Source: Alistipes sp.
Lineage (GTDB): Bacteria > Bacteroidota > Bacteroidia > Bacteroidales > Rikenellaceae
DNA: 36,716 nt
Direction: 5' to 3'
Assembly (NCBI GenBank): GCA_017465055.1
Contig: JAFTWZ010000034.1
Coordinates: 1 to 36,716 of the forward strand
The notes under the pieces were generated by a model, which saw only the letters and a program-made list of their open reading frames with translations, was not told where the DNA came from and ran no database searches. Numbering within the stretch: the stretch's first letter is position 1; each line of letters begins with the position of its first letter. A program made the translations under genes and the position numbers. Below are positions 1 to 36,716 of the stretch, piece after piece.

Positions 1-2
1 GG

Positions 3-50
3 TATCGAAAGCTCTTTATAGATGAGTATTTCAAGCTCAAATACAAGTAG
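3..50 (+). CDS. C-terminal end of an unidentified protein (partial)
   Basis: Reading from base 3 gives 15 sense codons (YRKLFIDEYFKLKYK) and a TAG stop at 48-50. The other two forward frames stop earlier. A perfect hairpin follows one base after the stop, as expected for the end of a gene. The stretch is too short to identify a family, so the call rests on the open frame, the basic/aromatic C-terminus and the adjacent terminator. The start lies outside the window. Confidence 0.45.
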   Translation, partial: YRKLFIDEYFKLKYK

Positions 51-51
51 A

Positions 52-75
52 AAATGCGGGCAAATACCCGCATTT
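52..75 (+). terminator. Hairpin terminator after the partial gene
   Basis: A perfect 9-bp inverted repeat (AAATGCGGG / CCCGCATTT) surrounds a 6-base loop directly after the stop at 48-50. The stem is GC-rich at its tip and AU-rich at its base. There is no long T run, so termination strength is uncertain, but position and symmetry fit a terminator. Confidence 0.55.
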
Positions 76-138
76 ATCTACTAATTTTGACCAATAAACA
101 AATATTGCCCCGATTTTATCTACTATTTTGACCAATAA
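73..138 (-). repeat. Two copies of a 24-25 bp motif, 42 bp apart
   Basis: The motif TTTATCTACTA(A)TTTTGACC followed by AATAA occurs at 73-97 and 115-138. The copies differ by one inserted A. A third copy lies in opposite orientation at 36369-36392, directly before the second dispersed repeat. No coding frame explains it. It may be a short interspersed repeat or the edge of a larger element. Confidence 0.6.
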
Positions 139-157
139 GCCAATAGTTTTATAGTCT

Positions 158-203
158 CAAAGTGTGAGAATAGACCAATTAATGCGAGGATAGACACACT
201 TTG
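158..203. repeat. Inverted repeat, 9-bp arms
   Basis: CAAAGTGTG at 158-166 and CACACTTTG at 195-203 are perfect inverted arms with a 28-bp spacer. Inside, GAGAATAGAC and GAGGATAGAC form an approximate direct repeat. It lies about 220 bp upstream of the rpmE2 promoter, too far to be an obvious operator. Function unknown. Confidence 0.45.
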
Positions 204-422
204 ACACTACAAATATATAAAAAAAATTCCGTAACGACCACTCTTTTTATGAATTATTTCTAATAATTATTTTTGCCCAATAACCATTTTTAGAGATATT
301 TCTATCGCAGACAACCAGAAAGAAGAGAGATAATGGCGATGCTTTGACAATAGCGTTAAGTAGTTTTAGAGAGAGCAACCGAACTCTTTCGCGCTTAAGT
401 CTAATATTTTTACAAAAAAGAG

Positions 423-452
423 TTGCAGGTTCAAAAAAAAGCCTTATCTTTG
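423..452 (+). promoter_or_regulatory. Bacteroidota-type promoter of rpmE2
   Basis: TTG at 423-425 and TATCTTTG at 445-452 are separated by 19 bp, matching the Bacteroidota sigma-ABfr consensus (TTTG / TAnnTTTG). The predicted 5' UTR is about 40 bases. Confidence 0.8.
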
Positions 453-498
453 CGGCCGAATTAATTATTGCAATATTAATTATAACAAAAAGACGAAA

Positions 499-762
499 AT
501 GAAAAAGGGTATTCATCCAGAGAATTATCGTTTAGTGGCATTCAAGGATATGTCGAATGACCACGTGTTTTTGTGCAGGTCCGCCGTTTCGACAAAGGAG
601 ACCATCGAGGTGAACGGCGAAACCTATCCCGTGTATAAGATGGAAATCTCTAACACATCTCACCCATTCTACACAGGTAAGATGAAGTTGGTAGACACCG
701 CCGGTCGTGTGGATAAGTTTATGAGCCGCTACGCAAAACGCTACGATAAGAAGAACAAGTAA
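499..762 (+). CDS. rpmE2: 50S ribosomal protein L31 type B
   Basis: This 87-residue protein is L31, a large-subunit protein at the bridge between ribosomal subunits. It begins MKKGIHPENYRLV and carries the family's SNTSHPFYTGK segment at about residues 49-59 and a basic C-terminus. Length fits type B. It lacks the paired cysteines of the zinc-binding type A form; the lone cysteine in FLCRS is not a zinc site. Type B is the usual form in Bacteroidales, so this need not mean zinc-limited expression. The gene is monocistronic, with its own promoter (423-452) and terminator (786-814). Confidence 0.97.
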   Translation: MKKGIHPENYRLVAFKDMSNDHVFLCRSAVSTKETIEVNGETYPVYKMEISNTSHPFYTGKMKLVDTAGRVDKFMSRYAKRYDKKNK

Positions 763-785
763 TAGTTGCTTGTTTCCAAAGATGA

Positions 786-814
786 GGGTTGCACTTGAAG
801 TGTGACCCTTTTTT
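786..814 (+). terminator. Rho-independent terminator of rpmE2
   Basis: GGGTTGCACTT and AAGTGTGACCC can pair over 11 positions if two G-U pairs are allowed. The innermost pairs probably open into the loop. A run of six T follows. It lies 24 bases after the rpmE2 stop. Confidence 0.85.
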
Positions 815-840
815 GTTTGTGGCTTGCGCGTAGCCAACGC

Positions 841-1662
841 CTAATCACGCAGGACATAGACACTACTACCATAACCTGCCCATATGCCAACAGCCCCGCC
901 TGAGATATTGGTGGGGAGGTTATCTACTGCAGGAAAGACTGGATTTAAGCTATTTATCACGTTATTCTGCCATAAGTTCCAGTACTCATAAGCAAACTGC
1001 CCCATAGTACGTAGCTTTAGTGCGACCGTATCGCGGAGACTAAAGTGGACATCATAATCCTGGCGGTAGAGGTTATCCATAGGACGATTGATAGTCACAC
1101 GGCGAGGTGCATCGTCTGCATCGTAGACACCAAGTAGCGTAGGAGCGAAATAGCTGCTGCCTCCAAGTGCGCAATCGACAGCACACGGTGTCGCGCAGGG
1201 TGGCAGAGTTGCAGTTATTGTACATAGTGTATCGGAGAATATCTCTCGTCGGACATCCTCAAGCACAACCGCTTCGGGGATGGTAGTCGTAGCTCGCCAA
1301 ATATGTCCGCTATACTCCACAACGAGCGTATAGCACTCACCAGCACGTCCGATAATCTCCGAACCAGTATATATAAACCGCGTAGGATAATCTTCATTGC
1401 TGCGCCCCACAAGCACCTCGTGCCTATCGCCACACTCAACAGTGACCTTCGCCCAACGGATAACCATATCACGAAAATCCTCTTCACTATAGTGATCCTC
1501 GAAAGGTATGGTCTGCGACAGCGCAACAACAGCCCCACTGCCCGTCTCAATGCTTCCATCAACAACAAGCCTCGGCCTATAACCACCAACATAGTCGGGT
1601 TTGGCAATGCACCCAATAGCAAGTAGGATAAATAGTATATATACAATACGACGCATACTCAT
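841..1662 (-). CDS. DUF4249-type outer-membrane lipoprotein
   Basis: This 273-residue protein has a signal peptide ending in a lipobox (LAIGC, Cys18), so it is probably anchored in the outer membrane. The next part (about 30-130) is beta-rich, with an LVVDGSIETG start typical of DUF4249 and the TTTIPEAV segment often seen midway. DUF4249 proteins are usually encoded directly after a TonB-dependent receptor, as here: the start overlaps the receptor's stop by one base (TAATG), implying translational coupling. It may cap or assist the receptor by analogy with SusD-like partners. The substrate is unknown, and the family assignment is by pattern only. Confidence 0.75.
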   Translation of the reverse strand: MSMRRIVYILFILLAIGCIAKPDYVGGYRPRLVVDGSIETGSGAVVALSQTIPFEDHYSEEDFRDMVIRWAKVTVECGDRHEVLVGRSNEDYPTRFIYTGSEIIGRAGECYTLVVEYSGHIWRATTTIPEAVVLEDVRREIFSDTLCTITATLPPCATPCAVDCALGGSSYFAPTLLGVYDADDAPRRVTINRPMDNLYRQDYDVHFSLRDTVALKLRTMGQFAYEYWNLWQNNVINSLNPVFPAVDNLPTNISGGAVGIWAGYGSSVYVLRD

Positions 1663-3698
1663 TAAAACTTATAAGTCCAACTAATAGATGGCATTATGGT
1701 ATAGATCACGTGCCTACGCTCCTCAATACTTATACCGCCATCGGCAGTTCGATTCACAATCCACGACACCATAAGCGGATTGCGATGCGCATAGACATTA
1801 TAGACCGATATATTCAGGCCACTACGCTGTAGCCGCTTAGTCCGAAACCAATATGTGACCGACAAATCGAGGTGATGAAGATCTGGTAATTTACTGCCGT
1901 TATATGGCCCATACTCTCGTAGAAAGGCATTGCCACTGATATATAGTGCCGTAGTAGCCGTATAGGGTATACCCGTAGCATAGACAAACGTCGCAGAGAG
2001 CGTCCACCGCTCCGAGGGTTTATATGTTGCCAATAGCGAGAGGTTATGCAGCCTATCGGAGTGTGCAGGAAAGGGGACTCCGTTATTGATTTTATCGAAT
2101 CGACGCAGCGAGCGCGACAACGTGTAGTTTAGCTGCACATCGACACATCGGCTACTGTAGCCGAAACTTGTCTCCAACCCATAGGACTCACCCTTGCCAC
2201 TATGCAGCATCGACAGATGATTTCCTTGATTCATAAACACGTCGAAGATGCGTGAATCGTACTCAATAACGTTATACATATACCTATAATATGCCTCTAC
2301 CGACCAGCGCAGATGGCCCGATGTGCTACGACCAGCATATCCCAACGATAGGTTGTGTGACCACTGAGGAGGTAGATATTCTGTACTGGGGAGATAGAAG
2401 TCCGTTGCAAACGAAAGGTTTGACTGCGGTACAAGGTGCAGATACTGGGTCATAATATCGTAGCTGGCCCAGAGACGTGCCTGCTCAGAGAGTGGCATCT
2501 CTATCGACAAACGTGGTTCGGGAATTGACCATAACCTATCGTTTGCATAGAGGCTAAGACGAAGCCCTGCGTTTATAATAAACCGCATCGATATAGGCCA
2601 ACGAACCGACGCATAGAGGGCCGCCTCAAGGCTATCATCTATGGGTACACCCATCGTGTCGATATGCCCACCAAGTCCTATAGTCTGTGGTCGAATACGC
2701 CGATACGACAGATCGACACCCGTGCTTATATCCAAAGAGCCTAAAGCAACATCAGCACCACTGCGAATACCCATATCCACAACCCCTGCAGTCACCTCAT
2801 AATTCAACGAAGCTATATCAGGCGTGATGCTATTGTCGTAGACCGACGAGTAGATCATATTGCTAAGCGTCAGCTTATCGTCCACGGGTGTCTCCAGACG
2901 TAGCGTAGCCAAGCCATTCCACCAGTTTAGCAAGCAGCTCGAGTTGTAGATATCGACATCGGCCAAGGCCCTGTCGCCATTAAAGTGCGAGTTAAACATC
3001 AAACGTCCTGCACGACCGACATCGGCAACAAAGCCAACGCCATAGTCTCCAAATTCGTAGTCGATATTCGTATTATCGGCCAACCGATCAGTAAGCCACG
3101 AGGCGTAGGAGTGACGCGCCGAGGCAAAGAGCGCAAACCGCTCGCCAATAGGGACTCCCACTGCAGCATCTGCCTCAATGATGCCCACATTACCCTCGAT
3201 ATGGAACGTATCGGGCAGATACCTATGTGTTCGCACCTCGGTAACTGACGATATCGACGAGCCATAGCGTGCAGGCACAGCTGACTTATACAACGTCAAG
3301 CCACTTAGATGAGGCGTGTTGAGCACCGAGAAGAATCCTAACAGATGGGCAGGTGAGTAGAGCGGCGCGCCATCGAGGAGTATGCGGCTATGGCCTGCAT
3401 CGCCACCACGCACAAACATCGAAGTATTTCCCTCCTGCGCAGCAGCCACGCCTGGCGTATATTGCAACAACTTAAGCACGTCGACAGCTCCGCAGAGGCG
3501 CGGAACATCGCTTAACGCCCCCATATTAAATGAGACATTGCCCATATTGTCCGGTTCGGAGACTACGCGCTGCTCGACCGTAACGACTACATCATCGACA
3601 CTCAGATACATAGCAACACTATCTCGCTGTGCGTGCGCCGCCACACATACGAACATAAGAGGCAACGTAGCCAAAAGTGAGTGGATGAGACGTATCAT
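1662..3698 (-). CDS. TonB-dependent outer-membrane receptor
   Basis: This 678-residue protein has a signal peptide (residues 1-23, ending AHA). A short segment, DDVVVTVEQR at about 34-43, could act as a TonB box. A plug domain (about 55-160) includes VLKLLQYTPGV and FVRGGDAGHSRILLDG. The rest is a C-terminal beta-barrel ending in the aromatic SWTYKF. It is shorter than many Bacteroidales receptors because it lacks the usual N-terminal carboxypeptidase-regulatory-like domain. It probably imports a ligand through the outer membrane using TonB/ExbBD energy. With a DUF4249 partner and no SusD, a non-glycan ligand is plausible; nothing identifies it. A terminator-like hairpin ends six bases before the start codon. 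Confidence 0.92.
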   Translation of the reverse strand: MIRLIHSLLATLPLMFVCVAAHAQRDSVAMYLSVDDVVVTVEQRVVSEPDNMGNVSFNMGALSDVPRLCGAVDVLKLLQYTPGVAAAQEGNTSMFVRGGDAGHSRILLDGAPLYSPAHLLGFFSVLNTPHLSGLTLYKSAVPARYGSSISSVTEVRTHRYLPDTFHIEGNVGIIEADAAVGVPIGERFALFASARHSYASWLTDRLADNTNIDYEFGDYGVGFVADVGRAGRLMFNSHFNGDRALADVDIYNSSCLLNWWNGLATLRLETPVDDKLTLSNMIYSSVYDNSITPDIASLNYEVTAGVVDMGIRSGADVALGSLDISTGVDLSYRRIRPQTIGLGGHIDTMGVPIDDSLEAALYASVRWPISMRFIINAGLRLSLYANDRLWSIPEPRLSIEMPLSEQARLWASYDIMTQYLHLVPQSNLSFATDFYLPSTEYLPPQWSHNLSLGYAGRSTSGHLRWSVEAYYRYMYNVIEYDSRIFDVFMNQGNHLSMLHSGKGESYGLETSFGYSSRCVDVQLNYTLSRSLRRFDKINNGVPFPAHSDRLHNLSLLATYKPSERWTLSATFVYATGIPYTATTALYISGNAFLREYGPYNGSKLPDLHHLDLSVTYWFRTKRLQRSGLNISVYNVYAHRNPLMVSWIVNRTADGGISIEERRHVIYTIMPSISWTYKF

Positions 3699-3704
3699 TA
3701 TGAT

Positions 3705-3743
3705 AAAAAAGGGGTGGCTAACTTTAAAGCAGTAGCCAACCCC
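3705..3743 (-). terminator. Terminator or attenuator hairpin next to the TonB receptor start
   Basis: On the minus strand, GGGGTTGGCTA pairs with TAGCCACCCC with one bulged base. Six T follow (3710-3705), and the receptor ATG begins six bases later at 3698. No TAnnTTTG promoter lies between the lipoprotein stop (3773) and 3698. The receptor is therefore probably transcribed by read-through from the promoter at 5124-5154, with this hairpin lowering its level. Confidence 0.8.
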
Positions 3744-3772
3744 TTATTTATGAATTATAGGTTATCAGCTTA

Positions 3773-5077
3773 TTAGTAAACGAGGTTTGCAAAATCCTCT
3801 GCAAGCTCCTCAACCTTGCGAATAAGATCGCCAAATGCTCGCTCAGTAAAGTAATCCTCGAATGCATACTTACTCTCGTCGGGGAATAGTAATATTGGCT
3901 CGACGTAATAGTAGTAGTCATCATCATAGCTATCATAATCCCTTGCTACCGACATAACGACATCGGCAACTATCTCTTTGGTGTCGTTATATACCAGGAC
4001 AACCTGAACCTTGTCGTTAACATATTTGCATATCGCCTCACACTCCTTCTTTGCATTTTCAGATATGTAGTTGTAGTCATCATCATAGCTATCATATCTA
4101 TCGTATATATTCTCTATCTCCTCGTACATACCCTTGAAGTCGCCCTCGGCCAATATTGACAGCGATAGTATGTCGATTTGAGCCGCACCAGTCTTAACGT
4201 TCTCCAAGAAGTACTCATCGTAATACTCCTCCATCCAGTTATCAATGTCGGTAGCATCATTAATTGCCACAGTCGACACTGCTGAATACAACGTCTTACC
4301 ATCCTTCTTCAGCGTGCTTTGTGCAGTCAAGCCCTTGCTGTTACCCTCGACTTTTGAGACCATCTCGTAGCCACCATTGAGCGAAATAGTCACCTGTGGA
4401 GCCCAGGTCTTTATATTAGAGATGTTGGTTGCAAGCTCCACGTTAAGGTGTCTCTTGCCGTTAATTTCAACAGTTAGCTCGATATTGTTGGGGACATACA
4501 CTACATAGTTGATATCATCATCGCTATAATAGTACTCGAGCTTAGTGCTCTTTGTCCAGCTTATCGTTGCCACGCAATCATCCCACACGAACTGAATAGT
4601 CTTATCGCTGCCATCTGTAACACTCCACTCATAGCCTTCGTAGGTAAAGCACTTACCAGCAAAGGGGTTGAGATCTGGGTCGTTAACATCGATAACAAAG
4701 CTCTCTGCGGCACGCGTAGCAAACTCTGCCAACGCCTGTGCAGAGAAGCGTTTAGCACCCTGAGCAAGTAGTTTCGCATCGAACCTATATGACTCATCAC
4801 CATAATAGTCGAAATCCTCCATATACTCGGAAAGCGAGAGTGCACCATCTACAAGCTCCTCGGTATCGGCTGGATCGAAATAGCCGATAAACTCGATGGC
4901 AATCTCCTCTAAACGAGCCTTATGCTCACCTGGAGTTAGGGATGAATAATCATCTAATTGACCATTGTTGATAATACCAGAGCCATCCTCTGTGTTTTCC
5001 TTATTCAACTTATCACACGCCGACAAAGAGACCATCACAGATGATAACAGCGCTAAAGCAAAGAGTAACTTTTTCAT
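3773..5077 (-). CDS. Surface lipoprotein of unknown function, rich in Asp and Tyr
   Basis: This 434-residue protein has a signal peptide with lipobox LSAC (Cys21) and an Asp/Glu-rich stretch after it (CDKLNKENTEDG). In Bacteroidota such stretches favour export to the cell surface. No enzymatic motif was recognised. Clusters of Asp and Tyr recur: YYSDDD near 188, DSYDDDYNY near 330 and DSYDDDYYYY near 382. The DSYDDDY heptad is repeated exactly and could bind a divalent cation. It has its own promoter and is the first gene of a likely operon with the TonB receptor and DUF4249 lipoprotein, so it may help capture the receptor's ligand. That role is inferred from position only. Confidence 0.8.
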   Translation of the reverse strand: MKKLLFALALLSSVMVSLSACDKLNKENTEDGSGIINNGQLDDYSSLTPGEHKARLEEIAIEFIGYFDPADTEELVDGALSLSEYMEDFDYYGDESYRFDAKLLAQGAKRFSAQALAEFATRAAESFVIDVNDPDLNPFAGKCFTYEGYEWSVTDGSDKTIQFVWDDCVATISWTKSTKLEYYYSDDDINYVVYVPNNIELTVEINGKRHLNVELATNISNIKTWAPQVTISLNGGYEMVSKVEGNSKGLTAQSTLKKDGKTLYSAVSTVAINDATDIDNWMEEYYDEYFLENVKTGAAQIDILSLSILAEGDFKGMYEEIENIYDRYDSYDDDYNYISENAKKECEAICKYVNDKVQVVLVYNDTKEIVADVVMSVARDYDSYDDDYYYYVEPILLFPDESKYAFEDYFTERAFGDLIRKVEELAEDFANLVY

Positions 5078-5123
5078 AAATATGTAAGATTAAATTATTA
5101 CGTTCGACAAACCATATCTACTA

Positions 5124-5154
5124 CAAAGGTAATTATTTTAGAATTAACTACAAA
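5124..5154 (-). promoter_or_regulatory. Promoter of the lipoprotein-TonB receptor operon
   Basis: Read on the minus strand, TTTG (5154-5151), 19 bp and TACCTTTG (5131-5124) form a perfect Bacteroidota promoter. The 5' UTR to the ATG at 5077 is about 42 bases. Confidence 0.85.
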
Positions 5155-5181
5155 TAAAAGTCGATATTTTTTGTTGCATAG

Positions 5182-5190
5182 TTATCCACA
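5182..5190 (+). promoter_or_regulatory. Single DnaA-box-like sequence
   Basis: TTATCCACA is identical to the classical DnaA box. It lies between two divergent promoters (5124-5154 minus and 5213-5244 plus). Only one was noticed and no dnaA gene is nearby, so this is not an origin. It may be a DnaA regulatory site or chance. Confidence 0.3.
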
Positions 5191-5212
5191 CATACTATTG
5201 CCTAATGAAACG

Positions 5213-5244
5213 TTTGCAAAATCTAAAGTAAAGTACTATCTTTG
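5213..5244 (+). promoter_or_regulatory. Promoter of the ugd-rml operon
   Basis: TTTG at 5213-5216 and TATCTTTG at 5237-5244 are separated by 20 bp. Transcription would start about 40 bases before the ugd ATG at 5291. No further promoter of this type was noticed before rmlB, which supports one five-gene transcript. Confidence 0.8.
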
Positions 5245-5290
5245 TATGATACAACGTTACTAACGTAACGACAACAACCAAGCGTAGAGT

Positions 5291-6601
5291 ATGAATATCG
5301 CAATTATAGGAACAGGGTACGTAGGACTCGTGTCGGGAGTCTGCTTCTCGGAGATGGGCATAGATGTGTGGTGCATAGATGTCGACAGGTCGAAGATCGA
5401 GCGCCTTGAGCGCGGAGAGACGACCATATATGAGCCAGGACTCGACGAGATGCTTAGGCGCAACGCCGAGGACGGACGACTACACTTCACAACAAGCATA
5501 GCCGAGGGCATAGCCAATGCCGAGGTGGTATTCATAGCCGTGGGTACGCCATCGCAGTGCAATGGCGGCGTGGACCTGAGCTACGTGACCGAAGCGGCAC
5601 TCCAGATAGGCAGGCACATAGATCACGACGTGGTGGTAGCAACCAAGAGCACCGTGCCCGTAGGCACCTCGAGGCTTGTGGCATCGATAATCGAGGAGCA
5701 GCTATCGCAGCGCGGCGCAAAGCTCGACATCGACGTGGTGGCAAACCCCGAATTTCTGAAGGAGGGTGCGGCAATCAAAGACTTTATGTCGCCCGACAGA
5801 GTGGTTGTAGGCGTCGATAGCGAGCGAGCAAAGCGCGTGATGGCGCGCCTATACAAGCCCTTTATGTTCATCAGCGACCGTCTGATGTTTATGGACGTTG
5901 CCTCGGCCGAGCTAACAAAGTATGCCTCGAACGCAATGCTTGCCGCACGCATATCGTTTATGAACGAGATAGCCAACCTCTGCGATAAGGTGGGAGCAAA
6001 CATCGATATGGTGCGCAAGGGTATGGGCACCGACGAGCGCATAGGCTCGAAGTTTCTCTACGCTGGTTGCGGATACGGAGGCTCGTGCTTTCCGAAGGAT
6101 GTGCGAGCACTGGCCTCGACGGCGCGAAGCCTCGGGATGACAATGGAGATTATAGAGGCTGTAGATCGCGTAAATGGCCGGCAGAAGGGCGTCATCGTGG
6201 ATAAGCTACGCGAAGCCTTAGGCGAGCTACGGGGCAAGCGCATTGCGCTATGGGGGTTATCGTTCAAACCCGAGACCGACGACATACGCGAGGCACCATC
6301 GAGGGTGGTCATAGATGCTCTCTTAGAGTCCGAAGCGGATGTTGCGGCCTTCGACCCCGAGGCTATGGAGGCCTGCCGCGAGATTTATGGAGAGAGGGTC
6401 GTGTGGGCTAAGGATATGTACGACGCGGCGATGGAGGCCGACGCCGTAGTCCTCATCACCGAGTGGAAGCAGTTCAGAGTACCCTCGTGGCGACTCCTTA
6501 AGCGCATAATGCGTGGTCGCACGATAGTCGACGGCAGAAACATATACGACCGCACGGAGGTCGAAGAGCAGGGATTTACGTACAAGGCAATAGGTAAATA
6601 G
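5291..6601 (+). CDS. ugd: UDP-glucose 6-dehydrogenase
   Basis: This 436-residue cytoplasmic enzyme would oxidise UDP-glucose to UDP-glucuronate with two NAD+. The N-terminus carries the NAD-binding GTGYVG motif (residues 7-12). The central helix holds the substrate-binding lysine region ELTKYASNA (207-215). The catalytic cysteine is Cys266 in [10 protein letters not shown], and the C-terminal UDP-binding domain includes [17 protein letters not shown]. Length is normal. It heads an operon with the four dTDP-rhamnose genes, so both activated sugars probably feed the same capsule or exopolysaccharide. GDP-mannose dehydrogenase is a relative, but the motifs and context favour Ugd. Confidence 0.95.
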
Positions 6602-6606
6602 AGCAT

Positions 6607-7473
6607 ATGAAGGGAATAGTTTTAGCCGGAGGTAGCGGAACACGCCTCTACCCCATCACTAAGGGCGTAAGCAAGCAGCTACTACCCGTATTCGATAAGC
6701 CGATGATATACTACCCTATCTCGGTGCTTATGATGGCCCAGATACGCGAGATACTCATCATCGCCACTCCACAGGACCTACCCTCGTTTCGTCGACTGTT
6801 AGGCACGGGCGAGGAGATAGGCCTGCACTTCGAGTATGCCGAGCAGGCAGCACCCAACGGCATTGCCGAGGCTTTTATCATAGGTCGCGAGTTTATAGGC
6901 AGCGATAGCGTATGCCTCGTCTTGGGCGACAACATTTTCCACGGCGCAGGACTTGAGGAGCGTATGCTCAGGGCCGTAGCGCGTGCCGAGCGCGAGGCGA
7001 CGACTACGCTCTTTGGCTACCGCGTCGATAGGCCCGAGAGGTATGGCGTCATTGAGTTCGACAGCGAGGGCAGGGCGCTATCTATCGAGGAGAAACCCGC
7101 CAAGCCTCGCTCAAACTACGCCGTTACGGGGCTCTACTTCTACCCCAACAGCGTCGTGGAGATAGCCTCAAACGTCACACCCTCGGCACGTGGCGAATTA
7201 GAGATTACCTCCGTAAACCAAGCCTATATGGAGCAGGGAAACGTCGCCGTCGAGATTCTCGATAGAGGCTATGCGTGGCTCGACACAGGCACGCACGACT
7301 CGCTGGCCGAGGCCTCGATATTTGTCGAGGTGATAGAGAAGCGCCAGGGCCTTAAAATCGCCTGCATCGAGGAGATAGCCTACCGCAACGGCTGGATAAC
7401 GCGCGAGAGGTTGCACGCGTTGGCCGAGCCTATGCGCGCAAATCAGTATGGCCAGTACCTACTCAAACTATAG
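6607..7473 (+). CDS. rmlA: Glucose-1-phosphate thymidylyltransferase
   Basis: This 288-residue nucleotidyltransferase makes dTDP-glucose from dTTP and glucose-1-phosphate, the first step to dTDP-L-rhamnose. The N-terminal signature [11 protein letters not shown], the lysine in [11 protein letters not shown], and the GDNIFHG and EEKPAKP motifs are all present. Length matches the family (about 290). It starts five bases after the ugd stop, indicating co-transcription. RmlA is usually inhibited allosterically by dTDP-rhamnose; this is family knowledge and cannot be seen here. Confidence 0.97.
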
Positions 7474-7477
7474 GCAT

Positions 7478-8050
7478 ATGAAACTTATACACACAGACAT
7501 AGATGGCGTAGTAGTCATCGAGCCGAGACTCTTTGACGATGCGCGTGGCTACTTCTACGAGTCGTTCAACGAGCGCGAGCTGTGCGAGGCATTGGGTCTC
7601 GAACTGCGCTTCGTGCAGGATAACCAGTCGCGCTCGCGCGAAGGTGTTGTGCGCGGCCTACACTACCAAGTTGCGCCCTTTGCACAGACCAAGTTGGTGC
7701 GCGTCGTGCGTGGCGAGATATTAGACGTAGCCGTAGACCTCAGGCGCGGCTCTCCCACGCTCCTGCGCCACGTGGCCGTACGCCTCAGCGAGGATAATCA
7801 CCGCCAGCTATTCATTCCCCGAGGCTTTGCACACGGCTTTGTGGTGCTACGTGGCGATGCCATAGTGGAGTATAAGTGCGACAACTACTACGCTCCCGAG
7901 GCCGAGCGCACCATAGCCTACAACGACCCCGATATAGCCATCGACTGGGGCATAGAGCGAGGCCGCGTCATCGTATCCGAGAGGGATGCTAACGCCACGC
8001 AGCTCGCCAATGCCGAGCTATTCGACTATAACATAGACTACTATGCTTAG
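7478..8050 (+). CDS. rmlC: dTDP-4-dehydrorhamnose 3,5-epimerase
   Basis: This 190-residue cupin epimerises C3 and C5 of dTDP-4-keto-6-deoxyglucose, the third step of rhamnose synthesis. The catalytic His62 (GVVRGLHYQ) and Tyr132 (VEYKCDNYY) are present, with the IPRGFAHGF strand between them. An in-frame ATG ten codons upstream (7448) lies inside rmlA. I prefer the ATG at 7478, four bases after the rmlA stop, because the protein then begins with the normal MKLIHTDIDG. The end overlaps the start of rmlD by eight bases. Confidence 0.95.
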   Translation: MKLIHTDIDGVVVIEPRLFDDARGYFYESFNERELCEALGLELRFVQDNQSRSREGVVRGLHYQVAPFAQTKLVRVVRGEILDVAVDLRRGSPTLLRHVAVRLSEDNHRQLFIPRGFAHGFVVLRGDAIVEYKCDNYYAPEAERTIAYNDPDIAIDWGIERGRVIVSERDANATQLANAELFDYNIDYYA

Positions 8051-8906
8051 GATAGTGGTAACAGGGGGTGGAGGACAGCTCGCTACGGCTATAGCTCGGC
8101 GGGCAATGACGTCGGAGCACAGCTACCACTTCGTCTCATCGCACGAGGTAGATATCTGTGATACCGAGGCACTACGCAGAGCACTCGAGGGCGTAGATAT
8201 AGTGATAAACACGGCGGCATACACCGATGTTGAGGCTGCCGAGGAGCAGGCATCAGAGGCCCATAGCGTCAACGTCATAGGCGTGCGCAACATCGCCACG
8301 CTATGCCTCCAGATGGGTATACGGCTGATACATATATCCACCGACTACGTCTTTGGAGGCGACAGCGAGCGCCGAGAGCCCTACGCCGAGAGCGATGCCG
8401 TAGCGCCCATAAATGTATATGGCCGCACCAAAGCCGAGGGTGAGATAGAGGCTCTCAAGGCCCCCGAGGCTATCGTCGTGCGCACCTCGTGGCTCTACGC
8501 ACCCTGGGGCAAGAACTTCTATCGCACGATACGCAGGCTTGCCGAGAGCCAGACGGAGATTCGCGTAGTCGACGACCAGCGTGGCCGACCCACCTCGGCG
8601 CTCTCGCTTGCCGATATGCTCGTTACTATCATCGAGCTGGGGACCTACAGACGTATGAGCGGTACGTATCACTTCTCCGATTGTGGCGAGGCCACGTGGT
8701 ATGACTTTGCCACGGAGATAGTGCGCAAGACCAGCGGTGGTCGCTGCTCTGTGGTAGCGTGCCGTAGCGAGGAGCGACCCTCGAAGGCTTCGCGTCCGCG
8801 ATACTCGGTGCTTGCCACCGACAGAATAGTCGATGAGTGTGGCATTGAGCTACGCTCGTGGCAAGAGCGACTTAGCGAGGTAATAGAATACACGACTAAC
8901 GAATAA
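8043..8906 (+). CDS. rmlD: dTDP-4-dehydrorhamnose reductase
   Basis: This 287-residue short-chain dehydrogenase completes dTDP-L-rhamnose by reducing the 4-keto group with NAD(P)H. It has the Rossmann motif TGGGGQL (residues 7-13), the active-site region STDYVFGG (99-106), and Tyr126/Lys130 of the YxxxK pair. Length is typical. The start overlaps rmlC by eight bases, suggesting translational coupling. The order A-C-D-B differs from the B-D-A-C order common in enterobacteria. Confidence 0.96.
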   Translation: MLRIVVTGGGGQLATAIARRAMTSEHSYHFVSSHEVDICDTEALRRALEGVDIVINTAAYTDVEAAEEQASEAHSVNVIGVRNIATLCLQMGIRLIHISTDYVFGGDSERREPYAESDAVAPINVYGRTKAEGEIEALKAPEAIVVRTSWLYAPWGKNFYRTIRRLAESQTEIRVVDDQRGRPTSALSLADMLVTIIELGTYRRMSGTYHFSDCGEATWYDFATEIVRKTSGGRCSVVACRSEERPSKASRPRYSVLATDRIVDECGIELRSWQERLSEVIEYTTNE

Positions 8907-8925
8907 CAACTAACGACTTAGGAGT

Positions 8926-9960
8926 ATGAAACAGCGCAATATACTTATTACCGGAGGTGCAGGATTTATCGGTAGCCACGTTGTGGACCACTTCGTCGCG
9001 CACTACCCCAACTACCATATCGTTGTCCTCGACAAGCTCACCTATGCAGGCAACCCTGCTAACCTTGCCGAAGCGGCCAAGCACACAAACTACACCTTTG
9101 TCGAGGGCGACATCACAGATGCTGCGCTTGTCGATAGCATCTTCGAGCGCTACAACATCGACGGCGTTATACACCTCGCTGCCGAGAGCCACGTAGACCG
9201 CTCGATAAGTGCGCCCCTTATCTTTGCGCACAACAACATCATAGGCACCATCACGCTACTCGAGGCAGCACGTAAGGCGTGGCGCGGAGAGTATGCCGGC
9301 CGACGCTTTCACCACGTCTCGACCGATGAGGTATATGGTGCTTTGGGCCTCGGCGACGATAAGTTCACTGAAGCTACGCGCTACGACCCCCACTCGCCCT
9401 ACTCGGCATCTAAGGCCTCGTCGGACCACTTCGTGCGCGCCTATCACGACACCTACGGTCTGCCTACGGTGATAACCAACTGCTCGAATAACTACGGCCC
9501 GAGGCAGTACCCCGAGAAGCTGATACCACTATTTATATATAACATCGTCAACCGCCGTCCTCTGCCCGTCTATGGCCGTGGCCACAACGTGCGCGACTGG
9601 CTATATGTCAAAGACCACGTGCGAGCATTGGACGTTGTGTTCCATAGCGCCCTTGATGGCCAAACATACAACATTGGTGGAGATAACGAGTGGCGAAATA
9701 TCGACCTTGTCGAGGAGCTTATCCGCATTGTCGACAGCGAGATGGGCGCTGCACAAGGCTATAGCCGCGAACTCATCACCTACGTCGAAGACCGCGCTGG
9801 CCACGACCTACGCTACGCTATCGACTCAGCAAAACTGGAGCGCGAGTTAGGCTGGAGTGCCGAGACCTCATTTAGCGAGGGACTACGCGCTACGGTGCGC
9901 TGGTACTTAGACAACGGCGCGTGGGCCGAGGAGTCGCTACGCCGTAGTAGGGAGGAGTAA
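8926..9960 (+). CDS. rmlB: dTDP-glucose 4,6-dehydratase
   Basis: This 344-residue extended short-chain dehydrogenase makes dTDP-4-keto-6-deoxyglucose, the second pathway step. It shows GGAGFIG (10-16), the catalytic VSTDEVYG with Asp134 and Glu135, and Tyr159/Lys163 in YSASK. NNYGPRQYPEKLIP further on is typical of RmlB and separates it from UDP-galactose epimerases. It is the last gene of the operon, 19 bases after rmlD. A structured region follows instead of an obvious U-tract terminator. Confidence 0.97.
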   Translation: MKQRNILITGGAGFIGSHVVDHFVAHYPNYHIVVLDKLTYAGNPANLAEAAKHTNYTFVEGDITDAALVDSIFERYNIDGVIHLAAESHVDRSISAPLIFAHNNIIGTITLLEAARKAWRGEYAGRRFHHVSTDEVYGALGLGDDKFTEATRYDPHSPYSASKASSDHFVRAYHDTYGLPTVITNCSNNYGPRQYPEKLIPLFIYNIVNRRPLPVYGRGHNVRDWLYVKDHVRALDVVFHSALDGQTYNIGGDNEWRNIDLVEELIRIVDSEMGAAQGYSRELITYVEDRAGHDLRYAIDSAKLERELGWSAETSFSEGLRATVRWYLDNGAWAEESLRRSREE

Positions 9961-9973
9961 CACCAAGCGCATC

Positions 9974-10080
9974 GAAGCATCCAGTCACGGCGGATACTGC
10001 AGGGCATATCGTAACACATCTGAATGTGGTGCATTACGATGCTTCATATGGCTGCGGACTTCGCCATAGAGCCACAGCCG
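9974..10080 (+). other. Structured 3' region of the rml operon
   Basis: Several inverted pairs nest here. GAAGCAT (9974-9980) matches ATGCTTC (10039-10045). ATCGTAA (10008-10014) pairs with TTACGAT (10034-10040), and CACAT/ATGTG lie inside that pair. A second hairpin has GGCTG (10050-10054) opposite CAGCC (10075-10079). All lie upstream of the rplU promoter, so they belong to the operon's 3' end. They could act in termination or mRNA stability; no T tract is seen. Confidence 0.4.
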
Positions 10081-10164
10081 CCAAGAGTATAGTGATTGAC
10101 GGCCACACAAACATCCTCAATACGATTAATAGTAAGAAAAAAGAGGAAAGTTTTGTCGATATAG

Positions 10165-10195
10165 TTTGCAGAATGAAAATAATTTCGTACATTTG
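10165..10195 (+). promoter_or_regulatory. Promoter of rplU-rpmA
   Basis: TTTG (10165-10168), 19 bp and TACATTTG (10188-10195) form a consensus Bacteroidota promoter. The leader to the rplU ATG (10227) is only about 26 bases, too short for an autoregulatory L21 leader. Confidence 0.85.
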
Positions 10196-10226
10196 CACCC
10201 GCTAAATATTCTAATTTTTAGATTAA

Positions 10227-10538
10227 ATGTACGTAATAGTAGAGATTGCAGGTCAGCAGTTCAAGGCTGAAAAGGGTCGAAAGCTCTATGTTCACCGTCT
10301 CCAGGGCGAGGAAAACTCGTCTTTGAGCTTCGACAAAGTCCTGCTTGTAGACAACGACGGTCAGGTTAAGGTTGGCGCACCTGTAGTAGAAGGAGCCACA
10401 GTAAAGTGCAAGATCCTCAAGCACCTCAAGGATGACAAGGTTCTTGTATTTAAGAAGAAGCGTAGAACAGGCTACCAGAAGTGTAACGGTCACCGTCAGT
10501 ATCTGACGCAGGTTCTCGTTGAGGAGATTAATTGTTAA
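10227..10538 (+). CDS. rplU: 50S ribosomal protein L21
   Basis: This 103-residue 23S rRNA-binding protein starts [17 protein letters not shown], the usual L21 opening. It ends with the basic segment [17 protein letters not shown] before a short tail. Length is standard. It is paired with rpmA (L27) 21 bases downstream, the conserved bacterial order, with a promoter at 10165-10195 and a terminator after rpmA. Confidence 0.98.
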
Positions 10539-10559
10539 ACCCTAAAAACGTAGTAAGAA

Positions 10560-10820
10560 ATGGCACACAAAAAAGGTGTTGGTAGTTCTAAGAACGGCCG
10601 TGAGTCAGAGAGCAAGCGACTCGGTGTAAAGCTTTTCGGTGGTCAGTACGCTAAGGCGGGTAACATTATCGTTCGTCAGCGAGGCACAGTACACAACCCA
10701 GGTGAGAACGTGGGTATGGGTAAGGACCACACTCTTTTTGCTTTGGTTGACGGTACAGTTAGCTTCTGCAAGAAGGCTTCAGGTAAGTCATACGTTAGCG
10801 TAGTACCTATGGCTGAGTAA
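10560..10820 (+). CDS. rpmA: 50S ribosomal protein L27
   Basis: This 86-residue protein reaches the peptidyl-transferase centre through its N-terminus. It begins [16 protein letters not shown] and contains [17 protein letters not shown] and [12 protein letters not shown], all hallmarks of L27. It has no N-terminal extension of the kind cleaved by Prp protease in Firmicutes. Second gene of the rplU-rpmA operon; a strong terminator follows. Confidence 0.98.
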
Positions 10821-10853
10821 TTAGCCGCAGTAAGCTAACAAGGTTTACGAAAG

Positions 10854-10879
10854 AGAGAGAGCTTCGGCTCTCTTTTTTT
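10854..10879 (+). terminator. Rho-independent terminator of rplU-rpmA
   Basis: AGAGAGC and GCTCTCT pair around a stable TTCG tetraloop, followed by a run of T. It lies about 35 bases after the rpmA stop. Confidence 0.93.
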
Positions 10880-10973
10880 ATATATAGATTTAGTCTATTT
10901 AGCCGTTCTGAGGAGATGCGGCTCAGTCGTAAATTCCGGTGGGAATCGAAAAAATCATACAAAAATAGCAGCT

Positions 10974-11265
10974 AAACGAAGTATAAATATCGTCACCCCG
11001 AGGAGGAGCAAGTATGAGTGTGCGGAGAGTGATAACGCCACTATGCTCCGACGTGGGGGTCTTCCGCTGTTTATAGGGCTGTGCGGAGTGTGATTGATTG
11101 TCCTGTGTGCCGTGCGAATTGTGATTACAACTCTTACGTATCAGTGCGGAAGTATAAACAAATGAAGATCGCCACAGAATTGCATAGACCCAAATGGGTA
11201 TCACTACCGCTCGTAGATGCAATTCTTCGCGATGACGTACTATGTTATTAATTACTCCACCAGAA
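10974..11265 (+). repeat. Dispersed structured repeat, copy 1 (about 292 bp)
   Basis: This segment is nearly identical to 36390-36713. It holds: an outer pair CGTCA/TGACG; ACCCC and GGAGC at the left that can pair with GCTCC and GGGGT around 11045-11060; two 31-bp tandem units (11081-11111, 11112-11142); and a right stem in which ATCGC plus AGAATTGCAT (11168-11185) pairs with ATGCAATTCT plus GCGAT (11217-11233). Neither strand looks coding: the copies differ by a 31-bp unit, which would shift any frame. No transposase or target duplication was seen. It may be a structured RNA or a non-autonomous mobile element. It lies downstream of tRNA-Arg. Confidence 0.85.
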
Positions 11266-11301
11266 TTATCGCCTGATCCGGAGATGCTGAAGAGTGGCTA
11301 T

Positions 11302-11337
11302 AAAAACAGAGGGTGACTAAAACGCAATTAGTCACCC
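11302..11337 (-). terminator. Terminator of tRNA-Arg
   Basis: GGGTGACTAA (11311-11320) and TTAGTCACCC (11328-11337) form a perfect 10-bp stem with a 7-base loop. On the minus strand a short T run follows (complement of 11302-11306). It lies just after the 3' end of the tRNA. Confidence 0.8.
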
Positions 11338-11341
11338 CCTA

Positions 11342-11416
11342 TGGTAGCTCCTCCGGGACTCGAACCCGGATTTAAGGTTTAGGAAACCTTCGTTCTATCC
11401 CTTGAACTAAAGAGCC
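11342..11416 (-). tRNA. tRNA-Arg (anticodon CCU)
   Basis: On the minus strand the cloverleaf is complete. The acceptor GGCTCTT pairs with AGGAGCT (two G-U pairs), the D stem is GTTC/GAAC, the anticodon stem AAGGT/ACCTT holds loop TTCCTAA, and the T arm is CCGGG-TTCGAGT-CCCGG. Anticodon CCU reads AGG. The discriminator is A and the CCA end is encoded (11344-11342). It has its own promoter and terminator. Confidence 0.95.
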
Positions 11417-11444
11417 ATTGTGCAGATTATCCGCACTCGGACGA

Positions 11445-11474
11445 CAAAGATACGAAAAAAATGGGAATCACAAA
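11445..11474 (-). promoter_or_regulatory. Promoter of tRNA-Arg
   Basis: On the minus strand, TTTG (11474-11471), 18 bp and TATCTTTG (11452-11445) precede the tRNA 5' end at 11416 by about 28 bases. Confidence 0.75.
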
Positions 11475-11798
11475 GATTATAGCATAAATTATTAATCTTG
11501 CAACGCACATACGACCTTTACGTAGCTGGCATAGGGCAACTATCAGCATATAGTCTCAAAACCAAATAGTCCAAATTAGTACCACAATTCCACTGATAGG
11601 CAGAGTGTATATAGATAATTACAAATGGTTTAATAGTATAGTTTTGCTATATAAAGGAGCATTAAAACGAAGCATAAGGGAAAAATTTTAACAATTTCAT
11701 CGCAACACAATATCGGCACAAAACTCTATTTCTCAGCTTATTAGTCCAACAGACACATATTTAGAGCTAAATCGCATATTAGAAAATTGGTTGAATAG
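11475..11798. other. AT-rich intergenic region, no feature seen
   Basis: Between the tRNA-Arg promoter and the acyl-CoA synthetase promoter I see no convincing coding frame, strong hairpin or repeat. It may hold regulatory sites for the synthetase gene. Confidence 0.5.
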
Positions 11799-11829
11799 TT
11801 TGTATATTCACAAAAAAGTTATATATTTG
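11799..11829 (+). promoter_or_regulatory. Promoter of the acyl-CoA synthetase gene
   Basis: TTTG (11799-11802), 19 bp and TATATTTG (11822-11829). The leader to the ATG at 11868 is about 34 bases. Confidence 0.85.
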
Positions 11830-11867
11830 TATTACTAATTGACATAATTTCAAAACCAAGATATCAT

Positions 11868-13571
11868 ATGTTGGAAAGAAACTTAATCAAGATGTACGAG
11901 CAGAGTTTTCGCAACAACCGCGAGATGTCGGCTCTGACGGACTACTTCAAGGGTGAGACATTCTCATACTACGAGGCAGCCAAAGAGATTGCCAAGATTC
12001 ATCTGCTCTTCAAGGAGGCTGGAATTGAAAAGGGCGATAAGATTGCCCTCATAGGCCGCAACAACACACGCTGGTGCATAAGCTATATAGCAACAATTAC
12101 CTATGGTGCAGTCATCGTGCCTATACTCCAGGACTTCAACCCTAACGACGTAATCAACATTGTAAATCACTCAGAGAGTAAGCTACTATTCCTCGGCGAT
12201 AACTTCTGGGACGACATCGAGGGGTATCAGATACCCAATATCGAGGCGGTATTCTCGCTTACGGACTTCCACGTGATCTACGAGAAGGAGGGCAACAAAC
12301 TCACCTCGTATATGAGCAATATGCTCAAGCACTACCGCGAGGTATATCCCAATGGCTTTAGCATCGAGGATATCAAGTTCGCAGATATCGACAACGACGA
12401 GGTGTGTCTGCTCAACTACACCTCGGGAACAACAGGCTCGTCAAAGGGCGTTATGCTTACGGTAAACAACCTTACGGGTAACGTTAGCTTCGCAATGGAT
12501 ATGGTTAACCCCGAGACTGGCGTACACTTCTTCCGCAAGGGAGGCCGCACGCTCTCGTTCCTACCATTGGCACACGCCTATGGTTGCACCTTCGACTTCC
12601 TCGCACCACTCGCCTGCGGAGCACACATCACACTACTTGGCCGTATCCCATCGCCAAAGATTCTTATCGAGGCTATGAAGATTACACGCCCCAATATTGT
12701 ATGCTCTGTACCTCTTATTCTCGAGAAGGTGTACCGCAAGAGCATCCTGCCACTCTTGGAGAAGGGCCCTATGAGCATCGCTATGCGTATTCCACTTATC
12801 AATACGGCAATCTACTCAACTATCAAGGCTAAGCTTATGGAGCAGTTTGGTGGCTGCGTAGAGATATTCATCGTTGGTGGCGCTGCTCTCAACCGCGAGA
12901 CCGAGGACTTCCTGCGCAAGATTAAGTTCCCAATCACCGTGGGCTACGGTATGACCGAGTGCGCACCACTCATCAGCTTCGAGCTACCCACGCTCTTCAA
13001 GGAGGGTTCGTGCGGCCGTATTCTGCCATCGCAGTACCTCGAGGCTAAGATCACCTCGCGCGACCCACAGAATATCCCTGGCGAGCTGCTGGTACGCGGT
13101 GAGCACGTGATGAAGGGCTACTATAAGAATGAGGAGGCCACAAAGGCTGTTCTCGAGGAGGATGGATGGCTACACACAGGCGATATGTGTACTATGGAGG
13201 CAGATGGCACGCTATACATTCGTGGACGTTGCAAGACTATGATTCTCTCTGGCTCGGGACAGAATATCTACCCCGAGGAGATTGAGGAGCGCCTGAACAA
13301 CCTCTACCTTGTTGGCGAGTCGCTCGTTATTGAGAATAATGGCCGCCTTACGGCGTTGGTAGTTCCCGACTACGAACTTGCTACAGCCGAGGGTATCAAC
13401 CTCGATAATTTACAGGAGATTATGGACAAGAACCTCCAGGAGCTTAATGGTATGGTTGCCTCATACGAGAAGGTTGCCAATATCGTCATCCACCGCGAGG
13501 AGTTTGTCAAGACCCCTAAGCGCAGCATCAAGCGCTACTTGTATAGCGCCGAGCGTCTGAACCTCAACTAA
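11868..13571 (+). CDS. Long-chain acyl-CoA synthetase (AMP-binding)
   Basis: This 567-residue adenylate-forming enzyme probably activates fatty acids to acyl-CoA through an acyl-AMP. The ATP/AMP signature NYTSGTTGSSKG is at about 183-194. It is followed by LPLAHAYG, the adenine-binding GYGMTECAP, the GWLHTGDM hinge-region motif, and KTPKRSIKRYLY near the C-terminus, where the catalytic lysine is expected. Family resemblance is to FadD/FAA-type synthetases and not to acetyl-CoA synthetases, which are longer. Chain-length preference cannot be read from sequence. The gene stands alone with its own promoter and a hairpin after the stop. Confidence 0.9.
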   Translation: MLERNLIKMYEQSFRNNREMSALTDYFKGETFSYYEAAKEIAKIHLLFKEAGIEKGDKIALIGRNNTRWCISYIATITYGAVIVPILQDFNPNDVINIVNHSESKLLFLGDNFWDDIEGYQIPNIEAVFSLTDFHVIYEKEGNKLTSYMSNMLKHYREVYPNGFSIEDIKFADIDNDEVCLLNYTSGTTGSSKGVMLTVNNLTGNVSFAMDMVNPETGVHFFRKGGRTLSFLPLAHAYGCTFDFLAPLACGAHITLLGRIPSPKILIEAMKITRPNIVCSVPLILEKVYRKSILPLLEKGPMSIAMRIPLINTAIYSTIKAKLMEQFGGCVEIFIVGGAALNRETEDFLRKIKFPITVGYGMTECAPLISFELPTLFKEGSCGRILPSQYLEAKITSRDPQNIPGELLVRGEHVMKGYYKNEEATKAVLEEDGWLHTGDMCTMEADGTLYIRGRCKTMILSGSGQNIYPEEIEERLNNLYLVGESLVIENNGRLTALVVPDYELATAEGINLDNLQEIMDKNLQELNGMVASYEKVANIVIHREEFVKTPKRSIKRYLYSAERLNLN

Positions 13572-13590
13572 TCGAGGCCGCAATAGAAAC

Positions 13591-13622
13591 GGGGATGACA
13601 AAAAAGTAAATTTGTCATCCCC
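13591..13622 (+). terminator. Hairpin after the acyl-CoA synthetase gene
   Basis: GGGGATGACAAA and TTTGTCATCCCC form a perfect 12-bp stem with an 8-base loop, 19 bases after the stop. No T run follows directly, so it may work poorly alone; a second, stronger hairpin lies at 13785-13839. Confidence 0.65.
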
Positions 13623-13670
13623 GTACTGTTAGGAGGTGATAGTGCGTGAGACTTACGCCTTATAATCTAT

Positions 13671-13780
13671 CTATGGGGTTCTATGGGTTACTATGGGTTA
13701 CTATAACAGGGAAGGTTTTACGTAAACTTTCATACATATTAACTTCTCGCAACCCATCTTAACCCATTTTAACTCATCGT
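13671..13780. repeat. Paired 10-bp tandem arrays in opposite orientation
   Basis: Three units of about CTATGGGTTA (13671-13700, first unit slightly different) are followed 50 bp later by three units of about AACCCATCTT (13751-13780). The arrays are mutually complementary in their ATGGGTT/AACCCAT cores, separated by 3-base mismatches. The 10-bp period keeps cores on one face of the helix. The block lies between two convergent genes and between two hairpins. It could be a protein-binding array or a long RNA stem. Confidence 0.65.
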
Positions 13781-13784
13781 CTAC

Positions 13785-13839
13785 AAAAATTGCCGTCGAT
13801 AGGTAGTACTTAACGTACGTACTATTGACGGCAATTTTT
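13785..13839. terminator. Bidirectional terminator between convergent genes
   Basis: AAAAATTGCCGTC (13785-13797) and GACGGCAATTTTT (13827-13839) form a perfect 13-bp stem with A and T runs at its two ends, so it can serve both the synthetase gene (+) and the DUF3127 gene (-). Further inner pairing (AGTAC/GTACT) extends it. Confidence 0.9.
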
Positions 13840-13874
13840 ATTAGCGGCAGTAGATGCAGCCTTTACACTTCAAA

Positions 13875-14246
13875 TTAGAATGGTATATCATCTACAACCC
13901 CTGCACCTCCAGCTGAATAGCCCGCCTGAGGCTCCTCGACAAATGGAGGCATATCGCCAATAGGTGGCTGTGGCTGCGACTGAACGGGCTGCACGCGCCA
14001 AGCACGCACGTCGGTATACCAGCGTCCCTGGTAGTTTCGCGACTCGATGTCGAAAGAGATAATGTAGCTCTCGCCGACGCGCAGCGAAGCGACCTCCTGG
14101 CTCTTATTCATAAAGGTAACGGCAAGCTCCTTGCCATACTGCTTGTTAGGCTGCTCGAAGACAACCGTCTGACGCTCCCACGTACCGCGTGCCGATTGGC
14201 CAGATACCGGGGGGAGAATCTCTAATACTTTTCCTTCAAATTCCAT
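13875..14246 (-). CDS. DUF3127 OB-fold-like protein with an SSB-like tail
   Basis: This 123-residue protein starts MEFEGKVLEILPPVSGQSARG, the usual opening of DUF3127 proteins of Bacteroidota. Residues 1-85 are predicted beta-rich, resembling a small OB-fold. A Pro/Gln-rich linker follows (about 88-112), and it ends in DDIPF. That architecture and tip copy single-stranded DNA-binding protein, whose acidic DDDIPF tip docks repair proteins. DNA binding is inferred from this likeness and is not proven. It is the last gene of a possible five-gene operon, 43 bases after the radical SAM gene. A bidirectional terminator follows. Confidence 0.8.
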   Translation of the reverse strand: MEFEGKVLEILPPVSGQSARGTWERQTVVFEQPNKQYGKELAVTFMNKSQEVASLRVGESYIISFDIESRNYQGRWYTDVRAWRVQPVQSQPQPPIGDMPPFVEEPQAGYSAGGAGVVDDIPF

Positions 14247-14289
14247 ATTTTACATAGATTAGTTTCGTTATCAACTCTCTCACAGCGCA

Positions 14290-15060
14290 CTACGCCACCG
14301 AGCAGGCGATGCCAAGTGCTTCAACACGTGCTGCTATAGCACGCAGCTCCTCCTTATCGACCTTCTCAATGGTCTGGCAGGGCGTATCGCGGTCTAAGGA
14401 GTAGACCATAACCTGCTTTGGCGCTATCTCCTCGATGAGCTTAAGCCACGCCGACACCTCCTCCTCTGTAGTGTTGTCAACACGCTGGCCGAGGTACTCA
14501 CCACGAAGGAACATAGTCTGCACGATAAGCTCGCCCTCGAAGGCGCGAAGTAGCTCTACGGTGCGCGCAACGGTATAGCTACCCTGCGGTTTATTCATAA
14601 GCTGCACCGTAGCGTCGAAAGCAGAGTCGAGCTTAAGGATGTTGTTATCTACGCGACGCAGAGCGCGGCACACATCGGCGCGGTGTATCTGCGTAGCATT
14701 CGAGAGCACCGAGACCTTAGCCTCGGGGCAGTGTTTATCGCGAAGTGCGATGGTATCGGCGATTATATTCTCGAAGTCGGGGTGGAGCGTAGGCTCGCCG
14801 TTACCAGCAAAGGTGATTACATCGGGAGGCGTGCCAGCGGCAACCATCTTCTCGAGCGTAGCATCGAGCATAGCGTAGACATCCTCGCGAGCATTGAAGC
14901 GGCGCTTACCTGGGTGCTCGTCGTTCCAGCCACACTCGCAGTATATGCAGTCGAAGCTACATAGCTTAGACTCTATGGGCAGAAGGTTGACGCCGAGCGA
15001 GAGGCCGAGGCGGCGTGAGCGCACCGGGCCAAAGATTATATTATCGTATAGCGAAGTCAT
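14290..15060 (-). CDS. Radical SAM protein (COG0731-like)
   Basis: This 256-residue enzyme has the radical SAM cluster motif C34-xxx-C38-xx-C41 (LCSFDCIYCECGW). It also has the GNGEPTLHPDFE segment, near the SAM-binding GGE-like position, and a C-terminal KVMVYSLDR-like strand (QVMVYSLDRDTP). The start YDNIIFGPVRSRRLGLSLGVNLLP is typical of the COG0731 group, related to the tRNA wybutosine enzyme TYW1 but without its flavodoxin domain. Its substrate is unknown. It lies 32 bases after ddl and 43 before the DUF3127 gene, so it is probably co-transcribed with them; a link to cell-wall synthesis is not established. Confidence 0.85.
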   Translation of the reverse strand: MTSLYDNIIFGPVRSRRLGLSLGVNLLPIESKLCSFDCIYCECGWNDEHPGKRRFNAREDVYAMLDATLEKMVAAGTPPDVITFAGNGEPTLHPDFENIIADTIALRDKHCPEAKVSVLSNATQIHRADVCRALRRVDNNILKLDSAFDATVQLMNKPQGSYTVARTVELLRAFEGELIVQTMFLRGEYLGQRVDNTTEEEVSAWLKLIEEIAPKQVMVYSLDRDTPCQTIEKVDKEELRAIAARVEALGIACSVA

Positions 15061-15092
15061 AGTTTAATGGTTTTAGGTTGTTAATATAGCAA

Positions 15093-16289
15093 TTATCTCT
15101 TCGAGCCCTTAGCACCACCGAGCTTCGCGCCGTGCTTAGCCTGGTATGCGAAGATATTCTCCGAGTAGCTCACGGTCTTAAACTCCGAGTCGCGCTTACG
15201 CTTAAAGGCAACAGAGATGAGGCGGTCAACAAGCTGCTCGAAGCTGACTCCCGTAGCCTCCCAGAGGTAGAACGATAGCGAACCAGGGATGGTGTTTATC
15301 TCGTTAACGTAGATGTCGCCCGTAGCCTCGTCGATCATAAAGTCGATGCGCGACACGCCATCGCAGGCCAGCACACGGAAGGTCTTGCACGCTGTAGTGC
15401 GTATAAACTCCGTAACATCGTCGGCAAGGCGCGCAGGAATCTCGCGAACGGTAGAGTGCATACCCTCCGAAGGCTTGTTCTTGCCGCCACCGAGATATTT
15501 ATCCTCGTAGCTTAGTATCTCGCCACTGCGCACTGGAGCCTCACACACCGAAGCCTCGCAGTCGTAGTAGTCGCCCAATACCGAGCAGTTTATCTCCTTG
15601 AGATGCTCTATGAGGCGCTCGACGATGATACGCTTAGAGTACTTAATGGCGTTGTCCACAGCCTCGATAAGCTCCTCGCGGTTGTGCACGGCCTTGATGC
15701 CGACGCTCGAGCCGAGGTTGGCAGGCTTGACGATAAGCGGATAGCCCAACGTCTCGGCATCGGCGATGGCCTTCTCGCGCTCCGAGAGCCACTCCTTATC
15801 CGAGAACCAAGCGTAGTCGACCACTGGGATGCCGCTCTCCTTGAGAATCATCTTCATAGTAATCTTATCCATACCATTAGCCGATGCCAGCGGATTAGGC
15901 GAGGCGTAAGGGATGCCAGTCATCTCGACAAGGCCCTGGAACGAGCCATCCTCGCCCGAGGTGCCGTGCAAGCAGGGGAGGATAACATCGATAGTTGTCA
16001 CTACGTCGCTACCAAACAGTGGCTTACGCACCTTGTATAGCTTGTTATCGCCATATATAGGGCGCAGGTAGACCTCCTCGACCGAGCCGAGCAGGCTCTT
16101 CATATCGCGGTAGTTATCCGTATTACGTAGCTTGTCACCCGTATACCAATGACCCTCCTTAGAGATGTATATAGGTATGATATTATACTTCTCGGTGTTC
16201 ATAGCGGCCATAGTCTGCGCTGCGGTGATTACCGAAATCTCGTTCTCGACAGAGCGACCACCAAAAATTACTCCTACGTTAATCTTCAT
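15093..16289 (-). CDS. ddl: D-alanine--D-alanine ligase, long form
   Basis: This 398-residue ATP-grasp ligase joins two D-alanines for peptidoglycan. Key residues are present: Glu15 in GGRSVENEIS, HGTSGEDGSFQG (108-119), the serines in NLGSSVG (191-197), Lys264-Tyr265 in the omega-loop and the metal-binding E-x-N in VNEINTIPGS (329-337). The Lys-Tyr pair argues for D-Ala over D-lactate as second substrate. It is longer than ordinary Ddl (about 310-360), and the PGSLSFYLWE ending resembles Firmicutes-type enzymes to my eye. It follows a MurF-like gene by 53 bases, the two successive steps. Whether a second ddl exists elsewhere is unknown. Confidence 0.9.
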   Translation of the reverse strand: MKINVGVIFGGRSVENEISVITAAQTMAAMNTEKYNIIPIYISKEGHWYTGDKLRNTDNYRDMKSLLGSVEEVYLRPIYGDNKLYKVRKPLFGSDVVTTIDVILPCLHGTSGEDGSFQGLVEMTGIPYASPNPLASANGMDKITMKMILKESGIPVVDYAWFSDKEWLSEREKAIADAETLGYPLIVKPANLGSSVGIKAVHNREELIEAVDNAIKYSKRIIVERLIEHLKEINCSVLGDYYDCEASVCEAPVRSGEILSYEDKYLGGGKNKPSEGMHSTVREIPARLADDVTEFIRTTACKTFRVLACDGVSRIDFMIDEATGDIYVNEINTIPGSLSFYLWEATGVSFEQLVDRLISVAFKRKRDSEFKTVSYSENIFAYQAKHGAKLGGAKGSKR

Positions 16290-16342
16290 CGTTATATAGT
16301 TTGTTTGTTAATATCGAAATATCTGTCAATATAGACCTTCGT

Positions 16343-17902
16343 CTACTTAAACGAGTCGGGCAGATCGTTCTCGTAGAGCACCACGTCGCCACGACGCAAG
16401 CGAGGTTGGAGGTCGGCCATTGCCTCGGCAAACGAGGCCACGACCACTACCCTATCCTCCGAATAGCCGCCATCACGAAGTCCCGAGGTTATAGCCTCGC
16501 GGTTGACCTCATTGACGACATATACCCTATCGGCACGCGACAAGGCGATATCACGTCCAAAGGCTCTATTGTTATCATACTGCTTAGCGCCCATCTCCAC
16601 AAAGCCTGGGGTAACCACATAGCGGCATCCATCGGTCTCGAACTGCGACAACACCTCGAGGGCCATACGCGCACCCGTAGGATTTGAGTTATAGGCATCG
16701 TCGAGGATGGTGATGCCGCCATCGCGACGCAGGCTCAGGCGGTGCTCCACCTGCTCAATCTGTCGCACAGCGCGTCGGCGCGACTCGAGCGATACGCCCA
16801 TATACTCAGCTACGGCCAATGCCGCAGTGATATTTAGCAGGTTACCTCGTCCGAGGATATGCGTAGCATAGCCCTCGTCGAGGCCGTTGCGCTTGGCCAC
16901 TCCGAAGCGAGTCTCTGCGCTGCCATATTGGATATCTACGGCACGGTAGTCGGCCTCGGCAGCCTCTACAGCGTAGCTGCGTACATTGATAGCGTTATCA
17001 GCAATATATCTTGCTGCAGCCTCCGAGTCGATATTGACAATGCCGAAACCGCCCTCGGGCAGAGCGTCGATAAGCTCAAACTTGGTGCGCGCCACACTCT
17101 CCACCGAGCCGAAGGTCTCGAGATGCATCTCGCCTACCGAGGTGACGATGCCTATCTCGGGCGATACGAGGTCGCAAATCTCCTTGATATCGCCACGCTG
17201 CTTAGCACCCATCTCTACGATGAATACCTCGTGGTGAGGCTTCAGATGCTCACGTATCGTGCGCACGACGCCAAGCGTAGTGTTGAAGTTTCCAGGGGTC
17301 ATAAGCACGTTGTACCTCTCCGAGAGGAGACGGTAGAGGAAGTGCTTAGTCGAGGTCTTACCGAAGCTGCCCGTTATGCCTATAATCCTAAGGTGGGGCA
17401 TTGCTCGAAGCATACGCTTAGCATCGTTGTAGTACCAGCGTGTGATAGCCCTCTCCACAGGGCTAATTACCGCACCAGCAACTACCGTCCAGTAGTCTAC
17501 CGAGAGGAGCATCATAGCCACCAACGTATACTCCACGGCGTAGATATGCACAAGCGTAAGAATTACGGCCGTAATAACCAATCGTGTAGCTATAAGTCGC
17601 CTTACGCGCATCGTGTAGGCGATAGGTATCTTATATCGTATCGAGAGCTCGGCAATGGCAATGACCGCCATCCATACCCCTACGACAAGCAACAACAGCC
17701 AGTGGTCAACAAACACAAAGAGTAGTGCAGCAGCTACCGACAATACATTTGCGCGCATATGCCACTCGCCCGTAGAGCGTAGCCAGCGGTTGTAACGCTC
17801 GGTGCGATAGGAGTTCTGCTGGAACATCTGCACCGAGTAGCGCGTGGTAGCCCACAGGAAGAGCAGCCACACCAAAGAGAAGATATGTACCGAGATATCC
17901 AT
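16343..17902 (-). CDS. Membrane-anchored MurF-like Mur ligase
   Basis: This 519-residue protein fuses a hydrophobic N-terminal region to a Mur ligase. Residues 1-150 hold about five membrane segments (near 5-22, 52-66, 68-86, 104-120, 124-146). The ligase follows: P-loop GSFGKTS (178-184), the NFNTTLG segment (205-211), GAKQRGDI (232-239), and the MurF-type DDAYNSNP (401-408). Canonical MurF is soluble and uses an N-terminal domain to bind UDP-MurNAc-tripeptide; that domain seems replaced by membrane helices. With ddl next door, adding D-Ala-D-Ala to a cell-wall precursor is the best guess, perhaps a lipid-linked one. It starts four bases after the hydrolase stop. Confidence 0.85.
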   Translation of the reverse strand: MDISVHIFSLVWLLFLWATTRYSVQMFQQNSYRTERYNRWLRSTGEWHMRANVLSVAAALLFVFVDHWLLLLVVGVWMAVIAIAELSIRYKIPIAYTMRVRRLIATRLVITAVILTLVHIYAVEYTLVAMMLLSVDYWTVVAGAVISPVERAITRWYYNDAKRMLRAMPHLRIIGITGSFGKTSTKHFLYRLLSERYNVLMTPGNFNTTLGVVRTIREHLKPHHEVFIVEMGAKQRGDIKEICDLVSPEIGIVTSVGEMHLETFGSVESVARTKFELIDALPEGGFGIVNIDSEAAARYIADNAINVRSYAVEAAEADYRAVDIQYGSAETRFGVAKRNGLDEGYATHILGRGNLLNITAALAVAEYMGVSLESRRRAVRQIEQVEHRLSLRRDGGITILDDAYNSNPTGARMALEVLSQFETDGCRYVVTPGFVEMGAKQYDNNRAFGRDIALSRADRVYVVNEVNREAITSGLRDGGYSEDRVVVVASFAEAMADLQPRLRRGDVVLYENDLPDSFK

Positions 17903-17906
17903 CGTG

Positions 17907-18671
17907 CTATTCTATCTTAAGAAACGACCGTAACGCAGAGTGCCACAACTCCCTCTGCTCGAGCATAGCGAAGTGCCCAGCCCCCTCAGCAACGACAAGA
18001 CCAGCATCGGGGATGAGGCGTTGCATTGTGCGAGCGTCGGAGATGGGCGTGGCAGTATCCTTGTCGCCCCAAAAGAGCAGTACTGGGGCCTTGATTAATG
18101 GCATCACGTGGCATAGATCCTCATTTACGCACTTCGAGAGTATGGCGCGCATCATAGGCGTCGCGCGGTTGTAGTCCGACGATGCTGCGCGCGCACGGCG
18201 CTGCTCGAGGAGCATCGCAGCCTTAGTGCCACCGATAAGCACTGGAAGCAGCCACTTCATTAGCTTATAGGTATAGACCTTGCGGTAGTAGCCGAGTGTG
18301 CGGCGAGGCTTGACACCTGCAGCATCGGCGAGCACCACCCTACTTACCTCGTTGCGCGAGGCATATAGGAGCGATACGCGACCGCCAAACGAGTGGCCTA
18401 CGAGCACGGGGCGCACTATACCGAGCTCCTGCACCAGTGCCTCGATAGAGCGCGTATACTCCTCGACACCCCACACCTCGCCTGGCTCGCCACTGAGGCC
18501 AAAGCCTGCAAAATCGACAGCCACAACCCTATGGCTACGGCTGAGCATCTCGGCAGTCTCGCCCCAGATGTTGCGATCGCAGCCCCAACCGTGAAGCAAG
18601 ATAATCGTATCACCCTGACCCTCAACCGAGTAGCATAGCTCCACACCGTTATATGTGTAACACTTATCCAT
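17907..18671 (-). CDS. Alpha/beta hydrolase
   Basis: This 254-residue hydrolase has the oxyanion strand LLHGWG (25-30), nucleophile Ser94 in GHSFGG, acid Asp205 in WGDKDTATP and His233 in GAGHFAML: a full catalytic triad with a helical cap between. An in-frame ATG seven codons upstream (18692) lies within the promoter, so I choose 18671 (MDKCYTYNG). The predicted transcript starts at or next to this ATG, so it may be leaderless. It is the first gene of the cassette with membrane MurF-like ligase and ddl. The substrate is unknown; an ester or amide in the envelope is possible from context alone. Confidence 0.88.
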   Translation of the reverse strand: MDKCYTYNGVELCYSVEGQGDTIILLHGWGCDRNIWGETAEMLSRSHRVVAVDFAGFGLSGEPGEVWGVEEYTRSIEALVQELGIVRPVLVGHSFGGRVSLLYASRNEVSRVVLADAAGVKPRRTLGYYRKVYTYKLMKWLLPVLIGGTKAAMLLEQRRARAASSDYNRATPMMRAILSKCVNEDLCHVMPLIKAPVLLFWGDKDTATPISDARTMQRLIPDAGLVVAEGAGHFAMLEQRELWHSALRSFLKIE

Positions 18672-18676
18672 AAATG

Positions 18677-18706
18677 CAAAGTTACGAAACAATTCCGAAA
18701 TCGCAA
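18677..18706 (-). promoter_or_regulatory. Promoter of the hydrolase-murF-ddl operon
   Basis: On the minus strand, TTG (18706-18704), 19 bp and TAACTTTG (18684-18677). The expected start is four to six bases further on, at about 18671-18673, coinciding with the hydrolase ATG at 18671. This decides the start codon. Confidence 0.8.
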
Positions 18707-18726
18707 TAGACTTTTCCGAAAAAAGT

Positions 18727-18816
18727 TAATCCTGAGCCTTAGCCCAGAGTCCCAATGTCGGCACGACTACGAGAGTCGTTGCTACCATCGAGCTGCTACG
18801 CTAACGCTCAGGATTA
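18727..18816. repeat. 90-bp inverted element with 11-bp perfect ends
   Basis: TAATCCTGAGC (18727-18737) and GCTCAGGATTA (18806-18816) are perfect inverted ends. AGC/GCT continues the stem, and an inner hairpin ACGACT-acgag-AGTCGT sits at 18763-18779. It lies between the hydrolase promoter and the end of the RibH-like gene, so it may be a terminator for the latter, a small structured RNA or a remnant element. Confidence 0.6.
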
Positions 18817-18853
18817 TGCTACGAGTCGCCGCTCCTAATTGGCCTCTACGGCG

Positions 18854-19267
18854 CTACGAGAAGTTAAGACGCGGATTGCGATTCTCGGGCGCCTCCAGCT
18901 CCATCTCGTTCTGGAGCACAATCATCTCGACGATGTTGGTCGCCGTCTCAATGCCGCCAATCTCCACCACCATATTCCACTGTATCTGTATCTGCACTAT
19001 TCCGTTCATTGCCGACAGTGTCCCCATAATACGGTTGCGTGGGGCGAGGATTATCACTCCATCGACGTCGGTATACTCGGCCATAAACTGTGTAGCTATG
19101 ACCACGTCGTGCGCCGTGGGGACATACTTAACGACCACATTCTCTGGGGCGCAGCCCAACATCTGCAGGCTCTCGACCGTAGGCGCGAGGTTTTCGAGGT
19201 TGAACTCCTCAAATTCGCGCGCCACGATAATGCCAAACTTCATATTCTGTGCAACATCCGACACCAT
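18854..19267 (-). CDS. Lumazine-synthase-like protein without catalytic motifs
   Basis: This 137-residue protein resembles lumazine synthase (RibH) in layout: MKFGIIVA near the start (9-16), ENVVVKYVP (42-50) and DVDGVIIL (67-74). The catalytic parts differ. The substrate motif normally PG(S/A)xE reads PTAHD (50-54). The G-x-T-x-H-F/Y motif carrying the catalytic histidine is replaced by RIMGTLSAMNG (79-89). From memory, Bacteroidales ribH follows a TPR membrane-protein gene near recF, and that arrangement is found here. It may be a non-enzymatic RibH homologue keeping the shell fold. It probably does not make lumazine. Two long open frames on the opposite strand are rejected. Confidence 0.65.
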   Translation of the reverse strand: MVSDVAQNMKFGIIVAREFEEFNLENLAPTVESLQMLGCAPENVVVKYVPTAHDVVIATQFMAEYTDVDGVIILAPRNRIMGTLSAMNGIVQIQIQWNMVVEIGGIETATNIVEMIVLQNEMELEAPENRNPRLNFS

Positions 19268-19301
19268 AGTTCGATACTTCTTTGTACGGGCTTTAAATAG
19301 A

Positions 19302-19333
19302 GAGGCTGACTAAAATATCTTTCAGCCAGCCTC
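19302..19333 (-). terminator. Hairpin between the TPR and RibH-like genes
   Basis: GAGGCTG (19302-19308) pairs with CAGCCTC (19327-19333), with possible inner CT/AG pairing. No clear U tract follows on the minus strand. It may partly terminate or protect the TPR transcript. Confidence 0.4.
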
Positions 19334-19357
19334 CTTAAATTTCAGTGGTTGAAGTGA

Positions 19358-19999
19358 TTACTCGGCGATGTACTTAGCGTACTTAGCCTTAAGCTCTGGA
19401 TACTTCTCTACGATAGCCTTATAGGTCTGCTGAGCCTTAGCCTCGTCGCCCATAGCCACGTATACCAAAGCGAGCTTACGAGCATTGTTCTCGTAGGTGT
19501 ACACCTCGTCGCTTGCCTCCATAGCCTTAGTGAAGAGCTCCACGGCAGTCTGAAGGTCGTTCTCCTCTACGGCGATATCGCCACGAAGAGTGTATACAAG
19601 GCCATTGATAACCTCGCCAGCAGCGCCCTCAGCCTCGGCATACTTCTCGAGGTAGAGCTTAGCGTTAGCCAAGTCGCCAGCCTTGAGGTACTCAGCACCT
19701 GCCATATATACAGCGGTATTAGCAGCCTTAGTGCCCTCGTACTCATCGACGATAGCTACATACTCCTCAACACCGGCCTCGGTGGTGAGAGCTACGGTGA
19801 GAGCTGCCTGAGCGGTGTTCTCGCGCTTCTCCGAGCTACCATTCATAATGCTAACTACAAGGAAAATAGCCACTGCGATAACTGTAATACCTACAAGACC
19901 CCAGAGGAGCTTGTTGCCATAGTTGTCGAAGAAGATCTCCAACTTACCCTTAGTCTCGACCATAAGGTCTGTCTCGGGGTTCTGAACTTTGTTTGCCAT
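19358..19999 (-). CDS. Membrane-anchored TPR protein
   Basis: This 213-residue protein has a cytoplasmic N-terminus, one membrane helix (about 34-52, LWGLVGITVIAVAIFLVV) and tetratricopeptide-like helices from about 65 to 210, such as AEYLKAGDLANAKLYLEKY and LALVYVAMGDEAKAQQTYKAI. The layout resembles YfgM-type TPR proteins that assist secreted or membrane proteins. The homologous gene precedes ribH in Bacteroidales as I recall. A TACTTTTG -7 element lies about 60 bases upstream. The partner proteins are unknown. Confidence 0.85.
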   Translation of the reverse strand: MANKVQNPETDLMVETKGKLEIFFDNYGNKLLWGLVGITVIAVAIFLVVSIMNGSSEKRENTAQAALTVALTTEAGVEEYVAIVDEYEGTKAANTAVYMAGAEYLKAGDLANAKLYLEKYAEAEGAAGEVINGLVYTLRGDIAVEENDLQTAVELFTKAMEASDEVYTYENNARKLALVYVAMGDEAKAQQTYKAIVEKYPELKAKYAKYIAE

Positions 20000-20058
20000 A
20001 ATTTAGTTAAGTATTTAAAATTTTTATATCGTTCTTCGCATTGCGTGCATTCAACCTA

Positions 20059-20066
20059 CAAAAGTA
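20059..20066 (-). promoter_or_regulatory. Probable -7 element of the TPR gene
   Basis: TACTTTTG on the minus strand fits TAnnTTTG. No clean TTG is found 19-20 bp upstream, so this is a weak assignment. Confidence 0.45.
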
Positions 20067-20118
20067 AGACAAATAATTCGAATATCATAGTTTTCGCAAT
20101 AAAAAAGTGAAAAAACGA

Positions 20119-20155
20119 TAAAAAAATCGGAGCCTCCCGAAAGGGAAGCTCCGAT
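20119..20155 (-). terminator. Terminator of the large lipoprotein gene
   Basis: ATCGGAGC (20126-20133) and GCTCCGAT (20148-20155) form a perfect 8-bp stem, continued by TCCC/GGGA around a GAAA loop. On the minus strand a run of T follows (20125-20119). It lies 23 bases after the stop. Confidence 0.93.
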
Positions 20156-20178
20156 GAGATAACTACGTGCTACCTAAA

Positions 20179-22872
20179 CTACTGCGTGATTGTACCCACA
20201 AATGAGTAATTCTTGGTAAGGATAGTGCCATTAGAGTTGTAGTTAATCACGAAGTCGATCTTCTTGCCCAACTCCTGCACAGTGATTGTGCTCGATAACT
20301 GAACACCGCCAACCGACACTCCATCAATCCAGTACTTATCAATGTGAATGGCACCACTAGTGTTGCCAGCAACTCCATTTAAGCTACTTGCTTGACTAAA
20401 TACACCATTATACAATGATGATCTGTCAGACTTGTTGTTGTAAATGTAGAAACCTATTACATCATCTTCAAAAGTATACTCATAGTAGCAATATGCCGAA
20501 TAACCTGATCCATAGTCTCCACTTAAATCTTTAACAAATTTAAGTGTTCCTATACTCTCAGGCTCAGTAGTCTCACCGCCCTCGCCTGGGTTAGGGTCTG
20601 GAGTCTCGCCACCGCCCTCGCCTGGGGTCTCAGGCTCTGTTGTTGTCGAGCCAACTGCACCGCTATATGTAACAGTTGTAGAGGTACCATCTGTAAAGAC
20701 AAGGTTCATAGTCACATTAAATGTATTGTCACCATTGTTTACGACGCTCATTGTGCTACTGCCGTTTGCACTCTTTTCTACACCGTTAATTATAATATTC
20801 TGTGTGCTAAATTTGTGGTAATTGCCCACATTTGATACTTCTACCCATGTATAGTCGTGAGTCTGGCCCAAAGATGTTGCATTAGCGCCATGATCAGTAG
20901 TAATCCATACTTTCATAGAGATATTGTCACCAGAAACAATATAGCTACTGCGATAATTGTTAGGATAGTACTCACCCTCATTCCAGGTTGTCAAAGCAAT
21001 ATTCACAGGGAGTTCGGGCTCGGGTTCGGGCTCGGGCTCTGAGCCACCGCCACCCTCAACAGCCTCACCATTGATGTAGCCATAGTATGTAAACTCGTAC
21101 TCGCTGCCATTGATAGTCAATGTAATGTCGATATCGTGGATTGCACCTGCAGTGCCTCCCTCATTAACATTCAATGTACCAGCCGTAACGTTTAAATTAT
21201 CGCCAAGCGATGGAATCGAGATATCGTGGATTGAGAAGTTCTTCATATACCAAGAGCTATCGCCCAAGCTATAACCACCGTCACGTTGCGCAATAAAGTC
21301 TACGTTATTTCTATTCATACCTACATAGAATGAGAACCCATTGCCCTCAACCAAATACTTGGTAGGCAAATTTGTGTCAGTATGTGTCCACTTAGTAATC
21401 TTGCCATCAAGTGTTACAGGCTCGCTATATGACTCTTCATATACATACTTAACCGTCTTGCTATAGCCATCTATATAAATGCTAACAATTGCAGTCACTT
21501 TGAATGAATTATTCTCGCGCTCAACCATTACCAAACCCGTAGATTGATTCCAATAGAGGCTATTGGCAGGTTTCTCAGCAAGGTTACAAGATACGTTATA
21601 CCAATCATACTCCAAAGCAGCGGTGGCGCTAAATGACCAGCTGCCATAGACTCCAGTATATGAACCAGCAGGGAGCTCTCCCTCAAGAAGGGTATGGAAT
21701 GGTATCGAGAGCCAATCATTTGCAGCCTCGCCAGTAAATCTGTATGTCGAGCCATTGACCGTGTAAGACTTCAATGTCACCTCGTAGTCAACATCCATAT
21801 TGATACCCATAGGAGTTGTGAAGTTTGTGTTACCTTTGTACGAATCGAGATACTCGGCACTATTCTCAGCAGCCTTTGCCGTAACAGCTATCTCGTACTG
21901 AGTATTATACTCAGCATCGAAGGTATATGTAGTTGCTTTATATGCCTCCTCTACAACCTCGCCATTTACCTCGACTGTATAGGCAACAGCATTCTCGATA
22001 GCATCCCAGGTTGCCGTCACCTTACCATCAGCAAACGAAGCGTCGATAATAGGCGTATCGAGCTGTACAGGATCCTTAGCAAGGTTCGATACCGAGAATG
22101 TAGAGACACGGCCTACGTTGAAATTAAGAGGCTTATCAGCAGTGAGTGTTACGCTCTTAGAGTAAGACACTCCGTCGACAACAACACTAACAGTGAACTC
22201 CTGAGCCTCGCAAGCCGCAGCAGCAAACCAATAAGTATGCTCATCAAGTTCCTCGGTATATAAGGTGTACTGATTAGGATACTCTGCATCCTTATCCAAA
22301 AGGCTGATAGCAACCTCCGATATGTTCTTGCCATCAAAGCCATTTACGGTCATCTTGCCATAGGCAACACCGTGCTTGAACTTACCAGCAAAGTCCATAG
22401 ACGCGCCATCATACTCAAATGATGCAGAGGCCATAAAAGCTTCAGCATCAACCGAACTTGCACGAGGCGTCTGTGACCAGGGGATATATGCATAATCCTC
22501 CAAAGTATTCCAGCCTGCACCGAGGTAGGCTTTAACCGTACCAGCTTTAATAGGGTTATCAAACACTACTGTAAATGTAGCACTCTTGCCCTCATCGTCG
22601 AGTTTTACAGCCTCAGCATAAGCCGTATACGTACCATCGTAATCGGCAGCAGGTGCAACAAAAGCAACCTGCTCGCCACCCTCCCAGAACGATGGATAGC
22701 TATCGCCAACATTGTCGCCAAAGTGACTACGCGTATCAGCGTCGAAACCTGCAGTAAACTCTATTACGGTCTTCTTAACCAACATATCCATCTCGCCATT
22801 GTCATTCTGGCAAGCCGTAAATGTCATTGCAGCTACTGCAACGAGCATCAAACTTTTAAATAGATTTTTCAT
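20179..22872 (-). CDS. Large multidomain surface lipoprotein, fimbrillin-like N-terminus
   Basis: This 897-residue protein has a signal peptide with lipobox FTAC (Cys21) followed by acidic residues (CQNDNGEMD), suggesting surface export. The first domain (about 35-265) has EFTAGFDADTRSHF and SFWEGGEQVAFV, recalling fimbrillin/Mfa-like proteins. A fibronectin-III-like domain follows (about 272-355, TATWDAIENAVAYTVEVNG). Three beta-rich modules come next, separated by low-complexity linkers (EPEPEPEPELP; a Gly/Pro/Glu stretch near 750-785). No enzymatic motif is seen. It is probably an adhesin or structural surface protein. A 44-residue gene lies directly upstream in the same transcript. Confidence 0.85.
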   Translation of the reverse strand: MKNLFKSLMLVAVAAMTFTACQNDNGEMDMLVKKTVIEFTAGFDADTRSHFGDNVGDSYPSFWEGGEQVAFVAPAADYDGTYTAYAEAVKLDDEGKSATFTVVFDNPIKAGTVKAYLGAGWNTLEDYAYIPWSQTPRASSVDAEAFMASASFEYDGASMDFAGKFKHGVAYGKMTVNGFDGKNISEVAISLLDKDAEYPNQYTLYTEELDEHTYWFAAAACEAQEFTVSVVVDGVSYSKSVTLTADKPLNFNVGRVSTFSVSNLAKDPVQLDTPIIDASFADGKVTATWDAIENAVAYTVEVNGEVVEEAYKATTYTFDAEYNTQYEIAVTAKAAENSAEYLDSYKGNTNFTTPMGINMDVDYEVTLKSYTVNGSTYRFTGEAANDWLSIPFHTLLEGELPAGSYTGVYGSWSFSATAALEYDWYNVSCNLAEKPANSLYWNQSTGLVMVERENNSFKVTAIVSIYIDGYSKTVKYVYEESYSEPVTLDGKITKWTHTDTNLPTKYLVEGNGFSFYVGMNRNNVDFIAQRDGGYSLGDSSWYMKNFSIHDISIPSLGDNLNVTAGTLNVNEGGTAGAIHDIDITLTINGSEYEFTYYGYINGEAVEGGGGSEPEPEPEPELPVNIALTTWNEGEYYPNNYRSSYIVSGDNISMKVWITTDHGANATSLGQTHDYTWVEVSNVGNYHKFSTQNIIINGVEKSANGSSTMSVVNNGDNTFNVTMNLVFTDGTSTTVTYSGAVGSTTTEPETPGEGGGETPDPNPGEGGETTEPESIGTLKFVKDLSGDYGSGYSAYCYYEYTFEDDVIGFYIYNNKSDRSSLYNGVFSQASSLNGVAGNTSGAIHIDKYWIDGVSVGGVQLSSTITVQELGKKIDFVINYNSNGTILTKNYSFVGTITQ

Positions 22873-22886
22873 CGTTACAATAGTTT

Positions 22887-23021
22887 TTAAAAATCACCAT
22901 AATCATCCTCTGGCGAATCATCGAAACCAGCAGATGCCGTGAAGCCAGCCTCAACAACCATTGAGATGACCTCCAACTCAGGAGCAACATACTCCTCAGC
23001 GAATAGATTTTGTTTTCTCAT
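22887..23021 (-). CDS. Small 44-residue peptide, YVAPELEVISMVVE type
   Basis: This short frame reads MRKQNLFAEEYVAPELEV, then ISMVVEAGFTASAGFDDSP, and ends EDDYGDF. The pattern (basic start, a Y-x-x-P-E core, a hydrophobic middle, then a small-residue and acidic tail) is familiar from unannotated small genes of gut Bacteroidales, though this is from memory. It has no signal peptide or cysteine. Its stop is 14 bases before the large lipoprotein start and the promoter lies upstream (23139-23167), so the two are probably co-transcribed. It could be a secreted or modified peptide, or a leader. Function unknown. Confidence 0.7.
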   Translation of the reverse strand: MRKQNLFAEEYVAPELEVISMVVEAGFTASAGFDDSPEDDYGDF

Positions 23022-23138
23022 AGACTAAATATTAAGTAATTGTTTTTTACACGTTTATACAAATAGGAATACTGCAACACTATCTCCACGTCTAAGAATC
23101 TCACCCCACCATTCACAATTACACATCCCTACGACCTG

Positions 23139-23167
23139 CAAATATAGCATTTTATATTGATATACAA
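23139..23167 (-). promoter_or_regulatory. Promoter of the small peptide and large lipoprotein
   Basis: On the minus strand, TTG (23167-23165), 18 bp and TATATTTG (23146-23139). The leader to the peptide ATG (23021) is about 110 bases, long enough for regulation, but no clear hairpin was seen in it. Confidence 0.65.
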
Positions 23168-23287
23168 GCGATTTTTTGATATAAATTTTAGCTTAAAATG
23201 TTTCGGGTGTCATAATGACACGATTTCTACAGCAATCTTTTTTCACTCCGTACCGCCACAAGTGACGAAAGTTAAAGACTTTTTTTG

Positions 23288-23295
23288 TACCTTTG
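23288..23295 (+). promoter_or_regulatory. Probable -7 element of recF
   Basis: TACCTTTG fits the -7 consensus, 20 bases before the recF ATG at 23316. No TTG is found at the expected distance upstream, so the promoter is likely weak or differently built. Confidence 0.5.
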
Positions 23296-23315
23296 TGAGA
23301 TAAAGAGAACCGACT

Positions 23316-24407
23316 ATGATACTCGACAACATATCGATAATAAATTTTAAGAATATCGCAGAGATACAGATATCTCTATCACAAGGCATTAACTGCTTTG
23401 TTGGTGACAATGGTGCGGGCAAGACCAACATACTCGACGCGGTGCACTACCTCGCCGCAGCACGCTCGATGCACACCCTGACCGACTCGCAATGTATACG
23501 TCACGGCGAGGAGTCGTTCCTCGTAGATGGCCGATTTAGGCGCGACGACGAGAGAAAGGAGCAGGTAGTATGCGCCTATGCCAAGCGCGGAGGTAAAACA
23601 CTGAAACGCAACGGTAAGGAGTATGACAAGCTATCGGAGCACATAGGTTGTGTACCCCTTGTAGTGGTATCGCCTGCCGACACAGCGCTGATAAGCGACT
23701 CGGCAGAGGAGCGACGCAGGTATCTCAATAGATTTATATCGCAGATAGACCGCACATATCTCCAGGCACTGATACGCTACAACGCCGCACTCCAGGAGCG
23801 AAACAAACTGCTGAAGATGTCGCCAGCCGAAGATATGCTACTCATATACGACAATATGCTCGCCGCATCGGCCGAGGTGATATTTACGCGCCGCAAGGAG
23901 ATGATAGCCACGATGCAACCACTCGTAGAGCACTACTACGCCCTACTGTCGGAAGAGAGAGAGACCATATGCCTCGAGTATCGCTCCGAGATGGAGCACA
24001 CGCCACTACTCGAACAGCTGCTCAATGCCCGTCAGCGCGACTTTGTTAACGAACACACCACGTGCGGCCCTCATCGCGACGATATGGTGCTGAGCATAGG
24101 CGACTACCCATTGCGTAAGTTCGGGTCGCAGGGGCAGCAGAAGTCGTTCCTCGTAGCGCTGAAGCTCGCCGAGTACACCATCCTCGCCGAGAGGTGCTCA
24201 GAGCGTCCCATACTACTGCTCGACGACCTCTTCGACAAGCTCGATATGCGCCGCGTGGCACAGCTCTTGAAGCTCGTCGGCGGCGACGACTTCGGCCAGA
24301 TATTTATCACCGACTGCAACAAACACCGCCTCGAGCGCACACTCGGCGAGGCAGGCGTAGAGTATCAACTATTTAACATCGCGCAGGGAAGCGCCACAAC
24401 ACTATGA
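23316..24407 (+). CDS. recF: DNA replication and repair protein RecF
   Basis: This 363-residue SMC-like ATPase helps load RecA at single-stranded gaps. It shows the Walker A motif GDNGAGKT (30-37), the ABC-type signature region SQGQQKSFLVALKLAEY, and Walker B LLLDDLFDKLD near the C-terminus. Length is standard. It overlaps the DUF721/DciA-like gene by four bases (ATGA), the usual Bacteroidota pairing. dnaA and dnaN are not nearby, unlike the arrangement in many other phyla. Confidence 0.96.
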   Translation: MILDNISIINFKNIAEIQISLSQGINCFVGDNGAGKTNILDAVHYLAAARSMHTLTDSQCIRHGEESFLVDGRFRRDDERKEQVVCAYAKRGGKTLKRNGKEYDKLSEHIGCVPLVVVSPADTALISDSAEERRRYLNRFISQIDRTYLQALIRYNAALQERNKLLKMSPAEDMLLIYDNMLAASAEVIFTRRKEMIATMQPLVEHYYALLSEERETICLEYRSEMEHTPLLEQLLNARQRDFVNEHTTCGPHRDDMVLSIGDYPLRKFGSQGQQKSFLVALKLAEYTILAERCSERPILLLDDLFDKLDMRRVAQLLKLVGGDDFGQIFITDCNKHRLERTLGEAGVEYQLFNIAQGSATTL

Positions 24408-24694
24408 AACGCACCGAGCCAAAACTTATAGGCGATATTCTCAAGGAGTTCTTCGAGCGTCCATACGTAGCGCGTAAGATTGCCGAGGGCCGCGTGCCTA
24501 AGTACTGGCGCGCGGTCGTTGGCGACTACATAGCACGTCTTACGACGGAGTGTCGCCTCGAGCGCGGCATATTGCATATAGCCATATCGTCGGGCGTAGC
24601 GCGCCAAGAGGTATTCTTCCGCCGCGATGAGTATATGGTACGCATAAACGAGTTGGCTGGCCACCGCGTAGTAAACAGCATAATAGTGCGGTAG
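24404..24694 (+). CDS. DUF721 / DciA-like protein
   Basis: This 96-residue basic protein belongs to DUF721, relatives of DciA, the ancestral loader or operator of the replicative helicase DnaB. Typical features are a short helix (IGDILKEFFE), the W-x-x-VVG core (YWRAVVGDYIA), a beta hairpin (LERGILHIAISSGVARQEVFF) and the INELAGHRVVNSIIVR tail. It lacks the long N-terminal extension of some DciA proteins. Translational coupling to recF fits a DNA-replication role; actual helicase loading is inferred from the family. Confidence 0.85.
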   Translation: MKRTEPKLIGDILKEFFERPYVARKIAEGRVPKYWRAVVGDYIARLTTECRLERGILHIAISSGVARQEVFFRRDEYMVRINELAGHRVVNSIIVR

Positions 24695-24722
24695 CCAACC
24701 ATATCGTAACCTTCAGCCGAAG

Positions 24723-25205
24723 TTACTCATCTAAATAGGTCTGAATACCCTGTTTAAATAGAATAACGACAGTTCCAACTACAGCCATTTCAGGTATCCC
24801 TGCATATTGCTCTACTATGATTGGGACTACAAGCGATAGTATATCAATGACACAGTTGGTAGTGCTGGGAGATTTGCGCAAAATATCCTTAATAGCATTA
24901 CTACGCGATTTTATTGTTAGCTTACAAATAACTTCCACCTCCTCAGGAGTCCTACCTACAGCCTTACGAATATAGCCACGAAGCGCACCCAATAGGCTAT
25001 CCCAAGAGGAAGATGGCTCCCCTTGTAACATCGTGCAACCACAACTCGCACCTAACGAGATATCTTCATCGTACGAATTATGAGCCAGCTCCCTCACAAC
25101 AACCGCCCTAAGTTGGTCAATGTTTAGACTCTTTATTCTATCATATAGCTCCAAAGTCTCTTGTCGTGTCATACCTAATACTATTTGATATACTGATTGA
25201 CTCAT
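24723..25205 (-). CDS. Unknown protein with hydrophobic C-terminus
   Basis: This 160-residue protein was not recognised. Residues 1-60 look helical (YQIVLGMTRQETLELYDRIKSL) and contain CGC in SCGCTML. Residues 116-152 hold two hydrophobic stretches (VIDILSLVVPIIVEQYAGI and MAVVGTVVILF), so the C-terminus may insert in a membrane. It is convergent with the DUF721 gene and divergent from the membrane-protein gene at 25427. Both sit between core genes and look more AT-rich than neighbours, suggesting recent acquisition. A two-gene system is possible but unsupported by any motif. Confidence 0.6.
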   Translation of the reverse strand: MSQSVYQIVLGMTRQETLELYDRIKSLNIDQLRAVVVRELAHNSYDEDISLGASCGCTMLQGEPSSSWDSLLGALRGYIRKAVGRTPEEVEVICKLTIKSRSNAIKDILRKSPSTTNCVIDILSLVVPIIVEQYAGIPEMAVVGTVVILFKQGIQTYLDE

Positions 25206-25238
25206 TTATGCAAATACTTTACAAGCAGTATCGCTTTG

Positions 25239-25269
25239 TAAAGGTAATTACTTTATCGAACATTTCAAA
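25239..25269 (-). promoter_or_regulatory. Probable promoter of the 160-residue protein gene
   Basis: On the minus strand, TTTG (25269-25266), 19 bp and TACCTTTA (25246-25239), one base off the -7 consensus. The start codon at 25205 is about 30 bases downstream. Confidence 0.55.
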
Positions 25270-25345
25270 AAAAAAATACGGATATTAATATCACAAAATT
25301 TTGTTTCTTTACGACTTGATAGATATACAATATAACTATTCTTTG

Positions 25346-25353
25346 TATATTTG
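25346..25353 (+). promoter_or_regulatory. Probable -7 element of the membrane-protein gene
   Basis: TATATTTG fits the consensus, 74 bases before the ATG at 25427. No TTG sits at the right distance. Confidence 0.4.
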
Positions 25354-25426
25354 TGTGATAGAATAGTACTCTTTATATTCTCGTTATATTGTAAACAACT
25401 TAGACCCAAATAAAAATTAAACTACT

Positions 25427-26401
25427 ATGAATACTACAACCAATAGCCCCCAAAATGCATTAGAAGAGCAGACTACAAGAGAGAGGATTCCATTAATCAA
25501 AAGGCCGTGGTTTATAACACTACTCATAATTCTCGCCATCCTACTTGGATTCTTGGTTCTCTTTCTCTGTCTCAAAAACAACACAGATAGCCTAACAAGC
25601 AGCATCACTTTTGGTGATATCAATATCAATATCGAAATTGTTGACAAAGAGGGTCAATCCGATAAGGCTATTATCTCATCATCGCTTATAGAGCATATAG
25701 AGGAGAATACTAACGTTGTTATAAACTGGATTGAAGAAAATGTCTGCATAATTAATGGCCCCATATATATCAATAACAATCATATTGATAATATAGAGGC
25801 AACAGTCATCCAGACATCAGAACAGATATTCAAAATTAGCAAAGAGTACATCGTGTCGATATTTGACCCAACAATTGTCGACGATGTTCTCTCGGAGATA
25901 ACTAAAAATGGTGACATCTCCATTCAGGACAAGAGAATAATAGCGATCTACTTCGTAGTAATATGCCTAATCACATATCTCGTAAGCATATTTGCATTTA
26001 AAAATACCGTAGTGGTTACATATAACAATCTCGATAAGTATATCCTTATCATCGCTGGTATTCTGATTGCCATATACGTATTCTTTGTCAACGACTACGG
26101 CGACACTGAATTTATGATGTGGGTAAAACACATAGCTATTGCCTGTGGAATCGCCACATTACTTTTTACGATTGTAGGCAACTTCCCAAACCCACTGTAT
26201 ATCTTCTTAGGCCTAATGGCTAAAGTATTTGTCGTAGGTTTTGTTGCTGTAGTCGTGATGTTAATCATTATAGCTCTTATTATGACTATCATATTCACAA
26301 TGATGGCTTCTTCCAAGAGCGAGAGTAGCTCAAATAGTGAGTCTTGGGAGATTAGCTACGACGAGTATCTTGATAAATTCATTGCAACACGCCGCTGGTA
26401 G
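25427..26401 (+). CDS. Unknown multi-pass membrane protein
   Basis: This 324-residue protein has one membrane helix near 28-48 (WFITLLIILAILLGFLVLFL), a non-membrane domain at about 50-170 rich in Ile, Asn and Glu, then four or five helices (about 173-192, 203-222, 231-250, 256-290). It ends in a soluble tail after a Ser-rich stretch. No motif was recognised. The coding sequence is AT-rich with many ATA and AAT codons, unlike its neighbours. The divergent 160-residue gene (24723-25205) is its likely partner. A perfect 42-bp palindrome follows 25 bases after the stop. Confidence 0.65.
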   Translation: MNTTTNSPQNALEEQTTRERIPLIKRPWFITLLIILAILLGFLVLFLCLKNNTDSLTSSITFGDININIEIVDKEGQSDKAIISSSLIEHIEENTNVVINWIEENVCIINGPIYINNNHIDNIEATVIQTSEQIFKISKEYIVSIFDPTIVDDVLSEITKNGDISIQDKRIIAIYFVVICLITYLVSIFAFKNTVVVTYNNLDKYILIIAGILIAIYVFFVNDYGDTEFMMWVKHIAIACGIATLLFTIVGNFPNPLYIFLGLMAKVFVVGFVAVVVMLIIIALIMTIIFTMMASSKSESSSNSESWEISYDEYLDKFIATRRW

Positions 26402-26425
26402 AATACACCACACTCTTCAATGTAT

Positions 26426-26467
26426 GGTAATGATGCAAAAAGTGGCGCCACTTTTTGCATCATTACC
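26426..26467. repeat. Perfect 42-bp palindrome without spacer
   Basis: Positions 26426-26446 and 26447-26467 are exact reverse complements with no central spacer (centre AGTGGCGCCACT). As RNA it forms a 19-bp stem with a small loop. No T run follows outside the stem. It may terminate the membrane-protein gene, but such length and perfection exceed an ordinary terminator. Confidence 0.95.
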
Positions 26468-26642
26468 TCTAAATTCTAAAAATCTTCGGTATTATACACC
26501 TTGTTGCTATAAATATAGGAACTTTTCTGAAAATTTCAAAAAAAATCGCACCTTAGCGCAGCTACCTATCTCCATACAGCCGGCACAAAATCTATTCTGA
26601 GTAATTATCGTATGCCAACAGCAATTTATTCTCCTCGGAGTC

Positions 26643-26673
26643 TTGCTTTTCCGAGAATTTGTACATAAATTTG
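26643..26673 (+). promoter_or_regulatory. Promoter of the two-component system
   Basis: TTG (26643-26645), 20 bp and TAAATTTG (26666-26673). It covers an upstream in-frame ATG at 26643 and so supports the regulator start at 26730, with a leader of about 52 bases. The stretch 26468-26642 before it shows no clear feature. Confidence 0.75.
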
Positions 26674-26729
26674 TATATTGTAACGCGCCACAACCGATTC
26701 CGAGGCGTAGTAGATTGACTTATGACGCG

Positions 26730-27437
26730 ATGAACAGATACAGAATATTGGTAGTTGACGACGAAGAGTCGCTATGCGAGATACTCAAGTTTAACCTCGA
26801 AAAGGAGGGTTACGATGTAACCACGGCCCTCAGTGCCGAGGAGGCCTTAGCCTTAGATATCAAGGATATGGACCTCGTGATTCTCGATATTATGATGGGC
26901 GAGCTTAGCGGCTTTGGCCTTGCACGTATACTCAAGCGCCGAAGCGAGACCTCCGACATACCGATAATCTTCTGCTCGGCACTCGACACCGCCGACGACA
27001 AGGTCAAGGGTCTGGATATAGGTGCCGACGACTACATCGCCAAGCCCTACTCCGTTGCCGAGGTTATGGCACGTGTGCGTAGCGTACTACGGCGCAGCGT
27101 GCGGCGCAGCAGACCCGTGAATAGAGTGGAAGAGAGTGCTGGTTGCGACATAATAACCTTCGAGGGGCTCGAGGTCAACAACCTCAACAAGCGTTGCTTC
27201 ATCGATGGTAGCGAAGTACAGCTTACGCGCAAGGAGTTTGACATACTGGTGTTGCTACTCTCCCATCGCGGCACAATACTATCGCGCGAGCAGATAATGA
27301 AGCAGGTATGGAGCGACGAGGTGGTGGTACTCGATAGGACCATAGACGTAAACATCACACGTATGCGCAAAAAGTTGGGCCAGTATGGCAATCATATAGT
27401 TACACGAACAGGTTATGGATATGGATTCGAAGTCTAA
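26730..27437 (+). CDS. OmpR-family response regulator
   Basis: This 235-residue regulator has a receiver domain (1-120) with the acidic pair Asp10-Asp11, phospho-acceptor Asp53 (VILDIMMG) and a lysine in the YIAKPY motif. A winged-helix DNA-binding domain follows (about 140-233, LTRKEFDILVLLLSHRG and DRTIDVNITRMRKKLG). The open frame extends 29 codons upstream, but the promoter lies there, so MNRYRILVVDDEE is the correct start. Its gene overlaps the kinase gene by 23 bases. The pair looks PhoB/PhoR-like in layout; the stimulus and targets are unknown. Confidence 0.95.
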   Translation: MNRYRILVVDDEESLCEILKFNLEKEGYDVTTALSAEEALALDIKDMDLVILDIMMGELSGFGLARILKRRSETSDIPIIFCSALDTADDKVKGLDIGADDYIAKPYSVAEVMARVRSVLRRSVRRSRPVNRVEESAGCDIITFEGLEVNNLNKRCFIDGSEVQLTRKEFDILVLLLSHRGTILSREQIMKQVWSDEVVVLDRTIDVNITRMRKKLGQYGNHIVTRTGYGYGFEV

Positions 27438-28524
27438 AGTATTCAGCTATCGCGGCAGTATGTACCTGCTGCTACTTCTGCTCATCGTATCGCTCATCGG
27501 CGGCTTTATCATCTACCGATACTCGCTCTTGAGCCACTACAAAGAGACAAACACCGTCGACGAGGTAATCTTTTACGGCATCATCGGCGTAGCTACGGCC
27601 ACAATGGCCATATCGCTGACCTTAGCCATACGCCTCAACCGCAACCTCAAGAGTCTTAAGCGCGCTGCTAAGGCTATGGAGGATGGTGCCAGCATCGACT
27701 CTATGCCCGAGTTTGCGAGCGACGAGCTGGGCGACCTCTCGCGCCATATTATTGACCTCTACGGTCGTCTGCGCGAGGCCTCTAACGACGTCGAGCGCGA
27801 GCACAACCGCGCACTACACGAGCAGCAGGAGAAGCTACGCATCAAGCGCCAGCTAACGAACAACATAAACCACGAGCTCAAGACCCCCGTGGCCGCTATC
27901 CAGGGCTACCTCGAGACTATGACACGATCGAAGGATATGTCTGCTGAGGAGCGCGACACCTTCATTGCGAAGTGCTATGCCCACTGCCAGCGCCTCACGC
28001 AGCTTCTCAACGACGTATCGACCATCACTCGCCTCGAGGATGGTAGCAGCTGCATAGCGCGCCAGAGCGTCAACCTCAGGGTCATAATCGACGAGATTGC
28101 CTCGGATGTGGCACTACTGCCCGACGACAGACGTATGCGCGTAAACATCACGCTGCCCGAGACTATGAACGTAGATGGTAACTCTACGCTGCTGATGTCT
28201 ATATTTAAGAATCTGACGGATAATGCTATAGCCTACTCTGGTGGCCGCGATATATTTATCAAGCTCGCCAGCGAGGATGAGTCGTTCTACACGCTGACGT
28301 TTGCCGACAATGGCATAGGCATCGACCCAGAGCACATAGGACACATCTTCGAGCGTTTCTACCGCATCGACGCAGGGCGCTCGCGTAAGCTCGGTGGCAC
28401 AGGCCTCGGACTATCTATCGTCAAGAATGCGGTGCTCTTCCACGGTGGCGATATCTCGGTATGCAACCGCAAGGTTGGTCTGGAGTTTACACTTACGCTG
28501 CCAAAGGCTAAGAATCTGTTTTGA
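27415..28524 (+). CDS. Membrane sensor histidine kinase
   Basis: This 369-residue kinase has two membrane helices (about 17-35 and 52-73) with only a very short outer segment, so it has no real periplasmic sensor domain. A HAMP-like linker (74-125) and coiled coil follow. The phospho-acceptor is His153 in NHELKTP. The catalytic domain shows the N box (NLTDNAIAYSGG), G1 (DNGIGID), F box (IFERFYRID) and G2 (GGTGLGLSIV). It may sense the membrane itself or a partner protein. Met3 (27421) is an alternative start. Confidence 0.94.
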   Translation: MDMDSKSKVFSYRGSMYLLLLLLIVSLIGGFIIYRYSLLSHYKETNTVDEVIFYGIIGVATATMAISLTLAIRLNRNLKSLKRAAKAMEDGASIDSMPEFASDELGDLSRHIIDLYGRLREASNDVEREHNRALHEQQEKLRIKRQLTNNINHELKTPVAAIQGYLETMTRSKDMSAEERDTFIAKCYAHCQRLTQLLNDVSTITRLEDGSSCIARQSVNLRVIIDEIASDVALLPDDRRMRVNITLPETMNVDGNSTLLMSIFKNLTDNAIAYSGGRDIFIKLASEDESFYTLTFADNGIGIDPEHIGHIFERFYRIDAGRSRKLGGTGLGLSIVKNAVLFHGGDISVCNRKVGLEFTLTLPKAKNLF

Positions 28525-28883
28525 ATTTTATTAAACAAGTTAATTCGTTATTGCTAAGACTAGTTTCGGCTTCTTTGAGACTCTTTTCGGCATCTATCCA
28601 TTTTGGGAATTTGAAAATAGCCCGCTATTCCCTGCATCCCCAAAATAAATATCTGCTCAAAAATAGTCCTCAAATAATCTCGAAATAAAATTAAAACAGA
28701 TTCTAAGTAGTCAGGGCGTAGGCGCGCACGTAAGCATAGTTTACAGTTTAGGGAATTTAAGGAGTGCAACGACAGCATTAGACCGCTACTGGCAACTCAT
28801 TAAATTCCCTAAATTCATTAAATTCATTAACCGCCTATACCCGCACTCCTCAACGTCGGAATCAGGCACGTGCAGACGCAGAG
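28525..28883. other. Intergenic region with inverted repeats
   Basis: No convincing gene is seen between the kinase and the membrane protein at 28884. GGGAAT (28605-28610) and ATTCCC (28627-28632) form a small hairpin. TTTAGGGAATTTAA (28747-28760) and TTAAATTCCCTAAA (28800-28813) form a perfect 14-bp inverted repeat with a 39-base spacer. AAATTCATT is then repeated in tandem (28811-28829). One or more of these may end transcripts of the convergent genes. Confidence 0.5.
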
Positions 28884-29588
28884 CTATAGCTCGCACTCAC
28901 TACGCAGAGCACCACACATAGCCCTACAGCGCGTGGCTATGCTATCGCCATAGTGAGCCACCTTCGCATCTCCAAGCGAGAGACCTCGCTGCGACGACGT
29001 AGCACGAATATCTGCCTCGATGTCCTGCTTAAGCGCAGCATCATACTCTGTAACGAAGCTATCGATACGCTCGGCATACTCCTCCTCGCCTTCGTATGCG
29101 CGCAGGGCGTTGCAGCGCTCAATGGTGCGTGCCATCCACCTCTCCGAGACCTCGGTAACTACGGTGCGCACCTCGCCACTATCCTCGGTAGTTGAACTCT
29201 CGCCTCCACCCATAACTACAAGTAGCGCCGCAGCTGCTACAACCACAACTATAGCCACGATGGTGAGAATTATTACACCCCAGCGACGTGGTGTATCCAC
29301 CAGATCGGTCTTATCGTTAGGCACTGGTATAGTTGTATTGCAGAAGTCGCCCCAGCTGCTATATCCCAAGTATCGGGCAAGCGTCGAGAGGGTCACAGGG
29401 CGTGGTGCTACGCCACGCTGCGCCTCGACAAAGAGCGGAGCATAGGCTCGAGCATCGAGCTTTATGTTAGTAGCCTCGGCAACAGCATCGCCTAAAGCCT
29501 CACAATCCTCAATCGTGCTTATCGTGCGACCAAACTTTTGGGGCACCATAACACTTAGGCGCGCCATATATTGTTCTTGCGTCGTCAT
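28884..29588 (-). CDS. Single-pass membrane protein with a DNA-binding-like N-terminus
   Basis: This 234-residue protein has an N-terminal domain (1-90) ending PVTLSTLARYLGYSSWGDFC. This resembles the STL-x-x-LA-x-x-x-GY-x-x-W-x-x-F-C pattern of putative DNA-binding domains in many Bacteroidota proteins. One membrane helix follows (103-126), then a Glu-rich outer domain (130-234) with helical character. It starts one base after the mutS stop, so translation is probably coupled. A membrane-tethered regulator is possible; that function is inferred, and no link to mismatch repair is known to me. Confidence 0.7.
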   Translation of the reverse strand: MTTQEQYMARLSVMVPQKFGRTISTIEDCEALGDAVAEATNIKLDARAYAPLFVEAQRGVAPRPVTLSTLARYLGYSSWGDFCNTTIPVPNDKTDLVDTPRRWGVIILTIVAIVVVVAAAALLVVMGGGESSTTEDSGEVRTVVTEVSERWMARTIERCNALRAYEGEEEYAERIDSFVTEYDAALKQDIEADIRATSSQRGLSLGDAKVAHYGDSIATRCRAMCGALRSECEL

Positions 29589-29589
29589 A

Positions 29590-32310
29590 CTACAATCCCG
29601 TAATGCGCTTTATCTCATTAAGTTTATTAAGTGCCTCGAGAGGCGTGAGCGAGTTGATATCGAGGCCACGTATCTGGTCGCGTATAGCCACCAGCACGGG
29701 GTCATCGAGTTGGAACATCGAGAGCTGGATGCTCTCCTGCGCCTCGGCAGCCACATCGCCTACGGAGCGGCGCTTCGTGCGCTGCTTGACACCTACCGAG
29801 GGGACAATCTCGCCCGAGCCGTAAACCTTCTCGAGGTTGGCCAAGATAGCCTCGGCGCGCGAGACTACCGAGTGCGGCATACCCGACATACGGGCTACGT
29901 GAATACCGAATGAGTGCTCTGTGCCACCACGCACCAACTTACGCAGGAAGAGGATGCTCTTATCCACCTCCTTGACCGTGACGTGGTAGTTCTTGACGCG
30001 CGGGAGCATATTCTCCAGCTCGTTAAGTTCGTGGTAGTGCGTCGCGAAGAGGGTCTTGGCCGCACCCTGCTCGTTGTTGTGCAGATACTCGACCATAGCC
30101 CACGCTATCGATATACCATCGTAGGTGCTCGTACCTCGGCCTATCTCGTCGAGTAGCACAAGGCTACGTGGCGAGATATTGTTGAGGATGCTTGCCGACT
30201 CGAGCATCTCGACCATAAACGTAGACTCGCCCTCGGAGAGGTTGTCCGAAGCTCCTACGCGCGTAAATATCTTATCTACAACACCTATATGTGCCGCCTT
30301 AGCTGGCACGAACGAGCCCATCTGAGCCATCAGCACGATGAGGGCCGTCTGACGCAATAGCGCCGACTTACCCGACATATTAGGGCCTGTGATTACGATA
30401 ATCTGCTGCTCCTTATCGTCGAGATGCACACTGTTGGGTATATACTCCTCGCCTATGGGCATCAGCGTCTCGATGACCGGATGGCGACCATCCTTTATAT
30501 CTATAACCATCGAGTCGTCAACCTCGGGGCGCACATACTTACGCTCCTTGGCTATTATGGCAAACGACTGCAGACAGTCCAGGCGTGCCACGATGCGGGC
30601 ATCGCGCTGCAGGGGCACAAGGTTGCGAGCTACGAAACTAACAATGTCGGCATATATCTGCATCTCGAGCTGTATGATACGCTCCTCGGCACCCATAATC
30701 TTCTCCTCGTACTCCTTGAGTTCGGCCGTTATGTATCGCTCCGCTCCCGTAAGGGTCTGCTTACGTATCCACCCCTCGGGGACCTTATCCTTATGCGTGT
30801 TGCGCACCTCGATATAGTATCCGAAGACGTTGTTGTAGGCCACCTTGAGCGACGGTATCCCCGTAGCCTCGCTCTCGCGCTGCTGCAGCGCCGCGAGGTA
30901 CTCCTTGCCGTGCAGCGATATGCGGCGCAGGTCGTCCAGTTCGGCCGACACGCCCGAGGCTATGATACCACCCTTCTGTATCTGGTTGGTCTCGGGGTCG
31001 GGATATATCTCCCTCTCGAGCCTTAGGCGCACCTCCTCCAGAGGCTCTATAGCCTCGGCGATGCGACATAGGGCATCGTCGCCCGACGAGTTGAGCAGTG
31101 CTGCAATTATATCTATTGCCGCGAGCGAGTGCTTTAGCTGCACCAGTTCACGAGGCGTGACACGCTCGGTAGCCACGCGCGACGCTATGCGCTCCAAGTC
31201 GCCCACAAGGGCTATCTGCTCGCGTACCGCCTCGGCAAAGTCGCGCTCCGAGACAAAGCGCTCGACAATATCCTGACGACGGCGAATCTTATCGATATCC
31301 ATCAGCGGCATCGCCACCCAGCGGCGTAGCTGACGGCCACCCATAGCCGTAAGCGTGCGGTCTATGGTGTCGGTGAAGCTACACTTTGCCGTGAGGCTGT
31401 TTGAGGCGAAGAGCTCGAGGTTGCGTATGGTAAAGCGGTCGACCCATACCGAGTCGCCACGCTCGATTCGCTGTATCGATGATATGTGCGCCGTCTGCTT
31501 ATGCTCGGTAAACTCGAGGTAGTAGAGTATCGCTCCTGCGGCCGAGATGCCTGCCGACATCTGCTCTATGCCGAAACCTTTGAGCGACTGCACGCCGAGC
31601 TGCTTACATAGCTTCTCGCGATTTATCGACTCGGAGAATACCCACTCATCGAGACGATAGGTGTAGTGACGCGTGCCAAAGGCCTCGCCGAAGCGCTCCT
31701 CGTAGCCACGCTGGTAGACTATCTCCTTAGGCTGTAGGTTGGATATGAGCTTGTCGATATAGGAGTCGTCACCCTCGGCCACATAGAACTCGCCTGTCGA
31801 GAGGTCGAGAAATGCCACGCCCGTGGTCGTCTTGCCAAAGAATACCGAGCCGAGAAATATGTTCTCCTTGCCCGCTACCAAGTTCTCGCCCATAACGATA
31901 CCTGGCGTAACCATCTCGACCACACCGCGCTTAACCAAGCCCTTGACCATCTTGGGGTCTTCGAGCTGCTCGCATATGGCTACGCGCTCGCCAGCGCGCA
32001 CCAACTTAGGCATATAGGTATCGAGGGCGTGGTATGGAAATCCCGCTAATTCGACATACGACGCAGCGCCATTGGCCCTACGCGTAAGCGTGATGCCGAG
32101 TATTCCACTGGCCTTGATAGCATCCTCGCCAAAGGTCTCATAGAAGTCGCCAACGCGGAATAGTAGTATGGCATCGGGATGCACCGCCTTGATCTTGTAG
32201 TACTGCTTCATCAGGGGTGTCTCGACATACTTTTTCTCCTTGCTCTTCGCTGCCTCGCTATCGGGCGTATCGCATATATTTTTCTTAGTTCTTGCGCACA
32301 TTTGTTGCAA
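29590..32310 (-). CDS. mutS: DNA mismatch repair protein MutS
   Basis: This 906-residue mismatch-recognition ATPase is complete. The N-terminal mismatch-binding motif is GDFYETF (54-60; the F-x-E is Phe56 and Glu58). Connector, lever and clamp domains follow. The ATPase has Walker A GPNMSGKS (642-649), then LLDEIGRGTSTYDG and FATHYHEL. Length is slightly above the usual 850-880 because of a charged N-terminal extension before TPLMKQYY (residue 31). Met4 is an alternative start. It has a strong promoter at 32337-32367 and shares a transcript with the downstream membrane-protein gene. Confidence 0.97.
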   Translation of the reverse strand: MQQMCARTKKNICDTPDSEAAKSKEKKYVETPLMKQYYKIKAVHPDAILLFRVGDFYETFGEDAIKASGILGITLTRRANGAASYVELAGFPYHALDTYMPKLVRAGERVAICEQLEDPKMVKGLVKRGVVEMVTPGIVMGENLVAGKENIFLGSVFFGKTTTGVAFLDLSTGEFYVAEGDDSYIDKLISNLQPKEIVYQRGYEERFGEAFGTRHYTYRLDEWVFSESINREKLCKQLGVQSLKGFGIEQMSAGISAAGAILYYLEFTEHKQTAHISSIQRIERGDSVWVDRFTIRNLELFASNSLTAKCSFTDTIDRTLTAMGGRQLRRWVAMPLMDIDKIRRRQDIVERFVSERDFAEAVREQIALVGDLERIASRVATERVTPRELVQLKHSLAAIDIIAALLNSSGDDALCRIAEAIEPLEEVRLRLEREIYPDPETNQIQKGGIIASGVSAELDDLRRISLHGKEYLAALQQRESEATGIPSLKVAYNNVFGYYIEVRNTHKDKVPEGWIRKQTLTGAERYITAELKEYEEKIMGAEERIIQLEMQIYADIVSFVARNLVPLQRDARIVARLDCLQSFAIIAKERKYVRPEVDDSMVIDIKDGRHPVIETLMPIGEEYIPNSVHLDDKEQQIIVITGPNMSGKSALLRQTALIVLMAQMGSFVPAKAAHIGVVDKIFTRVGASDNLSEGESTFMVEMLESASILNNISPRSLVLLDEIGRGTSTYDGISIAWAMVEYLHNNEQGAAKTLFATHYHELNELENMLPRVKNYHVTVKEVDKSILFLRKLVRGGTEHSFGIHVARMSGMPHSVVSRAEAILANLEKVYGSGEIVPSVGVKQRTKRRSVGDVAAEAQESIQLSMFQLDDPVLVAIRDQIRGLDINSLTPLEALNKLNEIKRITGL

Positions 32311-32336
32311 AGTTTATTGCTGTATCTATAACCTTG

Positions 32337-32367
32337 CAAAGGTACGCAAACGATTTGAAAATACAAA
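32337..32367 (-). promoter_or_regulatory. Promoter of mutS
   Basis: On the minus strand, TTTG (32367-32364), 19 bp and TACCTTTG (32344-32337). The leader to the mutS ATG at 32310 is about 22 bases. Confidence 0.85.
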
Positions 32368-32417
32368 ATTTAGATCTAATTTCTACACAAGGTTTACGCC
32401 TGCCTACACAATTCGGG

Positions 32418-32707
32418 ATGTGAGCATATCGACAGCGAGCGTAACGACAAAATTCGCCATAGTGGCTCGGGAAAAGAGTGATTAATATGAGCGAAGTTTT
32501 AGGCTTGCGATGCTGGAGATAGCGGAGCATACTTGAAGTATGTGAGCATATCGACAGCGAGCATAACGACAAAATTCGCCATAGTGGCTCGGGAAAAGAG
32601 TGATTAATATGTGCGAAGTTTTAGGCTTGCGAAGCTGGAGATAGCGGAGCATACTTGAAGTATGTGAGCATATCGACAGCGAGCGTAACAACAAAATTCG
32701 CCATAGT
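32418..32707. repeat. Tandem repeat, 122-bp unit, about 2.4 copies
   Basis: Units start at 32418, 32540 and 32662 (ATGTGAGCATATCGAC...). The first two full units differ at only three positions that I can see. Each contains CATACTT-g-AAGTATG or its flank and AAAAGAGTGATTA. The last, partial unit ends at 32707, where the reverse complement of that 13-mer (TAATCACTCTTTT, 32707-32719) begins and runs into the helicase stop. Open frames through it simply repeat peptides and are not genes. It lies between the helicase end and the mutS promoter. Confidence 0.93.
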
Positions 32708-32717
32708 AATCACTCTT

Positions 32718-34151
32718 TTAGAAGAAACGGTCATCAAAGTTTACCAAATATACACGCTCGGTAGCTCGCGTAATGGCGGTATAGAGCCAGCGAAGCATAT
32801 CTTTGGACATCGGCTCATCGCCAAAGAGACACCTATCGATAAAGACCGCCTTCCACTGGCCACCCTGCGCCTTGTGGCACGTCACGGCATAGGCGAACTT
32901 GACCTGAAAGGCGTTGAAGTGGGGATTCTCGCGTATGGCCTTGTATCGCTTGGCTTTAGCCTTGATGTCGGGATAGTCTTTTTCCACTTCGTAGAAGAGG
33001 GTGCGGCTCTGCTCACGCGTAAGCGAGGGCGACTCGGACGAGAGCGTGTCGAGCATAACCTTCACATCCATCTGGTAATCATCGTAATCGGGGAACTCGA
33101 CTTGTGCATCTATAAACCTAAAGCCGTAGAACTCCTCGAAGCGACGTATACGACGTAGGCGCACCACGTCGCCATTGGCCACAAACGACATCGGCGACTC
33201 CTTGTCGCGCTCGGCATAGTGGTAGTTATTCTTCACTACCATAAGCATATCGCCACTCTCAATCTCCTCCTCGGCAGAGAGGTTGTAGCGGCGTATGCCC
33301 TCGTTGTAGCGGTTGGCACGCTTATTCGAGCGTGTGATAACTATGGTCTCATCGCGTCCATACCTGTCGTAGCACTCCTGCAGCGTCTCCAGTAGCTCGC
33401 TACCCTCGACACTCCGAAAGTCGGGAAAGGAGATATCGAAGTGCGGAATCTCGAAGAGACGGTTTTCGAGCATACAACGTAGCATCGTGGCGTTAAAGAG
33501 TATTCCGGAGTCGTGCTGCTGGCGCACCACCTCGTCCATCGTAACATACTCCACGTCGCCATAAGGTAGCAACGAGGCGGGGTCTAACGCAGGGCTGTAG
33601 TCGGCACCTACGGGCGGCAGCTGAGCATCGTCGCCCACGAGCATCAGACGGCACTCCTTGCCACTACGCACATAGTGCACAAGGTCGTCGAGCAGATTGC
33701 CTGAGCCGAAGGCGGCCTCGTCGGCCGATGATGACGACGAGAGCATCGAGGCCTCGTCGACGATAAACAGAGCACCCCGCTCTTTGTTGTAGTCGAGCGA
33801 GAACTTCGACTCGTAGTCGGTTATCGTGCGCTCGCGATATATTCGTTTGTGTATCGTCAGCGCGTCGCTATGCGAGTATCGGGCGAGCACCTTAGCGGCA
33901 CGCCCCGTAGGGGCGAGGAGTATGGTTTTGATTCCCAACTCCTTAAGCGCACCGACAAGAGCTGCAATGATTGTCGTCTTGCCCGTACCGGCGTAGCCAT
34001 TGAGCAAAAATATCTGATGATAGTCCTCGCGAGAAAGCCAATCGGACAACTTTTCTATGATTTTTTTTTGGTTAAAAGTTGCGTCGAATGATAATTTTGC
34101 GTAAATTTGATGCGAAATATGTGTACTAAGCATAACGTCTCGTATTTCCAA
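32718..34151 (-). CDS. RecD/Pif1-like superfamily 1 helicase
   Basis: This 477-residue ATPase has Walker A GYAGTGKTT (52-60) and motif Ia LLAPTGRAAKVL. Motif II is VDEAS, followed by MLVGDDAQLPPVG. The C-terminal motifs are YAVTCHKAQGGQW and LYTAITRATERVYLV. This is the 5'-3' helicase group containing RecD2 and Pif1. It lacks the N-terminal extension of RecD2, and no recB or recC genes are adjacent, so it acts independently of RecBCD, probably in repair or replication. Met7 is an alternative start. A weak CAAActTA on the plus strand (34169-34176) may be its -7 element. The 122-bp tandem repeat follows the stop. Confidence 0.9.
   Translation of the reverse strand: MEIRDVMLSTHISHQIYAKLSFDATFNQKKIIEKLSDWLSREDYHQIFLLNGYAGTGKTTIIAALVGALKELGIKTILLAPTGRAAKVLARYSHSDALTIHKRIYRERTITDYESKFSLDYNKERGALFIVDEASMLSSSSSADEAAFGSGNLLDDLVHYVRSGKECRLMLVGDDAQLPPVGADYSPALDPASLLPYGDVEYVTMDEVVRQQHDSGILFNATMLRCMLENRLFEIPHFDISFPDFRSVEGSELLETLQECYDRYGRDETIVITRSNKRANRYNEGIRRYNLSAEEEIESGDMLMVVKNNYHYAERDKESPMSFVANGDVVRLRRIRRFEEFYGFRFIDAQVEFPDYDDYQMDVKVMLDTLSSESPSLTREQSRTLFYEVEKDYPDIKAKAKRYKAIRENPHFNAFQVKFAYAVTCHKAQGGQWKAVFIDRCLFGDEPMSKDMLRWLYTAITRATERVYLVNFDDRFF
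34079..34109 (+). promoter_or_regulatory. Promoter of the 34193-36142 operon
   Basis: TTG (34079-34081), 20 bp and TAAATTTG (34102-34109). It lies inside the first codons of the divergent helicase gene (start 34151), so the two 5' ends overlap. The leader is about 80 bases. Confidence 0.65.
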
Positions 34152-34192
34152 AGTTTTTAAAACCGATACAAACTTAATAATAAATAACTAAA

Positions 34193-34987
34193 ATGAAAAG
34201 GACAGTCATTACTTTATTTCTGTTAGCAGCAGTTGTAGGTCTTACTTACTGGATCTGGTCACTGCTTTCAACGCCTATCAACTTCGAGCAGCACTTCAAT
34301 AGCCGCCAGGCAGCTGTCATCGAGAAGGAGGAGTATATCATCAAGCTCGTGCAGGCTTACCGCGACTCTAACCCCGACAAGAAGTTTACAACAAACTGGG
34401 ACGAGCTGATCGACTTCGCTATTAACGGCACTATGGAGTACCGCAGCCAGATCTACGACGAGAACAACCTTAAGAATGCCGAGATTCTCGCCGAGTTGCG
34501 CAAAGATAAGAACTGGAAGAATGAGCGTATAGTACGTGTTGCAGCACGCGACACCATCTTCGACGACGACTTCGGCGTATGCCGTCTTAACGAGGCGCAG
34601 ATGCGCGAGCTCCGCTATATTCCATTTACCAACAACACCGAAGAGTTTAAGCTCGATACCGCAACATACGAGGTTGGTAGCTACCGCACCCACCTTATCC
34701 GTTGCCACGCTCCTTATATCAAGTTTATCGACACCGATACATACAACCAGGAGTTCTGGAACGAGCTTAACGACCGCTTCAACTACTTCATCAACCACGC
34801 CGAGGCTAACGAGGATATGAAGAAGATGAAGGCCGACGGTCTTAAGGCTGCAGTTACTCGCGCCCAGAAGTATATGATTGGCGAGGCTCACCCAATCCCT
34901 ATGGACCTTGAGTTCTTCGGCGTTACATTCGGTAGCCTCGAGGAGCCTACTAACGAGGCTGGTAACTGGGGCGGTAAGAACAACTAA
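34193..34987 (+). CDS. Membrane-anchored protein of unknown function
   Basis: This 264-residue protein has an N-terminal membrane anchor (about 5-25) with no lipobox or obvious cleavage site, then a charged, mostly helical outer domain. Visible segments include FNSRQAAVIEKEEYIIKLVQAYRDSNPDKKF, written here only as start FNSRQAAVIEKEE, and a late GEAHPIPMDLEFFGVTFGS. The C-terminus is Gly/Asn-rich. No family was recognised. It is followed after two bases by the DUF3822 gene and then rsmD, so it is the first gene of a three-gene operon. Possibly envelope-related by topology only. Confidence 0.75.
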   Translation: MKRTVITLFLLAAVVGLTYWIWSLLSTPINFEQHFNSRQAAVIEKEEYIIKLVQAYRDSNPDKKFTTNWDELIDFAINGTMEYRSQIYDENNLKNAEILAELRKDKNWKNERIVRVAARDTIFDDDFGVCRLNEAQMRELRYIPFTNNTEEFKLDTATYEVGSYRTHLIRCHAPYIKFIDTDTYNQEFWNELNDRFNYFINHAEANEDMKKMKADGLKAAVTRAQKYMIGEAHPIPMDLEFFGVTFGSLEEPTNEAGNWGGKNN

Positions 34988-34989
34988 CA

Positions 34990-35577
34990 ATGAGCAAACC
35001 CACAGTTAATAAGGTGTCCATCTGGCTCGAGTCGGATGGACACACTTTTTCAAGCAGCACAGAGGCTAAGAGCGGCGACGTGAGGGAGATTGTGGTTAAC
35101 ACCTTCAAGACAGCCCTTGTGCCCGAGCAATACCTCGACACGAACGATAGCTCGCGCCACCTTAGGGATATAGGCCTGAGCGTTGCGATGGACGAGAAGG
35201 CTGTATGTAGTGCTCCAACAGGTGGCATCGTGGCGGTAATGGCCATAGGTAGCGATACGCTTGCGACACTTCGAGAGCAGTATCCCCGCGCCACATTCAC
35301 CTCTCCCCTACTCTTGGGCGAACCTATGGAGCAAGGCACGCTTCTCGAGCTACGAGCCAAGACCCTCTACGTACGTATATATGATAACGGCCTTCGCTTT
35401 GCCGAGGCTATCAATATCGAGAGCGAGGGCGACATACTCTTCACACTCGAGAGCCTACACCGCACCTATGACATATATAATATGAACGCGCGCGCGAAGG
35501 GTGACACCGAGGCGCTCCTACGCCTTACTAAGGGGTGTTTCAGAGCGCTCGAGATTGACACGAGTAGCGAAGCATAG
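34990..35577 (+). CDS. DUF3822 family protein
   Basis: This 195-residue protein is assigned to DUF3822 from its position directly before rsmD, as usual in Bacteroidota, and from its general pattern. It has a short N-terminal acidic region, a long alternating strand-helix middle (VRIYDNGLRFAEAINIESEGD), and LESLHRTYDIYNMNARAKGD. It is shorter than many DUF3822 members (about 250-280), so part of the N-terminal domain may be reduced. No enzyme motif is seen. Function unknown. Confidence 0.7.
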   Translation: MSKPTVNKVSIWLESDGHTFSSSTEAKSGDVREIVVNTFKTALVPEQYLDTNDSSRHLRDIGLSVAMDEKAVCSAPTGGIVAVMAIGSDTLATLREQYPRATFTSPLLLGEPMEQGTLLELRAKTLYVRIYDNGLRFAEAINIESEGDILFTLESLHRTYDIYNMNARAKGDTEALLRLTKGCFRALEIDTSSEA

Positions 35578-35605
35578 CCCCACAGAGAGATAAAACGTAA
35601 GACAT

Positions 35606-36142
35606 ATGCGAATAATAAGTGGAAAATACCGTGGCCGCACCATCGTGCCACCACGCAACCTGAGAGCTCGTCCGACGACAGACTTTGCTAAGGAGAACCT
35701 CTTTAACGTGCTTGTCAACCTCGTCGACTTCGAGGAGCTCGACGTGCTCGACCTATTCTCGGGCACAGGCTCGATAAGCTACGAGTTCGCCTCGCGCCAG
35801 GCACGTAGCGTCACCTCGGTCGAGGTAAACAGCGTGCACCACAACTTCATTCGCCAGACCGCACGCGATCTTCAGTTCGAGAATTTCTACGCTGTCAAGG
35901 CTAACGCCTTCCTCTACCTTAAGAGCTGCACCAAGCACTTCGACCTAATCTTCTCCGATGCCCCCTATGACCTCGAGGGTAGCGAGGAGGTTATCTCGCT
36001 TGTCTTCGAGCGCAACCTGCTCAACGACGACGGAATACTCATCTTTGAGCACTCTAAGGACAAAGATTTCTCGGAGCACCCAAACTTCTGGCAACTAAGA
36101 AGTTATGGTAGTGTACAATTTTCTTTCTTCAAAAAAGTGTAA
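35606..36142 (+). CDS. rsmD: 16S rRNA (guanine(966)-N2)-methyltransferase
   Basis: This 178-residue methyltransferase would modify G966 of 16S rRNA using S-adenosylmethionine. It opens MRIISGKYRGRTIVPPRNLRARPTTDFAKE-like, here only cited as MRIISGKYRGRTI and RPTTDFAKENLFN. The SAM-binding motif is LDLFSGTGSISYEF. The catalytic motif reads SDAPY where family members usually have DPPY, an Ala for the first Pro that keeps the Asp and Tyr. Length is normal. Last gene of the operon with DUF3822. Confidence 0.92.
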   Translation: MRIISGKYRGRTIVPPRNLRARPTTDFAKENLFNVLVNLVDFEELDVLDLFSGTGSISYEFASRQARSVTSVEVNSVHHNFIRQTARDLQFENFYAVKANAFLYLKSCTKHFDLIFSDAPYDLEGSEEVISLVFERNLLNDDGILIFEHSKDKDFSEHPNFWQLRSYGSVQFSFFKKV

Positions 36143-36169
36143 TTTTTCTTAAAAAAAGTTGCGAAAAAA

Positions 36170-36200
36170 TTTGCAGATATAAAAATTTGTAGTACCTTTG
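36170..36200 (+). promoter_or_regulatory. Promoter of tRNA-Asp
   Basis: TTTG (36170-36173), 19 bp and TACCTTTG (36193-36200), a perfect match, about 50 bases before the tRNA. Confidence 0.88.
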
Positions 36201-36249
36201 CAACGCAATCGAGAGATAAAGAGCTCGAGAGCAAGGTTCTAAAGATTTT

Positions 36250-36326
36250 GGTGCGTTAGTTCAGCTGGTTAGAATACGTGCCTGTCACGCACGGGGTCAG
36301 GGGTTCGAGTCCCCTACGCACCGCCA
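36250..36326 (+). tRNA. tRNA-Asp (anticodon GUC)
   Basis: The acceptor GGTGCGT pairs with ACGCACC; the anticodon stem CGTGC/GCACG holds loop CTGTCAC with anticodon GUC. The T arm is AGGGG-TTCGAGT-CCCCT-like and the discriminator is G. The CCA end is encoded (36324-36326). It has its own promoter and a terminator directly after. Confidence 0.97.
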
Positions 36327-36328
36327 AG

Positions 36329-36357
36329 AAGGATGATCGAAAGGTCATCCTTTTTTT
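36329..36357 (+). terminator. Terminator of tRNA-Asp
   Basis: AAGGATGATC and GGTCATCCTT pair over 10 positions (one G-U) around a GAAA tetraloop, followed by a T run. It starts two bases after the tRNA. Confidence 0.95.
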
Positions 36358-36368
36358 GTGTTTTGGGC

Positions 36369-36392
36369 TTATTGGTCAAAATAGTAGATAAA
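36369..36392 (+). repeat. Third copy of the 24-bp motif, inverted
   Basis: TTATTGGTCAAAATAGTAGA followed by TAAA is the exact reverse complement of the copy at 115-138. It abuts the start of dispersed repeat copy 2; a decayed form may precede copy 1 (10965-10976). Confidence 0.7.
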
Positions 36393-36713
36393 CGAAATAT
36401 AAATATCGTCACCCCGAGGAGGAGCAAGTATGAGTGTGCGGAGAGTGATAACGCAACTATGCTCCGACGTGGGGGTCTTCCGCTGTTTATAGGGCCGTGC
36501 GGAGTGAGATTGATAGTCGTGTGTGCCGCGCGGAGTGTGATTGATAGTCGTATGTATCGTGCGCAGTGTGATTGCTACTCTTACGTATCAGTGCGGAAGT
36601 ATAAACAAAGGAAGATCGCCACAGAATTGCATAGACCCAAGTAGGTATCACCACTGCTCGTAGATGCAATTCTTCGCGATGACGTATTAATATTATTTAT
36701 TACTCCACAAGAA
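36390..36713 (+). repeat. Dispersed structured repeat, copy 2 (about 324 bp)
   Basis: It matches 10974-11265 along its whole length with scattered substitutions. The main difference is a third 31-bp unit (36497-36527, 36528-36558, 36559-36589). The right stem AGAATTGCAT (36623-36632) / ATGCAATTCT (36664-36673) is unchanged, while its loop has drifted. It lies downstream of tRNA-Asp and its terminator, in the same orientation as that tRNA. The window ends at its edge. Short frames on either strand here are not credible genes. Confidence 0.88.
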
Positions 36714-36716
36714 GTA

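Follow-up and report, generated by a model that had tools for sequence, protein, structure and literature searches.

Two long intergenic sequences in the window (the whole stretch of 36,716 nucleotides that was analysed) resemble each other and lie beside tRNA genes, which raises the question of what kind of repeat they are and how such a repeat would spread. A preliminary description, made from the letters alone, had offered a small-RNA family and a non-autonomous mobile element among its options. The pair that it reported proved real, since both copies are present on the + strand and are 84% identical over the search query. The limits that it gave for copy 1 (10974-11265) turned out to be too short; terminal inverted repeats (TIRs) and a target site duplication (TSD) place the element at 10920-11279, a length of 360 bp from TIR to TIR. 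The parts of both copies, together with the adjacent tRNA genes, are as follows.

10912..10919, no strand: left TSD of copy 1, GGAGATGC
10920..11279, + strand: copy 1, the whole probable MITE, delimited by alignment of the own-genome copies, the TIR pattern and the TSD
10920..10987, + strand: left arm of copy 1, with the TIR and a match to the transposase-3' end of an ISL3-family IS
10991..11237, + strand: core of copy 1, head-to-head CGTC-tagged REP-like palindromes with a spacer (model R1, 196.6 bits; this core is among the 16 sequences from which R1 was built)
10991..11065, + strand: left palindrome of copy 1, CGTC at its left end
11164..11237, - strand: right palindrome of copy 1, CGTC at its right end, holding the stem of the preliminary description
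11238..11279, + strand: right arm of copy 1, including the right TIR
11280..11287, no strand: right TSD of copy 1, GGAGATGC
11342..11416, - strand: tRNA-Arg (CCT), 3' end towards copy 1
36250..36326, + strand: tRNA-Asp (GTC), 3' end towards copy 2
36378..36406, + strand: remnant of the left arm of copy 2, outer TIR unrecognisable
36407..36684, + strand: core of copy 2 (model R1, 194.9 bits)
36494..36595, + strand: 31-bp minisatellite within the core of copy 2 (Tandem Repeats Finder)
36685..36716, + strand: right arm of copy 2, ended by the contig end

The duplication that bounds copy 1 on both sides is a perfect 8-bp match, and the TIRs of this copy are imperfect and ∼26 bp long. Copies of the repeat begin on the left with GGCTCAGTCGTAAATTCCGGTGGGGA or one of its variants and finish on the right with an imperfect inverted version. 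Copy 2 is eroded at its left end and is stopped on the right by the end of the contig at 36716. The stem formed by ATCGC/GCGAT and AGAATTGCAT/ATGCAATTCT is unchanged between the two copies and the loop differs, as had been claimed. The length difference of 31 bp was likewise borne out, and it corresponds to one unit of an internal tandem repeat. Because the copies differ by 31-bp steps, the element contains no coding gene; none of its ORFs is for a transposase, and the longest has about 100 aa. Copy 1 is preceded by rpmA (ribosomal L27). Both copies were correctly described as lying downstream of tRNA genes, on the 3' side of tRNA-Arg and tRNA-Asp, respectively, and the orientation of copy 1 relative to its tRNA is opposite to that of copy 2.

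The copy number was determined in the genome of origin, an Alistipes-like MAG (2.13 Mb, 49 contigs, 84% complete). A sequence search returned 57 matching pieces, and not just the two copies of the window. Given this number and the fold z-scores (-3.8 for copy 2 and -2.7 for copy 1 on either strand), the repeat is not a product of chance. Around the matches 55 pieces were located, 46 of them matching the query over 150 nt or more and nine over less. The core motifs sort the own-genome pieces into 41 arrays, one of which comes from locus L103. Several arrays lie at contig ends, where the element probably breaks the assembly, and their true number may therefore exceed 41; at 13 of the 41 the gene caller left one side without a gene. 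Copy 1 had no match in phage and plasmid collections.

Some arrays are composed of two cores joined through a linker of ∼53 nt. Tandem cores were seen in loci L068, L076, L081 and L082, with one conserved linker of this length in several of them, which suggests duplication of whole units. In L103 (about 2315-2790) one element, with a different minisatellite (GAGAGACGAGAGGGAC-like), is seemingly inserted in the core of another; the elements therefore nest.

Two TIRs were recognised by pattern in 24 of the 33 arrays that have both core ends. A TSD matching at 7 of 8 positions or better flanks 10 of these 24 copies, compared with 2 of 552 mismatched flank pairs, made by combining the left flank of one element with the right flank of another (Fisher 1.2e-13). 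A target duplication of 8 bp is that of the ISL3 family. For the 14 copies without a TSD of 7/8 or better, decay, nesting or arm exchange may be the reason. Several variants of both the left and the right arm occur in the genome.

Matches to the ISL3 transposase (PF01610) were present in 6 of the 101 genomes of the genus. In one congener, G098, two loci contain a whole IS of 1420 and 1419 bp, respectively, bounded at either end by the same TIR, and the second ORF of one of them matches PF01610 at 7.4e-50. The end of the IS downstream of the transposase is 84-90% identical to left arms of the repeat over up to 68 nt; for the left arm of copy 1 the identity to IS positions 1-68 is 84%. The right arms and several left arms differ from the IS arm. 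The assembly of origin (84% complete) contains no match to the ISL3 transposase, and IS matches in it never extend past the arm; this assembly being incomplete, an active source is thus not seen in it.

In locus L101 the ISL3 transposase is split across two ORFs (951-1343 and 1372-2316) near a T/A run. The same arrangement occurs in L096, that is, in both copies examined, and could be due to programmed frameshifting or to decay. The flanks of the IS in L096 (about 1430-1444 and 2865-2880) are more like inverted than direct repeats, as would result from insertion of the IS into the centre of a palindrome downstream of the tRNA gene.

The TIRs, the 8-bp TSDs and the arm common with an ISL3-family IS support the earlier option of a non-autonomous mobile element. 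It is very probable that the repeat is an ISL3-type MITE that is moved in trans and carries a REP-like palindrome dimer. We infer that the element has moved, and an ISL3-family DDE transposase would have acted in trans on its TIRs (GGMTCAGTC...), leaving the 8-bp duplications. The cargo, a head-to-head CGTC-tagged REP-like dimer, would have been present in the genus earlier as a chromosomal repeat, would have ended up between the IS ends and would then have been copied along with them, reaching about 40 places. The parent IS would insert mainly 75-190 bp beyond tRNA 3' ends and the MITE with a weaker bias; the zone behind the terminators is perhaps accessible or recognised, and tolerant of insertion.

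The core of copy 1 consists of two opposed palindromes with the CGTC tags outside. The left one reads CGTC-ACCCC-GAGGAG...GACGTG-GGGGT-CTTCC and the right one, on the other strand, CGTC-ATCGC-GAAGAATTGCAT...ATGCAATTCTGTG-GCGAT-CTTC. Each comprises a 5-bp stem, an internal loop, a second stem and a large loop. The motif CTWCC pairs between the two palindromes, and a predicted third stem, CTWCC/GGWAG, together with the CGTC/GACG ends, could close a larger structure. The first stem pair is A-U in 76 of 78 cases; the second is U-A in 61 of 77, but the own copies have C-G there in their left palindrome. Single cores are mostly 216, 247 or 278 bp long, an array of 609 bp with two cores implies a length of 309, and there are a few departures (246, 277 and 503). 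The 31-bp minisatellite of copy 2 is situated between the palindromes.

Changes on both sides were found in 8 of 36 consensus pairs among 16 aligned cores. In an alignment of 81 distinct best-strand matches, which was fitted to the covariance model, compensatory change is evident; one pair, for example, is C-G in 32, U-A in 29 and G-C in 11. The fold z-scores (-2.7 to -3.8) and the 36-pair consensus structure are what a structured non-coding RNA gene family, incidentally mobile, might display. However, selection on an RNA should lead to a preference for G-U pairs on its own strand, and the mispairs in 2382 cells comprised 37 G-U and 41 A-C, with no strand preference; moreover, both strands fold alike. 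Since G-U is as rare as A-C, the complementarity seems to be of the DNA-palindrome kind and would act as DNA, not as RNA. In the window, Rfam at gathering score recognised two tRNAs only, copy 1 giving one sub-threshold match, and no Rfam family corresponds to the repeat. The small-RNA family of the preliminary description was thus left without support, and we regard an RNA gene family as extremely unlikely.

The distribution of the core in relatives was analysed with a covariance model of the core; the counts of matches are lower bounds. Matches were obtained in at least 29 of the 101 congeneric genomes and in at least 3 of 295 genomes in a sample of the order, the own genome being included in both figures. 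In two distant members of the order the dimers (CGTCATTGCGA.../...TCGCAATGACG) follow the same plan. The 74 core matches outside the own genome, among which L036 and L188 are one element, carry no TIR in 50 cases, one in 17 and both in 7, by a loose pattern that makes the 'one TIR' scores and some of the 'both' scores (e.g., L173) chance. A TSD accompanies three of the seven cores with both TIRs (8/8 in L034, 7/8 in L118 and 6/8 in L119) and none of the other four. With 50 of 74 cores devoid of TIRs, core and ends are separable, and the bare core is the common state outside the own genome. One congener, G064, contains at least 22 matches to bare CGTC dimers (loci L164-L174) without ISL3 ends, and the spread of these dimers is not explained by such ends.

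The insertion of copy 1 was compared with the corresponding region of relatives. The nearest named relatives of the neighbouring AMP-binding protein (83-91% identity in the nearest group) come from Alistipes sp./Rikenellaceae MAGs of ruminant caecum, colon and rectum. No element was found behind rpmA in another genome among the matches listed. In the relatives examined, the sequence behind rpmA did not align to the insertion point, and no base-exact empty site was obtained. The two anchors, rpmA and the tRNA gene, occur together in 1 of 80 loci (L204), where they are separated by 138 bp without an element, compared with about 520 bp in the window.

Inverted pairs of REP-like palindromes spread through a genome, as seen here, are characteristic of REPINs and BIMEs with RAYT transposases. 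The repeat could accordingly be REPIN/BIME-like, moved through single-stranded hairpins by a REP-associated tyrosine (Y1) transposase, with the TIRs being incidental. The core is indeed an inverted pair of tagged palindromes, and the TIR-less cores common in relatives, including those of G064, spread in a way that ISL3 ends do not explain. However, a Y1 transposase was detected in one of 101 congeneric genomes and not in the own assembly (84% complete), and its sole locus (L094) has no such palindrome alongside and two weak tag-like matches. In contrast to REPINs, the repeat has the terminal sequences and target duplications of a DDE transposon; Y1 transposition is not expected to leave 8-bp TSDs next to TIRs. 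A Y1/RAYT transposase is therefore unsupported as the carrier, and this explanation appears very unlikely. Y1 subclasses with atypical flanking structures have been described in Bacteroidetes, and the available text of that study links none of them to CGTC repeats (PMC6006769).

The position behind tRNA genes was examined for the ISL3-type MITE, for the parent IS and for bare cores. The own assembly has 33 tRNA genes. A tRNA gene is the immediate neighbour, at any distance, of 7 of the 41 own arrays, whose neighbours were called with a crude gene caller; eight tRNAs are involved, and all eight turn their 3' side to the element (sign test 0.008). For the IS, 21 of 24 places outside the own genome that match an IS end were taken, some of these copies being truncated; L315 was excluded as a MITE arm, one place as the other end of an IS already counted, and one as a fragment of 46 nt. 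A tRNA gene lies 74-185 bp past the visible end in 14 of the 21, each time with its 3' side towards the IS, and no tRNA is present in the retrieved stretch at the other seven. PF01609, intended as a second IS family for a tRNA control, gave no match in 7 genomes, and bare cores were therefore used; of 50 such cores, one lies within 400 bp of a tRNA 3' end. The differences between IS and bare cores (Fisher 6e-9), own arrays and bare cores (0.02), and IS and own arrays (2e-4) were obtained under unequal distance criteria: own arrays were scored by their immediate neighbour and bare cores over 400 bp, and 185 bp is the largest distance seen for the IS.

The tRNA link is real and belongs mainly to the IS. 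The tRNA-downstream preference that had been suggested for the repeat thus holds strongly for the IS (14/21) and more weakly for the repeat itself (7/41 arrays). The IS itself apparently favours sites on the 3' side of tRNA genes, which as safe harbours are more familiar from integrases. The copies might instead belong to a MITE that persists because its palindromes serve the host, for instance by terminating transcription in both directions, or as sites for gyrase, downstream of tRNA and protein genes. The compensatory changes would suit such a use, as would the gene arrangement around the 28 arrays for which a neighbour was called on each side (convergent in 12, tandem in 11 and divergent in 5), but insertion where it is harmless would leave an equal bias, and the copy behind rpmA recurs in none of the genomes among the matches listed. 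We consider a role of this kind very unlikely to account for the repeat.

The core is most similar to the CGTC-tagged REPs of Di Nocera et al. (2013; PMC3733652), as described in the available text of that paper. Both have CGTC at one end of the palindrome, are intergenic and occur in many copies; the REPs form predominantly head-to-head (HH) heterodimers with the tags outside, an arrangement also found here. The stem of the REPs starts with A and T residues that pair; that of the present element starts with A-T, followed by T-A in most relatives but not in the left palindrome here. However, the REPs have an uninterrupted stem of 8-9 bp, a loop of 4-5 nt and a CCA tail, whereas here the stem is interrupted, the terminal parts are large and the tail is CTWCC. 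As stem, loop and tail differ in this way, we term the core REP-like and place it outside the four families of that paper. According to the same text, these REPs are not associated with a transposase and have no dedicated one, whereas ISL3 TIRs and TSDs enclose the core here.

There are precedents both for a minisatellite and for a GTAG REP within a MITE, namely BrickBuilt and QMITE2, respectively, according to the text available for each. BrickBuilt of Porphyromonas gingivalis (PMC4596501) is, like our element, an intergenic Bacteroidales MITE with an internal minisatellite, IS-like TIRs and predicted stem-loops. It differs in its 23-nt repeats, IS5-family-like TIRs and irregular TSDs, and the available text mentions neither a REP dimer nor ISL3. 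QMITE2 (PMC5896051) has TIRs, direct repeats of 7-11 nt, a REP inside and small TIR-less copies resembling bare REPs; its REP is of the GTAG instead of the CGTC type, and it belongs to a different phylum. Neither a CGTC dimer between ISL3 ends nor an ISL3 element behind tRNA genes was found in the literature covered, which mostly excludes subscription journals. Searches on ISL3 with MITEs or REPs, MITEs or ISs behind tRNA genes, CGTC REPs and Alistipes MITEs returned nothing on the element, and a text search with the palindrome string gave only unrelated papers.

The available text of the study defining CGTC-tagged repeats (PMC3733652) does not settle how they spread. An ISL3 element could plausibly carry CGTC palindromes, and a CGTC dimer between DDE IS ends with TSDs offers a bench-testable vehicle for their spread. 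It is conceivable, if rather doubtful, that ISL3-type transposases are a general vehicle of this kind: dimers would be captured repeatedly between the ends and amplified, decay of the ends would give rise to bare dimers, and the targeting of the parent IS past tRNA terminators would seed the palindromes there. A further short palindrome, GCGGGTATTAAAAATAATACCCGC and variants of it, recurs next to cores of some relatives, in loci L050, L035 and L038.
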